Assembly (NCBI GenBank): GCA_017434885.1
Contig: JAFSGE010000056.1
Span: 186,001 to 250,000, forward strand
Origin: Lachnospiraceae bacterium
Lineage (GTDB): Bacteria; Bacillota; Clostridia; Lachnospirales; Lachnospiraceae
Length of the DNA stretch: 64,000 bases
Reading direction: 5' to 3'
Under the pieces are notes generated by a model that had not been told where the DNA came from, searched no databases, and worked only from the letters and a program-made list of their open reading frames with translations. Below are positions 1-64,000 of this stretch, in pieces (position 1 is the first letter of the stretch; the number at the start of each line of letters is the position of its first letter). The position numbers were made by a program, and so were the translations under genes.

Positions 1-484
1 GATATCCATGTGCGTTGCAGACATCAAAATATAAACACTTTGTAATCCGATATTCAAAACGCTGCTCGCTGTCCTCAATTACTTCTGTTTCCCAACAAAT
101 TGATTTTGCTCCTACCATATCCTCTTTTACACTATTTGCCGAAATGACAAATCCATTTGGCAGTAAATCGGCCACCCTGTATGCCAATGACGCTACTCTT
201 CGAAGCGGTCTGCACATATAATCATAAATTGCAATACCATCCTGTTTTGAAAATCCGTTTTCCAGCAACAATTCATAAGCCGCTAAACCTGAATAAATAT
301 TAAGATAACTGGTGAATCTCTCGTTATTGCTTCCGAAATCGGCATTATTTATATACTTAAGAAACCGCTCTTTATACTGCTTCTTTAGTATCTCACTATT
401 CATATATCCTCTGTTCTTTAATGCTCTTTTTAAACGTTTCGAATAATGTTGTTTAAAAAAAGATATCATCTTATCATTTTTCAT
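1..484 (-). CDS. L-2-amino-thiazoline-4-carboxylate hydrolase-like protein (partial)
   Basis: The reading frame runs leftward off the window edge, so only the N-terminal 161 codons are present. The start ATG at 484 lies 6 nt after the stop of the TetR gene and is preceded by GAGGAG that overlaps the end of that gene, so the two are one operon. Near the visible end the protein reads KCLYFDVCNAHGY, which resembles the conserved region of the ATC hydrolase domain family (proteins named after enzymes that open the thiazoline ring of ATC to give cysteine derivatives). The family is broad and most members are uncharacterised, so the substrate is not known. No signal peptide is seen; the N-terminus is basic and probably helical. 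Confidence 0.6.
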   Translation of the reverse strand, partial: MKNDKMISFFKQHYSKRLKRALKNRGYMNSEILKKQYKERFLKYINNADFGSNNERFTSYLNIYSGLAAYELLLENGFSKQDGIAIYDYMCRPLRRVASLAYRVADLLPNGFVISANSVKEDMVGAKSICWETEVIEDSEQRFEYRITKCLYFDVCNAHGY

Positions 485-490
485 CACTGT

Positions 491-1075
491 CTACTCCTCA
501 AAAATATAGTCACAAAGCATCTTTCTCATAATGCTTAAATTCTCTTCCAATGCCTCCTCATGAAGCATTTTTTTATTTTCTACTGCTATTGCCATAATCT
601 TCATCATATTAGCAATCACATAAACATTAGGTGTTCCTTTTACACCTTTTACATTCCTTAATAATGCTGAAACAATCTGCTCCTCTTTTGGAACATCCAG
701 CACATATTCCTTCGGAAGTTTTTCATTCAACCACTCTTGATCCTCTTTACTAATGAAACGTACAATGTTTTTTTCTCCATTAAAAGAATACATAGCTAAA
801 ATCTGCTCTATGGCTTTTCTGTCCATACCGCCATCATTGGCAGCATTCCTATTTAAAACCTTCTTTAATTCTTCCTTACTGTATTGAATAACAGCATAAA
901 CATAGTATTCCTTTGCAGGATAAAAATGATAAAATGTCCCTTTGCCTATTCCTGCTCTGTCGGTCACTTCGCTGATTGTCATTTTGCGTATGCCTTTTTC
1001 CTTAATCAGCTCAATACCAACTTCCAATAATTTTTCATGTACTTCTGTTCTTCTTTCCAAAGTAAAAATAGACAT
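491..1075 (-). CDS. TetR/AcrR family transcriptional regulator
   Basis: A 194-residue one-domain-plus-ligand-domain repressor. The N-terminal helix-turn-helix reads MTISEVTDRAGIGKGTFYHFYPAKEYY, cut here into the typical TetR pattern with the KGTFYHFY recognition helix; the C-terminal part is helical and divergent, as usual for effector-binding domains. I place the start at 1075 because GGAGGGCT lies 7 to 12 nt upstream; an upstream in-frame ATG at 1096 has no such site. It precedes the ATC-hydrolase-like gene by 6 nt and probably controls it together with itself: a TGACCA-N13-TGGTCA inverted repeat sits just upstream. Effector unknown. Confidence 0.85.
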   Translation of the reverse strand: MSIFTLERRTEVHEKLLEVGIELIKEKGIRKMTISEVTDRAGIGKGTFYHFYPAKEYYVYAVIQYSKEELKKVLNRNAANDGGMDRKAIEQILAMYSFNGEKNIVRFISKEDQEWLNEKLPKEYVLDVPKEEQIVSALLRNVKGVKGTPNVYVIANMMKIMAIAVENKKMLHEEALEENLSIMRKMLCDYIFEE

Positions 1076-1089
1076 TCCAGCCCTCCAAA

Positions 1090-1114
1090 TGACCATTTTT
1101 CATATTTTTGGTCA
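1090..1114. promoter_or_regulatory. Candidate TetR operator
   Basis: TGACCA at 1090-1095 and its exact inverse TGGTCA at 1109-1114 are separated by 13 nt, giving a 25-bp dyad 15 nt upstream of the TetR start codon. Size, symmetry and position fit an autoregulatory TetR operator. This is inference from sequence symmetry only. Confidence 0.5.
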
Positions 1115-1154
1115 CTTAAATTTTATCATTTACATAAAAACATGTCAATCATAA

Positions 1155-1186
1155 CGAAAAAAGAGCCTATCATGACGATAAGCTCT
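1155..1186 (-). terminator. Intrinsic terminator of the histidine kinase gene
   Basis: On the minus strand, AGAGCTTATC and GATAGGCTCT form a stem with one G-T type mismatch around a short loop and are followed by six T residues. It lies about 80 nt after the kinase stop codon. Confidence 0.75.
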
Positions 1187-1263
1187 AAAAATCTCGTTAT
1201 TAATTAATTTATATATTGTACAGTTTAATGAGATTATCTGCTAATTCTTCATTACTTACATAT

Positions 1264-3501
1264 TTATAAGATTTTTTCTTCCGGCAGATACTTTAACAAC
1301 ACTTCATTCAATACCTGTGGCATAACCGGCTTTGATATAAAATCATTAAATCCTTCTGCTAAGTATCGTTCTCTGTCTCCGGCGATAGCATTTGCCGTAA
1401 GCATAATAACCGGAGTATTCTCGCACAATTTCTTTTCTTTCATGACATGGAGTGTTTCTATTCCATCCATTTCCGGCATCATGTGATCGAGAAAAATCAA
1501 GTCATATGTATTATGCTCTGTCAAAGCAAGACATTCCTTTCCGCTCATGGCTTCATCCGGCTGTACTTTATTTTGCTTTAACAAACCTTTTAACACTTTT
1601 ATGTTCATTTTGTTATCGTCTACCACCAAAATTTTCGCGTCCGGTGCCGTGAATCCTTTCTTTTGAACACTCTCCTTCGCTAAATAAGATTTTTTATCTT
1701 TAAAATCTCCTATCGGCGTGGCATCAATCACTTTTTGCCTTATTTCAAAAGAAAACTCGCTTCCCTTTCCATACTCGCTTACTATTTTCAGTTCACTGCC
1801 CATCAGCTTTAAAAATTGCTGTACAATATTCATTCCCAGGCCTGTGCCTTCAACATTCTTATTTTTTTCAAGATCAAATCTCTGGAAGGCATCATAAATT
1901 TTTTCAATATTTTCATTTCGGATTCCGATTCCTGTATCCTTTACGGAAAATGTTAAAACAGCTTCTTCCTGTTCAACCTTATTACAACTTACCTTTAATA
2001 AAACTGAACCTTGTGTGGTATATTTTATAGCATTTGTAAGAATATTCAGCACAACCTGCTTAATGCGCTTAGCATCACCACAATATGCCCGGGGCATCTT
2101 TTCATCAACCTCAAAGCTCAAACTTAATTCTTTCTCCTTCGCCCTGATACTGACCATAGTGTATAAATCATTTAAAACACTTCCCAAGTGATAGTTTTCC
2201 TCAATGATTTCCATCATACCGGATTCTATTTTGGAAGAATCCAGCAACTCATTGATAATACTAAGCAATGACAATGCAGCATTTTTTACATCATCAGCAT
2301 AATTGCAAATCTCATCGTCATCACTTTCCCGAAGAATCATTTCATTCATCCCCAGTATTGCATTAACCGGTGTGCGGATTTCATGGGACACCCGCGCCAG
2401 AAAATCAGATTTGGCCTTATTGGCTCTTTCCGCTTCTTCTTTTGCCTTCTCAAGCTGTACCGTCAGTTCCTGCAATTCGGCATTGTGCTTGGAGATCAAA
2501 TTAATTTTTTGCCATCTGTCTGTATCATCCCGCAATTCAACCATGTATCCGCAGACTTTTCTGCCATACATAATCGACTCAATTCTGCACTCAAAATGTC
2601 TTTCTTTATTTTCATAATTAAAAACTTTCTTGGCATTTTGGGAATATTCGCCAATCCATGTTGAAATCACTTCCATTTCCGGAACTTTAGTAATCGTGTG
2701 GTCTACCACACATTCTGAAATACCGGGAAAAATACTTACAGCCGTCTGATTACATCCCAGATAATTCAATTTCGTATCCAGCATAATATATCCATATGTC
2801 CCCTGCTTTGCAAAAGAACCGGCAATATTATCTTCAACATTATATACCATTCCCCGCCGATACATATACAAGAAAAACCAGCCATCTGTCACATAAACTA
2901 AAGGCATAATTTCAATATTGGGATTAATCATGCGACCTGCTATAAACAAACTGATGGTAACAACTTCCATAAGCAACATGGCTCCCAAACTGTATTTTGA
3001 AACCACGCGCCTTTTCACCAAACTGTATACCAGCAATGCAATCTGAATAATTAAGTAGCCGTACAGTATGACATAAAACATTTTATGTGCCGGACCATAT
3101 GTATGTCCTAAAACCGTTGCATCCATAAATTTATCAAGATAAATACTGTCATAATATATATTGCTGTATCCGATTGTTAACACTGAAAAATATACAATTG
3201 CACTATAGATATAGAGCCCACACCTTAACCACGGTTTAATTGTATAATTACAAATCGCGATAATTAGGAACAGAACAATCGGCGGCATAAAACAACCACC
3301 CAGATAGGAGATTTTATTTGCCAAAACCGCCTCTTCCAAACTTGTTGACACCGCAATTGCCAAATAAGCTCCATTGGTTAAGGCAAACAATAATAACAAT
3401 ATCATAAAATAATAGTTGGTTTTCTTTGGTTCAAAAATAAAAATCAAAACAAATAGATTAATTACTGCCAAAACCGCAGTTATTAAATAGTAATTGACCA
3501 T
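1264..3501 (-). CDS. Hybrid sensor histidine kinase with 7TM N-terminus and receiver domain
   Basis: A 745-residue membrane sensor. About seven hydrophobic helices fill residues 1-220, followed by a PAS-like region (about 225-330) and a short coiled coil. The dimerisation helix carries the phospho-acceptor in SHEIRTP (His373). The ATPase domain shows NILTNAIKYT, DTGIGI and GTGLGMNIV. A receiver domain at the C-terminus has phospho-acceptor Asp672 in FLDHMMPEMDG and a later conserved Lys in ISKP. The start at 3501 is chosen because AAAGGAG lies 9 nt upstream; an upstream in-frame ATG at 3552 lacks a ribosome site. No cognate output regulator lies beside it, so phosphate probably passes to a partner elsewhere. 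Ligand unknown. The gene stands alone between two terminators. Confidence 0.9.
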   Translation of the reverse strand: MVNYYLITAVLAVINLFVLIFIFEPKKTNYYFMILLLLFALTNGAYLAIAVSTSLEEAVLANKISYLGGCFMPPIVLFLIIAICNYTIKPWLRCGLYIYSAIVYFSVLTIGYSNIYYDSIYLDKFMDATVLGHTYGPAHKMFYVILYGYLIIQIALLVYSLVKRRVVSKYSLGAMLLMEVVTISLFIAGRMINPNIEIMPLVYVTDGWFFLYMYRRGMVYNVEDNIAGSFAKQGTYGYIMLDTKLNYLGCNQTAVSIFPGISECVVDHTITKVPEMEVISTWIGEYSQNAKKVFNYENKERHFECRIESIMYGRKVCGYMVELRDDTDRWQKINLISKHNAELQELTVQLEKAKEEAERANKAKSDFLARVSHEIRTPVNAILGMNEMILRESDDDEICNYADDVKNAALSLLSIINELLDSSKIESGMMEIIEENYHLGSVLNDLYTMVSIRAKEKELSLSFEVDEKMPRAYCGDAKRIKQVVLNILTNAIKYTTQGSVLLKVSCNKVEQEEAVLTFSVKDTGIGIRNENIEKIYDAFQRFDLEKNKNVEGTGLGMNIVQQFLKLMGSELKIVSEYGKGSEFSFEIRQKVIDATPIGDFKDKKSYLAKESVQKKGFTAPDAKILVVDDNKMNIKVLKGLLKQNKVQPDEAMSGKECLALTEHNTYDLIFLDHMMPEMDGIETLHVMKEKKLCENTPVIMLTANAIAGDRERYLAEGFNDFISKPVMPQVLNEVLLKYLPEEKIL

Positions 3502-3577
3502 ATAAATTTTCTCCTTTGCAAAGCAGAAGTTTTCATTCACATCATAACACATAACTTTAATATTAACAATTAAAGAA

Positions 3578-3617
3578 CAAAAATCCCACTACCTACATTT
3601 TCTGTAAATAGTGGGAT
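3578..3617 (-). terminator. Intrinsic terminator of ppdK
   Basis: Perfect 9-bp stem ATCCCACTA / TAGTGGGAT (3609-3617 and 3583-3591) followed on the minus strand by TTTTT. It lies 62 nt downstream of the ppdK stop. Confidence 0.85.
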
Positions 3618-3678
3618 GAAAATCTATATTCTTTTACTTCCTCAAAGTCCGGCTATACACTAAATAAATAGCATTCAC

Positions 3679-6300
3679 CTACTTATTGCTAATAGCTGCC
3701 TGTGCAGCCGCGAGGCGGGCAATAGGCACTCTAAACGGTGAACAGGATACATAGCTCAGTCCTACCTTATGGCAGAATTCTACGGAAGAAGGATCTCCGC
3801 CGTGTTCGCCACAGATACCAAGCTTGATATCAGGTCTGGTCGCTCTACCCTTTTCTGCTGCCATCTGTACCAACTGGCCTACACCGCTCTGATCTAATCT
3901 TGCAAAAGGATCAGATTCATAAATCTTATTCTTGTAGTAATCTCCAAGGAACTTGCCTGCATCATCTCTGGAGAAACCAAATGTCATCTGTGTAAGGTCA
4001 TTGGTTCCGAAGGAGAAGAACTCAGCTTCTTCTGCGATTTCATTTGCAAGCAGTGCTGCTCTGGGAATTTCAATCATAGTACCTACATGATACTTAATGT
4101 CGGAATTCTTTTCTTTCTTTACAAGCTCTGCTGTTTCTACTACAACGTCCTTAACAAACTTAAGCTCTTTCTTCTCTCCTACAAGAGGAATCATAATTTC
4201 GGGAACAATATCAAAGCCCTTTTCTTCTCTCACTTCGATAGCTGCTTCCATTACGGCTCTTGTCTGCATTCTTGCGATTTCGGGATAAGTAACTGCAAGA
4301 CGGCATCCTCTGTGACCCATCATAGGGTTAAATTCATGAAGGGAATCACAAATTGCCTGCACATCCTCTGCGGTCATCATCATCTTAACTGCAAGGTCGT
4401 CGATGTCTGCCTGTTCTGTAGGAACAAATTCATGTAACGGGGGATCTAAGAAACGGATTGTTACCGGCTTACCTTCCATTACTTCATAAATTCCCTTGAA
4501 GTCTCCCTTCTGGAAAGGAATCAGTTCATTTAATGCTTTTTCTCTCTCCTGCATGGTTCTTGCAAGAATCATCTGACGAATCTTGGGAATTCTGTCAGGT
4601 TCAAAGAACATATGCTCTGTACGGCAAAGTCCGATACCCTCTGCACCATACTTAACAGCATTTGCTGCATCAGCCGGGTTATCTGCGTTGGTACGAACCT
4701 TAAGGGTACGGAAGGAATCTGCCCAAGCCATAATTCTTTCAAAGTTACCGCTGATAGATGCCTCTACCGTCTTGATGTCACCATCATAAATCTTACCGGT
4801 AGAACCGTCTAAGGAAATGTAATCACCTTCATGGTATACATGTCCGCCAAGTTCGAATACCTTTTCTTCTTCGTTAATGGCAATTTCACCACAACCGGAT
4901 ACACAACAGGTTCCCATACCACGTGCAACTACTGCTGCGTGAGAGGTCATACCGCCTCTTACGGTAAGGATACCTTCTGCTGCGTGCATACCTTCGATAT
5001 CTTCGGGTGATGTTTCCAGACGAACAAGAATAACTCTCTCGCCTTTTTCATGTGCTTCCTTTGCTTCCTGTGCAGTGAAGTAAACCTTACCTGCTGCTGC
5101 ACCGGGTGAAGCGGGAAGTGCCTGTCCGATTACAGTACCTGCTTTCAGTGCTGCCGCATCGAATGTAGGATGTAATAACTGGTCTAATGATTTAGCTTCA
5201 ATACGAAGAACTGCTTCTTCGGGAGTAATCTTTCCTTCATCTACTAAATCACATGCAATCTGAAGTGCTGCGGGAGCAGTTCTCTTGCCGTTTCTGGTCT
5301 GTAAGAAGAACAGCTTGCCGTCTTCAATGGTAAATTCCATATCCTGCATGTCACGGTAATGGTCTTCCAGTCTGTTTGCAATCTGGATAAACTGCGCATA
5401 ACATTCAGGAAGGTCTTCTTCCAGTCTGGTAATTGGCTGAGGTGTTCTGATACCTGCTACAACGTCTTCACCCTGTGCATTAATCAGGTATTCACCGTAG
5501 ATACCCTTTTCACCTGTGGAAGGATTACGTGTAAATGCAACACCGGTACCGGAGGTATTACCCATATTACCGAATACCATTGCCTGTACGTTTACCGCGG
5601 TTCCCCAATCACCGGGAATGTCATTCATACGTCTGTAAACAATAGCTCTTTCATTGTCCCAGGAACGGAATACTGCTTTCACAGCTTCCATAAGCTGCTC
5701 CTTAGGATCCTGCGGGAAATCACTTCCCATTTTATCTTTATAAATCGCTTTAAACTTATTGATAACATCCTTTAAATCATCTGCTGTCAAATCCGTATCA
5801 AATTTAACACCTTTTGATTCCTTAATGTCATCCAGAATTCTTTCAAAATAAGATTTGGGAATCTCCATAACTACGTCGGAGAACATCTGAATAAAACGAC
5901 GATATGAGTCGTAAGCAAATCTGGGGTTGCCTGTCTTGGCTGCAAAGCCTTCAACCGCTACATCTGTAAGACCCAGATTCAAAATGGTATCCATCATACC
6001 GGGCATGGATGCTCTGGCACCGGAACGCACGGAAACCAAAAGAGGATTTTCGGTATCACCGAATTTCTTACCCTGCTTTGCTTCCAAATCAGCAAGTGCC
6101 GCAAAAATCTGTTCCTTGATTTCATCAGAAATCGCTCTTCCCTGTGCATAGTAATCTGTACAGGCTTCTGTTGTTACCGTAAATCCCTGGGGAATCGGTA
6201 ATCCTAAATTTGTCATTTCGGCAAGGTTAGCGCCCTTTCCTCCTAAGAGGTTACGCATATCCGCACTACCTTCCTCAAAAGCATAAACCCATTTTGCCAT
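3679..6300 (-). CDS. ppdK: Pyruvate, phosphate dikinase
   Basis: A 873-residue enzyme of normal PPDK length that interconverts pyruvate, ATP and Pi with PEP, AMP and PPi in the cytoplasm; in anaerobic Clostridia it links PPi to glycolysis or supplies PEP. The N-terminal nucleotide-binding domain starts with LLGGKGANLAEM and has SVRSGARASMPGMMDT. The swivelling domain carries the catalytic His454 in GGMTSHAAVVARGMG, and the C-terminal PEP/pyruvate barrel shows GLCRTEHMF and GICGEHGGDP. All hallmark residues are present. GGGAGAGAG precedes the ATG. It is monocistronic, with a strong terminator after it. Confidence 0.97.
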   Translation of the reverse strand: MAKWVYAFEEGSADMRNLLGGKGANLAEMTNLGLPIPQGFTVTTEACTDYYAQGRAISDEIKEQIFAALADLEAKQGKKFGDTENPLLVSVRSGARASMPGMMDTILNLGLTDVAVEGFAAKTGNPRFAYDSYRRFIQMFSDVVMEIPKSYFERILDDIKESKGVKFDTDLTADDLKDVINKFKAIYKDKMGSDFPQDPKEQLMEAVKAVFRSWDNERAIVYRRMNDIPGDWGTAVNVQAMVFGNMGNTSGTGVAFTRNPSTGEKGIYGEYLINAQGEDVVAGIRTPQPITRLEEDLPECYAQFIQIANRLEDHYRDMQDMEFTIEDGKLFFLQTRNGKRTAPAALQIACDLVDEGKITPEEAVLRIEAKSLDQLLHPTFDAAALKAGTVIGQALPASPGAAAGKVYFTAQEAKEAHEKGERVILVRLETSPEDIEGMHAAEGILTVRGGMTSHAAVVARGMGTCCVSGCGEIAINEEEKVFELGGHVYHEGDYISLDGSTGKIYDGDIKTVEASISGNFERIMAWADSFRTLKVRTNADNPADAANAVKYGAEGIGLCRTEHMFFEPDRIPKIRQMILARTMQEREKALNELIPFQKGDFKGIYEVMEGKPVTIRFLDPPLHEFVPTEQADIDDLAVKMMMTAEDVQAICDSLHEFNPMMGHRGCRLAVTYPEIARMQTRAVMEAAIEVREEKGFDIVPEIMIPLVGEKKELKFVKDVVVETAELVKKEKNSDIKYHVGTMIEIPRAALLANEIAEEAEFFSFGTNDLTQMTFGFSRDDAGKFLGDYYKNKIYESDPFARLDQSGVGQLVQMAAEKGRATRPDIKLGICGEHGGDPSSVEFCHKVGLSYVSCSPFRVPIARLAAAQAAISNK

Positions 6301-6343
6301 AGTCTCTCTCCCTTAAACTTTTATTTGTAAAAAGCAAAACACA

Positions 6344-6373
6344 ATATACCATGAACGTCCGCCCATGGTATAT
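6344..6373. repeat. Perfect 10-bp inverted repeat in the ppdK leader
   Basis: ATATACCATG and CATGGTATAT flank a 10-nt loop, 44 nt upstream of the ppdK start codon. It could be the end of the GDPD transcript or a 5' UTR element of ppdK. The T-run on the minus strand after it is poor, so I do not call it a terminator. Confidence 0.4.
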
Positions 6374-6465
6374 CTCATTTAGTTTGTGCCTCTTACACTC
6401 GGCTATTCAATTATAACACATATCAAAAAAAATTACATCAACTTTTTGTGAAAAAAATAACGTTT

Positions 6466-7302
6466 TTATTTCTTTTTTTGCATTTTCGGAACAAATGAAT
6501 CAAAAATCATGATATCAAAATGCTTTTTCGCCTCTTCCAGTTCTTCCTGACTTTTAATAGTCCATGCCGCAGCCGGATTGCCGTACAGTTTTCTGCACAA
6601 TCTTCTGGAAAGCACATTTTCATTTTTATGATTATATGCCACAAAGTCCGGCTTGGTCATCCAGTTCAGCAAAAGATTCTGTAGCATCCAGTATAAGCCG
6701 CCTTTATATTCTCCTGTGCGCACAAACGCATCCGCAAGCTGTCCTCGGAAAACATCATTGTGATATCTGCGGTACCAGGAAAGTGCCATAGGGTTAAAGG
6801 ACTCAATACAATAATCCCCCTGATATTTGCGGAGCATCTCGTCCACAACAGGACAAACGCTGATATCCATCCACTCTACTTTCAGTTCTATGATAAGCGG
6901 AACCTTTCCGTTTACAAGAGAAAGTACTTCTATCAGCTTCGGGATTCTCTCCTGACTTTCAGCCAACGTAAACTGCTTTAGTTCTTCATATGTATATTCA
7001 TATACTTTTCCTTCTTTGCCACACATTCTCTCCAGTGTAAAGTCATGGAACACTACCGGAATACCGTCCTTGGTAAGCTGTACGTCAAGTTCAATTCCGT
7101 ATCCGCTTTTCATTGCTTTGCGAAAAGCATTGATGGAATTTTCCGGGGCATCCGTACTGTTGTCATGAAGCCCTCTGTGCGCGTAATAAACTCCCAGAAA
7201 TTTGCTTCTGTCTTTTTTCTTGCTCATTCTGGGCTTAATTGCCAGAAGATAAAGAAGTATTATTACCGCTATTACAATCAATATCACACACACTATTTTC
7301 AT
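6466..7302 (-). CDS. Glycerophosphodiester phosphodiesterase, membrane anchored
   Basis: A 278-residue GDPD-family phosphodiesterase, which splits glycerophosphodiesters from phospholipid turnover into glycerol 3-phosphate and an alcohol. Residues 2-22 form one transmembrane anchor followed by basic residues, so the catalytic domain is either cytoplasm- or outside-facing on the membrane. Catalytic motifs are HRGLHDN with following PENS, GIELDVQLTKDG and VFHDFTLERMCG; LIIELK supplies a further acidic residue. The ribosome site AGAGGAAA lies 6 nt before the ATG. It follows the MFS gene by 80 nt on the same strand and may be cotranscribed with it. Confidence 0.88.
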   Translation of the reverse strand: MKIVCVILIVIAVIILLYLLAIKPRMSKKKDRSKFLGVYYAHRGLHDNSTDAPENSINAFRKAMKSGYGIELDVQLTKDGIPVVFHDFTLERMCGKEGKVYEYTYEELKQFTLAESQERIPKLIEVLSLVNGKVPLIIELKVEWMDISVCPVVDEMLRKYQGDYCIESFNPMALSWYRRYHNDVFRGQLADAFVRTGEYKGGLYWMLQNLLLNWMTKPDFVAYNHKNENVLSRRLCRKLYGNPAAAWTIKSQEELEEAKKHFDIMIFDSFVPKMQKKK

Positions 7303-7381
7303 CTCATTTTCCTCTTAATTCTTTTCCTTTTGTACATAATCCCTGATGCCGCTTCTATACTCTTTTGCCATTTGCATTTTT

Positions 7382-8695
7382 TTAATCATCTACATCAAAA
7401 TTTTCTAACACGCTTACTTTTTTATCCGGTCTGGCATCTCCGTGCCGCACCTGACTCATGGTGACAAATGCCAATATCGAAAATACCGTGGCATAGGGAA
7501 ATAATGTTCTGTAAGAAATATTTTCCAGCAACGCGCCTGACAAAATCGGTGTCACTACCTGCGCAGCCATGGAAAAGGTGTAATACGTTCCCGTAAATTT
7601 ACCCAAATCACAGCCTTTGCTCATTTCTACAATCATGGGATAGGAATTGACATTAATAGCCGCCCATCCTATACCGATAATAGCAAAAATCAAGTTCATA
7701 ACCGGATGATAGTTTATTGCAAAAATTGCCGCACCGTAGCAGACGCTCATCATCACGATTCCGCAGAGAATCATCTTCTTGCGCCCTATTTTGCCTGTAA
7801 GATTACCTATCGGAATGTAGCTGATGATTGCCGCAATTGTGGCTACCAAAAGGCAATCCGCAAAACCGCCGCCCTCTAACTTCCATACCACCTTGGTGTA
7901 TCTGGAAAAAGCGGTTGTAACTGCATTGTATGCCGCAAACCACAGAAAGATGGATGCCAGCAAAAAGAGCATACTGCGTTTTACCTCTTTCGGCATTGCT
8001 CGCTTTTCTTCCTTCTGCTCCGCTTCCAATGTATCCTCTGTTTCTACCTGCACGCCGGCGTTTTCTTCATAGGCTTTTACTTCTGCCGCGACAATTTCTT
8101 TTACTTTATTTTCCTTAATCGTGAAAATAAGAATAATTATCGCAATTACCATAAAGGCTGCCACGCTGATAAATAAGGGCATGTAGTCCGGTCTTTCACC
8201 GCTTCCCACCATAACCTTAATCATAACCAGTGTATATACACCACCCACGGTTCCCATCAGATTAATGACTGCATTTCCTTTACTTCTTAGCTTATTGGGA
8301 GTCAAATCAGGCATCAGTGCAACTGCCGGAGAGCGGTAAAGTCCCATAGCTATCAGCAAAACAAAAAGAGTAATTACAAAAAAGGGTAAATTCACGTTTC
8401 TGTCCGCTATAGGAAGCAGCATTAAGAAGAACACCGACAAAACGGTTCCACATACGATAAACGGCATTCTCTTGCCCGCTTTGGTATCTACCTTATCCGA
8501 CAAGGTTCCGAATATGGGCAAAAGAAACAACGCCAGTACGTTGTCTGCTGCCATAATGGTACCCGTTACTGTCTCACCAAGACCAAAGGTATTCTGTAAC
8601 ATCAGCGGAATGATATTGTCATACATCTGCCAAAATGCGGAAATGGAGAGAAATGCAAGACCAATCAGGCAGGTTCTTTTATAATTCAGCTTCAT
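7382..8695 (-). CDS. MFS transporter, SLC45/GPH-like
   Basis: A 437-residue major facilitator with about 12 hydrophobic segments and a charged central loop (around residues 195-235) rich in Glu and Lys between the two six-helix halves. The first half carries DNVLALFLLPIFGTLSDKVDTKAGKR, split here as the usual loop 2-3 GTLSDK/R signature; the second half repeats it as GNLTGKIGRKK. This arrangement, with the CVHPLL-like sugar/cation symporter relatives absent, recalls SLC45-type and GPH-type sugar carriers of Lachnospiraceae, but the substrate cannot be read from sequence. AGAAAGGA precedes the ATG. Divergent from the ABC-F gene. Confidence 0.8.
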   Translation of the reverse strand: MKLNYKRTCLIGLAFLSISAFWQMYDNIIPLMLQNTFGLGETVTGTIMAADNVLALFLLPIFGTLSDKVDTKAGKRMPFIVCGTVLSVFFLMLLPIADRNVNLPFFVITLFVLLIAMGLYRSPAVALMPDLTPNKLRSKGNAVINLMGTVGGVYTLVMIKVMVGSGERPDYMPLFISVAAFMVIAIIILIFTIKENKVKEIVAAEVKAYEENAGVQVETEDTLEAEQKEEKRAMPKEVKRSMLFLLASIFLWFAAYNAVTTAFSRYTKVVWKLEGGGFADCLLVATIAAIISYIPIGNLTGKIGRKKMILCGIVMMSVCYGAAIFAINYHPVMNLIFAIIGIGWAAINVNSYPMIVEMSKGCDLGKFTGTYYTFSMAAQVVTPILSGALLENISYRTLFPYATVFSILAFVTMSQVRHGDARPDKKVSVLENFDVDD

Positions 8696-8788
8696 GATAA
8701 TTCCTTTCTACTGTTTTATCCATCATACAGCTAGATACACTTATTTCCTTACCATGCTACATTATATCTTAAAAATAGAGGATTCACA

Positions 8789-8821
8789 AGCGGCACTATT
8801 CTCGAGCGGACACTATTCTCG
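8789..8821. repeat. Tandem direct repeat before the ABC-F promoter
   Basis: Two adjacent copies of AGCGG(A)CACTATTCTCG, 16 and 17 nt long, differing by one inserted A, end 8 bp before the -35 of the ABC-F promoter. Their place suggests a binding site for an unknown regulator. Confidence 0.5.
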
Positions 8822-8829
8822 CGTTACCC

Positions 8830-8857
8830 TTGAAAAAAAGTTTGTTTTATGTATAAT
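8830..8857 (+). promoter_or_regulatory. Sigma-A promoter of the ABC-F gene
   Basis: TTGAAA at 8830-8835 and TATAAT at 8852-8857 with a 16-bp spacer, 47 bp before the start codon. Confidence 0.7.
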
Positions 8858-8904
8858 GGAATAGGCAACACATTAAATAAGTAGTAAAATATGAGGAATT
8901 TAGA

Positions 8905-10548
8905 ATGATTAGTGCAAACAATGTAACCTACAGAGTGGGCAAAAAAGCCCTTTTTGAAGAAGTAAATATTAAGTTTACCGAAGGAAACTGCTATGGTCTT
9001 ATCGGTGCCAACGGCGCAGGTAAATCCACCTTCCTTAAGATTCTGTCCGGTCAGCTGGAAACTACCAACGGTGATATCGCAATCACTCCCGGTCAGCGTC
9101 TCTCCGTCCTTGAACAGGACCATTTCAAATACGATGAATATCCTGTTATGGATGTGGTTATCATGGGTAATCAGAGATTGTATGAAATCATGAAGGAAAA
9201 GGACGCCATTTATGCGAAGGAAGATTTTTCCGATGAAGACGGTATCCGCGCCAGTGAATTAGAGGCTGAATTTGCAGAAATGGACGGATGGGAAGCAGAG
9301 TCCAACGCTGCCATGCTGTTAAACGGTCTTGGTATCGGTACTGAATACCACTATTCTATCATGGCCGACTTAAACGGTAACGAAAAGGTTAAGGTTCTCC
9401 TTGCAAAAGCACTGTTCGGTAATCCCGACATTCTGCTTCTCGACGAGCCTACCAACCACCTTGACCTTGATGCTATCGCATGGCTTGAGGAATTCCTCAT
9501 TAACTTTGACAATACCGTTATCGTGGTATCCCACGACCGTTATTTCTTAAATAAGGTTTGTACCCATACTGCTGATATCGACTATGGCAAAATTCAGCTT
9601 TATGCCGGAAACTACGATTTCTGGTATGAATCCAGCCAGCTCCTTATCAAACAGATGAAGGAAGCAAACAAGAAGAAGGAAGAAAAAATCAAAGAGTTAC
9701 AGGAATTTATCTCCCGTTTCTCCGCAAACGCTTCCAAATCCAAGCAGGCTACCAGTAGAAAGCGTGCCCTTGAAAAAATCGAGTTGGATGAAATCAAACC
9801 CTCCAGCCGTAAATATCCTTACATCGATTTCCGTCCCGAACGTGAAATCGGTAACGAAGTGCTCAGTGTAGAAGGCATTTCCAAGACAATTAACGGAGAA
9901 AAGGTATTGGATAACATTACCTTTATCTTAGGACATGATGACAAGGTTGCTTTTGTAGGAGGCAACGAGCTTGCAAAAACTACTTTATTCAAGATTTTAA
10001 TGGGTGAAATGGAACCTGATGAGGGAACCTACAAATGGGGTGTTACTACTTCCCAGGCTTACTTCCCCAAGGATAATACCGAAGAATTTGACAATGACTA
10101 TACCATCGTTGACTGGCTTACCGGCTACTCTCCCGTAAAAGACGTTACTTATGTACGTGGCTTCTTAGGACGTATGCTTTTTGCCGGTGAAGACGGTGTA
10201 AAAAAAGTAAAAGTACTTTCCGGTGGTGAAAAGGTAAGATGCTTATTATCCAAGATGATGATTAGTGGTGCTAACTGTTTAGTTCTTGACGAGCCTACTA
10301 ACCACTTAGACATGGAATCCATTACGGCGCTGAACAACGGTCTGATTAAGTTTCCCGGTGTGGCACTGTTCTCCTGTCACGACCACCAGTTTGTACAGAC
10401 TACCGCAAACCGTATTATGGAGATTCTGCCTGACGGAACATTAGTAGATAAAATCACCACTTACGACGAATATCTTGCAAGTGATGAAATGGCAAGAAAG
10501 CGTACCGTTTACACCAAGCAGGAAAACGAAGACGAAGAAGAAAATTAA
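8905..10548 (+). CDS. ABC-F family ATPase (YkpA/YbiT type)
   Basis: A soluble 547-residue protein with two ABC domains and no membrane segment, as in ABC-F ribosome-associated ATPases that act at the ribosomal E site. Domain 1 has Walker A GANGAGKST and Walker B LLLDEPTNHLD; domain 2 has VLSGGEKVR and VLDEPTNHLD. A basic linker of about 75 residues (KKKEEKIKELQEF...) joins them, as expected for the P-site interaction motif. The first signature reads LNGNEKVKVLL and the second Walker A reads GGNELAKTT; I believe these deviations are usual in this subfamily. Close relatives are housekeeping translation factors rather than proven resistance proteins. Monocistronic, with own promoter and terminator. 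Confidence 0.88.
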   Translation: MISANNVTYRVGKKALFEEVNIKFTEGNCYGLIGANGAGKSTFLKILSGQLETTNGDIAITPGQRLSVLEQDHFKYDEYPVMDVVIMGNQRLYEIMKEKDAIYAKEDFSDEDGIRASELEAEFAEMDGWEAESNAAMLLNGLGIGTEYHYSIMADLNGNEKVKVLLAKALFGNPDILLLDEPTNHLDLDAIAWLEEFLINFDNTVIVVSHDRYFLNKVCTHTADIDYGKIQLYAGNYDFWYESSQLLIKQMKEANKKKEEKIKELQEFISRFSANASKSKQATSRKRALEKIELDEIKPSSRKYPYIDFRPEREIGNEVLSVEGISKTINGEKVLDNITFILGHDDKVAFVGGNELAKTTLFKILMGEMEPDEGTYKWGVTTSQAYFPKDNTEEFDNDYTIVDWLTGYSPVKDVTYVRGFLGRMLFAGEDGVKKVKVLSGGEKVRCLLSKMMISGANCLVLDEPTNHLDMESITALNNGLIKFPGVALFSCHDHQFVQTTANRIMEILPDGTLVDKITTYDEYLASDEMARKRTVYTKQENEDEEEN

Positions 10549-10556
10549 TGATAGCT

Positions 10557-10594
10557 ACAGGGGGCAGTCCTTACTACGCTCCCTGTTCTTTTTA
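10557..10594 (+). terminator. Intrinsic terminator of the ABC-F gene
   Basis: ACAGGG at 10557-10562 pairs with CCCTGT at 10581-10586, followed by TCTTTTT, 9 nt after the stop codon. Confidence 0.7.
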
Positions 10595-10653
10595 TGTGTG
10601 CCGCTACATGGACATCGAAATACTACGCGGACAACACAGCACACGGAGGTTTT

Positions 10654-12333
10654 ATGAATATCGTAGACTTACATGTACATTCCAACAAATCAGACGGAAG
10701 CATGACTCCCACAGAGCTGGTCAATTATGCTCTTGAAAAAGGATTGTCTGCTTTTGCACTTACAGACCACGACACCACAGACGGTATCGAAGAGGCACTA
10801 AAAGCCGCCGAAGGAAAACCCATCGAAGTCATTCCCGGTATTGAATTTTCTTCGGAATATGAGGGAAAAGACATTCATATTGTGGGACTTTATATTGATT
10901 ATCAAAGCGACTTTTTCAAAAGACGATTAAAAGCATTTGTAAACGGAAGAATCATCCGCAACAAAGAAATGTGCAAGCGGCTTACAGAGCATGGCATGCC
11001 TATCACCTACGAAGAATTAATTGCAGAGTTTCCGAACTGTGTCATTACCCGTTCCCATTATGCGGAATATCTGTTAAATCACGGCTACACCAAGAGCAGA
11101 AAAGAGGCTTTTGACCGTTATATCGGTGACAACTGCCCCTGCTTTGTCCCCCGAAAAAAAATCACGCCTATGCGTGCCGTGGAAATCATCTTAAAGGCCG
11201 GCGGTGTACCCATTTTGGCTCATCCCCTTCTTTACGGAATGAGCAGCGCAAGACTTGACAAACTGGTAGCCACTTTAAAGGATATGGGATTGGTGGGACT
11301 GGAAGCAGTGTATTGCACCTACTCTCCTGCTGAAGAAAGGCAGATGCGCACATTAGCTGCTAAATATGATTTGTGCATCAGCGGCGGCTCTGATTTTCAC
11401 GGAACAGCCAAACCCGGACTTGACCTTGCCACCGGTTACGGTAAGCTTTTTATCCCGGAAGAAATACTGACTAAGCTAAAGGAAAAACATGCATATATGA
11501 AAGCAAATCCGAATGAACTGAAAAAATCCAAAATTCTTTTTACCGATTTGGACGGAACTTTTCTTGATAAAAACAAACAAATCGGGGAGTATACCAGAGA
11601 AGTCCTGGATGCATGGTCCAAGGCCGGACACAAATTTGTGCTCTGCTCCGGCCGTGACATTAACAGTGTCAGACATGTAAAAGAGTATTTAAGCCTTGAT
11701 TATCCAGGCATGTATCTGATTGGTTACAACGGCGGTCAGATTGTGGATTGCGCCACAGGCGAAACCCTTTACAAAATTACTTTAACCTACGAGCAAATTC
11801 GTCATCTGTTTGAGGAAGCCAAGAAACAGGGAATTCACATTCACACTTACACCGACACTAATATTATTTCCCCTGCGGACGATGACCAGCTTCACTATTA
11901 TCAGCGTGTCATTAAGACACCGGTTATCTTTAGCGAGGATGCAAAGGAAGTAGCACAGACCGGTGCTTGTAAATGCATCGCTATTGAACTTGCAGATAAA
12001 GAAAAGCTTGAAGCGTTCCGTACCTCTCTTCTGCCCTGGGCAAAAGAAGAAGGAATTACCATGCTTTATTCTAATCCTTATTATTTGGAACTGTTCCCTG
12101 CTGCTTCCGGCAAGGGCGCTGCCGTAACGAAATTATGTGAGATGCTTGGCATTAATCCCCTGCTCTCGATTGCTGCGGGAGATGCGGAAAACGATATTTC
12201 CATGATTCAGGCTGCGGGAATGGGTATTGCCATGATAAACGGAACGGATGATGTGAAAAACGCCGCCACCACGATTACAGAGTATGATAATAATCATGAC
12301 GGACTGGCGCATACGCTTGTGGATTTGATTTAA
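10654..12333 (+). CDS. PHP-domain phosphoesterase fused to Cof-type HAD phosphatase
   Basis: A 559-residue two-domain protein. Residues 1-275 form a PHP domain with metal ligands in DLHVHSNKSDG, LTDHDTTDG, GIEFSSEY, TRSHYAEYL, LAHPLL and GGSDFHG, the pattern of the YciV/RNase AM group that cleaves 3',5'-nucleoside bisphosphates or short RNA 5' ends. From about residue 290 a second domain starts with ILFTDLDGTFLDKNKQIG, then SGRD, and GDAENDISM, typical of a Cof-like HAD-IIB sugar-phosphate or nucleotide phosphatase. The start at 10654 is set by ACGGAGG 5 nt upstream; a longer frame to 10594 overlaps the preceding terminator. It is followed by a bidirectional terminator. Substrates are unknown. 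Confidence 0.88.
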   Translation: MNIVDLHVHSNKSDGSMTPTELVNYALEKGLSAFALTDHDTTDGIEEALKAAEGKPIEVIPGIEFSSEYEGKDIHIVGLYIDYQSDFFKRRLKAFVNGRIIRNKEMCKRLTEHGMPITYEELIAEFPNCVITRSHYAEYLLNHGYTKSRKEAFDRYIGDNCPCFVPRKKITPMRAVEIILKAGGVPILAHPLLYGMSSARLDKLVATLKDMGLVGLEAVYCTYSPAEERQMRTLAAKYDLCISGGSDFHGTAKPGLDLATGYGKLFIPEEILTKLKEKHAYMKANPNELKKSKILFTDLDGTFLDKNKQIGEYTREVLDAWSKAGHKFVLCSGRDINSVRHVKEYLSLDYPGMYLIGYNGGQIVDCATGETLYKITLTYEQIRHLFEEAKKQGIHIHTYTDTNIISPADDDQLHYYQRVIKTPVIFSEDAKEVAQTGACKCIAIELADKEKLEAFRTSLLPWAKEEGITMLYSNPYYLELFPAASGKGAAVTKLCEMLGINPLLSIAAGDAENDISMIQAAGMGIAMINGTDDVKNAATTITEYDNNHDGLAHTLVDLI

Positions 12334-12358
12334 ATAGTAATGCGAAACGCTTCGCTCA

Positions 12359-12396
12359 CAAAAATAGGCAGTTCCTTGCGGACTGCCTATTTTTGT
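12359..12396. terminator. Bidirectional terminator between convergent genes
   Basis: AAAATAGGCAGTTCC and GGACTGCCTATTTT form a near-perfect 15-bp stem with a 5-nt loop region and T-runs on both strands. Confidence 0.85.
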
Positions 12397-12402
12397 CTGA
12401 TT

Positions 12403-12753
12403 TTATTTTTTCGCTTTACGCTTTTTAGGTTTCGTCAAGTCATAACTTTCGCCCACCATTCTCTCGATATCTTTAACAGGAACCGTCCCGTCAAGAATAA
12501 CCGAACTCCAATGCTCTTTGTTCAAGTGATACGCAGGAATGACCGATTTATAAGTACTTCTCCAAAAATCTCTCCACTCCGGATCGCATTTTAAATTAAT
12601 CCAAACATGACCGTCCTTATCAAAAATCCATGCAAAAACCTTACGATTTACTTTGTGACGAATCACACACCAGTTATCATCGTGGAACGGATAGTCTTCG
12701 TATACATCTGCAAATGTAAGGCAAAAGCTGATTATCTCTTCTTTGGTATGCAT
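12403..12753 (-). CDS. MmcQ/YjbR family protein
   Basis: A 116-residue protein with the YjbR fold signature: acidic PFHDDNWCVIRHK near the start, KVFAWIFDKDGHVWINLKCDPE in the middle (cut in two here: KVFAWIFDKDG and HVWINLKC) and a C-terminal HWSSVILDGTVP segment, the usual layout of this small DNA-binding-like family whose role is not settled. The last ten residues are strongly basic (KPKKRKAKK). I start at 12753, where GGAAGGA lies 14 nt upstream; a longer frame to 12810 would overlap the YoeB stop codon. Convergent with the PHP-HAD gene. Confidence 0.75.
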   Translation of the reverse strand: MHTKEEIISFCLTFADVYEDYPFHDDNWCVIRHKVNRKVFAWIFDKDGHVWINLKCDPEWRDFWRSTYKSVIPAYHLNKEHWSSVILDGTVPVKDIERMVGESYDLTKPKKRKAKK

Positions 12754-12799
12754 TATAATGATTCCTTCCGCTAGTGATTCTCTTTTATATATATCTTCA

Positions 12800-13093
12800 T
12801 CATAATCCATCGTAATGCGTCCACATACGAATAATTTTTATTGTACCTCTATACTCCGTATCATTTTCAGCAAAATTCTTTTCATATACTTGATACACTA
12901 AACGATGCTGAATATTTATCCTCCTCGATAATATTCCCTCTAAGTTTCCTACCAATTTTTCATACCTTGGCGGATTTTGATACGGATTTTCTCTAATCAT
13001 ATCAACCAATATCTTTGCTTTTGAAGAAATTCCGCTTTTCTTCAAATTTTCCAAATCTTTTAGAGCTTGCTTTGTGAAAACAATTTTATACAT
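12800..13093 (-). CDS. YoeB/Txe-type RelE-superfamily toxin
   Basis: A 97-residue predicted ribosome-dependent mRNA endonuclease. It starts MYKIVFTKQALKDLENLKKSG and ends RMWTHYDGL; the KLVGNLEGILSRRINIQHRLVYQV region is the Txe/YoeB core (shown here in parts: LVGNLEGILSRRIN, QHRLVYQV), with catalytic-type Glu, Arg and His residues and the C-terminal HY pair. Its ATG overlaps the antitoxin stop by one base (TAATG), the coupling usual in these modules. It is slightly longer than classical YoeB (84 aa) owing to an insertion before the last strand (YEKNFAENDTEYRGT). Confidence 0.85.
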   Translation of the reverse strand: MYKIVFTKQALKDLENLKKSGISSKAKILVDMIRENPYQNPPRYEKLVGNLEGILSRRINIQHRLVYQVYEKNFAENDTEYRGTIKIIRMWTHYDGL

Positions 13094-13341
13094 TACCATT
13101 TCACCATCTCTTCTGAAATGCAATCCTCTAACGCCTCATTTGCTCCTTCTAAAATTGATTTCGTCATTCCCGGAATTGAATCCAAATATAACGTCTCCTG
13201 TATTGCACTCCAATCATCTTCTGATATAAGGACCGCATTAGCTCTTTTACCTACAATTAAAGCCGGCTCATGATACATATTTACAGCCTCTACCAGATTA
13301 TAAAGATCCTTTCTTGCATTAGTAATATTAATCGTTGACAT
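13093..13341 (-). CDS. Phd/YefM-family antitoxin
   Basis: An 82-residue DNA-binding antitoxin. The N-terminus TINITNARKDLYNLVEAV and the following PALIVGKRANAVLISEDDW form the YefM/Phd dimerisation and DNA-binding fold; the C-terminal part is acidic and would wrap the toxin. The start at 13341 is chosen from AAGGAG 9 nt upstream; the longer frame to 13401 lacks this. It lies directly before the YoeB-type toxin with a 1-nt overlap. About 200 nt upstream stands a promoter whose spacer is a perfect palindrome. Confidence 0.85.
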   Translation of the reverse strand: MSTINITNARKDLYNLVEAVNMYHEPALIVGKRANAVLISEDDWSAIQETLYLDSIPGMTKSILEGANEALEDCISEEMVKW

Positions 13342-13535
13342 AATAAATCTCCTTCTATGATAACATCTCTTTTGTTTACTCTTTTGCAAATTAAAACCCA
13401 AACACTATGCACTCTTTTAAATAATATACTTGTTTTCTCGTCTATCTTTATCTTTAGTATTTAACATCTATAGCTTTATTATATCTAATTTTCAATATAT
13501 AACCTTTGATTGACGAGATTTTTTATGTCACCTTT

Positions 13536-13564
13536 ATTGTAACGTACGTTTAAACGTACGTCAA
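13536..13564 (-). promoter_or_regulatory. Sigma-A promoter with 20-bp perfect palindrome in the spacer
   Basis: On the minus strand TTGACG (13564-13559) and TACAAT (13541-13536) are 17 bp apart. The 20-bp sequence ACGTACGTTTAAACGTACGT at 13542-13561 is its own reverse complement and fills the spacer plus three bases of the -35. A dimeric regulator bound here would block RNA polymerase. The next gene downstream is the YefM-type antitoxin, after a leader of about 195 nt in which I see nothing else clear. Confidence 0.7.
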
Positions 13565-13655
13565 GTATTGATATTATTCTATGCGAGAAATTCAAAAACT
13601 GTATCAGCTGTATATAAAATAGACGCTGACGTTGGAAACATTCCGGCAAAATAGA

Positions 13656-13680
13656 AACACCTAGCATCTCACTAGGTGTT
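13656..13680 (-). terminator. Intrinsic terminator of the zinc-ribbon gene
   Basis: AACACCTAG and CTAGGTGTT form a perfect 9-bp stem with a 7-nt loop, then TCTATTTT on the minus strand. It lies 15 nt after the stop of the gene at 13695. Confidence 0.65.
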
Positions 13681-13694
13681 GGTTATTATCGTTC

Positions 13695-14039
13695 TTATTC
13701 TTTATAATTTTTACTCAATACATCAAGTTCTAGTGCCTTACGGTAAGCCTCATCCCCCTCAGGGTATATACCATACAACAAGCATTCTGCTTCTGAAAAC
13801 ATTGGTTCTTTTATCTTCTGCGATTCTTCGCTTCTTGATTCTTCGATTCCTGATTCTTCGATTCCTGTTGTTTCAGTACTTGGGGCCAATAAACTCGCAA
13901 AAAATCCACTCAAAATCCCCCGCGGTTTTCTGATTGTATTGATAGATGCATACTTTCCAAATCTATGCATTCCGCAATGTGGACAATATTGATTATCGCC
14001 TATATTCTTATGACAACCATAACAAAACCATGTAGCCAT
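13695..14039 (-). CDS. Zinc-ribbon protein of unknown function
   Basis: A 114-residue soluble protein. The N-terminus has two CxxC pairs, CYGCHKN and CPHCGMHRFG, that would bind one zinc ion. A low-complexity stretch follows (ESGIEESRSEES, encoded by imperfect 15-nt tandem repeats around 13815-13865), then a conserved-looking helix AECLLYGIYPEGDEAYRKALELDVL at the end, given here in outline. The ATG at 14039 has AAGGAG 8 nt upstream; a GTG at 14048 is possible but lies within that site. No function can be assigned; it sits just outside the tRNA-Glu island and may be part of older mobile DNA. Confidence 0.65.
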   Translation of the reverse strand: MATWFCYGCHKNIGDNQYCPHCGMHRFGKYASINTIRKPRGILSGFFASLLAPSTETTGIEESGIEESRSEESQKIKEPMFSEAECLLYGIYPEGDEAYRKALELDVLSKNYKE

Positions 14040-14270
14040 ACATTCCACTCCTTTGCAATCAGTATATCACGGCATTAATTGAAATGGAAGGAGCTATTAA
14101 ATCTTGCATTCTTCAACACTAAAAATATGCATAAAATGCATGAAGATAGCAGATTTTTGATATCGAACATATGTCTAGTTATCTTATTTATAAAAGAAAA
14201 ATTGTTTCGGTTTTCAGATAAATCAAAAAATTCCTGAAATCAGCATAAACACTGACCTCAAGAACTCTTT
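14040..14270. other. Gene-free stretch left of the island
   Basis: I see no convincing reading frame. It holds an ATGCAT-AAA-ATGCAT dyad near 14127-14141 and a partial LexA-like half site (CGAAC at 14164-14168). Its right end resembles the sequence that precedes the second att copy near 21,160, so it may be duplicated integration-site flank. Confidence 0.35.
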
Positions 14271-14321
14271 AGGGTTGGGCTATTCAAAAATAATCAACAG
14301 CTCGTAGGGGAATCGAACCCC
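14271..14321. repeat. att-like direct repeat, left copy (displaced tRNA-Glu 3' end)
   Basis: This 51-bp stretch matches 21180-21231 with a few differences in the middle (one inserted base and two substitutions). Its right half is the 3' end of tRNA-Glu, from the T-arm to the acceptor. The match stops inside the tRNA (GCTAC here versus TGTTT at the intact gene), so this copy is a tRNA fragment, the mark of site-specific integration. Just inside lies TTTTTGAATACCTT (14391-14404), which recurs at 21078-21091 and may be an integrase arm site. Confidence 0.8.
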
Positions 14322-14409
14322 GCTACAAATCCTCATTTTCCCAGTAAAATCAAGGCTTTGCGCGATTTTACTTTGATTACTTTTGACTACTTTTTGAATA
14401 CCTTTTGCG

Positions 14410-15307
14410 TTACACCCCCATAACGCTATTAATCGCCTCTAATTTCTGCAGATTATTTTTTCTGTTATTGTAATAGTGGTTTTTGGTGGTTTTTATATTC
14501 GTATGTCCCATTTGCGATATAATCAAAGATTCCTCCAGACCGCTATCAATTAAAATACTTCCATATGTTTTTCTTATCTTATGCGGTGATTTACTGACAA
14601 CATTCGTGCGTTTGCATACAGTACCGAGCCTGTTGCGAAATATGTACGTTCTTATCCTCTCACCATTTCTTTCAAATACATATTCGCCAAATGGAGAAAT
14701 ATTTCTAATCTTGCGTAATATCCATATGCAATTATCTGGTATAAAAACATCTCTGATTCCGGCTTCTGTTTTCGGAAAGTCTCTGACTTCATAAACTCTT
14801 TTACCATTTTCTGCCTCGTAACTGATTTCTGTTCTCTGTACATGAATAACATTCTGTTCAACATCGCACTTTTTCAGCCCGGCAAGTTCGCCTATCCTCA
14901 ATCCTGTTTTGAACATCAATAAAATTCCTAGATTGAGAATATCCTGGTTATCCTCAAGATAATGGATTACTTCCGGAAGCTCATCTTGCGTAAATACCAA
15001 TTCCTCATCAGTTTTAACATTTCTGCGAAATGCTTTTCTGGAAATTTCAATATCTCCAATAACGAATCACCAAGTCCTCAATTTCCTTTTGCGAATTACG
15101 CTTTTTCATTACTCGGCCTTTACCTTCGTCCGGTAAATATGTATACCACTTTTTATCTTTTCCCTGATATATTTTATACGGGTGTCTCTTTAAACTCTCC
15201 TCTCTCTTTTGCATCTCAATTTTTTCCTGCACAAGTGCTGCATCAAGCATACCATTTTCAATGGCAAATTTCAACAACTCCGCATCAGACATTGAGATAT
15301 TTGACAT
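14410..15307 (-). pseudogene. int: Tyrosine integrase, core-binding domain lost and frame shifted
   Basis: Two frames together make a damaged integrase. 15307-15047 encodes an 86-residue arm-binding-type N-terminus (PYKIYQGKDKKWYTYLPDEGKGR is the AP2-like signature, given in parts: KIYQGKDKKWYTYLPDE). 15000-14410, with its frame open further upstream to about 15060, encodes the catalytic domain with TGLRIGEL (Arg), HKIRKTYG (His/Arg), GHTNIKTTKNHYY (His and the nucleophile Tyr). The core-binding domain of about 100 residues that should lie between is missing and the two parts are in different frames, so an internal deletion of roughly 300 bp is likely. The gene lies next to the left att repeat, as usual for island integrases. 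The catalytic residues remain, but activity is doubtful. Confidence 0.8.
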
Positions 15308-15354
15308 TAGGCCGCGCCGCCCTTCCTCCTGTTCAATATAGTTATCTTATGCAT

Positions 15355-15386
15355 AAAAAAACCAACCATCATATTGACGGTTGGTT
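15355..15386 (-). terminator. Terminator of the DUF2806 gene (repeat copy 1)
   Basis: On the minus strand AAAACCAACCGTC and the inverse GGTTGGTTTT form a long stem followed by seven T residues. The hairpin with its TGCATAAAAA flank recurs at 17388-17416. Confidence 0.85.
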
Positions 15387-16250
15387 TTACATCTTCTCTA
15401 TTTCCTTGATTTGGTAATGAATATCCATTTTATCCCACATCTTTTTACAATAATCAAGGAAGTCCTTCATTGGAGGTACATTAGTTATTTTATATAATGC
15501 TCGTCCCACACTAGTAAAGCGAATATTACCACAACTTATCCTATTATCCGATTTCAAATAAACTTCATAATTATCATATTTTAAAACTGGCACAATTGAT
15601 GGCAATACAAAATTTCCATGTGAATCATATTCAATTAATCCTAAATTATCTAATTGAGCTAAATTATGGCGTCTTATACCACAATTATTATAATATGCAG
15701 GATATTTTCTAATATAAATAAAAGGATATTGCCTATCTAGATTACTTATATTATCAAAAGACATTGAACATAACATACAAAATAATTCTACATCTGCTTG
15801 TTCCATTAATGAGAAAGCATTGACCAATTTTTTAGTAATTCCATCTGCCCCATTTACTTTACAGGCCAACAACTTTCCCCACATATCCTGAATATACTCA
15901 TTTGAAATATTCTTTGCATATTCAAAAAAATATAATAACCAATCATCGTCCAAATTACACATATTTGCACTATTGTCTAAATTATCTAATGTACTCCTAA
16001 TAATTTTCCCTTGATTAATATATTTTTTTAAATCATTTCGAGCCGTTGCAATTTTGGCATATTTTTCTAATCCTTCTATATTGTCATTTTTCAGTACATA
16101 CTCCTTATATCCCTCTATTGCCTCATTAAAGTCTCTATTTACACCCTTGGGCATAGCAACCCAACCTACGCTTTTCTCTATCATTTCTAACAGTTTTATT
16201 GCAACATCGCTTACACATTCAAAATCAATTAAGGCATTTTTATCGCTCAT
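15387..16250 (-). CDS. DUF2806-like protein, unknown function
   Basis: A 287-residue soluble protein that I place, from memory, near DUF2806: the segment LDDDWLLYFFEYAKNIS followed by YIQDMWGKLLA is the typical core, ending in a winged-helix-like part (HNLAQLDNLGLIEYDSHGNF) and GRALYKI. The N-terminal 100 residues are helical. Such proteins are common on prophages and islands; some workers suspect a defence role, but none is proven to my knowledge. Ribosome site is weak (GGGG, 8 nt before the ATG). An extended -10 (TGATATAAT, minus strand, 16291-16299) lies 40 nt upstream. Its own strong terminator follows. Confidence 0.65.
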   Translation of the reverse strand: MSDKNALIDFECVSDVAIKLLEMIEKSVGWVAMPKGVNRDFNEAIEGYKEYVLKNDNIEGLEKYAKIATARNDLKKYINQGKIIRSTLDNLDNSANMCNLDDDWLLYFFEYAKNISNEYIQDMWGKLLACKVNGADGITKKLVNAFSLMEQADVELFCMLCSMSFDNISNLDRQYPFIYIRKYPAYYNNCGIRRHNLAQLDNLGLIEYDSHGNFVLPSIVPVLKYDNYEVYLKSDNRISCGNIRFTSVGRALYKITNVPPMKDFLDYCKKMWDKMDIHYQIKEIEKM

Positions 16251-16438
16251 AGAGTACCCCGTTTCACATTTTTCTCTTATGCACAGTTTTATTATATCAT
16301 TCCAATCGTCAATATTAAATTATCAAGATACGTCCTCTTACTTTTTTGTCACGTTTCGACATACATTTGTCATGTTTTCTCTATATTTCTAACTATAGTC
16401 AATGTATAATCAAATCAAAAAGCAACGGAGGATGCATT

Positions 16439-16606
16439 ATGGACTGTTTGTACCCAAACAATTCTTTTGCTATGTTTTTCATAACAAACTTTGTTTTTCA
16501 ACTTATAATTCAAATTATTTTGATAGCAATCACTGATTTTAAAAAATCTTATATGCTTAACACCTGCAAGTCGAACGGACAATATCCTTTTTCTCTAAAC
16601 TTCTAA
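16439..16606 (+). CDS. Small hydrophobic peptide, candidate membrane toxin
   Basis: A 55-residue frame starting MDCLYPNNS with one strong transmembrane helix (FAMFFITNFVFQLIIQIILIA in outline, residues 10-31) and a Lys-containing tail. ACGGAGG lies 8 nt before the ATG, and TATAAT at 16405-16410 would give a short leader, although no good -35 is seen. It is the only rightward gene inside the island, divergent from the DUF2806 gene. Size, single helix and short basic tail resemble type I toxins or small phage membrane peptides. No antisense RNA promoter was identified. Assignment as a toxin is a guess; the gene itself is likely. Confidence 0.5.
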   Translation: MDCLYPNNSFAMFFITNFVFQLIIQIILIAITDFKKSYMLNTCKSNGQYPFSLNF

Positions 16607-16627
16607 TAATCACTCCATCTTTTTGCC

Positions 16628-16822
16628 TTATCCTCCTTCTCCGTTCCATCCCTTTATTGCTTCTTGCTCATTGTTATATACAATTGTACTTGCAGTACAA
16701 TGCGAGCATTCAATCCAATATCCTTCTGCTTCATTTCCTAATAATTTTGCATTGTTCCGCCCACAGTATTGGCAGGATTTCAATGTATCATCTTTTTCCT
16801 TTGCTCTTTTTTGCAAGGACAA
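16628..16822 (-). CDS. Lar-like restriction-alleviation/zinc-ribbon protein
   Basis: The frame shows a compact zinc ribbon, LKSCQYCGRNNAKLL then WIECSHCTAS, and ends NEQEAIKGWNGEGG, the usual ending (EEAI..WN) of Lar-family and related phage zinc-ribbon proteins. Family members from phage Rac protect DNA from type I restriction, but most relatives are uncharacterised. No ATG exists in this frame before the ribbon; possible starts are TTG at 16822 or a TTG just before KSCQYC, with AAAGGA 13 nt upstream of the latter. The 5' end may therefore be truncated. It is one of several small leftward genes of the island. Confidence 0.55.
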   Translation of the reverse strand: MSLQKRAKEKDDTLKSCQYCGRNNAKLLGNEAEGYWIECSHCTASTIVYNNEQEAIKGWNGEGG

Positions 16823-16917
16823 TCTATTGTTTTAATTTCAGATTCTAACGCAAAAATTCTTAATATTGTAATCATTAAAAGTAAAAATATTACCCCCATT
16901 TATCTATATCACACTTT

Positions 16918-17120
16918 CTATTCAAACTCATCTACATCCTCTTGCTGCTCTCTATTATTCCTGACAAAAAACACCAATATACAAACGGCAAAATCCATAT
17001 AAGTGACAGTAATGCACATATGATTATTTTTGTATGCTTTTATCACAGCATTTGCTATTGCATCACATAAACAAGGGATGCTATCATTTAAAAGCCACTG
17101 AACAAATTCCTGTATTATTT
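16918..17120 (-). pseudogene. Readable frame without a normal start
   Basis: A leftward open frame of about 65 codons runs from within the stop region of the gene at 17115 to TAG at 16918. It reads like protein (QEFVQWLLNDSIPCLCDAI, then DFAVCILVFFVRNNREQQED) with one hydrophobic segment and an acidic tail, but there is no ATG, GTG or TTG with a ribosome site near its 5' end. It may be the tail of a gene broken by frameshift or use an unrecognised start. Low certainty. Confidence 0.3.
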
Positions 17121-17357
17121 TTTATCGCCCTCTTCATCAGCAATTACCTTTGCCATGTCCAAAAGGTCTCGCAAAGCCTTATATAAATTTAAGTCTGTTT
17201 GCTTTAATATAACCACTATTTCATCATCTGTCATTTCATAACACGAAATCACTTCGATGGTCTGAAATTGCTCATTCATTTTCTGACAGGCAGGCAAATC
17301 TAAACATTTATCCGTTGTATATATGCAGTTCCTTTCTAGGGAATCTACTGGAATCAC
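17115..17357 (-). CDS. Hypothetical island protein, 80 aa
   Basis: I do not recognise this acidic protein. It starts with GTG at 17357 preceded by GAGGTGA 6 nt away, contains several Cys in the first half (RNCIYTTDKCLDLPACQKM, EVISCYEM) and ends in a charged helix (ALRDLLDMAKVIADEEGDKK). No membrane segment. A repeated hairpin (17388-17416) separates it from the gene at 17426, so it is expressed by read-through or from an unseen promoter. Confidence 0.5.
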   Translation of the reverse strand: MIPVDSLERNCIYTTDKCLDLPACQKMNEQFQTIEVISCYEMTDDEIVVILKQTDLNLYKALRDLLDMAKVIADEEGDKK

Positions 17358-17387
17358 TCTTAATCACCTCATTTTTCGCATAAAAAT

Positions 17388-17416
17388 ACCAACCATCGAA
17401 TATTGACGGTTGGTAC
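17388..17416 (-). terminator. Hairpin repeat, copy 2, after the gene at 17426
   Basis: ACCAACC and GGTTGGT pair around GTCAATATTCGAT on the minus strand. Together with the flank GCATAAAAA it closely matches the terminator at 15355. The T-run (TATTTTTATG) is weaker, so termination is probably partial. Confidence 0.6.
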
Positions 17417-17425
17417 ATATATTAT

Positions 17426-17791
17426 TTATTCATCAAATAGGCTTTCAATAAAATCATCTGGATTATCCAATTCATTTTTTATTATTTCTTCAAGTGTTCT
17501 AAGTTTTGTTGAACGTCCAGTGGATAAAACTGTAATATCAGCATTAACTTTGGGTTGAATTGCAATTTCTCTATATCCATCTTCAACTTGATTAGTAAAA
17601 TAAATATATCCATCTTTATACGGTGCAACATAATTATTTACAGGATCTACTGCCATATCATTATTACTAATATAATTGTAATAAAATGGATTTTTTCTAA
17701 GCATTTCAGCATCCGTTCTTTCCCACTCTATTTTGCCCTCTTCTGTTTTCTGTATGATTGCATCTACGGCTTTTTCTAATTTGTCACTCAT
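17426..17791 (-). CDS. Hypothetical island protein, 121 aa
   Basis: An unrecognised acidic soluble protein (N-terminus MSDKLEKAVDAIIQKTEEGK, C-terminus DDFIESLFDE). The middle (YVAPYKDGYIYFTNQVEDGYREIAIQ in outline) looks like a small beta sheet. The ATG overlaps the last codons and stop of the upstream membrane protein by 8 nt (ATGAGTGA), and GGAG within that gene is its ribosome site, so the two are translationally coupled and probably work together. The N-terminal phrase KTEEGKIEWE recalls small phage or island proteins, but I assign no function. Confidence 0.6.
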   Translation of the reverse strand: MSDKLEKAVDAIIQKTEEGKIEWERTDAEMLRKNPFYYNYISNNDMAVDPVNNYVAPYKDGYIYFTNQVEDGYREIAIQPKVNADITVLSTGRSTKLRTLEEIIKNELDNPDDFIESLFDE

Positions 17792-18239
17792 TGTTATCCT
17801 GCTCCTTTTCCAAAAATGTTATGAATTCATTTAAGAAAGTTATCACTTCGTTCGTATTTTTTATAATGCGATTATTGTACATATTGTGAATTTTTTCAAA
17901 TTTTCTATTCCACGAAGAATTTTTTATTTTCTTCGTTAGTTTGTTTTCATAGGGCAACAATACTTCCCATGAAGAATTCACCAATTCAATCGCACTATTA
18001 ATTTTAGAATACTGTTTTGTTGAATATAAAATATCTGTTTTCCCTTCTTCTGCAATTTCAAGCAAATTACTTAAATCACTAATTGCAACAACGACTTTTT
18101 TGTTGAAATAAGTTTTATCGTTTTTAGATTTTAAAATTCCATTTACTTTTTTATTCACATTTGCAGCAAGAAAGAATGTCAAAATTGTAATAGCAAGGCC
18201 AATTATACTCGCCCAACTTCCAATATCACTTAAAATCAT
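17784..18239 (-). CDS. Membrane-anchored hypothetical protein, 151 aa
   Basis: Residues 5-27 form one transmembrane helix (SWASIIGLAITILTFFLA), followed by a basic patch (NKKVNGILKSK) that would keep the 120-residue remainder in the cytoplasm. The soluble part is charged and helical, without known motifs. A strong sigma-A promoter (18272-18300) lies 33 nt upstream of the start and AGAAGG precedes the ATG. It overlaps the next gene. A membrane anchor plus a coupled small cytoplasmic partner on a mobile island is a layout seen in phage-defence and exclusion modules; that is only a suggestion. Confidence 0.65.
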   Translation of the reverse strand: MILSDIGSWASIIGLAITILTFFLAANVNKKVNGILKSKNDKTYFNKKVVVAISDLSNLLEIAEEGKTDILYSTKQYSKINSAIELVNSSWEVLLPYENKLTKKIKNSSWNRKFEKIHNMYNNRIIKNTNEVITFLNEFITFLEKEQDNNE

Positions 18240-18271
18240 AACATTACCTTCTCTTTTGTATTTATAAATAT

Positions 18272-18300
18272 ATTATCAACCATCACTATTCAATTGTCAA
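18272..18300 (-). promoter_or_regulatory. Sigma-A promoter of the 18239/17791 gene pair
   Basis: TTGACA (18300-18295) and GATAAT (18277-18272) on the minus strand with exactly 17 bp between them. Confidence 0.75.
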
Positions 18301-18451
18301 TGTTCAAGAGCGGAGCATCTCGAATTGAACGGAAACAATGGGCGCGACCCGTCACATCTACCACTGATGCTATACTCCACATAAAATAATTTCACCAATA
18401 GACTGATGTTTGATAGTTTTGTGCGCTTATTCTCTCATAAATACATTCTTC

Positions 18452-18811
18452 TCAACCTATCGGCTTAATATGGACTTCATGCCTTGTCGGAATTGCAGAA
18501 TACGAAAACGTCAACATATTCTTGCTTTCCTCATAGACCCTTATTAGGGATTTCTCAATTAAGGCAATCCATTAAGTGCATTAAAAAAAATTATTCCGGT
18601 ATTGCCAAATATGACATCATATAAAACAATCATCAAAACTCCCTCACTTTCTTGGATACTAATAGTTTTTATCTATCGGCTATTAAGCCTGCATCGCTCT
18701 TTTAAGAACACCATGCGAGTTCTCGGGCGTTCCGTTACCTTTTCTTTCTATGCGAGATAGGAATTTCCCGTAGCCACCAAAACCTTTGCCATGACAATCA
18801 TAACAGCATTT
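18452..18811 (-). pseudogene. Eroded coding remnants
   Basis: Two leftward open stretches read like protein but lack starts. 18811-18683 reads CCYDCHGKGFGGYGKFLSRI and on to KRAMQA-stop, with a CxxC zinc-ribbon look. 18571-18452 reads IALIEKSLIRVYEESKNML and on to HEVHIKPIG-stop, and a further fragment in another frame precedes it. Together with stops in between they look like one or two decayed genes. The rest of 18240-18828 (about 590 nt) shows only the promoter at 18272 and no other feature I can support. Confidence 0.3.
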
Positions 18812-18828
18812 GATTTATGCGGTACTAA

Positions 18829-18902
18829 TGGATATTATAGGACTTGAACCTATGACCGACCGGTTATGAGCCAGTTGCTCTAACCAACTGAGCTAAATAT
18901 CC
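18829..18902 (-). tRNA. tRNA-Met or tRNA-Ile2 (anticodon CAT), island encoded
   Basis: A complete 74-nt cloverleaf on the minus strand: acceptor GGATATT/AATATCC with discriminator A, D-arm GCTC/GAGC, anticodon stem ACTGG/CCGGT around CTCATAA, T-arm ATAGG/CCTAT with TTCAAGT. The anticodon CAT fits elongator Met or, with lysidine, Ile; sequence alone does not decide. CCA is not encoded. It lies inside the integrated island, so it is cargo rather than the integration target. Confidence 0.9.
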
Positions 18903-18923
18903 AAACACCCATTATCGGGTGTA

Positions 18924-19325
18924 TTAATCAATCGTTTCTACTTCAACCGGAATCCACATTTTAGGATTAAAATTTAGCATGTACTTGTATTTATCCACCG
19001 CATCGACCCCCAAGTTTAAATCTTCAACCACATAGGTCACATTATCACTGGGCCCGACAAAGTGCTTTACATATGTACCATCGTCCTCTACGATGATTTC
19101 AAGCTGATTGTCCATCGTATCAGCGGTAATTTGCAGGGAATCGACCCAAAAATTTTTGCATATATTCTTCCGTTTTTTGACCGTTTCGGAGTGCGTTGTA
19201 CTAGGTTCTACTCTATACGTTTTCCCTCTATGGTTCAACTGCCAAGCTGCAAAGTCTTTTATATAATTACCTTTAGAGTCGTAATATATATTATTTCTAA
19301 CTACTCCAATCAGATAAAGTACCAT
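18924..19325 (-). CDS. Hypothetical island protein, 133 aa
   Basis: Unrecognised soluble protein, rich in aromatic residues and beta structure (NLGVDAVDKYKYMLNFNP, KMWIPVEVETID at the end). The ATG at 19325 has no clear ribosome site and lies 29 nt inside the end of the small frame at 19297-19464, so its translation may be coupled to that one. It ends 22 nt before the island tRNA. Nothing in it points to a function. Confidence 0.5.
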   Translation of the reverse strand: MVLYLIGVVRNNIYYDSKGNYIKDFAAWQLNHRGKTYRVEPSTTHSETVKKRKNICKNFWVDSLQITADTMDNQLEIIVEDDGTYVKHFVGPSDNVTYVVEDLNLGVDAVDKYKYMLNFNPKMWIPVEVETID

Positions 19326-19464
19326 GGTTAATATTAATTAATACACAGAATCTTTCTAACGTAGATAATTTATCGTATTTCGTACAAAACGAATATATAT
19401 TATCTAATAACTGTATATCGTTATTATCCAGTTTATCTATTCTATCAGCTATGTAAAGCATCAT
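19297..19464 (-). CDS. Small 55-aa frame, possibly the 3' part of a broken gene
   Basis: The frame starts ATG-ATG at 19464 and reads MMLYIADRIDKLDNNDIQLL, continuing to TLERFCVLININHGTLSDWSS, which looks like a phage terminase-small-subunit or helix-turn-helix type ending. In the other frame just upstream (about 19600-19470) a stretch reads EIYTDKINELADEYISCELT, so a frameshift may have split one gene of about 95 codons. No ribosome site precedes 19464. Overlaps the next gene by 29 nt. Confidence 0.35.
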   Translation of the reverse strand: MMLYIADRIDKLDNNDIQLLDNIYSFCTKYDKLSTLERFCVLININHGTLSDWSS

Positions 19465-19640
19465 AGAAGTGAATATATTGTTGTATATATATCTCTCTTG
19501 TCTGCGTTCTTCTGGTCAGTTCGCAAGATATATATTCGTCTGCTAATTCGTTTATTTTGTCGGTGTATATCTCTACACATTATTTGCTACAACTGTATTA
19601 TATACACCTCCTCAATGTGTAATAAATAATAATATTAATA

Positions 19641-19790
19641 TTACTTTACGCCGTTGCACTCGTCTTGATCCTGATCTTGACAGCTGGCACACTCGCCGAA
19701 GTTCTCGCACATATCGCCAATGCACTCGCCGCCGTCCGCTTCGCATTCTCCGTCAATTTCATAAACACATTTATATTTATCACATTTCAT
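19641..19790 (-). CDS. Cysteine-rich acidic microprotein
   Basis: A 49-residue protein (MKCDKYKCVYEIDGEC to the end QDQDQDECNGVK) with ten cysteines and many Asp/Glu, suggesting metal binding or a small disulfide/zinc knuckle. GGAGG lies 8 nt before the ATG at 19790. The gene has its own promoter (-35 at 19971-19966) and a structured leader ending in a terminator-like hairpin only 18 nt before the start codon, so expression is probably controlled by read-through. Unknown family; similar cysteine-rich peptides occur on Clostridia mobile elements. The 316 nt after it up to 19325 hold only the small frame at 19297-19464 and AT-rich sequence. Confidence 0.65.
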   Translation of the reverse strand: MKCDKYKCVYEIDGECEADGGECIGDMCENFGECASCQDQDQDECNGVK

Positions 19791-19807
19791 TTTCTCGCCC
19801 TCCAAGA

Positions 19808-19898
19808 TATAAAAATAAGCACCCAACACGCACTATCTGCGTACTGGATGCCTTTCAACTCATCTCAAGCCGGTTAAGGGGACCGAGTCCCAGCGGCT
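19808..19898 (-). ncRNA. Structured leader RNA with terminator before the Cys-rich gene
   Basis: On the minus strand: P1 pairs AGCCG (19898-19894) with CGGCT (19872-19868); inside it P2 pairs GGGAC (19891-19887) with GTCCC (19883-19879) around TCG. A linker then leads to a long hairpin, GCATCCA-GT-ACGCA against TGCGT-GT-TGGGTGC (19851-19838 and 19832-19819), followed by TTATTTTTA. Hairpin plus T-run form a terminator 18-28 nt before the start codon. This is the design of a cis-acting attenuator or riboswitch, or of an independent small RNA whose read-through makes the microprotein. I do not recognise it as a named RNA family. Confidence 0.6.
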
Positions 19899-19931
19899 AA
19901 TATTTATTTAATATATAATTTATTACTGCAC

Positions 19932-19971
19932 TATGGTTATATTATAAACCATAATATCGAAAAACTGTCAA
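19932..19971 (-). promoter_or_regulatory. Promoter with operator-like dyad over the -10
   Basis: TTGACA (19971-19966) begins right after the YafQ stop codon; TATAAT (19946-19941) follows with 19 bp between, or a 17-bp alternative using TTTATA. The -10 sits in the middle of a dyad, TATGGTT (19938-19932 region) with 8 nt spacing to AACCATA (19953-19947), perfect arms. Confidence 0.6.
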
Positions 19972-19973
19972 AT

Positions 19974-20246
19974 CTATTTCTTGAACAAGTCTGAATGTGT
20001 GCCGGTTCTGTACAACACTAATTCGCTACCCTCTACACGATACACAAGTAACCAATCCGGCAATATATGACATTCGCGTTTGTTTGCGTAATTGCCAGAC
20101 AAATTATGATCTTTGTTCTTTTCCGGTAAATTTTCAGGAATTGCCAATATATCAATAACAGCTTGAAGCAATTCCATGTTGTAGCCTCGTTTCTTACACA
20201 GTTTATAATCTTTCTTAAACTGTCCGGTAAAGCTGATCTGCAACAT
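19974..20246 (-). CDS. yafQ: YafQ-family mRNA interferase toxin
   Basis: A 90-residue RelE-superfamily toxin that cuts mRNA on the ribosome. Starts LQISFTGQFKKDYKLCKKRGY; carries HNLSGNYANKRECHILPDW, LLVYRVEGSELVLYRTGTHS and ends DLFKK. The catalytic-type His residues (DHNLSG, ECHI, GTHS), Asp in PDW and C-terminal Phe of YafQ are all present, so it looks intact. The ATG lies 2 nt after the antitoxin stop. The module sits on the island and may help keep it. Confidence 0.9.
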   Translation of the reverse strand: MLQISFTGQFKKDYKLCKKRGYNMELLQAVIDILAIPENLPEKNKDHNLSGNYANKRECHILPDWLLVYRVEGSELVLYRTGTHSDLFKK

Positions 20247-20248
20247 CC

Positions 20249-20470
20249 TTAGTCCTCCAAATCTGCAAACAAATCTTTTGTATTAGTGTATCTCTGCCCG
20301 ATTCCTTCCGCAAGCATTTTATCGCCTTCTGCAAACGCTACAAGCGTTTCTGCGTTCGGCTCTTCTGTTTCCTCTCCTGCGGTCATCCCTTGCAAATACG
20401 CTACCACATAGCCGATTTTATAATCGGGTACCGCATCTAATAACTGAAACGCTCTTTCTCTATCACTCAT
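20249..20470 (-). CDS. Antitoxin partner of YafQ
   Basis: A 73-residue acidic protein. The C-terminal half (EEPNAETLVAFAEGDKML, then RYTNTKDLFADLED) resembles the toxin-binding end of DinJ/RelB antitoxins. The N-terminal half (RERAFQLLDAVPDYKIGYVV) is not the ribbon-helix-helix domain of DinJ; it resembles a helical piece found in many Clostridia antitoxin-like proteins. DNA binding may be supplied by the ribbon-helix-helix protein encoded 49 nt upstream. GAGAGGA lies before the ATG. Confidence 0.75.
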   Translation of the reverse strand: MSDRERAFQLLDAVPDYKIGYVVAYLQGMTAGEETEEPNAETLVAFAEGDKMLAEGIGQRYTNTKDLFADLED

Positions 20471-20519
20471 AATATATAATCCTCTCTTTCATGTATATAT
20501 AATAATATTCACAGTATCA

Positions 20520-20807
20520 TTAATTCATAAACGGCACATCTGAAAAATTATCTGCTTTCTGCCCTGCTTCTATTCTCTCCAATACCTTTTCAACTGCATC
20601 CAAAACTGCATCACGACAAAAAGCATTTAAAGAAATACCGGCGGTTCTTGCGGCTGCTTCAACGTCTGCTTTCTTCCCTGCTGGTACTGTAAAATTGAGC
20701 CGGTCGTATTTATCCGCTAAATATTCATTTTGTTTTTTATATCTCTCTTTTAACTTTCTATCAGATTCTATTAATTTATTTAATTCCTCTTCACTTATTT
20801 TTGCCAT
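20520..20807 (-). CDS. Ribbon-helix-helix (Arc/CopG-like) DNA-binding protein
   Basis: A 95-residue protein with a charged helical N-terminus, a short beta strand (RLNFTVPAGKKADVEAAA), then helices around TAGISLNAFCRDAVLDAVEK, the usual strand-helix-helix layout of Arc-type regulators and orphan antitoxins. GGAAGTGA precedes the ATG. It is the first gene of the leftward island transcript, upstream of the YafQ pair, behind a promoter packed with inverted repeats, so it is a likely autoregulator and may also govern the YafQ module. Confidence 0.75.
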   Translation of the reverse strand: MAKISEEELNKLIESDRKLKERYKKQNEYLADKYDRLNFTVPAGKKADVEAAARTAGISLNAFCRDAVLDAVEKVLERIEAGQKADNFSDVPFMN

Positions 20808-20826
20808 TTAATCACTTCCATTTCTA

Positions 20827-20912
20827 AAATGTAGTTATTAACTATGTTAATAATAGCATTATTAATTCACTCCGTCAAGTTGTATTATTAACTGTATTGT
20901 TTAACTACATTT
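20827..20912 (-). promoter_or_regulatory. Promoter and nested operators of the RHH gene
   Basis: TTGACG (20878-20873) and TATTAT (20855-20850), 17-bp spacer, minus strand. The -10 lies within TTAATAAT-GCT-ATTATTAA, a perfect 8-bp-arm dyad. An outer perfect 11-bp inverted repeat, AAATGTAGTTA (20827-20837) and TAACTACATTT (20902-20912), encloses the promoter, and further TTAATAA motifs lie between. Confidence 0.75.
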
Positions 20913-21179
20913 CACAAAATATTTTAATATAAATTTCTCATAAGATATAATGTATTAAAAGCACTTACCAAATTTTTCGCAAAAAAACAAACCGATTTGT
21001 GGTCGATTTATCTTTAGCAGCACTTGTACAGGATTCTCCTTTCCTGTATTTTTCATTCGAACATATGTTAGAATACCTTTTTGAATACCTTGCCTTTTTT
21101 CGAGCATAAATTTTCTTGATTTTCCCCGAAAAGAAAAAAATGCTGCAAACCGCATAAAATCAAGGTTTTCAGCACTTCT
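20913..21179. other. Non-coding right end of the island
   Basis: No gene seen. It holds the LexA-like site CGAACATATGTTAG (21058-21071), the direct repeat TTTTTGAATACCTT (21078-21091, also at 14391-14404) with a second GAATACCTT just before it, and TAAAATCAAGG, also found near the left end (14345-14355). These would fit integrase arm or excisionase sites. Confidence 0.4.
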
Positions 21180-21231
21180 AGGGTTGGGCTATTCATAAAA
21201 TAGTCAACAGCTCGTAGGGGAATCGAACCCC
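21180..21231. repeat. att-like direct repeat, right copy (within tRNA-Glu)
   Basis: Matches the left copy at 14271-14321. It comprises the 3' portion of the intact tRNA-Glu (21208-21231) plus 28 bp beyond its 3' end. The island is the DNA between the two copies, about 6.9 kb. Confidence 0.8.
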
Positions 21232-21279
21232 TGTTTCCGCCGTGAGAGGGCGGCGTCTTGACCGCTTGACCAACGAGCC
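21208..21279 (-). tRNA. tRNA-Glu (anticodon CTC)
   Basis: A 72-nt cloverleaf on the minus strand: acceptor GGCTCGT/ACGAGCT with one G-T pair, anticodon arm around CCTCTCACG giving CTC, T-arm AGGGG TTCGATT CCCCT. CCA is not encoded. It is intact and is the integration target of the island, which restored its 3' end. Confidence 0.9.
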
Positions 21280-21380
21280 ATTTTACTTTATGCTCTGCCA
21301 TAAGCATCGCACTTGATTATTTTATTATAAGTAAGCAAATAATGCAAGTAATTTTTCAAAAAAAGCAAATTTTTTTATTA

Positions 21381-21974
21381 CTATAGTTCAATCAAAACAG
21401 CCCTGCACGGCGCCCCGTCTGCTCCACCGAGATTAATCGGTGCCGCATTCAGCAGATAAACGCCTTCAGGAACAGCACTCAGCCGTACGCCTTCTAAAAG
21501 CACAACTTCCGAACCCAGCAATTTTAAGTGAACTGCCTTAGGCGCATTTTCAGGTCCTATTGTCTGTGATTCATTACCGATTAACTCTATTCCCTCTTTC
21601 ACAAATACTTCAGCAGCTTCATAGGAAACCTCTGATTTCCCTTTTATCAGAATCTTCTTTGCCGACCGCTCATCTGCCTCCTTTGCTTTCTTTAAAATGC
21701 GAGAAGCCTCTTCTGCTGTTACGATTCCTTCATAGTCAGCCACATAAGCCATTCCCACAAACTTATCCAAAGCAATTTCATCTATCTTTTTACCATCGTC
21801 AAGAAAATGATACGGTGCATCCACATGAGTTCCGTTATGCGCACACATATGAAAAGATGACAGATTACAAACCGCTCCTTCCGAAACTTTTAGTAACACT
21901 TCCTTTTGCGGAGCAGGATCTCCAGGATATACATTGCAGGTAAACACTTCTTGTGAAATATCATATATTTTCAT
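21381..21974 (-). CDS. Cyclase family protein (kynurenine formamidase-like metal hydrolase)
   Basis: A 197-residue enzyme of the cyclase/KynB family, Mn- or Zn-dependent amidohydrolases. The metal-binding signature HNGTHVDAPYHF is present, together with the N-terminal YDISQEVFTCNVYPGDP pattern and the late ESQTIGPENAP and LLNAAPINLGGADGAP segments. AAAGGAAG precedes the ATG at 21974; a longer frame to 22022 runs through a repeat and lacks a ribosome site. Kynurenine pathway genes are not nearby, so the true substrate is unknown. Confidence 0.85.
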   Translation of the reverse strand: MKIYDISQEVFTCNVYPGDPAPQKEVLLKVSEGAVCNLSSFHMCAHNGTHVDAPYHFLDDGKKIDEIALDKFVGMAYVADYEGIVTAEEASRILKKAKEADERSAKKILIKGKSEVSYEAAEVFVKEGIELIGNESQTIGPENAPKAVHLKLLGSEVVLLEGVRLSAVPEGVYLLNAAPINLGGADGAPCRAVLIEL

Positions 21975-22011
21975 CTGACCACTTCCTTTTGTATTTATTC
22001 TTACACAAACA

Positions 22012-22094
22012 GTGCTTCGCACATATTATATCATAGACATTGCTTTGCATGTCTATGATCGATTCCGAATGTGCTTCGCACATATTATATCATA
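22012..22094. repeat. 24-bp direct repeat flanking a hairpin
   Basis: GTGCTTCGCACATATTATATCATA occurs at 22012-22035 and again, identically, at 22071-22094; each copy begins with the small dyad GTGC-TTC-GCAC. Between them is CATAGACAT / ATGTCTATG (22032-22057) around a loop. Each copy contains TATAAT on the minus strand upstream of the cyclase gene. It could be a REP-like element or duplicated promoter. Confidence 0.7.
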
Positions 22095-22160
22095 AATTAC
22101 AGCTTGTTTGCATAAGAACTCTCTGCTCTGCACATCCTACGTATGAAAGGATGGTGCATT

Positions 22161-22307
22161 ATGGAAAAAGAAAAGCTTGTAACTACTCCCGGCGGACAGC
22201 GTCCCGCAAACACATATGATGACGGTAACATCCCCACTACAGACCTTCCGCAGGATATTATTCCTGATGAAGTTCCCCGTAAAGACGGTCCCGGCGGAGA
22301 AGAATAA
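22161..22307 (+). CDS. Small proline/glycine-rich protein, 48 aa
   Basis: A frame with AAAGGAT upstream of ATG at 22161, reading MEKEKLVTTPGGQRPANTYD and ending VPRKDGPGGEE, followed 7 nt later by a bidirectional terminator. Hydrophilic, no membrane segment, probably unfolded. Codon use matches its neighbours. I recall no family name; the presence of ribosome site and terminator supports a real gene. Confidence 0.5.
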   Translation: MEKEKLVTTPGGQRPANTYDDGNIPTTDLPQDIIPDEVPRKDGPGGEE

Positions 22308-22314
22308 CTAAAAC

Positions 22315-22346
22315 AATCCGGCAAATGAACATTCATCTGCCGGATT
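22315..22346. terminator. Bidirectional terminator
   Basis: AATCCGGCA and TGCCGGATT with inner ATGAA/TTCAT pairing, T-run on the plus strand; lies between the convergent 48-aa and 88-aa genes. Confidence 0.8.
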
Positions 22347-22373
22347 TCTTTCTATCATATTCAGTTCAAACAA

Positions 22374-22640
22374 TTAGCCTTCCACAATTAAATATCTGCC
22401 GTCGCCGATGTCAAACACTTCATCTGCTTCAAGGATTTCGTCCCCTTCAGCGCCGTCCATATCAATTCCTTCCTCGTCAAAATATTCCCAAACCTCTTCA
22501 ACGGAATTTACCACTACGGCAAAGCATTCCTCAAGGAAATTCTCTGCTTCCTCCAAGTTGGAAACTACATCACCTTCCGGGAACAATTGTCCCTGATTCT
22601 TCAAAAAACACTGCAATACAGCATCGTCAAATTCATGCAT
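22374..22640 (-). CDS. Acidic conserved hypothetical protein, 88 aa
   Basis: A very acidic soluble protein (start MHEFDDAVLQCFLKNQGQLF, end EVFDIGDGRYLIVEG). AAGGAGG lies 9 nt before the ATG at 22640. Proteins of this type are common in Lachnospiraceae and are sometimes labelled glyoxalase without good reason; I see no metal-binding pattern supporting that. It follows the HAD gene by 81 nt and may be the last gene of the galactan operon or separate. Confidence 0.6.
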   Translation of the reverse strand: MHEFDDAVLQCFLKNQGQLFPEGDVVSNLEEAENFLEECFAVVVNSVEEVWEYFDEEGIDMDGAEGDEILEADEVFDIGDGRYLIVEG

Positions 22641-22721
22641 ACTAACATCCTCCTTACGCTTTGGACTGTGCCTGTATTCTATAATTCCATATTGCCGCAA
22701 ACCCGCGTCATAGTCAATATC

Positions 22722-23513
22722 CTACAGCAAATTTTTGATGATTTTATAAACGCCTTTATCAAGATATCCGGGGCAGATATTTCCCGCAGCTTCTTTTACT
22801 TCTTTTACAGCCGTTTCCACTGCGTAGCTTTCTCCCGCTGCAAGCATCATGCCGATATCATTGTTGTTATCTCCAAATGCCATAGTCTCTTCTTTTTTGA
22901 TGCCGAGATATTGCTGTAATTGACGAAGTGCATTTCCTTTATCAACGGAAGCATCCATGAAATCAACCCACTCTTCTCCTGCCATACAGATTTTCACTTT
23001 ATCCTGCCACGCAGGAATCAGAACCTCTTCTCCCAAAGAGCGGATGCTTCCTTTTCGGTAAATTGCAATTTTGATAATCTCCGCATCCTCCGCGAGCACA
23101 TCTTCAACTAATCGGAACGTATTATGATAACCATAGGTGAGCAAATCAATAAATTCCTGATTTTGGCTTTCCACCAGACTTCCCTGCGGTGTTGAAATTA
23201 CCGTTTCACACTCCCCGTAATAAGAACGAAGCATCTTCATGATTCCTTCTGCGTGTTCCCGCTTCATAGGTGTCACCGATATGTCTTTGCCGTCACATCT
23301 GATATGGGCTCCGTTTTCCGCAATATAAGCAATATCATCCGCCACTTTCCTAAATACATTTCTTACACTGGCATACTGTCTGCCGCTTGCTGCACAGAAA
23401 ACAATTCCTTTCTTTTTCAGGTCACGAATCGCCTGCTCCATTTCCGGATATAAATCCGGTGTGGACTCCTTTATCAGTGTACCGTCAATATCAGATGCAA
23501 TCAGCTTTATCAT
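22722..23513 (-). CDS. Cof-type HAD-IIB phosphatase
   Basis: A 263-residue HAD hydrolase. Motif 1 is ASDIDGTLI, motif 2 AASGR, motif 3 a Lys in the DKGNALRQL segment and motif 4 GDNNNDIGMM, the Cof/YidA signature of sugar-phosphate and nucleotide phosphatases. The start codon overlaps the GH53 stop (ATGA), so it is coupled to the galactanase and probably acts on a phosphorylated sugar in the same pathway, or relieves sugar-phosphate stress. Substrate not determinable. Confidence 0.88.
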   Translation of the reverse strand: MIKLIASDIDGTLIKESTPDLYPEMEQAIRDLKKKGIVFCAASGRQYASVRNVFRKVADDIAYIAENGAHIRCDGKDISVTPMKREHAEGIMKMLRSYYGECETVISTPQGSLVESQNQEFIDLLTYGYHNTFRLVEDVLAEDAEIIKIAIYRKGSIRSLGEEVLIPAWQDKVKICMAGEEWVDFMDASVDKGNALRQLQQYLGIKKEETMAFGDNNNDIGMMLAAGESYAVETAVKEVKEAAGNICPGYLDKGVYKIIKNLL

Positions 23514-24646
23514 GGTCTGTAATCCCTCACAGCTTCCCATGTAGGAAGTGCATTGCCGTCATAATCAAACAATGCCTGGTTTGCCCATTCATTCCCACAG
23601 GGTCCCTTATCTTCAATATATTTTAATGAGCATTCTGTTGCCCAGCCGCTTCCCGGTACCGGTATCCATGCAGGCTCCCAGTAAAAATATCCTCTTCCCT
23701 TTCCTTCCGGTACAGAAGCAATTCTCCGGAATAATTCTTCCATAAATGCCTTCTGTCCTTCTAAGGTCATCGGGTATTCGATTTTCTCTACCAAGGCAGG
23801 TCTTGTTGCCATACCTTTTCTCTGCTCAGGGGCAAGTTTTTCATACTGCGCATAATCCTCCATAGTATATCCCATAGATACCTCTGCTATAATCAGTTCC
23901 TTGCCGAAACGCTGTGCAATGTCATGCATATTGTTCTGCAGCATGTCAAAGCTGCCATGCCAGAACGGATAATAGGAAAGACCGATAATATCAAAGTCTT
24001 CGCCTCTTTTTACATAATTATCAAACCACTCTCTGTACAGGGCATTGTTGCCGCCGTTGTCGAGATGAATCATAATCAATATTTTTTCGGAAATAATACC
24101 TTCTGCAAGCGCCCCATCGGACACTTCTTTCACTGCACGGATTCCCGCGCTGACAAAACGTGCAATATTGTCATATTCCGGCACTTTTCCGTAAGGCCAC
24201 AGCAGTCCGTTAGACAATTCATTCCCCACCTGCACCATATTGGGGAGCAAGCCCTCTGCCTTTAACGCAAGCAAGGTCTCTTTTGTATAATCATAAACTG
24301 CCTGTTCCAATTCGGAAACAGAATATCCCTTCCATGCTTTGGGAACAAACTGTTTTCCGGGATCAGCCCAAAAATCACTATAATGATAATCAAGCAGAAT
24401 GTCAAATCCTTTTTCTCGCGCTCTCTTAGAAAGCTCTACTACCGATGCAAAATCATTGGTTCCTGCGCCGTAAGGCTCTCCATCCTCCGAATACGGATCA
24501 TTCCAAAGACGGATTCTCACCGCATTCACATCATAATCCTTTAAAATAGAGAGTACTTCCCTCTCTTCGCCCTTATCATAAAATTTTCCGCCGCACTTTT
24601 CTACCTCAAGCAACGTTGAAATATCCATTCCTTTATAGTATTTCAT
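23510..24646 (-). CDS. ganA: Arabinogalactan endo-beta-1,4-galactanase, GH53
   Basis: A 378-residue (beta/alpha)8 glycoside hydrolase that cuts beta-1,4-galactan. Early motif GMDISTLLEVE, then AVRIRLWNDPY, LLDYHYSDFWADP; acid/base Glu143 in VQVGNELSNGLLWP and nucleophile Glu255 in IIAEVSMGYT. No signal peptide or anchor is present, so the enzyme is cytoplasmic and would act on imported oligosaccharides, unlike secreted GanA of Bacillus. GGGAGAA precedes ATG 24646; the longer frame to 24760 has no start support. It lies in the galactan operon after the zinc-ribbon gene. Confidence 0.93.
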   Translation of the reverse strand: MKYYKGMDISTLLEVEKCGGKFYDKGEEREVLSILKDYDVNAVRIRLWNDPYSEDGEPYGAGTNDFASVVELSKRAREKGFDILLDYHYSDFWADPGKQFVPKAWKGYSVSELEQAVYDYTKETLLALKAEGLLPNMVQVGNELSNGLLWPYGKVPEYDNIARFVSAGIRAVKEVSDGALAEGIISEKILIMIHLDNGGNNALYREWFDNYVKRGEDFDIIGLSYYPFWHGSFDMLQNNMHDIAQRFGKELIIAEVSMGYTMEDYAQYEKLAPEQRKGMATRPALVEKIEYPMTLEGQKAFMEELFRRIASVPEGKGRGYFYWEPAWIPVPGSGWATECSLKYIEDKGPCGNEWANQALFDYDGNALPTWEAVRDYRP

Positions 24647-24799
24647 ATCATTCTCCCATCCAAAGTCACTCACTGCCCTACAAGACGCCACAGTGCATTG
24701 CTCTTTATAAAACCCTTTATAGCACAATGTCCGCAGACCGCCGAAGCAGCCTGCGAACATCGGCCGTATATTTTGACAATTTACTTATCCGCTATTTTA

Positions 24800-25012
24800 T
24801 TAATCAAAATCTGTGATACGCTTATACATATCGCGGTAACGGAATCTTACCATTTCATTTTTTTCCAGTACATCTTTTTCGTCTCCTGTATACTGGCATC
24901 TCATACAGTAGTATTCCTTTTTGTCTTTGTCATAAAACATATCAATATCAAGATCCCTCATAAAGCAGGAGGGACATCTGAAATTTAATTTGCCTTTTCC
25001 AGCTTGAGCCAT
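24800..25012 (-). CDS. Small zinc-ribbon protein, 70 aa
   Basis: A 70-residue protein with CPSCFMRDLDIDMFYD and YYCMRCQYTGDEKDV, two CxxC pairs that would bind zinc. The ATG at 25012 has AGGAGG 11 nt upstream, both inside the 3' end of the upstream 617-aa gene (28-nt overlap), so translation is coupled. The same type of short protein is widespread in Lachnospiraceae and has no known role; its place here does not prove a role in galactan use. Confidence 0.7.
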   Translation of the reverse strand: MAQAGKGKLNFRCPSCFMRDLDIDMFYDKDKKEYYCMRCQYTGDEKDVLEKNEMVRFRYRDMYKRITDFD

Positions 25013-26838
25013 GTGGAAACAACCTCCTTATCCTTAATTGTTGTCTTGTAGCCTAATGTAAACATCGGTGAGAATGCATAACCTTCTCTGATATATCCGG
25101 TTGCCTTTTCATCGGATGTGTACATGGAAACCTTGGTTTCAATAGGAGGAATTACTGTTTCAACACTGGTTGCTCCCGCAATTTCCTCTTCTCTGCACTT
25201 ATATGCATAGTTGATAACCTTTTCTTCATCCTTGCCTTTACAAGTCATAACAAGTGATGTCATATCCTCAGGATATTCTGTTGTACCGTAGCAGGCAACA
25301 ATATATTCATTCAGTTCCACTTCCGCATCAGGATTGCTCATAGACAGAACAGTTCTCTCCATCTCAATGTCAGAGCTTCCTTCTGTAAAAATTACTCTTG
25401 TCTGCAATTTTACTGTAAGGTCATAGAATTCAATATCTACAGGCTCTAAAGTAAGAATTCTCTTCTTCTTGCCGTCTTCAATCACTTCTTCACTGAATTT
25501 TGCTTTGGTACGGCAGAGGCAAAGGTCTACTTCTTCTCCCTTGTATGTCAGCTTTGCACTTCTTACGGTACCTTCTCCTGCGTAGTGTGTGAAGTAACCT
25601 GCTCTGTATTTTTCCTGAATCAGGAAAGGATAAGAAGCATCCTGTACGTGAGGTGTTCCGATACCTACTTCCCATTTCAGCTTTGCTGCATAAGGACGAA
25701 GGTCTACAAGTGCACCACCCTGATTCATATTGATACATGCTCTCATATAAGGGTCACAATACCAGAATAACTGCTTGTCAGAGCCGTAAAGAATATCTTT
25801 CCAAAGTGCACATTCAGGCTCTGTATAAGTCTTTTTCTGACGGAAGTAATCAGCAAATTCAGCCATAGTCATATCATCTAACTTGCCTTCTTTTTTGAGC
25901 TGGCCATAGTAAGCCATACCGTCTTCATAAGATTTCTTTAACAATTCATAAGGAGCTTCCCAACGTCCCATCTTGTTGAGCCATCCGGGTCCTACGAACA
26001 TCATATTGTAAGCATATCCGTTATTGTACTTCTCAAGTGCACGATATTGATCGATTAAGTTATAAAGATAAGGATATTCCCATGTCTCTGTATCATAAAT
26101 CATACCGCGAAGTACATTCTGGGGATGGGTTCCGAAGTTTGAACCGTTTCCGTCATAGCATGCAAGCAAGTCTCTTGAGAGGTGAGGAATTGCTACGATG
26201 CCGCTGTCCTCTGCTTCATTTGCTGCCGGTGCATGAATGTTCTGCTTACTGGGAATCCAGGGATTCCATGGACCACCATCCATAAGAGTATACCAGGAAT
26301 TGTTACAGGTATGATAAGCCTTGGGACCTTCTTCCCAACAGGTTGCAACCGCACATTTTACCATGGGATATTTTTCTTTAATATAGTTTGTCAATTCAGC
26401 GTCCATATAATAGGAGCCTGTTGACTCAGGATAAAATCCAAAAATGTCATGGAATTTACCGAATACATCATCTACGATAGACATTTTGTCTTCCATAGAG
26501 AACATCCAGATACAGAAATCTTTGGTTTTATATTTTTCTCTGAATTCTTCACAGGGAAGACCCAACAATGACAACGCAATTTCATCACCGTATTTTTCAT
26601 GATGTTCTTTTGCAATGGCGATTGCCTCCTCATTAAAAAGGCTGGCGTATGTCATCTGAATTGTGGTTTTAAGACCGTTCTTATGTGCAGTTTCCTGCTG
26701 AAATTTGAAAATATCGAGTGATTCTGTAAGGAGTGATTTTCTTCCGATATCTTCTTCCTTTCCATGTCCGGTTACTTTTTCCGCATATTCAGGCACCATC
26801 TCCGGACGATGAATAATGTTAACAATAAACTTATCCAT
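24985..26838 (-). CDS. Unrecognised 617-aa protein of the galactan operon, possible carbohydrate-active enzyme
   Basis: I do not recognise a named family. The protein has no signal peptide. The first 380 residues look like an alpha/beta barrel related in flavour to polysaccharide-deacetylase or GH57/GH38 folds: FIVNIIHRPEMVPEYAEKV, TTIQMTYASL, GDEIALSLLGLP, GFYPESTGSYYMDA, CAVATCWEEGPKA, with many Trp, Tyr, Asp and Glu of the kind lining sugar sites (DGGPWNPWIPS, WYCDPYMRA). The last 220 residues look like a beta sandwich. It lies 37 nt after the LacI gene and before GH53 in one operon, which suggests that it cleaves or modifies a galactan-derived sugar in the cytoplasm. Confidence 0.7.
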   Translation of the reverse strand: MDKFIVNIIHRPEMVPEYAEKVTGHGKEEDIGRKSLLTESLDIFKFQQETAHKNGLKTTIQMTYASLFNEEAIAIAKEHHEKYGDEIALSLLGLPCEEFREKYKTKDFCIWMFSMEDKMSIVDDVFGKFHDIFGFYPESTGSYYMDAELTNYIKEKYPMVKCAVATCWEEGPKAYHTCNNSWYTLMDGGPWNPWIPSKQNIHAPAANEAEDSGIVAIPHLSRDLLACYDGNGSNFGTHPQNVLRGMIYDTETWEYPYLYNLIDQYRALEKYNNGYAYNMMFVGPGWLNKMGRWEAPYELLKKSYEDGMAYYGQLKKEGKLDDMTMAEFADYFRQKKTYTEPECALWKDILYGSDKQLFWYCDPYMRACINMNQGGALVDLRPYAAKLKWEVGIGTPHVQDASYPFLIQEKYRAGYFTHYAGEGTVRSAKLTYKGEEVDLCLCRTKAKFSEEVIEDGKKKRILTLEPVDIEFYDLTVKLQTRVIFTEGSSDIEMERTVLSMSNPDAEVELNEYIVACYGTTEYPEDMTSLVMTCKGKDEEKVINYAYKCREEEIAGATSVETVIPPIETKVSMYTSDEKATGYIREGYAFSPMFTLGYKTTIKDKEVVSTWLKLEKAN

Positions 26839-26874
26839 TTTTGTTTCTATCCTTTCTGTTATAATTACATCTAT

Positions 26875-27876
26875 TTAACTCTGCGTTGCTTCTCTGATTA
26901 CGACCTCATAGCCAAGCAGTGTTTTTACCGGTACATCCTTTTTGTCAATGTGGGAAAGTAACGTGTTGCAACAGGCAGCCGCAATTTCTGTCACATTAAA
27001 CTTAAGGGAAAGATTAACAGATTGTCTGCTCTCCAAAAGGCTACTATCGTAAAATGATGCAACCTTGATATCTTCCGGTATGTTTACATTTTCTTTTTCA
27101 AGTTTTTCAAGTACACAGCCACATATATAGTCATCCATGCAGATGATGCACTCTACGTTTTTTTTCAAAATATCCTCAACAGCTTCTTCTATCTTGGTTT
27201 CACTGTCCATGTCCAGATATATCAAGTCATCTTCCATGAAAACATTAAACTCTGTGCAGGCATCCCGAAAACCGGCAAGACGGTTTTTGCTTACGATGGT
27301 CTTCATATCACTTCCGATTAGTGCCACACGTCTGATACGCTTACTGAAAAGTACCGATGTCAGTTCACGACATGCGCTTCTATGATCATTATCCACCTGA
27401 ATTACAGTGGGGTCTAATGAAGACCCCGCTGTTACAAAGGGAATTCCTTTCTGTTTCAGATATTTTTCCGCGATATCTTCCTCTAATGTACGTCCCAAAA
27501 CCACACCGTCTACCTTATTATTCTCTATCAGTCTGACTAATTGAGTGATATCTTTTTCACTTACCATAGATATAATCACATCATAATCAGATTTGGATGC
27601 CGTATTGCTGATTCCCCACAAAAAGTTATGATAGAAGGGTAAATCAACAAGGCTGGAATCTCCCGGCATCACAAGACTGATATTAAACGTTTTCGACTGT
27701 GCCAAACCTCTTGCAATAGCACTTGGTTTATAATTGTTCTCTTTGATATAGCGTAATACTTTTTCTCTTGTTTCCTGTCCGATTCTTCCTTTCCCGGAAA
27801 TGGCTCTTGAAACTGTCGTCTTGGATATTTGTAATTCTCTTGCAATATCATCAATTGTCAATTTCTTATTATCCAT
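26875..27876 (-). CDS. LacI family regulator of the galactan locus
   Basis: A 333-residue repressor. Helix-turn-helix and hinge: LTIDDIARELQISKTTVSRAISGKGRIG and YKPSAIARGLAQ (in parts), followed by a periplasmic-binding-like sugar domain with VDGVVLGRTL, FVTAGS, NDHRSA and GSDMKT. It lies 19 nt after the second permease gene, within the operon it presumably controls, and two GCAATCGGTTG(C/T) operators of LacI type occur at both divergent promoters (31739, 31899). The inducer is probably a galacto-oligosaccharide or galactose derivative. Confidence 0.93.
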   Translation of the reverse strand: MDNKKLTIDDIARELQISKTTVSRAISGKGRIGQETREKVLRYIKENNYKPSAIARGLAQSKTFNISLVMPGDSSLVDLPFYHNFLWGISNTASKSDYDVIISMVSEKDITQLVRLIENNKVDGVVLGRTLEEDIAEKYLKQKGIPFVTAGSSLDPTVIQVDNDHRSACRELTSVLFSKRIRRVALIGSDMKTIVSKNRLAGFRDACTEFNVFMEDDLIYLDMDSETKIEEAVEDILKKNVECIICMDDYICGCVLEKLEKENVNIPEDIKVASFYDSSLLESRQSVNLSLKFNVTEIAAACCNTLLSHIDKKDVPVKTLLGYEVVIREATQS

Positions 27877-27894
27877 ACGATATATCCAACTTTC

Positions 27895-28743
27895 TTAACC
27901 CTTTACGGAACCTCCCGTAATACCTTCTACGTAGAACTTCTGCATAATCACAAACAGTACGGAAATCGGAATAGATACCAAAACACCGCCTGCGCAGAAC
28001 TGTGTAAAATAGGTATTAATCAGGCTTCGCTCAAGCATGTTGTAAAGACCGATTGCAACAGTCCACTGTGAGGAAATACCTGCGTTCAAAATAATCTTTG
28101 CAAATACGAAATCCATCCAGGGTGCCAAGAAGGAACTGATAACCGTATACACAATAATCGGTTTACTCATAGGCATAACTACCTTGAGGAAAATAACTGC
28201 CTCACTTGCACCGTCAAGATATGCTGCCTCACGCAGGGATGCCGGAACCGTATCCAAAAATCCTTTTGCAATCAGATATCCGAGACCTGAGGATGCAGAA
28301 TATACCAAAATCAATCCCAAATGGTTATTCGTCAGATTCAGTGTTTTTAAAATAAAGTACACAGCAATCATGGACAAAAATCCGGGGAACAGATTTAAAA
28401 TAACTGCCATGTTCATGAGGGGCTTACGCATTTTAAATCTCATACATGAGGTCGCATACGCTACCATCAATACAAAGGAGCTGGAAATCAAACAGCTGCA
28501 ACATGCAATAATGAAAGTATTTTTAAACCAGTTCGGAAACTGTGCTACAGAGTCTGCGGAAAACAGCAGATTCTTGTAGTTATTAAGGCTCCATTCCTTC
28601 GGGAAGAAGGTGGATGTATTCATACCTGTATAGGCACTGAAGGACGTTACCAGAAGCCATACAATCGGTATCAGCCAAATAAATGCCAAAAACGCTAACA
28701 ATAAATTGTGAAGGGTAATATTAACTAATTTCTTTGTCTTCAT
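27895..28743 (-). CDS. ganQ: ABC sugar permease, MalG/GanQ type
   Basis: A 282-residue inner-membrane permease with six hydrophobic segments and the EAA loop EAAYLDGASEAVIFLKVVMPMSKP (shown in outline; the G of the EAA...G motif is present) that docks the ATPase. Its start overlaps the stop of the upstream permease by one base. It would carry galacto-oligosaccharides with GanP and the binding protein at 30320. No ATPase gene lies in the locus; a shared MsmX-type ATPase is assumed. Confidence 0.9.
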   Translation of the reverse strand: MKTKKLVNITLHNLLLAFLAFIWLIPIVWLLVTSFSAYTGMNTSTFFPKEWSLNNYKNLLFSADSVAQFPNWFKNTFIIACCSCLISSSFVLMVAYATSCMRFKMRKPLMNMAVILNLFPGFLSMIAVYFILKTLNLTNNHLGLILVYSASSGLGYLIAKGFLDTVPASLREAAYLDGASEAVIFLKVVMPMSKPIIVYTVISSFLAPWMDFVFAKIILNAGISSQWTVAIGLYNMLERSLINTYFTQFCAGGVLVSIPISVLFVIMQKFYVEGITGGSVKG

Positions 28744-30188
28744 TACTGGAACGCCTCCTCTCTATCGCCCTTAATCATGCGATTAAATGCAAGCAATGTG
28801 AAGGCTGCACAGATTACAAATACAACAATACCGATAGTGGATGCCATCTTGTAGTTGTAATAATCCTGTGTCAGTGTAAACAGCCATGTTACCAAAAGGT
28901 CCGTTTCCTTTGCCTGTGAGTTTGCCATTGCCTGATTGGTTGTGACAAACACACCTGTTGTAAGTAAGTAAATAACATTAAAGTTATTAATATTCTTTAC
29001 AAAATCCGTTACCAGGGAAGGTCCTGTTACGAACAACATATAAGGCATTGTAATGTTCCAGAAAATCTGTCTGGGAGTTGCGCCGTCAATTCTGGCACTT
29101 TCAAGCTGCTCACCGGGAATATTCATCAGAACACCGGTTGCAATCAACATCTGATAAGGTACACCAATCCAAATGTTAATCAGGATAATCATTACATGAG
29201 CCCAAATCGGTGCTGAAAGGAAGGGAATGTAACTTGTACTGATTAATCCGATGTCTCTAAGCCATCCTGTCAGTCCGATATTTGCACAGATTGTATTCAT
29301 AATACCGCCGTCTGCAAAGAAGTTTCTTACCAGAAGCAGGGATACAAACTGAGGCACCGCAATGGTAACAATGAAAAGCGTTCTCCACATTTTAGGAAGC
29401 TTTGTCTTCTTGTTATTAATTAACATGGAGAGAAGAATGCCTCCGATATAGGTTGTCAGTGTTGAGAAGAATGCCCATACAAGTGTCCACGCAAGTACTC
29501 TTACGAACGCATAACCAAAAGTAATGGTCATTCCGCCTCCACCAAACAAATTGATGAAGTTAGTAATTCCTGTCCATGTAAACAATTCACTAGGCGGCAT
29601 GTGGTGTTGGTCATAATTCGTAAATGCTACCAAAATCATGACAAGCAACGGAATAATCGTGAAAATTACGATACCCATAACCGGTAAAAACAATAATGTT
29701 ACATGGAATTTTTTATTGATAAGTTCATGTACATCTTCACGGAATGTATTAATATGAAGTCCCTGTTGTGCTCTTTTCTGTAAATGATACACAGATATTA
29801 CATTCCCAAAGTATGCTACGATTGCAACAATCCAAATTACAAAAGTAATTAAGGAAATCAGCAAAATCAAGAACGAATGATCATAATCATTAAATTCATT
29901 TTTCATGGTCTGAATATTGAAGACCGATTCCTGTCTTACGGTACCGAGTGTACCGAATTTGCTTACATATTCCATTGCAAAGCCAAAAGTAAATGCAAGC
30001 ACTGCTATCTGAAAAATCGTGATTAAAATTGCCTTAATATACTGTTTTCTTCTGACATATCCTGCGCCCATCCACAGAAGGGACAATTTTACGAATATAT
30101 CACCTTTTACAACCGCTTCCCCGAACTCCTTGAAGAAACCTGCGATTGCCTTACCAAAAGAATTCAGGCCGGCTTTGATTTTTTCCAT
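28743..30188 (-). CDS. ganP: ABC sugar permease, MalF/GanP type
   Basis: A 481-residue permease, long like MalF/GanP owing to an N-terminal extension with two extra membrane segments and a soluble part (residues 1-165). The core has six further segments and the EAA loop ESARIDGATPRQIFWNITMP (ends with the expected pattern). It follows the binding-protein gene after a strong stem-loop. Forms the translocation pore with GanQ. Confidence 0.9.
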   Translation of the reverse strand: MEKIKAGLNSFGKAIAGFFKEFGEAVVKGDIFVKLSLLWMGAGYVRRKQYIKAILITIFQIAVLAFTFGFAMEYVSKFGTLGTVRQESVFNIQTMKNEFNDYDHSFLILLISLITFVIWIVAIVAYFGNVISVYHLQKRAQQGLHINTFREDVHELINKKFHVTLLFLPVMGIVIFTIIPLLVMILVAFTNYDQHHMPPSELFTWTGITNFINLFGGGGMTITFGYAFVRVLAWTLVWAFFSTLTTYIGGILLSMLINNKKTKLPKMWRTLFIVTIAVPQFVSLLLVRNFFADGGIMNTICANIGLTGWLRDIGLISTSYIPFLSAPIWAHVMIILINIWIGVPYQMLIATGVLMNIPGEQLESARIDGATPRQIFWNITMPYMLFVTGPSLVTDFVKNINNFNVIYLLTTGVFVTTNQAMANSQAKETDLLVTWLFTLTQDYYNYKMASTIGIVVFVICAAFTLLAFNRMIKGDREEAFQ

Positions 30189-30247
30189 TCCTATACCCTC
30201 TCCTTCTTTGTTTTCCTGCCGGGATTATTCCCTCGCGAGGATAAAAT

Positions 30248-30290
30248 TATCCCCCGGAATAAATTTATACCTGTTCTATTCCGGGGGATA
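30248..30290 (-). terminator. Strong intercistronic stem-loop after the binding-protein gene
   Basis: TATCCCCCGGAATA and its exact inverse form a 14-bp perfect stem with a 15-nt loop, followed by a modest AATTTTAT. Between a highly expressed binding protein and its permeases such a stem usually causes partial termination or protects the upstream mRNA from 3' exonucleases. Confidence 0.7.
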
Positions 30291-30319
30291 TTGTACTCCG
30301 TTACTTTAAATAAATGGGC

Positions 30320-31666
30320 TTATTGTACAGGTGCTGTAACACCGGCTACCATGTTGTCAAGTGCTGTCTGGATGCCTGCTTCATCATCTGCGGAAAGTTC
30401 GCCCTTAGCAATCATTTCACCGAATGTTGATGTAGGATCCCAGTAGTTGCCGCCTACAACCTGAACCACACCGTATGCAGACTGTTCTGCAAGTGCAGAG
30501 ATTGCAATATTTGCTGCTACTTCTTCGGATGCTGCTGCGTTAATGTTGGAAGGACCGATTTCTCTTTCTGCAAAACGAATCTTCTGGTTATCTTCATTTG
30601 TAATCCAATCTGCAAGCAATGCTGCCCAACCTGCGTTCTGGGAGTAAGCGTTAACACCTACAAGCTTGAAGCCTGCAACGCTACCCTGCTGAACCTGAGC
30701 ATCACCAATTGTGTAAGTAGGAAGCTTTGTTGCTGCATAGCCGTCACCGAAAGCTGTCTGAGCTGCGGATGCATCCCATGTACCGGAAACAACTGCTGCT
30801 AAAGAACCACCTGCAATCTGGTTGGAGATATCGCCGTCAGCGATTGCCATAAATGCGGGATGTCCTGCAATACCTAACATACCCTTAACAACTTCTACAC
30901 CTGTGTAATCAGCGCTACCGTTGAAATCAAGAGATGTTGTACCATCTTCGTTAAGACCTGTTGTAAAGCCTGCTCCGTAGAAGAAAGAAGCATTGTACCA
31001 ACCGGAAGCGAATGTCATACCAACTTTCTTACCACCTGCTTCTGCTGCTGCAAGTAATGTATCCCAACTCTTAGCATCTTCTGCAGAGATAACGCTTGAA
31101 TCATAATATAAGAAGTATCCGTTGTCAGCACTCATAGGGAATGCATATAAGGAACCGTTTGCTGTAGCTGCATCTACGGAACCGGAAGCGTTTGCACTCT
31201 TAACATCTGCAACACCCTTGCCTGCGTATGCCTGAAGAGCTCCGTCCATCTCGTCGATGTTCTGAAGAGCGCCTGCCTTAACAAGGTCAGGTAACTGGTC
31301 AGATGCAAATGCATATACGTCTGCTGCTGCTTCGATATCTGTTAATACTACGTCTTTTGCTGTAGATTCGGATTCAACACCAAGTTCTACTGTAATGTTT
31401 GCTACGTCTGCATAATTTGCTACGAAGGAATCAATCATGCTCTGAAGCATTGCCTGATCTTCTTCTGCACCCCACATACGAAGTGCTACATCCTGCTTTT
31501 CAGCGGGAGCTGTTTCTGCAGCTTCTGTCTTAGTTTCTTCTGTCTTTGTTTCTGTCTGTGCAGCATCTGTGGAAGGAGCTGCTTCTTCTGCACTGCCACC
31601 GCATCCTACTAACATAGTTGCTACCATGGATGCTGTAAGAAGTGCTGCTAACAATTTCTTTTTCAT
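30320..31666 (-). CDS. ganS: Sugar ABC transporter substrate-binding lipoprotein
   Basis: A 448-residue MalE/GanS-like protein. KKKLLAALLTASMVATMLVGC is a lipoprotein signal with lipobox LVGC (Cys21), followed by an acidic Ala/Thr/Glu linker (about 35 residues) and a type I binding-protein fold (LRMWGAEEDQAML start). AGGAGG precedes the ATG at 31666; the upstream ATG at 31708 does not have one. It heads the leftward galactan operon behind the promoter at 31761-31789. Ligand inferred from the GH53 and GH42 neighbours. Confidence 0.9.
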   Translation of the reverse strand: MKKKLLAALLTASMVATMLVGCGGSAEEAAPSTDAAQTETKTEETKTEAAETAPAEKQDVALRMWGAEEDQAMLQSMIDSFVANYADVANITVELGVESESTAKDVVLTDIEAAADVYAFASDQLPDLVKAGALQNIDEMDGALQAYAGKGVADVKSANASGSVDAATANGSLYAFPMSADNGYFLYYDSSVISAEDAKSWDTLLAAAEAGGKKVGMTFASGWYNASFFYGAGFTTGLNEDGTTSLDFNGSADYTGVEVVKGMLGIAGHPAFMAIADGDISNQIAGGSLAAVVSGTWDASAAQTAFGDGYAATKLPTYTIGDAQVQQGSVAGFKLVGVNAYSQNAGWAALLADWITNEDNQKIRFAEREIGPSNINAAASEEVAANIAISALAEQSAYGVVQVVGGNYWDPTSTFGEMIAKGELSADDEAGIQTALDNMVAGVTAPVQ

Positions 31667-31738
31667 GTTTAATCCTCCTAAATATATTTGATGAATTAAT
31701 TTCATCAATGTTCTTAGTTTATCCGTTGCGCGTTTTGC

Positions 31739-31789
31739 GCAATCGGTTGTTCATGTATCAAGAATAACACTTACTTCCATTATTGTCAA
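31739..31789 (-). promoter_or_regulatory. Galactan operon promoter with LacI-type operator
   Basis: TTGACA (31789-31784) and TATTCT (31766-31761) with 17 bp between them, minus strand. The operator GCAATCGGTTGT (31739-31750) covers about +5 to +16. TTGCGC-GTTTT-GCGCAA (31726-31742) overlaps it and adds a second dyad. Confidence 0.75.
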
Positions 31790-31823
31790 TTAATGCATTC
31801 GTATATTTTAACTTTTGTTTTTT

Positions 31824-31840
31824 GTGCACTTTGCACAATA
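31824..31840. promoter_or_regulatory. Central inverted repeat TTGTGC-N5-GCACAA
   Basis: A dyad of the same layout as TTGCGC-N5-GCGCAA near 31726, midway between the divergent promoters. It may be an auxiliary operator of the LacI regulator or of another factor. Confidence 0.4.
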
Positions 31841-31854
31841 TTCTTGCATTTCTC

Positions 31855-31910
31855 TTGTTTATCAACCTTCTCCATGTTATAATCAACGCAAATTTCGCGC
31901 AATCGGTTGC
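31855..31910 (+). promoter_or_regulatory. GH42 promoter with LacI-type operator
   Basis: TTGTTT (31855-31860) and TATAAT (31878-31883), 17-bp spacer. GCAATCGGTTGC (31899-31910), a GCAA-N4-TTGC dyad with central CG, lies at about +9 to +20 and would block transcription when bound. Confidence 0.7.
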
Positions 31911-32006
31911 TTTTTGATTATTTCGCTGAATTTTTATAGTTTTTTCGCAAATTTTCTTAAACGTTTACGCAAAAGTCATAAATAACAATTATATGGAGGT
32001 TTATAC

Positions 32007-34073
32007 ATGATGTACAAAGACAATCTTTTATGCGGTGTGGCCTATTACGCAGAATATATGCCTTATGACAGAATTCCCACCGACATGGAAATGATGAAAA
32101 AAGCCGGCATCAATACTATCCGTATTGCCGAATCTACCTGGAGTACCTGGGAACCCGCCGACGGATGTTTTGACTTTACTATTCTGCATCAGGTATTAGA
32201 TGCCGCTCTTGCCTTTGATTTGAACGTCATTATCGGAACCCCTACCTATGCTATTCCCTGTTGGCTTGTCAAAAAATATCCTGACATATTGGCAGTGACA
32301 CATGGCGGTCCCGGTCTTTACGGCCATCGGCAAAACATGGATATCACCCATCCCGGATATCTTTTTCATGCAGAACGAATCATTCGTAAGTTAATGGAAG
32401 AATGCGCTGCTCATCCCAAAGTAATCGGCTTTCAGTTAGATAATGAAACCAAGTCTTATGACACAGCCGGTGAACGTGCCCAGCAGCAATTTGTTTCTTA
32501 TTTAAAAGAAAAATTTGGCACCACAGATGCTCTCAACAAAGCCTTTGGTCTTACTTATTGGAGCAACCGCATTGATGATTGGGATGCTTTCCCTGATATC
32601 AGAGGTACTATTAATGCAAGTTTGGGTGCTGAGTATAAACGATTCCAGCGGCTTTTAGTTACCAAATTTCTTTCTTGGCAGGCAGATATTGTGAAAGAAT
32701 ACGCTTCTGAGCATCAGTTTATTACCCAGAATTTTGATTTTGCATGGACTGATCATTCCATCGGACTTCAGCCGGAAGTTAATCAGCGGGAAGCTGCAAA
32801 ATCTCTTACCGTTGCAGGCGTAGACATTTATCATCCTTCCGCCGCACGCCTTACCGGTGCTGAAATCGCCATGGGTGGCGCTATCGGTCGTTCCATCAAA
32901 AAGGATACTTATTTGGTATTGGAAACGCAGGCACAGGGAAATCCCGGTTGGCTTCCCTACCCCGGTCAGCTCCGTCTGCAGGCCTACAGCCATTTGGCAC
33001 AAGGGGCAGGCTCTGTCATGTACTGGCACTGGCATTCCATTCATCATTCCTTTGAAACCTACTGGAAAGGTGTCCTTAGTCATGATTTAAAAGAAAATGC
33101 AAGCTATAAAGAAGTATGCCGCATCGGAAATGAATTTATACAGCATAACGAGCATCTTGTAGGTTTTAAACCTGACGCCCGCGTAGCCATTGTTCTTTGC
33201 AACGATGCACTGACTGCACTTTCCTATTTCCCTATCGGAAAAGATTTAAGTCTGAATCACGTGATGCGATGGCTGTTTGACTCACTTTATGAAATGAATA
33301 TTGCCTGTGACTTTATCTATCCGGAAGACATCTGCAGACTTTCTACAGAGAAATTACTTGAAAAATATGAGTTACTGCTCTTACCGAGCCTCTATGTGAC
33401 TGCTCCCGAAGTATCTGCAAAGCTGGATTCCTATGTCAAAGAAGGCGGTAACTTAATCGGTACCTTCAGAAGCAGTATGGCAGATGTTCACGGCGGAATC
33501 TATGCAGATGCACTTCCCTATGGACTTACCGAATGTTTTGGCATGACTTATGACCAGTTTACCATACCGGAGGATGTTGCACTTGAGAGTAAGATACTTT
33601 CCACGGTATTATCTGATAGCTCCTCTGTGGAAGTTACTGAGTTTATGGAACTGTTACGACCTTTGGATGATACCTGTGAAACACTGGCTTCTTATACGCA
33701 TCCTGCCTATGAGGGCTGCAGCGCTGTCACATTCCACCCGTATGGAAAAGGATGCAGTGCGTACTTCGGTTGCTATTTTGACAGAACTGTATTAAAAATG
33801 TTTTTACAAGAAATACTGAAAAAAATGCATATTACCATTCCCGTTTGCCACTTCCCTGTTATCTGCAAAAAGGGAACAAACAAAGCCGGTGAAACTTTGA
33901 TTTATATACTTAATTATTCCAAGGAACATAGTTATATAAACCTCGAGAATTATGTAGGCGATTCAATGCCCAATGATACAGTATTTACCAATCTCTTCAC
34001 CGGAGAAAATATTTCTGCAAATGATAAAATCACACTTGCTCCTTGGGATGTACAGATTTATATAATAAACTAA
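32007..34073 (+). CDS. Beta-galactosidase, GH42
   Basis: A 688-residue cytoplasmic GH42 enzyme releasing galactose from beta-galactosides. The barrel starts GVAYYAEYMPYDRIPTDMEM (near GVXYYPE consensus); the acid/base is Glu147 in FQLDNETKS and the nucleophile Glu306 in LVLETQAQG. QNFDFAWTD and GAGSVMYWHWHS are further active-site pieces. A trimerisation-like domain (around 390-600) and a small C-terminal beta domain follow. GGAGG lies 8 nt before the ATG. Divergent from the galactan operon and sharing its operators, it would finish the breakdown of oligosaccharides made by GH53. Confidence 0.95.
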   Translation: MMYKDNLLCGVAYYAEYMPYDRIPTDMEMMKKAGINTIRIAESTWSTWEPADGCFDFTILHQVLDAALAFDLNVIIGTPTYAIPCWLVKKYPDILAVTHGGPGLYGHRQNMDITHPGYLFHAERIIRKLMEECAAHPKVIGFQLDNETKSYDTAGERAQQQFVSYLKEKFGTTDALNKAFGLTYWSNRIDDWDAFPDIRGTINASLGAEYKRFQRLLVTKFLSWQADIVKEYASEHQFITQNFDFAWTDHSIGLQPEVNQREAAKSLTVAGVDIYHPSAARLTGAEIAMGGAIGRSIKKDTYLVLETQAQGNPGWLPYPGQLRLQAYSHLAQGAGSVMYWHWHSIHHSFETYWKGVLSHDLKENASYKEVCRIGNEFIQHNEHLVGFKPDARVAIVLCNDALTALSYFPIGKDLSLNHVMRWLFDSLYEMNIACDFIYPEDICRLSTEKLLEKYELLLLPSLYVTAPEVSAKLDSYVKEGGNLIGTFRSSMADVHGGIYADALPYGLTECFGMTYDQFTIPEDVALESKILSTVLSDSSSVEVTEFMELLRPLDDTCETLASYTHPAYEGCSAVTFHPYGKGCSAYFGCYFDRTVLKMFLQEILKKMHITIPVCHFPVICKKGTNKAGETLIYILNYSKEHSYINLENYVGDSMPNDTVFTNLFTGENISANDKITLAPWDVQIYIIN

Positions 34074-34106
34074 GCTTATGCATCACAGAACCTTCCTATA
34101 GTCAAA

Positions 34107-34151
34107 AAACTGCAAGATACTATGCGTTTAATACACTGTATCTTGCAGTTT
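34107..34151. terminator. Bidirectional terminator
   Basis: AAACTGCAAGATAC and GTATCTTGCAGTTT form a perfect 14-bp stem with T-runs on both strands, between the GH42 gene and maf. Confidence 0.88.
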
Positions 34152-34155
34152 CTTT

Positions 34156-34752
34156 TTATAGTTTCTTCAATTCCTGATATACTCTTGCAATGGGTAATCC
34201 CACCACATTATTATAATCACCGCTTATTCCGCTGATATACGCCGCGCATTTCCCCTGAATACCATATGCGCCTGCCTTATCCATCGGTTCCCCTGTTGCC
34301 ACATAATCCTCAATTTCCTGCTCTGTCATGGGATAAAACGTTACATCCGTTTTTTCATAAAAAGCATGGGCGCATTCCGCACCGGTTTCCTCATTCTGAT
34401 AAACAAATGTCACACCCGTGTAAACCTGATGTGTTTTCCCTTGCAGTACCGTCAGCATTCTTACGGCATCTTCCTTTGAATGTGGCTTTCCCATAATTTC
34501 ACCTTCATATGCCACCACTGTATCCGCACCGATTACCAAAATATTTTTTGTTTCTTCATCAGTAAGACTGCGATAAACATCCTCCGCCTTCATCAGGGAA
34601 AGTTCTCTTACCAAGTCCTGCGGCTCTGTACACTTTGCGTTTTCCTCTGCGCCACTTACCTTGACATTAAAAGGAATATCAATCTGCGCAAGAAGCTCCT
34701 TTCTTCTCGGAGAAGCACTTGCCAAAATAATATTTTTCTTACATGGATTCAT
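34156..34752 (-). CDS. maf: Maf-like nucleotide pyrophosphatase
   Basis: A 198-residue Maf/YhdE-type dTTP/UTP pyrophosphatase that clears non-canonical nucleotides. N-terminal ILASASPRRKELL, central VIGADTVVAYEGEIMGKP and C-terminal DKAGAYGIQGKCA motifs are all present. It overlaps the end of ppk by 14 nt and is the last gene of that leftward group. Confidence 0.95.
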   Translation of the reverse strand: MNPCKKNIILASASPRRKELLAQIDIPFNVKVSGAEENAKCTEPQDLVRELSLMKAEDVYRSLTDEETKNILVIGADTVVAYEGEIMGKPHSKEDAVRMLTVLQGKTHQVYTGVTFVYQNEETGAECAHAFYEKTDVTFYPMTEQEIEDYVATGEPMDKAGAYGIQGKCAAYISGISGDYNNVVGLPIARVYQELKKL

Positions 34753-36874
34753 GATTTGTTCTGGGAATAAAAACTCTGTGATTAATCACTTCACCGTTTT
34801 CCTTAGCTGCCTTTACTGCCTCTTCACAGAACACCTTCTGGGCAATAAAGGTTCCCTTTCCTCTCTTATCAACTTTTTCATAACTGCCATCCGGCTTCAA
34901 AATATGCGCTTTCACCGTATCTTTCAACTGCGTCTCTAAAATATGCATCAGCTTATTTCGAAGCTCCGGCTTTTCCACCGGGAACAAAATTTCCACACGG
35001 CGCTCTAAATTTCGGGGCATCCAATCCGAACTTGCACAATAATACTCCGGCTTTCCGTCATTTGCAAAATAGAAAATTCTACTGTGTTCCAAGAAATTAC
35101 CTACAATGGAACGCACCGTAATATTGTTACCGATACCGGGAATTCCCGTTTTCAGACAACAGATACCTCTGATTATCAGCTCAATTTTAACACCTGCTGC
35201 TGCCGCTTCATATAATGCTTCTATAATATCCTTGTCGCAAAGGCTGTTAATCTTGGCAATAATATGTCCTCCTCTTCCTGCCTCTGCATTCTCTCTTTCC
35301 CTTTGAATCAGATACAGAAATCTGTCCTTTAACCACAAAGGTGCCAAAGACAGTTTATTCCATGATAAAGGCTCCGAATATCCTGAAAGCATGTTAAATA
35401 CCGCCGTCGCATCTTCACCGATGGATGCCGCACAGGTAAGCAACCCCACATCTGTATAAAGCTTGGCAGTGGCATCATTATAATTACCTGTACCTAAATG
35501 CACATATCGTCTGATACCATCCTCTTCTCTTCTTACCACAAGCGTAATCTTACTGTGAGTTTTCAGCCCTACCAGACCATAGATAACATGACATCCTGCC
35601 TTTTCCAGCTTCTTTGCCCAGACAATATTATTTTCTTCATCAAATCGTGCCTTCAGTTCTACCAGAACGGAAACCTGTTTTCCGTTCTCCGCTGCCTGTG
35701 CAAGCGCCGCAATAATAGGCGAGTTACCGCTGACACGATATAGGGTCTGTTTAATTGCCAGTACATTTTCATCCTTTGCCGCCTGTCTGATAAAATCAAC
35801 CACCGGCATAAAAGTTTCATAAGGATGATGCAGCAGAATATCTCCTTTCCTGATTTGTTCAAATATATCGCAGTCTGCCGGTAGCTCTGCTACAGGTTGA
35901 GGAGCTGCGTATCCCTTCTCTTTTAAATGGTCAAAACCGGACAGTCCGTACATCTTCATTAAAAAGGTCAAGTCCAAAGGTCCGTCAATGCGGTAAATAT
36001 CCGCCTCCTCAATGGAAAGTTCTCTGACAATAATAGAAAGCAGCCTCTTGTCAATTCCTTCCTCTACCTCCAGACGAATTGCCTGCCCCCACTGTCTCTT
36101 TTTGAGTTGCTTTTCGATTTCCTTCAAAAGGTCTTCCGCTTCATCTTCCTCAATGGAAAAGTCAGCATTTCTCATAATTCTAAAAGGGTATGCACAGACA
36201 ATATCATAATTTAAAAACAGTTTATGAATATTTCTCTCTATCACTTCCTCCAACAGAATGACTGCTTTTTTTCCCGCTTCATCTGTAGGAAGCTGCACAA
36301 TTCTGGGAAGTACACTGGGGACCTGTACGGTTGCAAATTCCAGTTCACCGTCTCCGTCCTTTTTGCTTACCAATGCTCCGATATTCAAAGATTTATTTCG
36401 AATCAACGGAAATGGTCTGGAAGAATCCACTGCCATAGGAGTCAGTACCGGATATACATTCTCCTCATAAAATTTATCTACAAAATCAGCTTCTTTTTCT
36501 GACAGTTCTTCATGCCTGGTAATCACATGTAACCCATTCTGCAATAAAAGAGGAAGCAGGGAACGGTTATACACACTATACTGTTCCCGAACCAACTCAT
36601 GAGTTGCAACATTTAACTCCTCAAGCTGTTGCTTCGGTGTCATTCCCGCAATATCCGGCTTTTCGTATCCTGCATTGACCATATCTTTTAAGGATGCTAC
36701 CCTTACCATAAAAAACTCATCTAAGTTAGACGCGGTAATGCTTAAGAATTTTAACCGTTCAAACAACGGATTTTGTTTATCTTTTGCTTCACTCAGCACT
36801 CTTTTGTCAAAAAGCACCCAGCTTAATTCTCTGTTTGTATAAAAACAAGACTCCCCGTAATTTGTTTTGTTCAT
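34739..36874 (-). CDS. ppk1: Polyphosphate kinase 1
   Basis: A 711-residue enzyme making polyphosphate from ATP. The N-domain carries FYTNRELSWVLFDKRVL and NLDEFFMVRVASLKD; the catalytic domains contain GLKTHSKITLVVRRE with the autophosphorylated His, YVHLGTGNYND, and the second His near NLERRVEILFPVE. Length is normal. GGGAAGGA precedes the ATG. It forms a group with the ppx gene upstream and maf downstream. Confidence 0.96.
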   Translation of the reverse strand: MNKTNYGESCFYTNRELSWVLFDKRVLSEAKDKQNPLFERLKFLSITASNLDEFFMVRVASLKDMVNAGYEKPDIAGMTPKQQLEELNVATHELVREQYSVYNRSLLPLLLQNGLHVITRHEELSEKEADFVDKFYEENVYPVLTPMAVDSSRPFPLIRNKSLNIGALVSKKDGDGELEFATVQVPSVLPRIVQLPTDEAGKKAVILLEEVIERNIHKLFLNYDIVCAYPFRIMRNADFSIEEDEAEDLLKEIEKQLKKRQWGQAIRLEVEEGIDKRLLSIIVRELSIEEADIYRIDGPLDLTFLMKMYGLSGFDHLKEKGYAAPQPVAELPADCDIFEQIRKGDILLHHPYETFMPVVDFIRQAAKDENVLAIKQTLYRVSGNSPIIAALAQAAENGKQVSVLVELKARFDEENNIVWAKKLEKAGCHVIYGLVGLKTHSKITLVVRREEDGIRRYVHLGTGNYNDATAKLYTDVGLLTCAASIGEDATAVFNMLSGYSEPLSWNKLSLAPLWLKDRFLYLIQRERENAEAGRGGHIIAKINSLCDKDIIEALYEAAAAGVKIELIIRGICCLKTGIPGIGNNITVRSIVGNFLEHSRIFYFANDGKPEYYCASSDWMPRNLERRVEILFPVEKPELRNKLMHILETQLKDTVKAHILKPDGSYEKVDKRGKGTFIAQKVFCEEAVKAAKENGEVINHRVFIPRTNHESM

Positions 36875-36907
36875 ATTCCTTCCCTCCGTTTGCGCTGCGT
36901 GCTTAGA

Positions 36908-38452
36908 CTATATCGTCCTTTTTTGCCTGATAACGGGTCTTACACTATACACTTCTTCAAAGAAAGATGCCCTTGCACCAAACAATCCCCTCTCCAACGT
37001 AATATCTTCATTGGTATCAACGGTGATGGTTAATTGATTGTCTTTCAAAACTGTCTTTACATTTTTAAATTTCTGTTTATGGCTTCGGTCAAGTCCGTTT
37101 GCAAGCCGCAGTATTGCAGTCAACTTGGCAATTTTAAGATAAGAGTCTCTGTCCATCATGCTGTAACGGCTCATCTCTTCATAATAAGCAAATTCTGTGT
37201 GATTGTATTTTACCACGTTGGCAATAATCTCCCTCTCCATGTGGGAAAGACCGATAATCTCCGTAGCCATGATAATGCTGTAGGAGCATTCCGTCAGATT
37301 TGCCATACTGATATATTTTCCGCAATCGTGCAAAATCGTGGAAAGCTGTAGCAAAAGTCTCTCTCTTTGTCCCAACCCATGTATCTTTTTCATACTGTCA
37401 AAAATCGTAAGGGCTATCTGCTCTAACGTCTCACTTCTCTTTCTGCTGCCCCGATAGCGCTTACTGATGTTATGTGCACAGGCAATAATATCCTGCTCAA
37501 AATCATGGGCAGATGCTATCATCTTATTCTTTTCAGCATACTCATATGCAATACCGTCGCAAAGAGTTACTCCCGGTGCCCACACAAGTTTTGCTCCCAT
37601 GGCCTCCATAATCCGCTTAACCATTACCAGTGAAATATAAAGAATCGGCAGATTTTCCTCCGGCATATCCCATGCCTTCGCAAGCTGCGAAAAACTCTTT
37701 GTGTTATATTCCTTTAAGAAATAATTAAACAACTCCTTACCTGCATAGCCGCTCTTTTCATGAGTGATACTTTTCTTGCGCACCAAAGCGGAAATATAAT
37801 CATCCACAATAATAATATTTTCTATTTCTCTCTCACGCAGATACAGTTTTTTATAAACCTCTATTTGAGAGTCCACAAGTTCATTCAGCAATTCTTCATA
37901 ATGTTTAAAGCTGGCATCTAAATGAGTCAGCCTTTCCTGCAGACGAAGCACTCCCAGTTTCATATTCTGCGTGGAGACAAGCGTATCCTTATCAAACAAA
38001 GAAACCTGAATACTGCCTCCTCCGATATCTACGATAGCTGTACTGTTCTCAATAATTTCACGGAATCCTTCTCCCTGAAACGCAATGGATTTGTAATCCA
38101 GAAAACGCTGTTCGGAATTACTCAATACCCCAATTTTAATTCCTGTTCTCTGCCGAATCTGATCAAGCAAAATAGCTGTATTTTCGGTTTCCCTGATTGC
38201 ACTGGTTCCGTAGGCAACATAGTCTGCCACTTTATAGGATTTCATGATTTCCGCAAACTCCCGCAATACACCGCAAAGTTCTTCCACGCGTTCATAGCTG
38301 AGTTTGCCGGTGGTATAAGTCTCCGTTCCCATGTCAATTCCATGTCGAATATGGTCAATTTCTTTCATCCCGTGACTTTTGGACACTTCAAATATTTTCA
38401 TGGAAAGTTCATAAGAACCTATATCAATTGCCGCAAATGTCTTTACAGCCAT
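36908..38452 (-). CDS. ppx: Ppx/GppA phosphatase with HD-like C-terminus
   Basis: A 514-residue exopolyphosphatase or pppGpp phosphatase. The actin-like ATPase domain begins AAIDIGSYELSMKI and has VDIGGGSIQVSLF; the C-terminal helical HD-like domain includes LLLQLSTILHDCGKYI and YNHTEFAYY. The first motif has Tyr-Glu where GSNS/T is usual. It lies 33 nt before ppk1, the standard pairing for polyphosphate synthesis and breakdown. GAGGTGAGGG precedes the ATG. Confidence 0.92.
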   Translation of the reverse strand: MAVKTFAAIDIGSYELSMKIFEVSKSHGMKEIDHIRHGIDMGTETYTTGKLSYERVEELCGVLREFAEIMKSYKVADYVAYGTSAIRETENTAILLDQIRQRTGIKIGVLSNSEQRFLDYKSIAFQGEGFREIIENSTAIVDIGGGSIQVSLFDKDTLVSTQNMKLGVLRLQERLTHLDASFKHYEELLNELVDSQIEVYKKLYLREREIENIIIVDDYISALVRKKSITHEKSGYAGKELFNYFLKEYNTKSFSQLAKAWDMPEENLPILYISLVMVKRIMEAMGAKLVWAPGVTLCDGIAYEYAEKNKMIASAHDFEQDIIACAHNISKRYRGSRKRSETLEQIALTIFDSMKKIHGLGQRERLLLQLSTILHDCGKYISMANLTECSYSIIMATEIIGLSHMEREIIANVVKYNHTEFAYYEEMSRYSMMDRDSYLKIAKLTAILRLANGLDRSHKQKFKNVKTVLKDNQLTITVDTNEDITLERGLFGARASFFEEVYSVRPVIRQKRTI

Positions 38453-38463
38453 TCCCTCACCTC

Positions 38464-39768
38464 TTACTCTTCTCTATTTTTCCCTAACAGATAATCAATA
38501 AACTGCTGTGCCGTTCTGCCGGATAAGCCTCCGTGGGCAAGCTCCCACTTGTTGGCCTCTAACAAAAGTTCTTCCTCCGGCATGGTAACGCGATAACGCT
38601 CTGCCAATACTTTTACGATGTTCTGGAACTCCTTCTTATCCGGTGCCGCAAAAAATATCGTTACTCCGAATCTTGCCACCAATGACAGCTTCTCCTGCAC
38701 CGTATCGGATGAATGGAGGTCATCTCTTCTTTCTTCCTTGTCACTGAATTTTTCTCTTACCAGATGTCTTCTGTTGGAAGTAGCATAAATCAACACATTC
38801 TCCGGCTTTTTCTCCAGTCCGCCTTCAATCACTGCTTTTAAATATTTATACTCAATTTCAAAATCTTCAAAGCTCAGGTCATCCATATAAATAATAAACT
38901 TGTAATTTCTGTTTTTTATCTGGGCAATGACATCGTTTAAATCCTGGAACTGATGCTTGTATACCTCTATGATACGCAGTCCTTTGTCGTAATACTCATT
39001 TGCAATTCCTTTGATACTGGAAGATTTTCCGGTTCCCGCATCACCAAAAAGCAGACAGTTATTGGCTCTTCTGCCTTCCACGAAAGCCTCTGTATTTTCA
39101 ATCAGCTTGCGCTTAGGAATTTCATATCCTACCAAGTCATCCAGATAAGCATGGGTAATTCTCTGAATGGGAACAATCTGCACACCGTTTTCATCATGCA
39201 CTACACGGAATGCTTTATGTAAACCAAATTTACCTACACCATATTCTTTATAAAACTCTGTCAGTGTAGCTTTCATCTCCTCCGGCGTATGGTCTTTGGT
39301 AAACTTTACCGCAAGAGAACAGATGCGCTGTCTGATACGGCTGTTGTAAACCTTACTTTCGATGTCACTGCTCTCATAATTTTCAATCAGTGAAATACAG
39401 TCCACATCCAGCGTCTTTACCATGTCACTGAAATCGTAATCATAAAATTCTTTAAAAATCACGATATCATGAAGTACAGCCTGATTAATGGTTCCTTCCA
39501 CCTCACCGCGGATTTCGCAGGCACGGCTGTAGCTGTTTTCATTATTCACTAAAAGATTGGTCAGATAACAGTGCCAGAGATTCCCGTAAAATCCATGATT
39601 TCCTGCCATCTCAAGCAAATGATGAATATTATCATACAAAAGCCCTGCCATATCTTCTTTATTGTAGTATTCGTCATTATAATGCTCCATGAGCCATGCC
39701 ATATCATATAAAATACGGCCTTCTTCCTCTGTGAAATCTTTATATACTATTAACTGTTGTTCTCTCAT
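38464..39768 (-). CDS. DUF815 AAA-family ATPase
   Basis: A 434-residue protein with a helical N-terminal domain and a C-terminal AAA core: Walker A LLFGDAGTGKSSSI, Walker B FIIYMDDLSFEDF, sensor-like YATSNRRHL, and a late GLSGRTAQQF. Family members are known only by sequence; the fold suggests a remodelling or loader ATPase. It lies 11 nt before ppx on the same strand. Confidence 0.88.
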   Translation of the reverse strand: MREQQLIVYKDFTEEEGRILYDMAWLMEHYNDEYYNKEDMAGLLYDNIHHLLEMAGNHGFYGNLWHCYLTNLLVNNENSYSRACEIRGEVEGTINQAVLHDIVIFKEFYDYDFSDMVKTLDVDCISLIENYESSDIESKVYNSRIRQRICSLAVKFTKDHTPEEMKATLTEFYKEYGVGKFGLHKAFRVVHDENGVQIVPIQRITHAYLDDLVGYEIPKRKLIENTEAFVEGRRANNCLLFGDAGTGKSSSIKGIANEYYDKGLRIIEVYKHQFQDLNDVIAQIKNRNYKFIIYMDDLSFEDFEIEYKYLKAVIEGGLEKKPENVLIYATSNRRHLVREKFSDKEERRDDLHSSDTVQEKLSLVARFGVTIFFAAPDKKEFQNIVKVLAERYRVTMPEEELLLEANKWELAHGGLSGRTAQQFIDYLLGKNREE

Positions 39769-39820
39769 TTTTATATATCCTTTTTCGCTTTTTGTATCAT
39801 TTCTGTTTCAAAATCATTCT

Positions 39821-40945
39821 TTAATAATTTCCCAAAATCTTCATATTCCTTGCTTCTTCCCTAAGCCCTCTGAGTGCATTTTTCACTGCGCTGTCGGAAA
39901 GGTTTCCGTCAAAGTCAATGAAGAAGCGGTATTCCCAGTTTCTGTCCTCAATGGGTCTGCTCTCGATTTTGTTCATGTTCAGATTGTTGAAAATGAAATG
40001 GGAAAGCATATGATAGAGGGAACCGCTCTCATGGGGAACCTCAAAGCAAATGCTGACCTTCTTTGCATCTTCCTTAAAAATCTTCTGGTTGGTCACAATA
40101 ATAAACCTTGTGGAATTGGTGCTGGACTGGTTTACACCTTTCTCCAAAACTTCAAGCCCGTAAAGCTTTGCCGCATGCTCCCCTGCAATGGCAGCCTGTG
40201 TCTTATCCTGTTCCTCTGCAACCTTTTTTGCTGCAAAAGCATTGTTCTGCATACTGATTTGCTGCCAGGAATGATTATTTAAATATCTTGCAGACTGCAT
40301 CAATGACTGCGGATGAGAATATACCGTTTTGATATCCTCTATTTTGGTACCGGGCACAGCCATCAGGCAATGCTCAATTTTAATCACCTGTTCGCCTACA
40401 ATATAATTTTCAAATTCTACCAAAAGGTCATAAATTTCACTGACAATTCCCGCTGTGGAATTTTCAATGGGAAGTACCGCAAAATCTGCTCTGCCCTCAT
40501 CGATGGCTATCATGGCATCCCTGAAAGTATCCACATGGAAGCTATTTACCTCATCACCAAAGTATTGCATCATTGCTGCATGGGAATAAGCCCCTTCCGC
40601 TCCCTGAAAAACCACTCTTGCCTTTTCGGTTTCCAAATCATCCACCTTAATGAATGGAAGCTTATTATAACCACCGTTCTCTGCAATCATCTGATACTGG
40701 AGTTTGCGGCTCATAGCCATAATCTGTTCAAACAATTCCGCCACACCGTAGCTGTTAAATTCGTTGTGGGTTAATGCTTTTACCTTTTGGATTTTTTCTT
40801 CTTCTCTGGTCTTATCAAGAACCTTTTTTCCTGTTTCTATTTTATATTGTGCAACGCCTTTTGAGATTTCCATACGCTTTTCGTAAAGCTCTACAATCTT
40901 AGCGTCAATCTCATCAAGCTGCCCTCTAAGTTCTGCTAAATCCAT
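39821..40945 (-). CDS. pheA: Bifunctional chorismate mutase / prephenate dehydratase
   Basis: A 374-residue P-protein for phenylalanine synthesis. Residues 1-90 form an AroQ chorismate mutase (LRGQLDEIDAKIVELYEKRM), followed by the prephenate dehydratase (FQGAEGAYSHAA, PIENSTAGIV, and NSTRFIIV with the catalytic Thr region) and a C-terminal ACT domain (ESRPIEDRNWEYRFFIDFDG) for Phe feedback. No T-box or Phe leader peptide was seen upstream. Confidence 0.95.
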   Translation of the reverse strand: MDLAELRGQLDEIDAKIVELYEKRMEISKGVAQYKIETGKKVLDKTREEEKIQKVKALTHNEFNSYGVAELFEQIMAMSRKLQYQMIAENGGYNKLPFIKVDDLETEKARVVFQGAEGAYSHAAMMQYFGDEVNSFHVDTFRDAMIAIDEGRADFAVLPIENSTAGIVSEIYDLLVEFENYIVGEQVIKIEHCLMAVPGTKIEDIKTVYSHPQSLMQSARYLNNHSWQQISMQNNAFAAKKVAEEQDKTQAAIAGEHAAKLYGLEVLEKGVNQSSTNSTRFIIVTNQKIFKEDAKKVSICFEVPHESGSLYHMLSHFIFNNLNMNKIESRPIEDRNWEYRFFIDFDGNLSDSAVKNALRGLREEARNMKILGNY

Positions 40946-41207
40946 GACTCTTATGTCCTTTCCGTCCTACCGATTTCACTGCTTATTTTTTATTATAAAT
41001 ACTCCATTTATTTTATAACAAATCATACCTGATAGCAAGAAATTTACTCACATTTTACCTTTCCCCGCATCGCCGCCTCCCTTCTGCATACAAATCATTT
41101 TTCTCAGGAAATAAGCTGATTTTGGTTGCATCTCTTCCTCAAGTGGTATATGATGATTAAATCAAAGAAAATATTTTTTTATGACGATTCTCAGGGGAGA
41201 CTATATT
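40946..41207. other. Divergent intergenic region pheA / DUF5050 gene
   Basis: Only AT-rich promoter-like sequence was found. For pheA, TTGCTA followed by TTATAAAAT lies on the minus strand near 41035-41005; for the rightward gene TATATGATG near 41147. No riboswitch or T-box pattern was recognised. Confidence 0.35.
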
Positions 41208-42242
41208 ATGAAATCAAATACAAAAGCACTGATTTTTGGAGGCGTTGTATTAGCAGTAATGGTTGTATCTTTAATACTTTCAAATCTCAAGGCAGCCATT
41301 CCCTCCAACGATATTTCTACAGTGGGAAACACCGGCGGGAACATAAATAACGCCGGACTTTTTTGCGAACTTGACGGCAGAGTATACTTTGCCAATTCCT
41401 ATGACAATCATTGTATGTATTCCATGAATGTGGATGAAACTGATTTACAGAAGGTAACTACAAGCGGCGTTTCTTCCATTAACGGTGCCGGCGATTATCT
41501 CTATTACTTTATGGACAGCGGTTCAGGCGGCAAAGGAATGGGATATGTTGTCCGTACACTGGGCGTATACCGCTCAAAACTTGACGGAAGCGATTCTGTC
41601 TGTCTTGTCCGAGACGGCTGTATTGCCATGCAGCTTGCCGGTGACTATCTCTATTACCAGCGATACAATAATCAGGATTTTACTACCTTACATAAAATCA
41701 AAACCGATAAATCGGAAGATACCTTGATTTATGACGGCATTATCAATCCCGCATCCTGTAACAACGGCATCATATATTATAACGGCACAGAGCAGGACCA
41801 TTATCTGTATGCCTTAGATACCCGCACTGATACCGTCAGCACTGTCTATGAAGGTGATCTTTGGTATCCGGTTTATTATCAGGATTATATCTATTATATG
41901 GATGTTTCTTCGAATTATAGGTTATGCCGTTATTCTCTTTCCGCAGGCACTGTGGAAGTTTTGACCAATGACAGAGTAGATGCTTTTAATGTTGGTGGCT
42001 CTTATATTTATTACCAGAAAAACGACAAAGATTCCCCTGCCCTGATGCGCATGCGCTTAGACGGCAGTGAACTTGAAGTTGTTTCGGAAGGTATTTACAG
42101 CAACATTAACATGACTTCACGCTACGTGTATTTCAATGATTTTTTTGATGAAATCAATACTTACCGCACTCCTTTGGACGGGCCTGTAAGCGTAAGTACT
42201 TTTAACGCTGCAAAAGAAGCCGCGTTTGAACAACAAAAATAA
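41208..42242 (+). CDS. DUF5050 beta-propeller protein, membrane anchored
   Basis: A 344-residue protein. After one N-terminal transmembrane anchor (KALIFGGVVLAVMVVSLILS) the exported part consists of repeated strands with the pattern DYLYY, DGSD and YYMN (for example GDYLYYFMDSG, GDYLYYQRYN, GIIYYNG, DYIYYMD, SYIYYQK), as in DUF5050 propellers that resemble TolB/YWTD-type folds. Ligand unknown. GGGGAG precedes the ATG at 41208. It is monocistronic with its own terminator. Confidence 0.85.
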   Translation: MKSNTKALIFGGVVLAVMVVSLILSNLKAAIPSNDISTVGNTGGNINNAGLFCELDGRVYFANSYDNHCMYSMNVDETDLQKVTTSGVSSINGAGDYLYYFMDSGSGGKGMGYVVRTLGVYRSKLDGSDSVCLVRDGCIAMQLAGDYLYYQRYNNQDFTTLHKIKTDKSEDTLIYDGIINPASCNNGIIYYNGTEQDHYLYALDTRTDTVSTVYEGDLWYPVYYQDYIYYMDVSSNYRLCRYSLSAGTVEVLTNDRVDAFNVGGSYIYYQKNDKDSPALMRMRLDGSELEVVSEGIYSNINMTSRYVYFNDFFDEINTYRTPLDGPVSVSTFNAAKEAAFEQQK

Positions 42243-42277
42243 ATATCCTTTTTATGAATTTATAAAATCTATGTACA

Positions 42278-42316
42278 AAAAGCGTTTGCAACCTCTTATT
42301 AGTTACAAACGCTTTT
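42278..42316. terminator. Bidirectional terminator
   Basis: AAAAGCGTTTG and CAAACGCTTTT with an inner imperfect GTAAC pairing, between the convergent DUF5050 and PD-(D/E)XK-like genes. Confidence 0.85.
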
Positions 42317-42333
42317 ACTGTTTCCTTTACTGC

Positions 42334-43500
42334 TTAATCATTTTTCGTCCAATATGCATCTACCTTCACTTTTGCATCTTCTTCTGACAAAGAGAATATC
42401 TTTTGTATTTTTAGATAGCATTTTTCTTTTGTGAAACCGTCAGCACATTCTGCTTCAACAAAATTTTTGATACTGTTTTCCCGTTCGGCTTTGTTTGCTT
42501 CTATTTCAGCTTTGTTTGCTTCTATTTCAGCTTCCTGCTCCCGCATTTCGGCCTCACGTTTTTCCCGTTCGGCTTCCCACTCTTTCTTCTCGTTTTGCAA
42601 ATCTGCCACAATTTCACGTTGAAATTTCAAAAACGAAGGCACATATTCATCCATTCTCATTAAAACATTCACATCCCCTCGAAATAGATATTTACCTGCA
42701 CGAAACATATAATCCAATATATCATTTCTCTGATATTCGGTTATCGTTTCATCGTTAACAGCCTCTTCTAATATTAGAGTAGCCTCTTTCATAAAATCTG
42801 TCAACATTTTAATTTCTGCTTCCGAATATATAGTGCCCTTTGCTTTCTTAAAACGCACCAACGCAAGCGGTATGATTACATACAATTCCCTGTCACGGAT
42901 TATTGAAAGTGAATAGTTCTGCACTTTCATAACCGGTACTGTATATTCTCCATAGGTTCCGTTGGGGAAGCAAACCCGTATACGCTCAACATCAGGCGTC
43001 TTATTCGTATGCGTTAAATATAAGATTGCAGATTTGGGAAAAGTAACAACGAATTCTCCATTAATCCTTGTGATAGCATGCTGTATTTCTATCTGAGTAT
43101 CATATTCAAACATTCGGATAACCATTTCCGAATCCGGTTTCATCTGACATTCTATGTGATACAAATCACAATTGCCGATTCGAAATACTAAATCGGCGCG
43201 GATGGAATGAAACAGCTTTTCTCCGGTCTTTTCGGTTTTTTCAATCGTGTATTCCCTGGATAAAAAGGTAATTCTTGTCTTTTTTTGATACTCTTCATTA
43301 AATAATTCTCTGACAAGCGGAAAAATCATCTCAGGATGCACCGTCAAAAGACGCTTTGTAATACTATCCCATATCTGATATTGAAATATCTGTTCCTCCG
43401 TCATTTCATCCAAAATTTCTGTAGGTAATTCTTCATGATAAATTACCCGAGCCTCTTCCTGTTCATTACTTTTTCTTTTGCTTTTTGCTTCTGCCCTCAT
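42334..43500 (-). CDS. PD-(D/E)XK nuclease-like (Rpn/transposase-related) protein
   Basis: A 388-residue protein. The middle has a nuclease-like core, IRADLVFRIGNCDLYHIECQMKPDSEM in parts, where Asp and ECQ fit the D...ExQ/K active site of Rpn-type proteins, which promote recombination and in some cases take part in phage defence. The C-terminus holds a long charged coiled coil made of EAEIEANKAEIEANKAE-like repeats (about residues 320-360), whose repeat number often varies between strains. GGGAGG precedes the ATG at 43500. No transposon ends were seen. Confidence 0.75.
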   Translation of the reverse strand: MRAEAKSKRKSNEQEEARVIYHEELPTEILDEMTEEQIFQYQIWDSITKRLLTVHPEMIFPLVRELFNEEYQKKTRITFLSREYTIEKTEKTGEKLFHSIRADLVFRIGNCDLYHIECQMKPDSEMVIRMFEYDTQIEIQHAITRINGEFVVTFPKSAILYLTHTNKTPDVERIRVCFPNGTYGEYTVPVMKVQNYSLSIIRDRELYVIIPLALVRFKKAKGTIYSEAEIKMLTDFMKEATLILEEAVNDETITEYQRNDILDYMFRAGKYLFRGDVNVLMRMDEYVPSFLKFQREIVADLQNEKKEWEAEREKREAEMREQEAEIEANKAEIEANKAERENSIKNFVEAECADGFTKEKCYLKIQKIFSLSEEDAKVKVDAYWTKND

Positions 43501-43734
43501 CCTTTTATACCTCCCTTTGAAATTTTGCAAAAACAAAAATAATAGTAACATCCCTTTTTGTCTCTGCATTTGTTCTGTTACAATAGTTGCTTGAAAAAAA
43601 TGGTGACATACCATGATTTGCCATTCTGAACCCAGATGGTAATGAAATATATGTCCGATTAATCGATATTTCTTATAAGAATATTTAAATAATAACAGAA
43701 ACTGATTTCAAAAGCAAGATACAATTTTATTTTT

Positions 43735-43953
43735 TTACATCTGTTTTCTCACAATCAGATATTCATCCCCCGGCTGATAATAAGGGCAATCTCTAAACTC
43801 ATCGGCAAGAAATTTTGCCATCTCATCTTCATCTAAATCCATATCACAGGTATAGCATTCATAATCGTCATCATACACATAATTATTACACTGCTCGCAT
43901 GTTCCCACCGGCTGTTTTTTCTTTTTTTTACTGTTTCCTGCACTATATGCCAT
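43735..43953 (-). CDS. DUF6472 family protein
   Basis: A 72-residue protein with a basic start, a CEQCNNYVYDDDYECYTCDM zinc-knuckle-like part with four Cys, and the conserved end FRDCPYYQPGDEYLIVRKQM. Common and short in Lachnospiraceae, function unknown. GGGAG precedes the ATG; it follows the folB-folK gene by 11 nt, so it belongs to the folate transcript. Confidence 0.8.
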   Translation of the reverse strand: MAYSAGNSKKKKKQPVGTCEQCNNYVYDDDYECYTCDMDLDEDEMAKFLADEFRDCPYYQPGDEYLIVRKQM

Positions 43954-43964
43954 TCTGTTTCTCC

Positions 43965-44807
43965 CTATACTCCTAAATCAAAATTCTCATTCTTTTCTGT
44001 TAATTCCTTTAACATCTGCATTACTGCTTTCCCTGTAAGCGGATGCCGGTAATAAGGGCACAACTCTGCTAACGGCTTTAACACGAATTCCCTGTTTTGC
44101 ATGTCGGGATGCGGAATCATCAAACGGGGAACATCCGATACGACATCCTCATAAAAAAGAATATCCAAATCAAGCGTCCTCGGTCCCCAGTGAACAAGAC
44201 GCTCTCTTCCCGCTTCCGCCTCCGTCTGCTGTAAAAACTCCAAAAGTTCCATAGGCGTATAAAGAGTTTCCAGTTCTATGGCACCGTTCAAAAAATCATC
44301 CTGCTCCACGCCGCCGTAAGGTTTTGTTACCAAAAGCTCTGACATGCACACCTTTCTGATTTTAGGATTCTGCACCAGCTTTTCCACAGCTTCCTTAATA
44401 TATGCTGCTTTCTCTCCCATATTGGAACCGACGGCAAGATATGCTTTTTTCCATCCGCGACAAATTTTCACAGACACACTTTCAAAAGGAAGCCCCACAG
44501 GCGCATCAGGTTTCCTGATTTCCAAAGAAAGGGCCTGTATCAACGGAAATGCAAGTAAAATCTGCTCTGCCGTAAATTCTGCCACCGCCTCAATTAACTG
44601 AAATGTATTTTCACGAAGACATGTATGAATCTTATGGCATACTTCACCGTAATTTGTCGAAAGGGAAAGTTCATCCCTGCTGCCGGCTTCTTTTACGTCT
44701 GTATACATTATCACATTTACAAAGAAAGTCTGTCCTTTTCTGTTTTCTTCCTCATATACACCGTGCCCGGCATACACTTCCAAATTTTCTATTCTGATTT
44801 CATCCAT
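43965..44807 (-). CDS. folKB: Bifunctional dihydroneopterin aldolase / HPPK
   Basis: A 280-residue fusion. Residues 1-115 form FolB (DEIRIENLEVYAGHGVYEEE, TNYGEVC, LIEAVAE), which makes 6-hydroxymethyl-dihydropterin; residues 120-280 form FolK (AYLAVGSNMGEKAAYI, GPRTLDLDILFYED, IPHPDMQNREFVLKPL), which pyrophosphorylates it. The fusion is common in Clostridia. Its start overlaps the folP stop by 8 nt. Confidence 0.95.
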   Translation of the reverse strand: MDEIRIENLEVYAGHGVYEEENRKGQTFFVNVIMYTDVKEAGSRDELSLSTNYGEVCHKIHTCLRENTFQLIEAVAEFTAEQILLAFPLIQALSLEIRKPDAPVGLPFESVSVKICRGWKKAYLAVGSNMGEKAAYIKEAVEKLVQNPKIRKVCMSELLVTKPYGGVEQDDFLNGAIELETLYTPMELLEFLQQTEAEAGRERLVHWGPRTLDLDILFYEDVVSDVPRLMIPHPDMQNREFVLKPLAELCPYYRHPLTGKAVMQMLKELTEKNENFDLGV

Positions 44808-45615
44808 ATGTTTTACCTAAAATTGCTTCTGTCATCTTTATGGCACGCACATTTTCTTTAATGTCATGCACCCGCACAAAAGAGCATCCCTTCATCACAG
44901 CCATAACGGTCGTCACCAAAGTTCCTTCAACTCTCTGCTCTGTCGGCAAATCCAAAGTAAGACCGATGACCGACTTTCTGCTTGCTCCCAAAAGAAGAGG
45001 ATACCCAAATATCTTCAACTCTTCCATCCTGTTTATGATTTCCAGATTGTTATCATAATTTTTTGCAAACCCTACACCGGGATCCAAAATAATCTTATCA
45101 TCCGCAATTCCTGCTCTTTTTGCCAGGTGAATCATCTCTGCCACATCTGCCGCCACATCTTCCATAAAACTCTGGTAGTCTCCGTTCTTTCGGTTATGCA
45201 TCAAGCAGCAGGGAAGATTTGCCTGTGCGATGACATTTGCCATTTCCCTGTCATACTTCAGTCCCCAGATATCATTAATCAAATCAACACCGGCCGTAAT
45301 TCCTGCACGCGCCACGCTGCTTTTGTAAGTATCCAAAGATATCGGCACGTCAAATCGGGATTTCACAGCTTCCACCAACGGCAAAACACGACCGATTTCC
45401 TCTTCATCAGGTACCGCCGTAAACCCCGGTCTTGTAGATTCTCCTCCGATATCCAAAATATCCATCCCCTCGGAAATCATTTCCTCAACGCGAAAAAGTG
45501 CCCGGTCCGTTTTCTGAAACTTTCCGCCGTCAGAAAAAGAGTCAGGCGTCACATTTAAAATCCCCATTACATAAGTATGATTTTTTACATCAAATTCACG
45601 ATTTCCTATTCGCAC
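44800..45615 (-). CDS. folP: Dihydropteroate synthase
   Basis: A 271-residue enzyme joining pABA to the pterin pyrophosphate. Motifs VMGILNVTPDSFSDGG, DIGGESTRPG, DTYKSSVA, NDIWGLKYD, ILDPGVGFAKN and LLGASRKSVIG, the last being the loop linked to sulfonamide binding, are all intact. Lies in the folate operon between the HD protein and folKB. Confidence 0.96.
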   Translation of the reverse strand: MRIGNREFDVKNHTYVMGILNVTPDSFSDGGKFQKTDRALFRVEEMISEGMDILDIGGESTRPGFTAVPDEEEIGRVLPLVEAVKSRFDVPISLDTYKSSVARAGITAGVDLINDIWGLKYDREMANVIAQANLPCCLMHNRKNGDYQSFMEDVAADVAEMIHLAKRAGIADDKIILDPGVGFAKNYDNNLEIINRMEELKIFGYPLLLGASRKSVIGLTLDLPTEQRVEGTLVTTVMAVMKGCSFVRVHDIKENVRAIKMTEAILGKTYG

Positions 45616-45636
45616 TTAATTCCTCCCGTTTAAACG

Positions 45637-46119
45637 CTACCACACAATATACTTGTTTTTCTTTTCACCTTTCCAGTTACAGTCTTTCTCTGCCTTACAG
45701 GAAAAACAGGGGCGACTCAGTTTATCTGCACGGTACAAAAGCCCGTCCAAATCTTTTTGCTCCTTCACTTCACTGTCTCTATGTCTGCTGATTGCCTTTA
45801 CAATCAGCGCAATCTCTTTCTTGTCGAATCCGCATTTTTGCAAAATATCCGGTGCTAATACCGCACTTGCCTTCTCATGAGGGGTTCCGTCCTCGTACTG
45901 CTGCCATCTGCCGATATCATGCAGCAATGCCGCCGCATAAATCAGCTCCGTTTCCACTCCATACTGTTCTTCTTTATTTATTATCATTGCAATTCTCGCA
46001 ACATCAAGAAAATGTCCCATGTCATGATGACAAAATTTCCTATTTGCCTCTGCCTGTTCATTTTTTCCTAAATATTCCTTAAATGCATCTGCTTCCAGTA
46101 TCTGATTTACCCGTTGCAT
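45637..46119 (-). CDS. HD-domain phosphohydrolase in the folate operon
   Basis: A 160-residue HD protein with metal ligands HHDMGHFLDVAR, LLHDIGRW and a late Asp-containing helix (AISRHRDSEVKEQKDLDGLLYRADKLSRP in outline). The C-terminus adds four Cys/Trp-rich residues (CFSCKAEKDCNWKGE). It lies 21 nt before folP and right after folE, so it may be the phosphatase that removes phosphate from dihydroneopterin triphosphate or monophosphate; that is inference from position. The start at 46119 is the first ATG; GTG codons just upstream are possible. Confidence 0.8.
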   Translation of the reverse strand: MQRVNQILEADAFKEYLGKNEQAEANRKFCHHDMGHFLDVARIAMIINKEEQYGVETELIYAAALLHDIGRWQQYEDGTPHEKASAVLAPDILQKCGFDKKEIALIVKAISRHRDSEVKEQKDLDGLLYRADKLSRPCFSCKAEKDCNWKGEKKNKYIVW

Positions 46120-46142
46120 ATCCCACACCACCGTATCCGGTT

Positions 46143-46694
46143 CTAACGAACCATTTGTAAAAATGTGCTTCGCAATTCTTCCTGTGTTTCAAATACGCCT
46201 CTCGTGACCATGGTAACGGTTTTGCTGCCGGGTTTCTTCACTCCGCGCATAGTCATGCACATATGCTCCGCCTCTAACATTATCATAACCCCCTTTGGAT
46301 TCAAATGTTCCATAATGGCATCTGCTATCTGCGCGGTCATCTGCTCCTGAATCTGGGGACGTCTGGCATAAACCTCTACTGTTCTGGCAAGTTTGCTGAG
46401 TCCCACCACTTTACCATCAGGAATATAGGCAATATGAGCCTTCCCGTAAAAAGGCATCAAATGATGCTCACAGGTAGAATAAAACACAATATCCTTTTCC
46501 ATTACCATTTCATTGCTTTGTGTGGTAAAGGTTCTTGTCAGATGTACTTTTGCATCCTCATCCATGCCACCATAAATTTCTTCGTACATCCTTGCAACAC
46601 GGTCAGGTGTATCAATCAGTCCCTCTCTGTTTACATCTTCACCGATTCCTTCCAGTAAAAGCAACACAGCTTCCTTTATTTTTTCTTTATTTAC
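46143..46694 (-). CDS. folE: GTP cyclohydrolase I
   Basis: A 183-residue enzyme opening folate synthesis from [23 protein letters not shown] contains the Zn-binding Cys and His; [21 protein letters not shown] and [11 protein letters not shown] supply the GTP and second Cys site. AGGAG 8 nt before ATG 46694. Overlaps the end of folC by 8 nt. Confidence 0.96.
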
Positions 46695-48027
46695 CATGTG
46701 AATCACTCCTGATTTTATCTCTGTTTTCAACGGTTGTAATCAATTCCCCCAAGTAAGACAGGGAACCAAATGCGACAATAACGGTATCCTTATCAGCCAT
46801 AAGGAAACTAAGCTCCACTGCCTCCTGTACGCTGTCAAGGGCTGTTACATTCCCGCAGTACCTGCTCACTTCGCATGCAAGTTCATAGGAAGAAGTTCCT
46901 CTTGCCCCCTTTGTAGGCACCGTAAGTATCTGCTGCGCGTAAGAACAGGTCTGTCTGATAATCTCTTCCTGCTCCTTGTCTCTCAATATCCCCATTATAT
47001 ATATAATTCTCTTATTTGTAAAATAAAACTCTACGGATTGTGCCAGTCTTGCCGCTCCGTCCCTGTTATGGGCTCCGTCGGCAATAAAAACAGGTTTTTT
47101 ACAAAGAAGCTGAAATCTTCCCGGCCATACTGCTTTCTTAAGACCTGCATAAACAGCCTTTTCCGAAACCGGATAGCCGCATAAAGAAAGAGATTCAACT
47201 GCTTCTATTGCAAGTACCGCATTATGAATCTGGTATCGTCCGATTAATGAAATCTCTGCATCTTTGTATTTGCCATAAGAAAAACGCTGTTTTTCCAGTG
47301 TGCTTTTTATTTTGGTTGCCCTGCTGCCATCAGCAATCATAAGAGGTACATTATACTGCCTGCACTTTTCTTCTATCACTGTTTGCACCTCAGTTTCCTG
47401 CAAAGTACTGACCACACGGCATCCGTCCTTAATAATCCCCGCCTTCTGCATTGCAATCTCTGAAAGACTGTTTCCCAAAATTCCCATATGGTCCATACTG
47501 ACAGACGCAAGTACCGCAACCAGCGTATTCTGAATCAGATTGGTGGCATCCTGCTCTCCTCCAAGCCCGGTTTCCAGTACCACGATGTCGCACTCTTTTT
47601 CCACAAAATACAAAAAGCTAAGTGCCGTTTCCACCTCAAAAGGTGTGGGATGGGCTTTTCCTTCCCTGACAAGCGCTTCACAGGCATCTTTCACCTCTGT
47701 CATAAGACGGCACAAATCTTTTTTGGTAATCATACGACCGTTTACCTGTATTCTTTCCCGATACTCAAAAATAGTGGGAGAAATATACCTGCCCACACGA
47801 TACCCGGCTTCCTTTAATATCTCAGAAATAAAAGCAAGGGTAGAACCTTTTCCGTTGGTACCGGCTATATGAACAAATTTCAGTCTTTCCTGTGGATTTC
47901 CCAGTTTTTCACAGAGATTTATGATATTGGTAAGTCCCGGCACACTGCCGTAGCTTTGTAAATCATCCATATATTCCATAGCTTGTTCATAAGTCATCTG
48001 CTCTTTTTCCCCATTTGTCATCTCCAT
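46687..48027 (-). CDS. folC: Folylpolyglutamate / dihydrofolate synthase
   Basis: A 446-residue Mur-ligase-type enzyme. P-loop [14 protein letters not shown], the RIQVNG segment, [22 protein letters not shown] and [12 protein letters not shown] are all present. First gene of the leftward folate operon folC-folE-HD-folP-folKB-DUF6472. Start placed at 48027 with AAAGGAG 11 nt upstream; an upstream in-frame ATG at 48054 lacks one. Confidence 0.93.
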
Positions 48028-48063
48028 AGGTATAATTTCTCCTTTGGCGTCCATACTGATATT

Positions 48064-48498
48064 ATGATGAAAACGATACTAAAAAACTTTGTTACCTGCG
48101 GCATTGCGGGGTGGTGTCTGGAAATCCTTTTTACTTCCCTTCACTCCCTGCAAAAAAGACAATTCACTTTAAAAGGTCAAACCTCTGTATGGATGTTTCC
48201 CATCTACGGATGTGCATCCTTTTTGCTGCCTTTGTTTAAAATATTAAAAAACGCTCCTTTTTATATCCGCGGAAGCATCTACGCCGTCTGCATTTTTATC
48301 GGTGAATACATCAGCGGCCGCATTTTGTCCCTAAAAGGTCTCTGTCCGTGGAATTACAGACGCAGTCGCTGGCATATCCGCGAAGTCATCCGACTTGACT
48401 ATTTTTTCAACTGGTTTGCCGCCGGACTATTCTTTGAGCGTCTGCTGGCTTCTCCCCGCCAGAATTTTGCGCATGGTGAACGCATAAGCAATCCATAA
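48064..48498 (+). CDS. CmpB-like small membrane protein (putative ABC-transporter type IV)
   Basis: A 144-residue protein with four hydrophobic segments, beginning ILKNFVTCGIAGWCLEILFTS and carrying TSVWMFPIYGCASFL and GEYISGRIL, then KGLCPWNYRRSRWHIREVIRLDYF, cut here into WNYRR and IRLDYF, the usual marks of the PF06541-type family whose role is unknown. The Cys-Trp-Glu pair in the first helix is typical. No good ribosome site is visible before ATG-ATG at 48064. Its 3' end overlaps the convergent MATE gene by 72 nt. Confidence 0.7.
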   Translation: MMKTILKNFVTCGIAGWCLEILFTSLHSLQKRQFTLKGQTSVWMFPIYGCASFLLPLFKILKNAPFYIRGSIYAVCIFIGEYISGRILSLKGLCPWNYRRSRWHIREVIRLDYFFNWFAAGLFFERLLASPRQNFAHGERISNP

Positions 48499-49782
48499 AT
48501 AGATTCCTGTCACTACCCATGCACTGGCATTTGCCAGGCATACACCGGCATAACTGGATAACTTTACAGCTGCAAAAGCTGCCACGCATCTGCAAACAAG
48601 CTCCACTACTCCCCCAAGCATGGGAAGCATGGCATAACCGCACCCTTGCAACGCGTTACGGTAAATAAAAATCATACCAAGCGGTGCAAGACATGCCCCG
48701 CAAATATAAATATAGGTTCTTGCATAGCCAAGAAGCTCCGGTGTTCCCTCACCTACAAACAAACGAATCATAAACGGTAATAATAAAATAATTACTCCAT
48801 ATACCACCACGGAATATCCTGCTGAAAGATAATTGGAAATCCGAACTCCCTTTCTGATTCTTCCGATATCATTTACTCCCATATTTTGGGCACTGTAGGT
48901 TGCCATCGTCATACCCAGTGCTCCGTAGAACTGTGTTACAATCGATTCCACCTTAATAGCTGCCGTATAAGCAGCTACCGCAACAGAACCAAACAAATTC
49001 AGAGCTGCCTGTACCAAAATAGTTCCCACTGCCGTAATGGAAAATTGCAAAGCCATAGGAACTCCTACGCCAAGCTGATTAGAGACACAATGGTGGTCTA
49101 ATACAAAATGTTCCCTGCCAACATGCATAATAGGCACTTTTTTTATCATGTATACAAGACAAATCACTCCGCCTACGCCCTGCGCAATCACGGTAGCAAT
49201 TGCAACTCCCGCAACACCCATGGGAATCACCACTACAAACAATAAATCCAGTACGATATTCACAACAGCTGAAACCACCAGACTGTACAGCGGCACCTTG
49301 CTGTTACCCACTGCGCGAAGGAAACTGGATGTCAGGTTATACAGAATATTCAGTGCCATTCCTTTACAGATAATCACAATATATTCTTTTGCCATATCAT
49401 AAATATCTGCCGGCGTATTCATCACCGTCAAAAGAAAATCCATCCCCAAAACACTGACAAATGTCATAATCACAGTAATAATGGCAGACAACACCCACGC
49501 ATTTCCCACACTTGTTTTCAATCCGTTTACATCACCGGCACCGAATCTCTGCGCTGTAAGCACCGTAAATCCTGTGGTAATGCCCTGCATAAATCCGATA
49601 ATCAAAAACATAATTGTTCCGGTGGCTCCTACTGCTGCAAGCGCCTCTACACCTACAAAACGTCCCACTATAATGGTATCCACCATGTTGTATAACTGTT
49701 GAAAAATATTTCCGATAATCAGGGGAATCATAAATTTCAGCAAAAGCCCCAAGGGGTTCCCCTTCGTCATATCAAGTTCCAT
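48427..49782 (-). CDS. MATE family efflux transporter
   Basis: A 451-residue protein with twelve hydrophobic segments in two halves. First half: PLIIGNIFQQLYNMVDTIIVGRFVG with the usual MATE signature (in parts), then GFTVLTAQRFGAGD; second half GVPMALQFSITAVGTI and SAQNMGVND. Exports cationic drugs or metabolites against Na+ or H+; substrate unknown. AGGAG precedes the ATG. The 3' end overlaps the CmpB-like gene. Confidence 0.93.
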   Translation of the reverse strand: MELDMTKGNPLGLLLKFMIPLIIGNIFQQLYNMVDTIIVGRFVGVEALAAVGATGTIMFLIIGFMQGITTGFTVLTAQRFGAGDVNGLKTSVGNAWVLSAIITVIMTFVSVLGMDFLLTVMNTPADIYDMAKEYIVIICKGMALNILYNLTSSFLRAVGNSKVPLYSLVVSAVVNIVLDLLFVVVIPMGVAGVAIATVIAQGVGGVICLVYMIKKVPIMHVGREHFVLDHHCVSNQLGVGVPMALQFSITAVGTILVQAALNLFGSVAVAAYTAAIKVESIVTQFYGALGMTMATYSAQNMGVNDIGRIRKGVRISNYLSAGYSVVVYGVIILLLPFMIRLFVGEGTPELLGYARTYIYICGACLAPLGMIFIYRNALQGCGYAMLPMLGGVVELVCRCVAAFAAVKLSSYAGVCLANASAWVVTGIYLWIAYAFTMRKILAGRSQQTLKE

Positions 49783-49870
49783 AACACTACTCCTATAGCT
49801 ATCTGTTTAAAGTTTTCCAAAACGTCTGAAAAGCGGTATGATGCTTCATACCGCCTTTAATCTGTTTCTG

Positions 49871-50257
49871 TTATATATCCAAACCGCCGTCCATATCATC
49901 AATTCCGTCAGCACCGATATTTAAGGTACTGATAGTTCTTCTCTTCAATCTGGCTTCTTCCGAAGTCTGCAGAATAAAATCCTTAATTGCTCTGGCATTT
50001 TTGATATGCTCAAGCATCAGCTTGGGATGAGTGGTATCACCGGTATAACATACTACCGTACCAAGTCCGAAAATCCGCTCCATAAGAGATGTCACAAGCT
50101 CTACATCCTGGATTTTGTACATGTAACAATCATTTTCAATTTTTTTCAAAATACCGCTGTCTATGGTAATTGTATTTTCCTTAATGGTATATTTGGTAAA
50201 GGTAAAAGGAAGACCTAAAAATAACCATCTTTTTCTTTCCACAAATTCTGTTGCCAT
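49871..50257 (-). CDS. Bacterial PH-domain protein
   Basis: A 128-residue soluble protein with the bPH2 pattern: [38 protein letters not shown] and [28 protein letters not shown]. Unlike many relatives it has no membrane helices of its own. A short acidic Gly/Asp tail ends it. GGAGG lies 6 nt before ATG 50257. Function unknown; lies alone. Confidence 0.8.
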
Positions 50258-50385
50258 AAAAAACCTCCACATGTAATTCTTCTGTGTTTTCCCTACTTTC
50301 GTAGTATACTAAATTCCTACACATAATGCAAAGTATTCTTCTGCTTTTTTTGAAATATTTTACTTAATATTTTTAGTTTTGATAA

Positions 50386-50414
50386 TTGAAAGAACAGCCT
50401 GTCTGTGCTATGAT
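50386..50414 (+). promoter_or_regulatory. Sigma-A promoter of the nitroreductase-pyrBI region
   Basis: TTGAAA (50386-50391) and TATGAT (50409-50414) with a 17-bp spacer, 50 bp before the nitroreductase start. Confidence 0.7.
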
Positions 50415-50464
50415 AGTAAAAATACATTTCGCCTGTTTCTTTTCAGGCAGATAGGAGTGAGTAA

Positions 50465-51004
50465 ATGACAGCAAACGAATGTATCAAAGGTCGCAGAAGC
50501 ATCCGCAAATATAAGGACACATCTGTTGACCACACTCTTTTAAACGAAATCATTGAAACAGCCTCCTACGCTCCCAGTTGGAAGCATACACAGATTGCAC
50601 GTTATATTGCGGTAGAAGGCGAATTAAAAGACCGCATTGCCAGGGAATGTACAGAAATGTTCCCCGGAAACGGCGCTATCATCGAACAGGCCCCCATGCT
50701 GATTGCCCTTACCTATATTAAAGGACGCAGCGGTTATGAACGTGACGGTTCCTTTACCACTCCCAAGGGTGACTCCTGGCAGATGTTTGATGCCGGTATT
50801 GCTGCACAAAGCTTTTGCCTTGCAGCTTATGAAAAGGGACTCGGTACCGTTATCATGGGAATTTTTGATGAAGCAAAAGTTGCTTCTCTTTTGGAGATTC
50901 CTGAAAATCAGGAAATCACAGCTCTGATTCCTATCGGTTATCCCGATGAAGAGCCTGTTGCTCCCAGACGTAAACCTGTGGAAGATTTGTTAACGTACAA
51001 ATAA
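50465..51004 (+). CDS. Nitroreductase family protein
   Basis: A 179-residue FMN enzyme. N-terminal IKGRRSIRKYKDTSV is the FMN phosphate-binding signature, then ASYAPSWKHTQ, and GAIIEQAPMLIALTY, GLGTVIMGIFD near the middle, and IPIGYPDEEPVAPRRKP at the end. Such enzymes reduce nitro compounds, quinones or flavins; the native substrate cannot be told. TAGGAGTGA precedes the ATG. Two stem-loops separate it from pyrB. Confidence 0.92.
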   Translation: MTANECIKGRRSIRKYKDTSVDHTLLNEIIETASYAPSWKHTQIARYIAVEGELKDRIARECTEMFPGNGAIIEQAPMLIALTYIKGRSGYERDGSFTTPKGDSWQMFDAGIAAQSFCLAAYEKGLGTVIMGIFDEAKVASLLEIPENQEITALIPIGYPDEEPVAPRRKPVEDLLTYK

Positions 51005-51011
51005 AATACAT

Positions 51012-51086
51012 ACGAAACGGCAATGCACTCTGCAAACTGCCGTTTCGCAGAAATCGAAGAGGTTTGAGTCTCTTCGATTTTTTTGG
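51012..51086 (+). terminator. Double stem-loop before pyrB, terminator or attenuator
   Basis: Stem 1: CGAAACGGCA / TGCCGTTTCG (51013-51022, 51038-51047), perfect 10 bp. Stem 2: TCGAAGAG / CTCTTCGA (51054-51061, 51070-51077) followed by TTTTTTT. The second ends 27 nt before the pyrB start, too close for another promoter between them, so pyrB needs read-through and may be attenuated. Confidence 0.7.
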
Positions 51087-51112
51087 AAATCAAACGAAAA
51101 GGAGAACACACT

Positions 51113-52030
51113 ATGAGACATTTAATGAGTCCTCTGGATTTTAGCACCGAGGAATTAGACCGCTTGTTTGACCTTGCCGGTGACATTGAAAGAAATATGA
51201 GCAAGTATGCGCATGCCTGTGACGGCAAAATACTTGCAACCTGTTTTTATGAACCCAGTACCCGTACCAGACTCAGTTTTGAATCTGCAATGCTTAGCCT
51301 CGGCGGAAACGTTCTGGGTTTTTCCGATGCCGGTTCTTCATCCGCAGCCAAAGGGGAAAGCGTGTCCGACACTATCCGCACTATCTCCTGCTTTGCTGAT
51401 ATCTGCGCTATGCGCCATCCCAAGGAAGGTGCACCCATGGTAGCTGCAAGCCGCTCCGGCGTTCCTGTTATTAACGCCGGTGACGGCGGTCATCAGCATC
51501 CTACGCAAACATTGACAGACCTTTTAACCATCCGCTCCTTAAAAGGAAGTCTTTCTAACTTTACTATCGGTCTTTGCGGCGATTTAAAATTTGGCCGTAC
51601 CGTGCACTCCCTGATTAATGCATTGGTCCGCTATGAAGGAATCAAATTCATCTTTATCTCTCCCGAAGAACTAAAGGTGCCTGATTACATCACTGACATG
51701 TTAAAAGAAAAAAATATTCCCTATGAAGAAGTAATTCGTCTGGAGAATGTAATGCCGCAGCTTGATTTCCTCTACATGACCAGAGTACAGAGAGAACGTT
51801 TCTTCAACGAAGAAGATTATGTCCGCCTGAAAGACTTCTACATTTTGGACAAAGCAAAAATGGAACTGGCCAAAGAGGACATGCTGGTACTCCATCCCCT
51901 TCCCCGTGTAAACGAAATTTCCGTGGAAGTAGATGATGACCCCAGAGCTGCTTATTTCAGACAGGTACAATACGGTGTTTACGTCAGAATGGCTCTGATT
52001 CTGACACTGCTTGACATTCATGTAGATTAG
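51113..52030 (+). CDS. pyrB: Aspartate carbamoyltransferase, catalytic subunit
   Basis: A 305-residue enzyme of pyrimidine synthesis. [17 protein letters not shown] is the carbamoyl phosphate loop, [10 protein letters not shown] the moving loop, [26 protein letters not shown] and the HPLPRVNEI aspartate loop are all intact. Start at 51113 with AAAAGGAG upstream. Followed 11 nt later by pyrI. Confidence 0.97.
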
Positions 52031-52041
52031 GAGGTAACCCC

Positions 52042-52473
52042 ATGTTAAATGTAGGAAAAATCGAAGAAGGATTCGTTCTTGACCATATCAAAGCCGGCAA
52101 AAGCTTATCTGTTTATCATCATTTGCAGCTTGACAAACTGGACTGTACCGTTGCCATTATCAAAAATGCAAAGAGTAATAAAATGGGTAAGAAAGATATT
52201 TTAAAGGTAGAATGTGATATTGATATGCTGGATTTAGATGTTTTGGCAGTGATTGACCATAGCATCACGGTTAATGTCATTAAAGACGGAGAAATTGTTT
52301 CCAAAAAGGAACTGATTCTTCCCAAAGAAATCAAAAATGTAATTAAATGTCACAATCCCAGATGTATTACTTCTATTGAGCAGGAACTTCCACACATCTT
52401 TGTTCTTACCGATGAAGAAAAAGAAATTTACCGTTGCAAGTACTGCGAAGAGAAATTCCAGGAAAGATTCTAA
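52042..52473 (+). CDS. pyrI: Aspartate carbamoyltransferase, regulatory subunit
   Basis: A 143-residue allosteric subunit. N-terminal nucleotide-binding part LNVGKIEEGFVLDHIKAGK, C-terminal zinc domain with CHNPRCITS and YRCKYCEEKF supplying the four Cys. GGAGG precedes the ATG. With pyrB it forms the class B ATCase that responds to CTP/ATP. Confidence 0.96.
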   Translation: MLNVGKIEEGFVLDHIKAGKSLSVYHHLQLDKLDCTVAIIKNAKSNKMGKKDILKVECDIDMLDLDVLAVIDHSITVNVIKDGEIVSKKELILPKEIKNVIKCHNPRCITSIEQELPHIFVLTDEEKEIYRCKYCEEKFQERF

Positions 52474-52483
52474 AACAAATAAA

Positions 52484-52522
52484 AAAGTCTGTTGCTTCGA
52501 GAATACCTCTGCAACAGACTTT
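52484..52522. terminator. Bidirectional terminator after pyrBI
   Basis: AAAGTCTGTTGC and GCAACAGACTTT, a perfect 12-bp stem, with TTCTTTT on the plus strand and AAAAAA before it serving the convergent HD-GYP gene. Confidence 0.88.
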
Positions 52523-52525
52523 CTT

Positions 52526-53761
52526 TTATTCAACCGCTATATTCTTCTCACAAATGCCTTCTTCCACCATGGCTATCATATGTTTTACAATCTCCGGGTC
52601 AAACTGTGTTCCGGCATGGTCATGAAGTTCTGTCAAAATCACTTCCTTAGGTAAATGCTTTCTGTAACACCTGTCGGAATTCATGGCATCAAACGCATCT
52701 GCAATTCCAATAATTCTGGCATATAAAGGAATCTCTTTTCCTGCAATCCCTTTCGGATATCCCTTACCGTCATACCTTTCATGATGATATAACGCTCCGT
52801 CCTTGATTCCGTCAATTGACGTATAATTTTCAAGCACCTTGCCTCCGATAATGGTATGGGTTTCTATCAGTTTGCGTTCCTCTGCGTCAAGTCTGCCCGG
52901 TTTGGTAAGTACATAATCCGGCACTCCCAACTTTCCGCAATCGTGCATCAATGCAATATATCCTAATTTCGTACATTCCTCGTCATCCATGTGAAGCCGT
53001 TTTCCGATTTCCTGCGAATAATATGCCACTCTGACAGAATGTCCTTTGGTATAAGGGTCTTTTGCATCTATCATCTGTGCAAAGGTCTTCATGGTTTGGG
53101 AAATAATCTTTGCATCGTTTTCTCTCTGCTCCTTAAAGTGTTTTACTCTTGCTTCCACAATAATCAAAGAAAATGCCATGGCAAGCCATACAATCAGCAT
53201 GATTATCAGCGCCCAGAACAAAGGATACTCTGTGTATGTAGTCTGACGATACCCGGTAAATTCATATTCTTCAAACTCAAGCACCAGCTTTGAAATCATA
53301 ATGAATCCGAAGGTCTTATTCTGTCCTGCCGGAATCACATTCGTATTTTTGTCCGGAATAATGGTCAGTTTATTGCCGTCCATTTCATAGGTACCGTTCC
53401 ATGAGCTGTCAAGTGTTCCTTCATCCGGCAATGTCACCACCAGTTTCCAGTCTCTGATATCACTGGTGTAAATATTCTCAACCACACCGTCATACTGCGC
53501 TCCAACGGTCTGTGTAAGCTGTCCTTTATCATTCACCCAGAACTTTACATCATCAGTCTCTACGGTAACATATTGGGATTCTCCCTCTCTACTGATATTC
53601 TCCGTAAACGGTGTATTGGAATCCTTCTCCACCCTGTAATTTAAGTAAGAAGCCAAAGTACTCCAAACAAGAAATAATGCAATCAAAAAAGCAACACTCC
53701 GCCACGTAGCCCTCTTATGTTTATCCACTGTAATCTCCAAACCCCTTCCGCGCTTACCCAT
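52526..53761 (-). CDS. Membrane-anchored HD-GYP domain phosphodiesterase
   Basis: A 411-residue signalling protein. One N-terminal helix (SVAFLIALFLVWSTLASYL), an extracytoplasmic domain of about 130 residues, a second helix (PLFWALIIMLIVWLAMAFSLIIV region) and a cytoplasmic HD-GYP domain: HSVRVAYYSQEIG, LMHDCGKLGVPD, HTIIGGKVL, YHHERYDGKGYPKGIAG, ADAFDAMNSDR. These are the metal and GYP residues of c-di-GMP phosphodiesterases. The ATG at 53761 has no ribosome site; GTG at 53728 with GGAG 6 nt upstream may be the true start. Confidence 0.88.
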   Translation of the reverse strand: MGKRGRGLEITVDKHKRATWRSVAFLIALFLVWSTLASYLNYRVEKDSNTPFTENISREGESQYVTVETDDVKFWVNDKGQLTQTVGAQYDGVVENIYTSDIRDWKLVVTLPDEGTLDSSWNGTYEMDGNKLTIIPDKNTNVIPAGQNKTFGFIMISKLVLEFEEYEFTGYRQTTYTEYPLFWALIIMLIVWLAMAFSLIIVEARVKHFKEQRENDAKIISQTMKTFAQMIDAKDPYTKGHSVRVAYYSQEIGKRLHMDDEECTKLGYIALMHDCGKLGVPDYVLTKPGRLDAEERKLIETHTIIGGKVLENYTSIDGIKDGALYHHERYDGKGYPKGIAGKEIPLYARIIGIADAFDAMNSDRCYRKHLPKEVILTELHDHAGTQFDPEIVKHMIAMVEEGICEKNIAVE

Positions 53762-53831
53762 TTATCTGATAAGTGTAATAAATCTATTATATACTACTTT
53801 CCAAAAAATGTCTATTTTCCATCATTTTCTA

Positions 53832-53861
53832 TTTACAAACATATGTTCGACGTTTTATAAT
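53832..53861 (+). promoter_or_regulatory. Promoter with LexA-like box for the Y-family polymerase
   Basis: TTTACA (53832-53837) and TATAAT (53856-53861), 18-bp spacer. The spacer contains CAAACATATGTTCG (53836-53849), one base off the Gram-positive LexA consensus CGAACNNNNGTTCG. The predicted start of transcription falls on or next to the start codon at 53868. Confidence 0.7.
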
Positions 53862-53867
53862 ATGAGT

Positions 53868-55133
53868 ATGAATAAGCGAGTTTATCTTTGTATTGATTTA
53901 AAATCTTTTTATGCATCCGTGGAATGTGCCGAGCGGGGACTTGACCCGATGACCACTAATCTTGTAGTTGCGGACCTTGAACGCTCCGAAAAAACCATCT
54001 GCCTTGCCATAACTCCCGCTATGAAGGCTCTCGGTATCAAAAACAGATGCCGTATTTTTGAAATTCCCAAAGGAGTGCAGTACATTGCTGCCACGCCCCG
54101 GATGCAACTTTATATTGACTATGCTGCAGAAATATACAGCATTTATCTTAAGTATATTTCCAAAGATGACATCCATGTATATTCCATTGATGAGGTTTTT
54201 ATGGATGTCACGGATTATCTGACACTGTATCAGATGTCCGCCAGGGAACTGGGGCAAATGATTACGGAAGATATCTATAAGCAGCTTTCTATTCGTGCCA
54301 CCTGTGGTATTGGCACCAATTTGTACCTTGCCAAAGTTGCTCTTGATATTACTGCCAAGCACTCTCCCGACTTTATCGGCGAATTAACAGAAGAAACCTA
54401 CTGTTCCACCTTATGGAACCACAAATCTCTTACTGATTTTTGGCGGGTAGGAGCCGGTACTGCAAAGCGTCTTGCTTCGGTAGGTATTTTTACCATGGGT
54501 GATATTGCCCATGCCAATGAAGATTTGCTTTATCATCTGTTCGGCATTGATGCAGAGCTTTTAATTGACCATGCATGGGGCAGAGAGCCTGTTACACTTC
54601 CCGACATTAAAGCTTACAAGTCACAATCAAACTGTCTTTCCAGCGGACAGGTCCTTGGCTGTTCCTACAACTTTGCAGACGGGAAACTGGTAGTGAAGGA
54701 AATGACGGACCTACTGTGCCTTGATATGGTTGATAAAAATCTGGTAACCAAATCCATCACATTGCATGTAGGATATGACAACAGACTAAATGTACCTTCC
54801 GCCCATGGTTCTACCACCCTTTCCGAAGAGACCAATGCAGACATTTTGATTATACCTGCCGTTACTGCTCTATACGAGCGTATTGTCAATCCCTCATATA
54901 CCATTAAACGAATCAATGTTTCCTGCAATAATGTGGTTCCCGAAGAATATCACCAATACAGTCTTCTGGTCGATGCAGAAGAATTGGAACGAAACCGCAA
55001 AGTACAGAAAGCCGTTATCAGTATCAAGAACAAATATGGCAAAAACGCTATATTAAAAGGCATGAATTTAGAAGAACATGCCACCACCAGAGAGCGGAAC
55101 CATCAAATAGGAGGACACAAAAGTGGCATCTAA
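53868..55133 (+). CDS. Y-family DNA polymerase (UmuC/UvrX type)
   Basis: A 421-residue translesion polymerase. KRVYLCIDLKSFYASVEC holds the first metal Asp and steric-gate region, VYSIDEVFMDVTDY the SIDE catalytic pair, CGIGTNLYLAKVALD the palm, and a little-finger domain follows; a C-terminal region includes RRNVSCN-like INVSCNNVVP. It is followed and overlapped by a YolD gene, the usual partner. The ATG at 53868 begins directly after the -10 element, with no ribosome site, so the mRNA may be leaderless. LexA-like control fits SOS induction. Confidence 0.93.
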   Translation: MNKRVYLCIDLKSFYASVECAERGLDPMTTNLVVADLERSEKTICLAITPAMKALGIKNRCRIFEIPKGVQYIAATPRMQLYIDYAAEIYSIYLKYISKDDIHVYSIDEVFMDVTDYLTLYQMSARELGQMITEDIYKQLSIRATCGIGTNLYLAKVALDITAKHSPDFIGELTEETYCSTLWNHKSLTDFWRVGAGTAKRLASVGIFTMGDIAHANEDLLYHLFGIDAELLIDHAWGREPVTLPDIKAYKSQSNCLSSGQVLGCSYNFADGKLVVKEMTDLLCLDMVDKNLVTKSITLHVGYDNRLNVPSAHGSTTLSEETNADILIIPAVTALYERIVNPSYTIKRINVSCNNVVPEEYHQYSLLVDAEELERNRKVQKAVISIKNKYGKNAILKGMNLEEHATTRERNHQIGGHKSGI

Positions 55134-55452
55134 ACCGAAATACAAAATGCCCATAGCAGACAGAGCCAAACAGTTTGTCCCTTTTGCAGCATTAAAAGGC
55201 CTTCCCGAAGCTTTGTCTGCCAAGGAACGCATCACCGTAGATAAAATAGAGCTTTCTCCCGAAATGGCAGAAGAACTGGACCGCAGGATGCATCTTTTAC
55301 AAAAGGGAAATATTGCCACCGTGGTATACTTTCATAAGGATGAATACATTAAAATAACCGGCATGGTGGCCAGAATTGACACCACCTGCCGGCTTCTGCA
55401 GATTGTAAATACCAAAATTCATTTTGATGATATTTATGAGGTTACTGTTTGA
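55123..55452 (+). CDS. YolD-like family protein
   Basis: A 109-residue protein starting with GTG at 55123, preceded by TAGGAGG. It shows the YolD pattern: DRAKQFVPFAALKGLPEAL, then ELDRRMHLLQKGNIATVVYF and INTKIHFDDIYEV-type ending. YolD proteins accompany Y-family polymerases in Firmicutes and are thought to modulate them. It overlaps the polymerase gene by 11 nt. Confidence 0.9.
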   Translation: MASKPKYKMPIADRAKQFVPFAALKGLPEALSAKERITVDKIELSPEMAEELDRRMHLLQKGNIATVVYFHKDEYIKITGMVARIDTTCRLLQIVNTKIHFDDIYEVTV

Positions 55453-55571
55453 TTTCTTTTTTCCTGCATCCTTACTGGATGCACCGCAATGATATGCCTG
55501 TACAACTGACTGCCTACCCGCTAATGAGATATTTGAATACGGGCATTATCCTTGCCTCTCTACGGACACTA

Positions 55572-55695
55572 CAAAAAAACTCCCACCGAAGTGGGAGCTA
55601 CCGATGGATCGCCAAATCCACCATAACTGAATCAATTTTACCGATCAATCGCCAAATTGACCACATCTGTAGATTAAATTCTACATTACATTATA
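55572..55695 (-). ncRNA. Candidate structured small RNA with 40-nt repeat units
   Basis: Minus strand. TATAAT at 55695-55690 would start a transcript near 55684. It would fold into hairpin C (TGTAGA/TCTACA, 55685-55668), hairpin A (TCAAT-TTGGCG-ATTGA, 55660-55645), hairpin B (TGGAT-TTGGCG-ATCCA, 55620-55605) and a terminator (AGCTCCCAC TTCG GTGGGAG then TTTTTTT, ending near 55572). A and B are exactly 40 nt apart, share loop TTGGCG and trailing ATCGGTA, and differ only by paired, compensating stem changes, strong internal evidence for RNA structure. Otherwise it is the 3' UTR and terminator of the MazF-like gene. No ORF of note occurs here. Not recognised as a known family. Confidence 0.55.
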
Positions 55696-55721
55696 TTATG
55701 TGAAAAGTCAACGAAAAATAT

Positions 55722-56255
55722 CTACTGTTTTTTCATATATTCTATTTTACCTTGCAATGACTTAATAGTGTTTTCCTTTGACTTAATTATACTAGATAAA
55801 CCAAGTGCATTCAAGAGTTTTCTATCTATTTCTTGTATCTCCTGCTTAAGCATGCAAATCTTACTATTTACTATTCTTTCTTTACCTACGGTCTTTATCT
55901 GCCCTAAATCCACGCTTCCAACTAAAAATTTATTCACACCATTCTCATCTTTATACGGGTAAGTTCCAGTAATCGGAATCTGAATATCCGGAATCGTCAA
56001 AGCACTAGATGAAATAATAGCGCATGTAAATACCGGTGACTTAAAATTATATGCATCCGATTGTAATACAACAACCGGACGAAGTTTATTTTCCTCACTA
56101 CCGACATTCTCCCCTAAATCCACAAAATAAACTTCTCCTCTCTTCACAGTCCATTTTCTCTGATACTGTTTACCTGTAGAATAATACAATTTTTGCGCAT
56201 TCCATCTACTGATACGTTGAGCCTTCGTCATTATTACTTTTTCTTCTGGTGTCAT
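55722..56255 (-). CDS. PemK/MazF-like toxin-family protein with extensions
   Basis: A 177-residue protein. A basic N-terminal extension (residues 1-35, KAQRISRWNAQKLYYSTGKQ) precedes the MazF/PemK core: VKRGEVYFVDLGENVGSEENKLRPVVVLQSD in parts, then PVFTCAIISS, VGSVDLGQIKTVGKERI. A charged C-terminal helix ends it. Core residues fit an mRNA interferase, but many long relatives are uncharacterised. GGAGG lies 9 nt before the ATG. The HTH gene 52 nt upstream is a possible antitoxin-like partner. Confidence 0.8.
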   Translation of the reverse strand: MTPEEKVIMTKAQRISRWNAQKLYYSTGKQYQRKWTVKRGEVYFVDLGENVGSEENKLRPVVVLQSDAYNFKSPVFTCAIISSSALTIPDIQIPITGTYPYKDENGVNKFLVGSVDLGQIKTVGKERIVNSKICMLKQEIQEIDRKLLNALGLSSIIKSKENTIKSLQGKIEYMKKQ

Positions 56256-56307
56256 ATTGCCAATACCTCCAATTTATGCCACAGCCTGTAGCACAATTAC
56301 TAATACA

Positions 56308-56535
56308 TTATTTGCCAGCCACGTTATCTTCCTTGTCATTTTCTCTTTTCCTATCAGCCAACTTCTCTATTTCAATCTTATATGCCATCAATCGCAAAAG
56401 ATACTGCGGAACCCTTCTGTTTCCCAATTCCCAATCTGTCTCCGTCATATATGGAATTTCAAAGTACTCACAAAACTCTTTCCGATTCATACCGGTACTT
56501 TCTCTTAATTTTCTCAATTCTTCTCTTGCTTCCAT
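56308..56535 (-). CDS. Small helix-turn-helix protein
   Basis: A 75-residue protein: ELRKLRESTGMNRKEFCEYFEIPYMTETDWELGNRRVP (in parts) is a Cro/XRE-like helix-turn-helix, although the recognition helix is shorter than usual, followed by a basic/acidic tail. AGAGGAGGG precedes the ATG. A perfect 17-bp dyad between its promoter and ribosome site suggests autoregulation. It may act as antitoxin or regulator for the following MazF-like gene. Confidence 0.75.
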   Translation of the reverse strand: MEAREELRKLRESTGMNRKEFCEYFEIPYMTETDWELGNRRVPQYLLRLMAYKIEIEKLADRKRENDKEDNVAGK

Positions 56536-56546
56536 AAGCCCTCCTC

Positions 56547-56595
56547 TTTATGCATTGCATAAATAAATTATATAATCCTTATTACCTACGGTCAA
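56547..56595 (-). promoter_or_regulatory. Promoter and operator of the HTH/MazF-like pair
   Basis: TTGACC (56595-56590) and TATAAT (56572-56567), 17-bp spacer, minus strand. TTTATGCA-T-TGCATAAA (56547-56563), perfect 8-bp arms, covers the start of transcription. A half copy TTTGCATAAA lies at 56603-56612, upstream of the -35. Confidence 0.75.
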
Positions 56596-56618
56596 TAACC
56601 TATTTGCATAAAAACAAT

Positions 56619-56656
56619 GAACCTCGGTCAAAATTGCTTTTTGAACCGAGGTTTAT
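56619..56656 (-). terminator. Terminator of the RlmCD-type gene
   Basis: AACCTCGGT and ACCGAGGTT with further inner pairing TCAAAA/TTTTGA region; T-rich after it. Lies 50 nt after the methyltransferase stop. Confidence 0.75.
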
Positions 56657-56705
56657 TCTAATTTTATAATTATATTCAATATGCATTAATCCTTCAAAAT
56701 AACAT

Positions 56706-57995
56706 TTATAATTCACAATTAGTTTTCAAGGATAATACAGCAACTGCTTCAATTTCCACGGTATTTGGAAACATATCAACTCCACAGGCTTTCTGCACAC
56801 AATATCCTTTCTGCGTCAGATACTTAATATCCCTGACCATCGTTTCCGGATTGCAGGAAACATATACCACCTTACGGGGCGAAAGTACGCATAATGCATC
56901 CAAAAACACTTCACTGCTACCACTTCTGGGCGGATCCATCAATACTACATCTACCTTATCGCCGCTTTCTGCCACCTGCACCATAAATTCCCCTGCATCT
57001 TTTTGGTAAAAACGGATATTGTTAATCTGATTCTTTTTGGCATTAACTACCGCATCCTTCACAGCATCCTTATTCAGTTCCACTCCGATTACCTTTCCTG
57101 CTTTTGCCGATGCAATCATCCCGATGGTTCCTGTTCCGCAGTATGCATCCAGTACTGTCTCTTTCCCTGTTAAACCTGCATACCCGATGGCCTTTTTGTA
57201 TAGTTTCTCTGTCTGAACAGGATTTACCTGATAAAACGATTTCGGAGAAATCTTAAAAGTGCAACCGCAAAGTTTGTCTTCAATATATCCCGGACCGTAA
57301 ATCACCTGCTCTTTTTCCCCAAGTACCATACTGGTCCGTTTGTCATTGACATTTACCACCACTGTTGTAATTTCCGGGTGTTCCTTTCGAAGCGCCTTGA
57401 CAAAATTGTTTTTGGAAGGCATAACAGGTGATGCCAGCACCAATACTACCATAATCTGTCCTGTCACATGTCCCACCCGCACCAGCACATGCCGAAGTAA
57501 TCCGTAACCGGTATCCTCATCATAGGTTTTTATCTTAAAGGATTTTAAAAGCCCTCTTATGGTTACTATAATCGCATCTGCTTTCTGATGCTCTAAAAGA
57601 CAGCTTTCCACCGGAACCAGATAATGCGTTCCTTCCTTGTAAGTTCCTGATATCACATTACCTTTTCGGTCTCTGCCAAAGGTGGCAGTTACTTTGTGCC
57701 TGTAATGAACCGGATTCTCCATATCGATAAAGGTTTCCAATTCACAGTAAGGCTTCAGCAATTCTACAAGCCACTCTTTCTTTTTCTTTATCTGTTTCTG
57801 ATACGGCACATCTAAAAGTTGGCAACCTCCGCAGCTTTTGAATACCGGACACGGAGCATTTTGCTCGCTTACATTTTTTACCATCCTTCGTTTTGTTTCA
57901 TTTTTACTCTGTTTTTCAAGCTGCTGATATCCTTTTTTGCCCGTTCTGTTATCTGCCTTATTATCAGTCCTGTTGCTTTTTTTGTTAACAGCCAT
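56706..57995 (-). CDS. 23S rRNA (uracil-5-)-methyltransferase RlmD/RlmCD type
   Basis: A 429-residue SAM enzyme. After a basic Lys/Gln-rich N-terminus, CPVFKSCGGCQLLDVPYQKQ holds the Fe-S cysteines; the Rossmann part shows VLDAYCGTGTIGM, GVELNKDAV, VVLMDPPRSGSSEV and the nucleophile in YVSCNPETMVRDI. No separate TRAM domain is visible, the N-terminus being short. Modifies U747/U1939-type positions in family members. Monocistronic. Confidence 0.92.
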   Translation of the reverse strand: MAVNKKSNRTDNKADNRTGKKGYQQLEKQSKNETKRRMVKNVSEQNAPCPVFKSCGGCQLLDVPYQKQIKKKKEWLVELLKPYCELETFIDMENPVHYRHKVTATFGRDRKGNVISGTYKEGTHYLVPVESCLLEHQKADAIIVTIRGLLKSFKIKTYDEDTGYGLLRHVLVRVGHVTGQIMVVLVLASPVMPSKNNFVKALRKEHPEITTVVVNVNDKRTSMVLGEKEQVIYGPGYIEDKLCGCTFKISPKSFYQVNPVQTEKLYKKAIGYAGLTGKETVLDAYCGTGTIGMIASAKAGKVIGVELNKDAVKDAVVNAKKNQINNIRFYQKDAGEFMVQVAESGDKVDVVLMDPPRSGSSEVFLDALCVLSPRKVVYVSCNPETMVRDIKYLTQKGYCVQKACGVDMFPNTVEIEAVAVLSLKTNCEL

Positions 57996-58048
57996 AGCAC
58001 ATCCATTCCTTTTACATAAATATACCCCGAGAATCCCCGGGGCTTATT

Positions 58049-58339
58049 TTAATTATGTTGTTCTGATTTTCTTAATTTCACGGAATCAATTCCCTGAATC
58101 AATTCTTTCGCACGTTCTACATCAGCCTCATTAATCCGGATAGTAAAAACATTTTTTTCTTTTTTACTTCCGCTACCGAATATTCTCTGCCAGAATGTTC
58201 TTTCCTGCCAGTCAATAAAATAAGAAATTCTGTTTTTCAAAAATAACTTTTCCAGTTTTTCTTTGCTTTCAAGACTATAAACCTTACAAAAGGCTACTTC
58301 CCTGTTAAATAGCCTGCTGTCAAATCCCATTGATGACAT
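58049..58339 (-). CDS. Conserved hypothetical protein, 96 aa
   Basis: A 96-residue basic soluble protein: NREVAFCKVYSLESKEKLEKLF, ISYFIDWQERTFWQRIFG, then VFTIRINEADVERAKELI. The beta-alpha-beta layout resembles DUF2007-type putative signal-transducing domains, but I am not sure. GGGGGAG precedes the ATG. It lies 53 nt upstream of the methyltransferase gene on the same strand. Confidence 0.6.
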   Translation of the reverse strand: MSSMGFDSRLFNREVAFCKVYSLESKEKLEKLFLKNRISYFIDWQERTFWQRIFGSGSKKEKNVFTIRINEADVERAKELIQGIDSVKLRKSEQHN

Positions 58340-58441
58340 AAAATACTCCCCCTGCCCGTATCTGAGCTTATGTTAACTTATAGTTCATTATATAGCATAT
58401 GCTGTTTCTATTTCAAGAAAAAAATACAATATTCTTATTTT

Positions 58442-58744
58442 TTACAGTTTTTTTGACAACTCCCAGAGTGGTTTTTGAAGCATATACTGCTCATTCAGCC
58501 AGTCAGCAGCTTCCTCAACTCCCTGTGCGGAAAAAACAAAATCTTTCCTCTGCTTCTTCTCTTCCTCTGTCTTGGCATAACAATAAGGCTCTGGCCAAAT
58601 GATTACTTCGAGAACTGTTTTCTTCTCTCCGTCTTCTGCCTCTGCTTCTTTCTTTCTGAGCATATACCGCATGCCATCCATACTGGCACAATATTCTTCC
58701 TTTTTGACATAATTAAATACATGAAAACGCTCTTTATCTATCAT
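58442..58744 (-). CDS. Conserved hypothetical protein, 100 aa
   Basis: A 100-residue protein: IDKERFHVFNYVKKEEYCAS, MDGMRYMLRKKEAE, LEVIIWPEPYCYAKTEEEKK and EEAADWLNEQYMLQKPLW. The pattern, including the WPEPYCYAKT segment, is one I associate with short Lachnospiraceae proteins of unknown role. AAAAGGAAAG precedes the ATG. It may follow cheY in one transcript, though a terminator lies between. Confidence 0.65.
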   Translation of the reverse strand: MIDKERFHVFNYVKKEEYCASMDGMRYMLRKKEAEAEDGEKKTVLEVIIWPEPYCYAKTEEEKKQRKDFVFSAQGVEEAADWLNEQYMLQKPLWELSKKL

Positions 58745-58794
58745 GCTGACTTTCCTTTTAAAACCTTAACTTTCAATCTTACTATAAAGTATAA

Positions 58795-58822
58795 AGGCAC
58801 CGGACACTGGCGTCCGATGCCA
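58795..58822 (-). terminator. Terminator of the lone cheY gene
   Basis: GGCATCGGAC and GTCCGGTGCC pair with one wobble around GCCAGT, followed by TTTATACTTTAT, 28 nt after the stop. Confidence 0.7.
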
Positions 58823-58849
58823 TTTGTTCAAGCTTAAATATGCTGTCAA

Positions 58850-59212
58850 TTATTTGTTCATTACCTTATCAATAGCCGCAAGTAAACGGTCTACTTCAAA
58901 AGGTTTGACAATGAAATCGGAAGCACCATTCTCTACAGCTTCTGCAAGAATTGCCTGCTGACCGATTGCCGTACAGATAATTACCTTAGCATTGGGATCT
59001 AATACTTTAAGTCTCTTTAATGCTTCCACACCGTTCATTTCCGGCATGGTAATATCAAGAAGCACTACATCCGGTTTTACCTGCAAATACATTTGAACAG
59101 CCTCTATACCACTTCCGGCTTCCCCTGCCATAGTGTGTCCGTTCGCTTCTAACATTCTTTTAATTGACATTCTCATGAATGCTGCATCATCTACTACTAA
59201 TACACTTGCCAT
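58850..59212 (-). CDS. CheY-like single-domain response regulator
   Basis: A 120-residue receiver domain without output domain. SVLVVDDAAFMRMSIKRMLE carries the acidic pocket, VVLLDITMPEMNG the phospho-acceptor Asp, ICTAIGQ the Thr/Ser position and FIVKPFEVDRL the Lys. Very close in form to CheY and to the stand-alone regulators of Clostridia. No chemotaxis genes are nearby. Confidence 0.92.
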   Translation of the reverse strand: MASVLVVDDAAFMRMSIKRMLEANGHTMAGEAGSGIEAVQMYLQVKPDVVLLDITMPEMNGVEALKRLKVLDPNAKVIICTAIGQQAILAEAVENGASDFIVKPFEVDRLLAAIDKVMNK

Positions 59213-59392
59213 TTTCTTTCCCTTACCTTAATCATGTATATTATAATGTTATATCATTACTTCTCCGCAACATACATAAGTATTCTAACATACTTTTTTT
59301 GAGAAGAAAATATATTTTTCCAAAATGTTTTCTAAATTTAGTGTGCAAAAAATAAACACACCAAGTAAAGTTCGCCAATTCCTGCCAGACAG
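59213..59392. other. Gene-free stretch upstream of cheY
   Basis: AT-rich; contains TATAAT-like sequence on the minus strand for cheY near 59235-59250 and a GTGTG/CACAC dyad at 59341-59361. No other feature seen. Confidence 0.3.
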
Positions 59393-59428
59393 AAAAAAGT
59401 CGCAAACATTAAGTTTGCGACTTTTTTC
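59393..59428 (-). terminator. Terminator of tRNA-Pro
   Basis: AGTCGCAAAC and GTTTGCGACT form a perfect 10-bp stem with TTTTTT on the minus strand, 5 nt after the tRNA 3' end. Confidence 0.88.
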
Positions 59429-59432
59429 TCAG

Positions 59433-59505
59433 TCGGAGTGACAAGACTTGAACTTGCGGCCTCTACTTCCCTAAAGTAGCGCTCTACCACCTGAGCCACA
59501 CCCCG
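59433..59505 (-). tRNA. tRNA-Pro (anticodon AGG)
   Basis: A 73-nt cloverleaf on the minus strand: acceptor CGGGGTG/CACTCCG, D-arm GCTC/GAGC, anticodon stem CTACT/AGTAG around TTAGGGA (anticodon AGG, reading CCU), T-arm with TTCAAGT. 5' C and A73 are typical for Pro. CCA not encoded. A34 is rare in bacterial tRNAs outside Arg. Confidence 0.88.
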
Positions 59506-59668
59506 AAACGCAAGATTTATTATATATGCTATTTACAAAAAAAGCAAGCCTAATTTTCAAAAAAATCAAAAAAATTTACACAAATCACAAAAAAGCCCTA
59601 AAAATATTGCTTCCATGCCCTTTCTATAATAAAATAATAGCATATTATAAATTACGGAGGACATTTTT

Positions 59669-60457
59669 ATGTGGACACGAAGTGAACTAAAGACGCGTGC
59701 ACGCGAAATATTAAACCTTAATTATTGGAAAGCTGTGCTCGTTTCTCTGATTTATTCTTTCCTCACAGGCAGCGGTGGTGGTTCCGCAGGCTCAAGCAGT
59801 ACTGCAACCGATCAATCCGGTTCCTACGGCGGTGGCAGTGGCATCTTATCAAATCCATCCTCTGAAGACCTTGCCTTTTTCTTCGGAATGATTATCTTCA
59901 TCCTGGTATTTGTACTGATTGTTTTTGCAATTGCCTTTGCAATGAGTGCATTTATTTTTGCACCCCTGCAGGTAGGATGTCATCGTTTCTTTATCCGCTG
60001 TGAAAATCAGACAGGAGAAATCAATGATGTGGTATTTGCTTTTTCAAGCCACTACATGAACGTTGTAAAGATTATGTTCTTTTACACCCTTTACATTTTC
60101 CTATGGAGCTTGCTGTTCCTGATTCCCGGTGTTATCAAAAGCTACGAATACCGCATGATTCCTTATTTGCTTGCAGAAAATCCGGCTCTTAGTAAAAAAG
60201 AAGCTTTTGCTCTCAGCAAACAGATGATGGATGGCGAAAAGTTCAATGCATGGGTACTTGATTTATCCTTTATCGGTTGGAATATTTTAAGTGCCTTTAC
60301 CTGTTGCATCCTGGCAATTTTCTATGTAGCACCTTATCAGAATCTTACCAATGCACAGCTTTATGCTGTTTTAAAACAGAAAATTAATTACAACCAATCA
60401 AATCCGTATGATTCTTATACGCAGAATACATATGACCAAAATCCTTATCTGCAGTAA
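59669..60457 (+). CDS. DUF975 family integral membrane protein
   Basis: A 262-residue protein starting WTRSELKTRAREILNLNYWKA, the DUF975 N-terminal signature, followed by a Gly/Ser-rich loop (GSGGGSAGSSSTATDQSG), about five membrane helices with AFIFAPLQVGCHRFF, and SKQMMDGEKFNAWVLDLSFIGW between the last two. The tail is rich in Asn, Tyr and Gln. Role unknown. ACGGAGG precedes the ATG. Confidence 0.88.
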   Translation: MWTRSELKTRAREILNLNYWKAVLVSLIYSFLTGSGGGSAGSSSTATDQSGSYGGGSGILSNPSSEDLAFFFGMIIFILVFVLIVFAIAFAMSAFIFAPLQVGCHRFFIRCENQTGEINDVVFAFSSHYMNVVKIMFFYTLYIFLWSLLFLIPGVIKSYEYRMIPYLLAENPALSKKEAFALSKQMMDGEKFNAWVLDLSFIGWNILSAFTCCILAIFYVAPYQNLTNAQLYAVLKQKINYNQSNPYDSYTQNTYDQNPYLQ

Positions 60458-60469
60458 CAATATAACAAA

Positions 60470-60883
60470 TTATTGCTGTGAATATTTGAGAAACATTTCA
60501 TGAAAATGGGGCGCCTGTTTTTTTAACGAAACCGGGCGTCCTTCTTTATTCAGGAAACAATGCCTGCTCTCTCCCGTCGTTTTCACCTCTCCTGTCTTCT
60601 TATCGGTAATCACATAGCTGATGGCCAGTTTAATGCCGTTATATTCCAAAATAGAGGGTGTAATCAACACTTCATCGTCAAAGTGAACCATGGACTTATA
60701 TTCACAGGAAACAGCCAATACAGGGCTGATAATCCCCTCTTCTTCCATTGCCTTATAGCTGACCCCCATCTGGCCCATGAAATCAATTCTGGCAGATTCA
60801 AACCAACGGATATAGTTGGAATGATGAATAATTCCCATCTGGTCCGTTTCATAATATTGCGCTTTATGTTCATAAGGTTTCAT
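60470..60883 (-). CDS. Acyl-CoA thioesterase, YbgC/4HBT type
   Basis: A 137-residue hot-dog-fold protein. YYETDQMGIIHHSNYIRWFESARIDF, given in parts as YETDQMGIIHHSNY with the catalytic-type Asp and following His, is the YbgC/FadM signature; VSCEYKSMVHFDDEV and SRHCFLNKEGRPVSL follow. Hydrolyses acyl-CoA or 4-hydroxybenzoyl-CoA-like thioesters in family members. Ends convergently with the DUF975 gene and follows the AI-2E gene by 6 nt. Confidence 0.9.
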   Translation of the reverse strand: MKPYEHKAQYYETDQMGIIHHSNYIRWFESARIDFMGQMGVSYKAMEEEGIISPVLAVSCEYKSMVHFDDEVLITPSILEYNGIKLAISYVITDKKTGEVKTTGESRHCFLNKEGRPVSLKKQAPHFHEMFLKYSQQ

Positions 60884-60889
60884 ATCGCC

Positions 60890-62227
60890 TTATCTCCTTC
60901 CCTTTTTCCCATAATACTGTTTGCGAACCGGCTTTGCCTCTCCGCCTTTTGTCTGCCTTGTCTGCTCTTTTTCCGAACTATCGGCAACTTCCCTTGCAGG
61001 TTCTTTCGCCGATGCGCTCACAGCCACCTTGGCAGTTTCCGCATGTCCCTTTGGCCGATACGGCGTTTCTTTTCTGTCCTGAGCACTGTTTCTTTCATTT
61101 ACATTTTCACGAAGCAGAATATATACCGTGGAAAGCAGCGGAATGAATATCAGCATTCCCAAAACGCCCATCAGACTACCTCCGACAGTCACGGCTGCCA
61201 AAACCCAGATAGAAGGAAGTCCCACCGAATTTCCTACCACATGGGGATAAATCAGATTCCCCTCAAGCTGTTGAATTACAAGGAATAAAATTAAAAATCC
61301 GATTGCCTTGGTAGGACTGTCTACCAGAATCAGAAATGCACCGATAAAACATCCGATAAAGGCACCCACAACGGGAATCAGCGCTGTAAATGCAATCAGT
61401 ACACCTATCATCACTGCAAACGGGAAGCGCAAAACACTCATTGCTATCACAAATAAGGCACCTAAAATTACTGCCTCCACACACTGTCCTGTAATAAAAT
61501 TACTGAAATTTCTGTGAAGCAGCTTTGCCACTTTCGTAACCCATGCATGGGTCTTTGGTTTGGTATAAGCCTTTATTACACGGCTCGCCTGATCTCCCAG
61601 CTTTTCTTTCTGCATCAATACATAGAAGGAAAACACAAGCGCGATAAAGAAATTTACGGCACCGCTTGCAATACTGCTTGCCACAGAAAATGTGGATGTA
61701 AGTACATTGCCCATACCATTCTGTAAAAAGCCGATAACATCCTGCAACACATTCTGCCAATCAATTTCCGGTATCTGAATGGAACGAAGTTCATTTAACA
61801 GTTTCGGATTGGATGCAAGCAGCACTTCCAGATAACTAATGGTATTCTCCAAAAAGATAGGAATCTCCTGCGCCAGCACCTTCACAGTCTGTGCCAACTG
61901 CGGAATTACTGTCACAATCACAAGTACAATTACCAAAATCACCGCCACATAAGCAAGAATCATACAAATGGGGCGCTTCACCTTTTCTGCAAATGTACTG
62001 CGTCCTTCTTTTTCTTTCTTTATCCGAAACAGCTTTCTTTCAAAAAATCTCATGGGAATATTAATTACAAATGCAATTGCTGCCCCCAGCAAAAACGGCT
62101 TTACTATCTGCACAAAAAAAACAACTGCCTGCCACAATAAATCAATTTTCATCAGTGCAAGACATACTACTGCAGCAAATAAAATAAGCCCTCTGATATT
62201 CTTTATCTCTTTTCTGTTCAAGTTCAT
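60890..62227 (-). CDS. AI-2E (PerM) family transporter
   Basis: A 445-residue membrane protein with about eight hydrophobic segments. The FITGQCVEAVILGALFVIAM, GVLIAFTALIPVVGAFIGC and QQLEGNLIYPHVVGNSVGLP motifs are those of AI-2E/PerM/YtvI transporters. A charged, Lys/Glu-rich tail of about 70 residues (EKEQTRQTKGGEAKPVRKQ) follows. Substrates vary in the family. GGAGGG precedes ATG 62227, which overlaps the pepD stop. Confidence 0.9.
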   Translation of the reverse strand: MNLNRKEIKNIRGLILFAAVVCLALMKIDLLWQAVVFFVQIVKPFLLGAAIAFVINIPMRFFERKLFRIKKEKEGRSTFAEKVKRPICMILAYVAVILVIVLVIVTVIPQLAQTVKVLAQEIPIFLENTISYLEVLLASNPKLLNELRSIQIPEIDWQNVLQDVIGFLQNGMGNVLTSTFSVASSIASGAVNFFIALVFSFYVLMQKEKLGDQASRVIKAYTKPKTHAWVTKVAKLLHRNFSNFITGQCVEAVILGALFVIAMSVLRFPFAVMIGVLIAFTALIPVVGAFIGCFIGAFLILVDSPTKAIGFLILFLVIQQLEGNLIYPHVVGNSVGLPSIWVLAAVTVGGSLMGVLGMLIFIPLLSTVYILLRENVNERNSAQDRKETPYRPKGHAETAKVAVSASAKEPAREVADSSEKEQTRQTKGGEAKPVRKQYYGKKGRR

Positions 62228-63687
62228 CTCATACCCTCCAATAATTTCAGCAGAAACTCCCACACGCGCTTTGTGGAATCAATGCTCAGTTCCTCTTCCG
62301 TAGTGTGTATATTTTTCATATCAGGACCAAATGATACACAATCAAGCTCCGGTATCTTATCGGCAAAAATTCCACACTCAAGCCCCGCATGAATCGCCTG
62401 TATCTCAGGCTGCTGTCCGTACATCTCTTCATACAAAGCTACTATTTTTTCGCGAAGAGGCGAATCTTTCCGGTAAGCCCACCCGGGATAATCTCCGGTC
62501 ACTTCCATCTCTGCTCCTGCCAACAAGGCAAGTCCTCTCAGCCTTTCTACCAATGCTTTTTTTGCACTTTCCAATGAACTTCTCGCCGAAATGCCGATTC
62601 TGAAGCTTCCCTCTATACAGGAAAGCAGACCAAGATTTAAGGAAGTTTCTACCAATCCTTCCATTGCACCGCTCATAGCCTGCACCCCGTTTGGAATTGT
62701 CATAAGCAGAGAAATCATTTTACGGCTTGCTTGCCAATCCATTGCTTTTTCCTCTGCAATTTCCCCACATACCGCCTCTACGGTTACTCCGCTGTCTTTT
62801 TCCGCCAGTTCCTGTTTCAATTCTTTATTTACTGCTGTAACAAACTTTTTGATTCGTTCTTCCGCTTCTGCCGGGTTTATCTCCTTGTTCAAAAGAATCC
62901 GGGCTGCCGCCTCTCTCGGAATGGCATTGTCCGCAAGCCCTCCCTCCATAGATACAAGCTGAAATTCAATACAATCTGCAAGCTGACTCAACACCCTGCC
63001 CAAAAGGCAATTGGCATTTCCACGCTCTTTGTGAATTTCCACACCGGAATGACCGCCTAAAAGCCCCGAAACCTTTATCTTGCAAAGAATACCGCTTGCG
63101 GTCTGCTCCTCATATTCGTATCGCAAATTCACTCTGCAACCGCCTGCGCAGCCTGCAAGAAAAATTCCTTCTTCTTCCGAATCAAGATTTAAAAGAGTCG
63201 TTGCCCTGCAGCAGGACAAATCAATGCCTCTTGCTCCGTCCATTCCCACTTCCTCATCTACCGTAATGACAAGCTCAATTCTCGGATGCTGATATTCCTC
63301 CCCGTCAAGCAGCGCAAGTCCATAAGCCACTGCGATTCCATCATCACCGCCAAGGCTTGTTCCCTCTGCATAAATCTTATCACCGGACACTTTCAGACAG
63401 AGTCCCTCTTTTTCCATGTTGATATCACAGTCAGGCTTTTTCACCGCTACCATGTCCATATGTCCCTGTATCATCACAGGCGCGCTGTTTTCATACCCTT
63501 CTGTGGCTTCTTTTATGATAATCACATTTCCAAGCTCATCCTGATAATGCTCTAAGCTTCTCTCTTTTGCAAAACCAACAAGATAATCACTGATTTGCCG
63601 GATATTTCCCGAACCGTGGGGAATGTTGCAAATCTCTTCAAAATAATAAAAAACCCTTTCCGGGTTCAGTCCGTTAAGTACACGCAT
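62224..63687 (-). CDS. pepD: Aminoacyl-histidine dipeptidase (PepD/M20)
   Basis: A 487-residue zinc dipeptidase of the M20 family. IQGHMDMVAVK holds the first metal His/Asp, SLGGDDGIAVAYG the bridging Asp, TVDEEVGMDGARG the catalytic Glu pair, NLDSEEEG and the dimerisation-domain GGHSGVEIHKERGNAN, then GLECGIFADKIP and SFGPDMKNIHTTEE. All hallmark residues are present. Its stop overlaps the start of the AI-2E gene by 4 nt. Confidence 0.95.
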   Translation of the reverse strand: MRVLNGLNPERVFYYFEEICNIPHGSGNIRQISDYLVGFAKERSLEHYQDELGNVIIIKEATEGYENSAPVMIQGHMDMVAVKKPDCDINMEKEGLCLKVSGDKIYAEGTSLGGDDGIAVAYGLALLDGEEYQHPRIELVITVDEEVGMDGARGIDLSCCRATTLLNLDSEEEGIFLAGCAGGCRVNLRYEYEEQTASGILCKIKVSGLLGGHSGVEIHKERGNANCLLGRVLSQLADCIEFQLVSMEGGLADNAIPREAAARILLNKEINPAEAEERIKKFVTAVNKELKQELAEKDSGVTVEAVCGEIAEEKAMDWQASRKMISLLMTIPNGVQAMSGAMEGLVETSLNLGLLSCIEGSFRIGISARSSLESAKKALVERLRGLALLAGAEMEVTGDYPGWAYRKDSPLREKIVALYEEMYGQQPEIQAIHAGLECGIFADKIPELDCVSFGPDMKNIHTTEEELSIDSTKRVWEFLLKLLEGMR

Positions 63688-63744
63688 ACAACACTCTCTT
63701 TCCCAACACTATAGGTCATTTTTTCACATTCTAACCACAATCAT

Positions 63745-63784
63745 ATCATAAAAAAAGAACCCTATCAATCCCGATAAGGTTCCT
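63745..63784 (-). terminator. Terminator of rplT
   Basis: GAACCTTATC and GATAGGGTTC pair on the minus strand, followed by seven T residues, 14 nt after the rplT stop. Confidence 0.85.
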
Positions 63785-63797
63785 TGGTATGTCCTAT

Positions 63798-64000
63798 TTA
63801 TGCAAGTTTGCTCTTTGCAAGCTCTGCAAGTGTTGCAAATCCTTCTGCATCATTTACTGCCATTTCAGCAAGCATCTTTCTGTTGATATCTACTTCTGCA
63901 AGCTTAAGACCATACATAAACTTGCTGTAGGATAATCCGTTCAATCTTGCAGCAGCGTTGATACGTGCAATCCATAACTGTCTGAACTGACGCTTCTTTT
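63798..64000 (-). CDS. rplT: 50S ribosomal protein L20, C-terminal part
   Basis: The frame enters from the right edge and ends at 63798. The visible 67 codons read [20 protein letters not shown], then [28 protein letters not shown] and [13 protein letters not shown]-stop, the highly conserved L20 C-terminus. L20 binds 23S rRNA early in assembly. The upstream rpmI and infC genes, expected next to it, lie outside the window. Confidence 0.97.

Follow-up and report, generated by a model that had tools for sequence, protein, structure and literature searches.

A conserved two-hairpin RNA downstream of a long MazF-like toxin gene in Lachnospiraceae, with solitary copies on viral contigs: a candidate RNA antitoxin

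Introduction

MazF toxins are textbook protein-neutralised ribonucleases. Toxins of the ToxN type, which share the MazF/Kid fold, are held by tandem short RNA repeats; in these type III systems (ToxIN, CptIN, TenpIN), the repeats lie upstream of the toxin gene, an intrinsic terminator is situated between the two, and one promoter is shared (PMC5086642). The toxin AbiF is bound and neutralised by RCd22 (abiF motif, RF03085), an RNA of ~100 nt with two hairpin motifs, a sigma-A promoter and a terminator, which adjoins its toxin gene (PMC12373285). Phage-borne mimics of the repeats of host defence RNAs have been described both as the pseudo-ToxI antitoxin-repeat mimics of phage PhiTE (PMC3475682) and as RNA anti-CRISPRs (PMC10651486). 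The Rfam pemK RNA motif (RF02913) is a conserved RNA near pemK-type genes.

Here we describe a locus in a 64,000-nt stretch of a Lachnospiraceae genome (hereafter, the window), in which a long MazF/PemK-like gene is followed by a structured RNA. As in type III systems, the toxin is related to the MazF/Kid fold, judging from its sequence match to PemK_toxin, and tandem short repeats (here 2 x 40-41 nt) are combined with an intrinsic terminator. In contrast to those systems, the RNA lies downstream of the toxin gene, behind a promoter-like sequence of its own, in 10 of the 10 toxin-linked loci, and it is composed of hairpins with conserved flanks rather than of a demonstrated pseudoknot. Because the defining gene order fails, membership of type III is not claimed. 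The RNA resembles RCd22 in length (~100 nt), in its two hairpin motifs, in its likely sigma-A promoter and terminator and in adjoining a toxin gene. It differs in the toxin family (PemK/MazF, not Abi_2/AbiF) and in position, the abiF RNA being located upstream of its gene, and the neutralisation described for RCd22 is only predicted here; the abiF covariance model RF03085 gave no match at E<=10 over 55400-55850. With the type II systems MazEF/PemIK, the locus shares a predicted MazF-family ribonuclease toxin, but this toxin is long, with N- and C-terminal extensions, it has a linked RNA, and no MazE-like antitoxin gene was recognised beside it. The pemK RNA motif, whose name invites confusion, has another sequence. 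Unlike the case of pseudo-ToxI and the RNA anti-CRISPRs, the host system is putative here, and solitary units are known only from IMG/VR contigs. Among the literature titles and abstract openings covered, which excluded subscription papers, neither a MazF toxin held by RNA nor this paired-hairpin RNA is described.

Results

The RNA element occupies the minus strand from 55669 to 55572 and consists of two hairpin units followed by an intrinsic terminator. An earlier note, made from the sequence alone, had described two units 40 nt apart on this strand, stems that differ at paired positions while the loop (TTGGCG) and the trailing ATCGGTA are shared, and behind them a terminator with a TTCG loop, and the analysis bears out each of these observations. 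The units form a direct repeat (55599-55629 and 55639-55669) of 31 nt with a period of 40 nt and 81% identity, and the two differing positions in the stems are compensated. Unit 1 (55639-55669, CAGATGTGG-TCAAT-TTGGCG-ATTGA-TCGGTA) scores 47.4 bits with model R2 (E 6.6e-10) and unit 2 (55599-55629, CAGTTATGG-TGGAT-TTGGCG-ATCCA-TCGGTA) scores 50.8 bits (E 8.6e-11), both being training rows of that model. A 9-nt linker (55630-55638) separates them, and the terminator (55572-55599) reads AGCTCCCAC-TTCG-GTGGGAGTT plus a T run, its hairpin being placed by scan at 55599-55578. The unit consensus runs CAG(U/A)URUGR, then a 7-bp stem whose sequence is free, a loop that is mostly YUGGCG, and YCGGYA.

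Minus-strand folding in the window gave a minimum free energy of -38.5 kcal/mol, which 0 of 200 shuffles equalled (shuffles: mean -25.65, sd 3.19; z -4.03), part of this excess stability being contributed by the terminator. In the minimum-energy structure, the first unit takes a fold other than the hairpin, and it is the homologs that settle it. Across 14 units, 99.0% of pair cells are formed, with 21 two-sided changes (0 of 500 shuffles); across 22 distinct units, 153 of the 154 base-pair cells are formed, with 42 two-sided changes (0 of 500 shuffles), and one pair is broken in unit 2 of locus L043. The 22 rows are distinct sequences picked from the loci, identical units (e.g., those of L139, L140, L144, L145, L151 and L159) being excluded. 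The covariation score of this set is 0.849 versus 0.372 when shuffled, and slid controls are at most 53.9% paired. The number of pairs with any two-sided change, five, is unexceptional (205 of 500 shuffles), and the shuffles ignore relatedness. Homologs with covariation, which the earlier note had proposed to look for, thus exist, the signal being strong over both the 14 and the 22 units. G-U pairs fill 20 of the 154 cells; the element therefore acts as an RNA on the minus strand. By eye, no consistent pairing partner for an H-type pseudoknot was found, the near-invariant flanks leaving covariation uninformative on this point.

Homologs were collected by pattern and model searches. A degenerate pattern scan of 84,980 species genomes returned 21 loci, of which nine were kept as members (L043, L045, L046, L048, L052, L054, L055, L057 and L058). 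The other 12 were dropped, having no MazF or HTH match and a missing CAG flank; three of them form all five tested pairs, three of the five being fixed by the pattern, and they reach at most 31.4 bits with R2 (E 1.1e-5 for 71 kb, after pattern selection) versus at least 35.3 for the kept units. Conservation of flanks and loop is partly by construction, as every pattern scan fixed the flanks, the scan of 84,980 genomes also part of the stem and the loop, and one viral scan also the loop; stems were left free in the order-genome scan and in the viral-contig pattern scans. R2, too, counts among its training rows 14 of the units it later finds. Model R1 matched 10 of 299 family genomes at E<=0.1, two of them clearly (G000 and G280), and the other eight were dropped as chance after reading. 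The pattern scan of 344 order genomes gave two (G000 and one that is apparently the genome of L055). R2 gave one among 391 class genomes (G000), a count that may miss members, with 18 of several hundred to ~1500 candidates scored in the genomes listed.

Two units at a period of 40-41 nt occur in 11 loci, and the same long MazF-like gene lies directly upstream of the RNA in 10 of these, the exception being L106. Counted over the window and the nine kept members, the gene is upstream in nine of ten; in the exception, L045, one unit and a terminator (1651-1681) stand directly past a SocA/Panacea gene. The identity of that gene comes from Pfam (E 8e-23) in L002, on the contig shared with L045 and in the same genus as the window, and a small unmatched gene is located upstream of it. 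The linkage extends to divergent toxins. In L054 and L055 (the latter from Acetivibrio ethanolgignens ACET-33324), MazF identity is 72-73% and the two units are 41 nt apart; in L094, found by a profile search of IMG/VR, MazF identity is 53% and the period is 40 nt. In L094, portal and terminase genes flank the toxin and RNA, which lie on the opposite strand; the stems are wholly different (CGAGT/GCTCG, CAGGC/GCCTG), the loop is TTCCAT, and the flanks are unchanged. A terminator-like hairpin was found by scan in the window and L094 and by eye in the other toxin-linked loci, L054/L055 and L094 having other terminator hairpins than the window. R2 applied to 35 loci around other MazF/PemK genes detected no unit at E<=1.

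In seven close loci, the units, the linker and the terminator are far less variable than the third codon positions of MazF. Two of the 31 columns of each unit vary, and none of the 9 linker columns or 21 terminator columns, compared with 47 of 177 at MazF third codon positions (68 of 534 over the gene), 64 of 228 in the HTH gene described below and 25 of 72 past the terminator. The stretch between MazF and the third hairpin (55721-55686) has one variable column of 36, with five more gapped by a duplication, and the third-hairpin stretch P0 (55685-55670) has 5 of 16.

The likely sigma-A promoter of the RNA (55678-55711, minus strand) was placed by a nine-locus alignment, with a -35 TTGACT at 55711-55706 and a -10 TAGAAT at 55683-55678. 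In relatives, TTGACT is followed after 17-18 nt by TAGAAT, TAAAAT or TATGAT, the promoter beginning at most 25 nt past the MazF stop codon; in the window, a TAATG duplication that the eight other aligned loci lack widens the spacing to 22. The duplication may weaken the window's own promoter, and TTGACT/TAGAAT is absent from the promoter-scan matches of the window. In L094, TTGACA-17-TAGACT overlaps the MazF stop codon; promoter-like sequence thus stands at or directly past this codon in 10 of 10 toxin-linked two-unit loci. This kept promoter favours a free-standing RNA, as the earlier note had suggested, over a mere 3' UTR of the MazF-like gene; the altered spacing in the window and L106, where the scan gave no minus-strand promoter ahead of the units, are caveats. 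The TATAAT (55695-55690) and the third hairpin (GTAGA-ATTTAA-TCTAC, 55684-55669) that the note had also listed are present, with doubtful roles. Seen by eye as a dyad (P0, TGTAGA...TCTACA, 55668-55685, minus strand), this hairpin overlaps the -10 and the probable start, and it may be untranscribed, since it overlaps the -10 of the promoter best placed in relatives (TTGACT-17-TAGAAT). Between groups, P0 changes in a paired manner, by eye (TGTATGA/TCATACA in L054/L055, CTGTAC/GTACAG in L094).

The MazF/PemK-like gene (55722-56255, minus strand) encodes a 177-aa protein that is extended at both its N and C termini and matches Pfam PemK_toxin (E 1.8e-18); residues 36-153 align with EndoA/MazF chains in a profile comparison (E 2.2e-14). 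For this protein, no Pfam match to the ToxN family was found at E<=0.001, all NCBIfam MazF matches were below cut-off, and PADLOC gave none. It is preceded by a small HTH-like gene (56308-56535, minus strand), which is the first of the cassette; its 75-aa product has PHROGs matches, some to regulators, and gave none in Pfam or NCBIfam at E<=0.001. This gene is present in the window and six close relatives and was not found in L054, L055 and L094. HTH gene, MazF-like gene and RNA form a cassette of ~1.18 kb (55506-56683) that has 89.8-91.6% nucleotide identity with six genomes of differing neighbourhoods; past the terminator, on the other strand, lie a YolD-like gene (just below the Pfam cut-off) and an ImpB-type gene. 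Pfam identified no antitoxin among five neighbouring ORFs searched in L054/L055 (ORFs of at least 50 aa) and L094 (at least 60 aa), and a recognised antitoxin gene was not found next to the toxin in these three divergent loci. As the HTH gene is absent from them too, the RNA is the sole constant partner seen. In L058, two adjacent cassettes (1165-2006 and 3611-4735) both open with near-copies of the HTH gene, one holding ORF6N and the other MazF and the RNA. A 46-nt remnant matching a gene of this ORF6N-type cassette lies just outside the window cassette (55456-55501).

The unit is also present on 15 viral contigs in which a long toxin was not found, twice on L106 and exactly once on each of the other 14 (L135, L137-L145, L147, L151, L158 and L159; eight distinct unit sequences). 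Applied to 16 whole records, which may be fragments, R2 detected exactly one unit per record in these 14, and two per record in L106 and L094. A long-toxin profile search of the same records matched three, namely L094, L106 (marginal, E 0.005) and the L137 record, where the match is a short MazF-like gene (139-aa ORF) ~58 kb from the unit. The underlying scans differed in what they fixed. With the loop fixed, 12 loci were returned, with all five tested pairs in 11 and two pairs in one. A second scan returned 21 loci, seven of them known; among the 14 new ones, five pairs form in four and none to four in 10. A third scan gave 12 loci, with two members recognised by eye, L103 (on the same contig as L094) and L106. 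The L106 contig, of 85 kb, holds its two units 41 nt apart and has no L094-type toxin; the scan found no minus-strand promoter upstream of the units, and the terminator was identified by eye only, its 10-nt loop exceeding what the scan allows. On the plus strand of L106 (8822-8850), a promoter that matches the consensus 12 of 12 stands beside the first unit and is directed away from it. The settings of single units vary: 11 nt past a ROOL RNA on the same strand (L142, 3928-4568), 12 nt past a tRNA (L144), 34 nt before a tRNA (L135, L139 and L145), past an amidase gene (L158) and before a FolD-like gene (L138). A blastn search of two viral-contig stretches against phages gave no match.

The earlier note had named a hit to a known Rfam family as evidence against a new RNA; no Rfam 15 family fits it at the sensitivity tested, and both this check and the one for homologs speak for the note's reading. 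At gathering score, the whole window contains three tRNAs and nothing at the RNA, and at E<=10 over 55400-55850 there are six matches, none at gathering score (best isrB, E 0.053, 23 bits versus 35). A blastn search of the RNA against plasmids gave no match, and against phages it gave 10 records covering the terminator end only (query 90-118).

Discussion

In the reading we prefer, the RNA would be an antitoxin of the MazF-family toxin, in a type III-like system in which the RNA stands past the toxin with its own promoter, and phages would carry solitary decoys; we consider the case for this reading evenly balanced. The locus would encode a MazF/PemK ribonuclease toxin and an RNA of ~100 nt with its own promoter and terminator, and the two protein-binding hairpins of this RNA would act as the antitoxin. 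The conserved single-stranded flanks (CAGUURUG, GGYA) and the loop of each unit may bind the toxin and block its RNA-cutting site; the stem would be a mere scaffold, and for that reason free to drift by paired changes. Single phage units would then serve as decoys, keeping the toxin silent while the phage infects. What the sequences establish is the RNA fold with its strand, its conservation, its linkage to this toxin and the copies on viral contigs in which a long toxin was not found; expression, toxin binding, neutralisation and the decoy role are predictions. Fixed flanks and loop, a free stem, two copies, one toxin subfamily and solitary viral units fit a toxin-binding, silencing RNA, and a protein-binding array, one of the options given in the earlier note, is the functional reading we prefer as well. 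We put forward more tentatively, as somewhat doubtful, the wider statement that a MazF-family toxin is held by a structured RNA and not by a protein, with the order reversed relative to type III, and that gut phages carry the solitary hairpin as an RNA counter-defence. If true, an RNA-held MazF would link the protein-held and RNA-held classes and offer a direct test of a switch of antitoxin type within one fold, and the solitary phage units would add an RNA counter-defence alongside pseudo-ToxI and the RNA anti-CRISPRs.

The covariation, the toxin linkage at 10 of 11 loci, which is kept down to 53% identity, and the lack of units beside 35 other MazF/PemK genes argue for an RNA antitoxin, as do its place as sole constant partner in the divergent loci, its constancy in the seven close loci and the precedents of ToxN-type toxins, AbiF with RCd22 and phage-borne antitoxin mimics. 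Several observations argue against it. Antitoxins usually precede the toxin gene, whereas here the RNA follows it. Viral contigs with a bare unit (15) outnumber toxin-pair loci (10), L045 has a unit and terminator without MazF, no minus-strand promoter was found by scan upstream of the L106 units, where a 12-of-12 promoter is directed the other way, the P0/-10 stretch is variable and the promoter spacing in the window altered, and the unit is rare. The window toxin has a serine at the position of the MazF catalytic threonine. Lastly, the HTH protein of the window and six close relatives could be the antitoxin, and in L055 an unmatched 128-aa ORF lies directly past the RNA.

The unit may have been a phage element first. 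The hairpin could at root be a phage RNA element, bound by a phage protein or serving processing or stability near tRNA and ROOL genes, with the cassette copy as a sensor or sponge through which phage binding triggers or tunes the toxin. This account draws support from the 15 viral contigs in which a long toxin was not found, 14 of them with a single unit, and from the placement beside ROOL RNA or tRNAs in five of them. The differing settings next to amidase and FolD-like genes speak against it, and the finding that contigs of 112-139 kb hold one unit only suits a decoy equally well; we regard the account as unlikely, though credible. It is quite unlikely, in our view, that the RNA is only the 3' end of the MazF-like mRNA, with hairpins and terminator protecting or ending the transcript. 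Such a role would agree with the placement immediately past the gene in 10 of the 11 loci that hold two units, and with the L045 unit and terminator past another gene, but the promoter is kept at or directly past the stop codon, L106 has a copy without a MazF gene upstream (though also without a clear promoter of its own), and an ordinary terminator has no need of conserved flanks, loop and 40-nt period.

A type II system, in which the HTH protein holds the toxin and the RNA acts otherwise, for example serving as an RNA toxin or sponge or regulating another gene, accounts for the presence of an HTH gene before the toxin in the window and in each of its six close relatives. The absence of this gene from L054, L055 and L094 and the near-copy that also opens the ORF6N cassette in L058 make this explanation very unlikely. 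The free variation of the stem sequence is also at odds with a type I-like antisense RNA acting on the toxin mRNA, which the adjoining position of the small RNA might suggest. When the two-unit part (72-73 nt, without terminator) was paired with the toxin mRNA in six loci, 11, 41, 72, 91, 96 and 97 of 100 shuffles were as strong; antisense pairing was rejected, the duplex being unexceptional in six of six loci, and we consider it barely credible. A DNA element, either a recombination site or a protein-binding repeat, would agree with a mobile cassette that has varied neighbours. It is highly improbable, as the G-U cells can pair only as RNA and only on one of the two strands, and the units are located inside the cassette and not at its ends.

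Two other RNAs near PemK-type genes were compared. The pemK motif RF02913 was rejected as the family of the window RNA, having matched neither the window nor the region around the RNA nor the genome of the window, while the model matches 73 of 245 class genomes; of 20 motif loci read, five have a PemK/MazF match, each downstream of the motif. On a B. velezensis plasmid (NZ_CP130609.1; L090, 3092-3345), another long PemK gene has behind it a promoter (TTGACA-17-TATACT) and a hairpin repeat of another kind, CAACAGAGCC...GGACATTA, in two copies that each precede a GC-rich hairpin. R2 does not match this RNA, which was rejected as a homolog and offers an analogy of layout only; this RNA may independently be the partner of a long PemK toxin.
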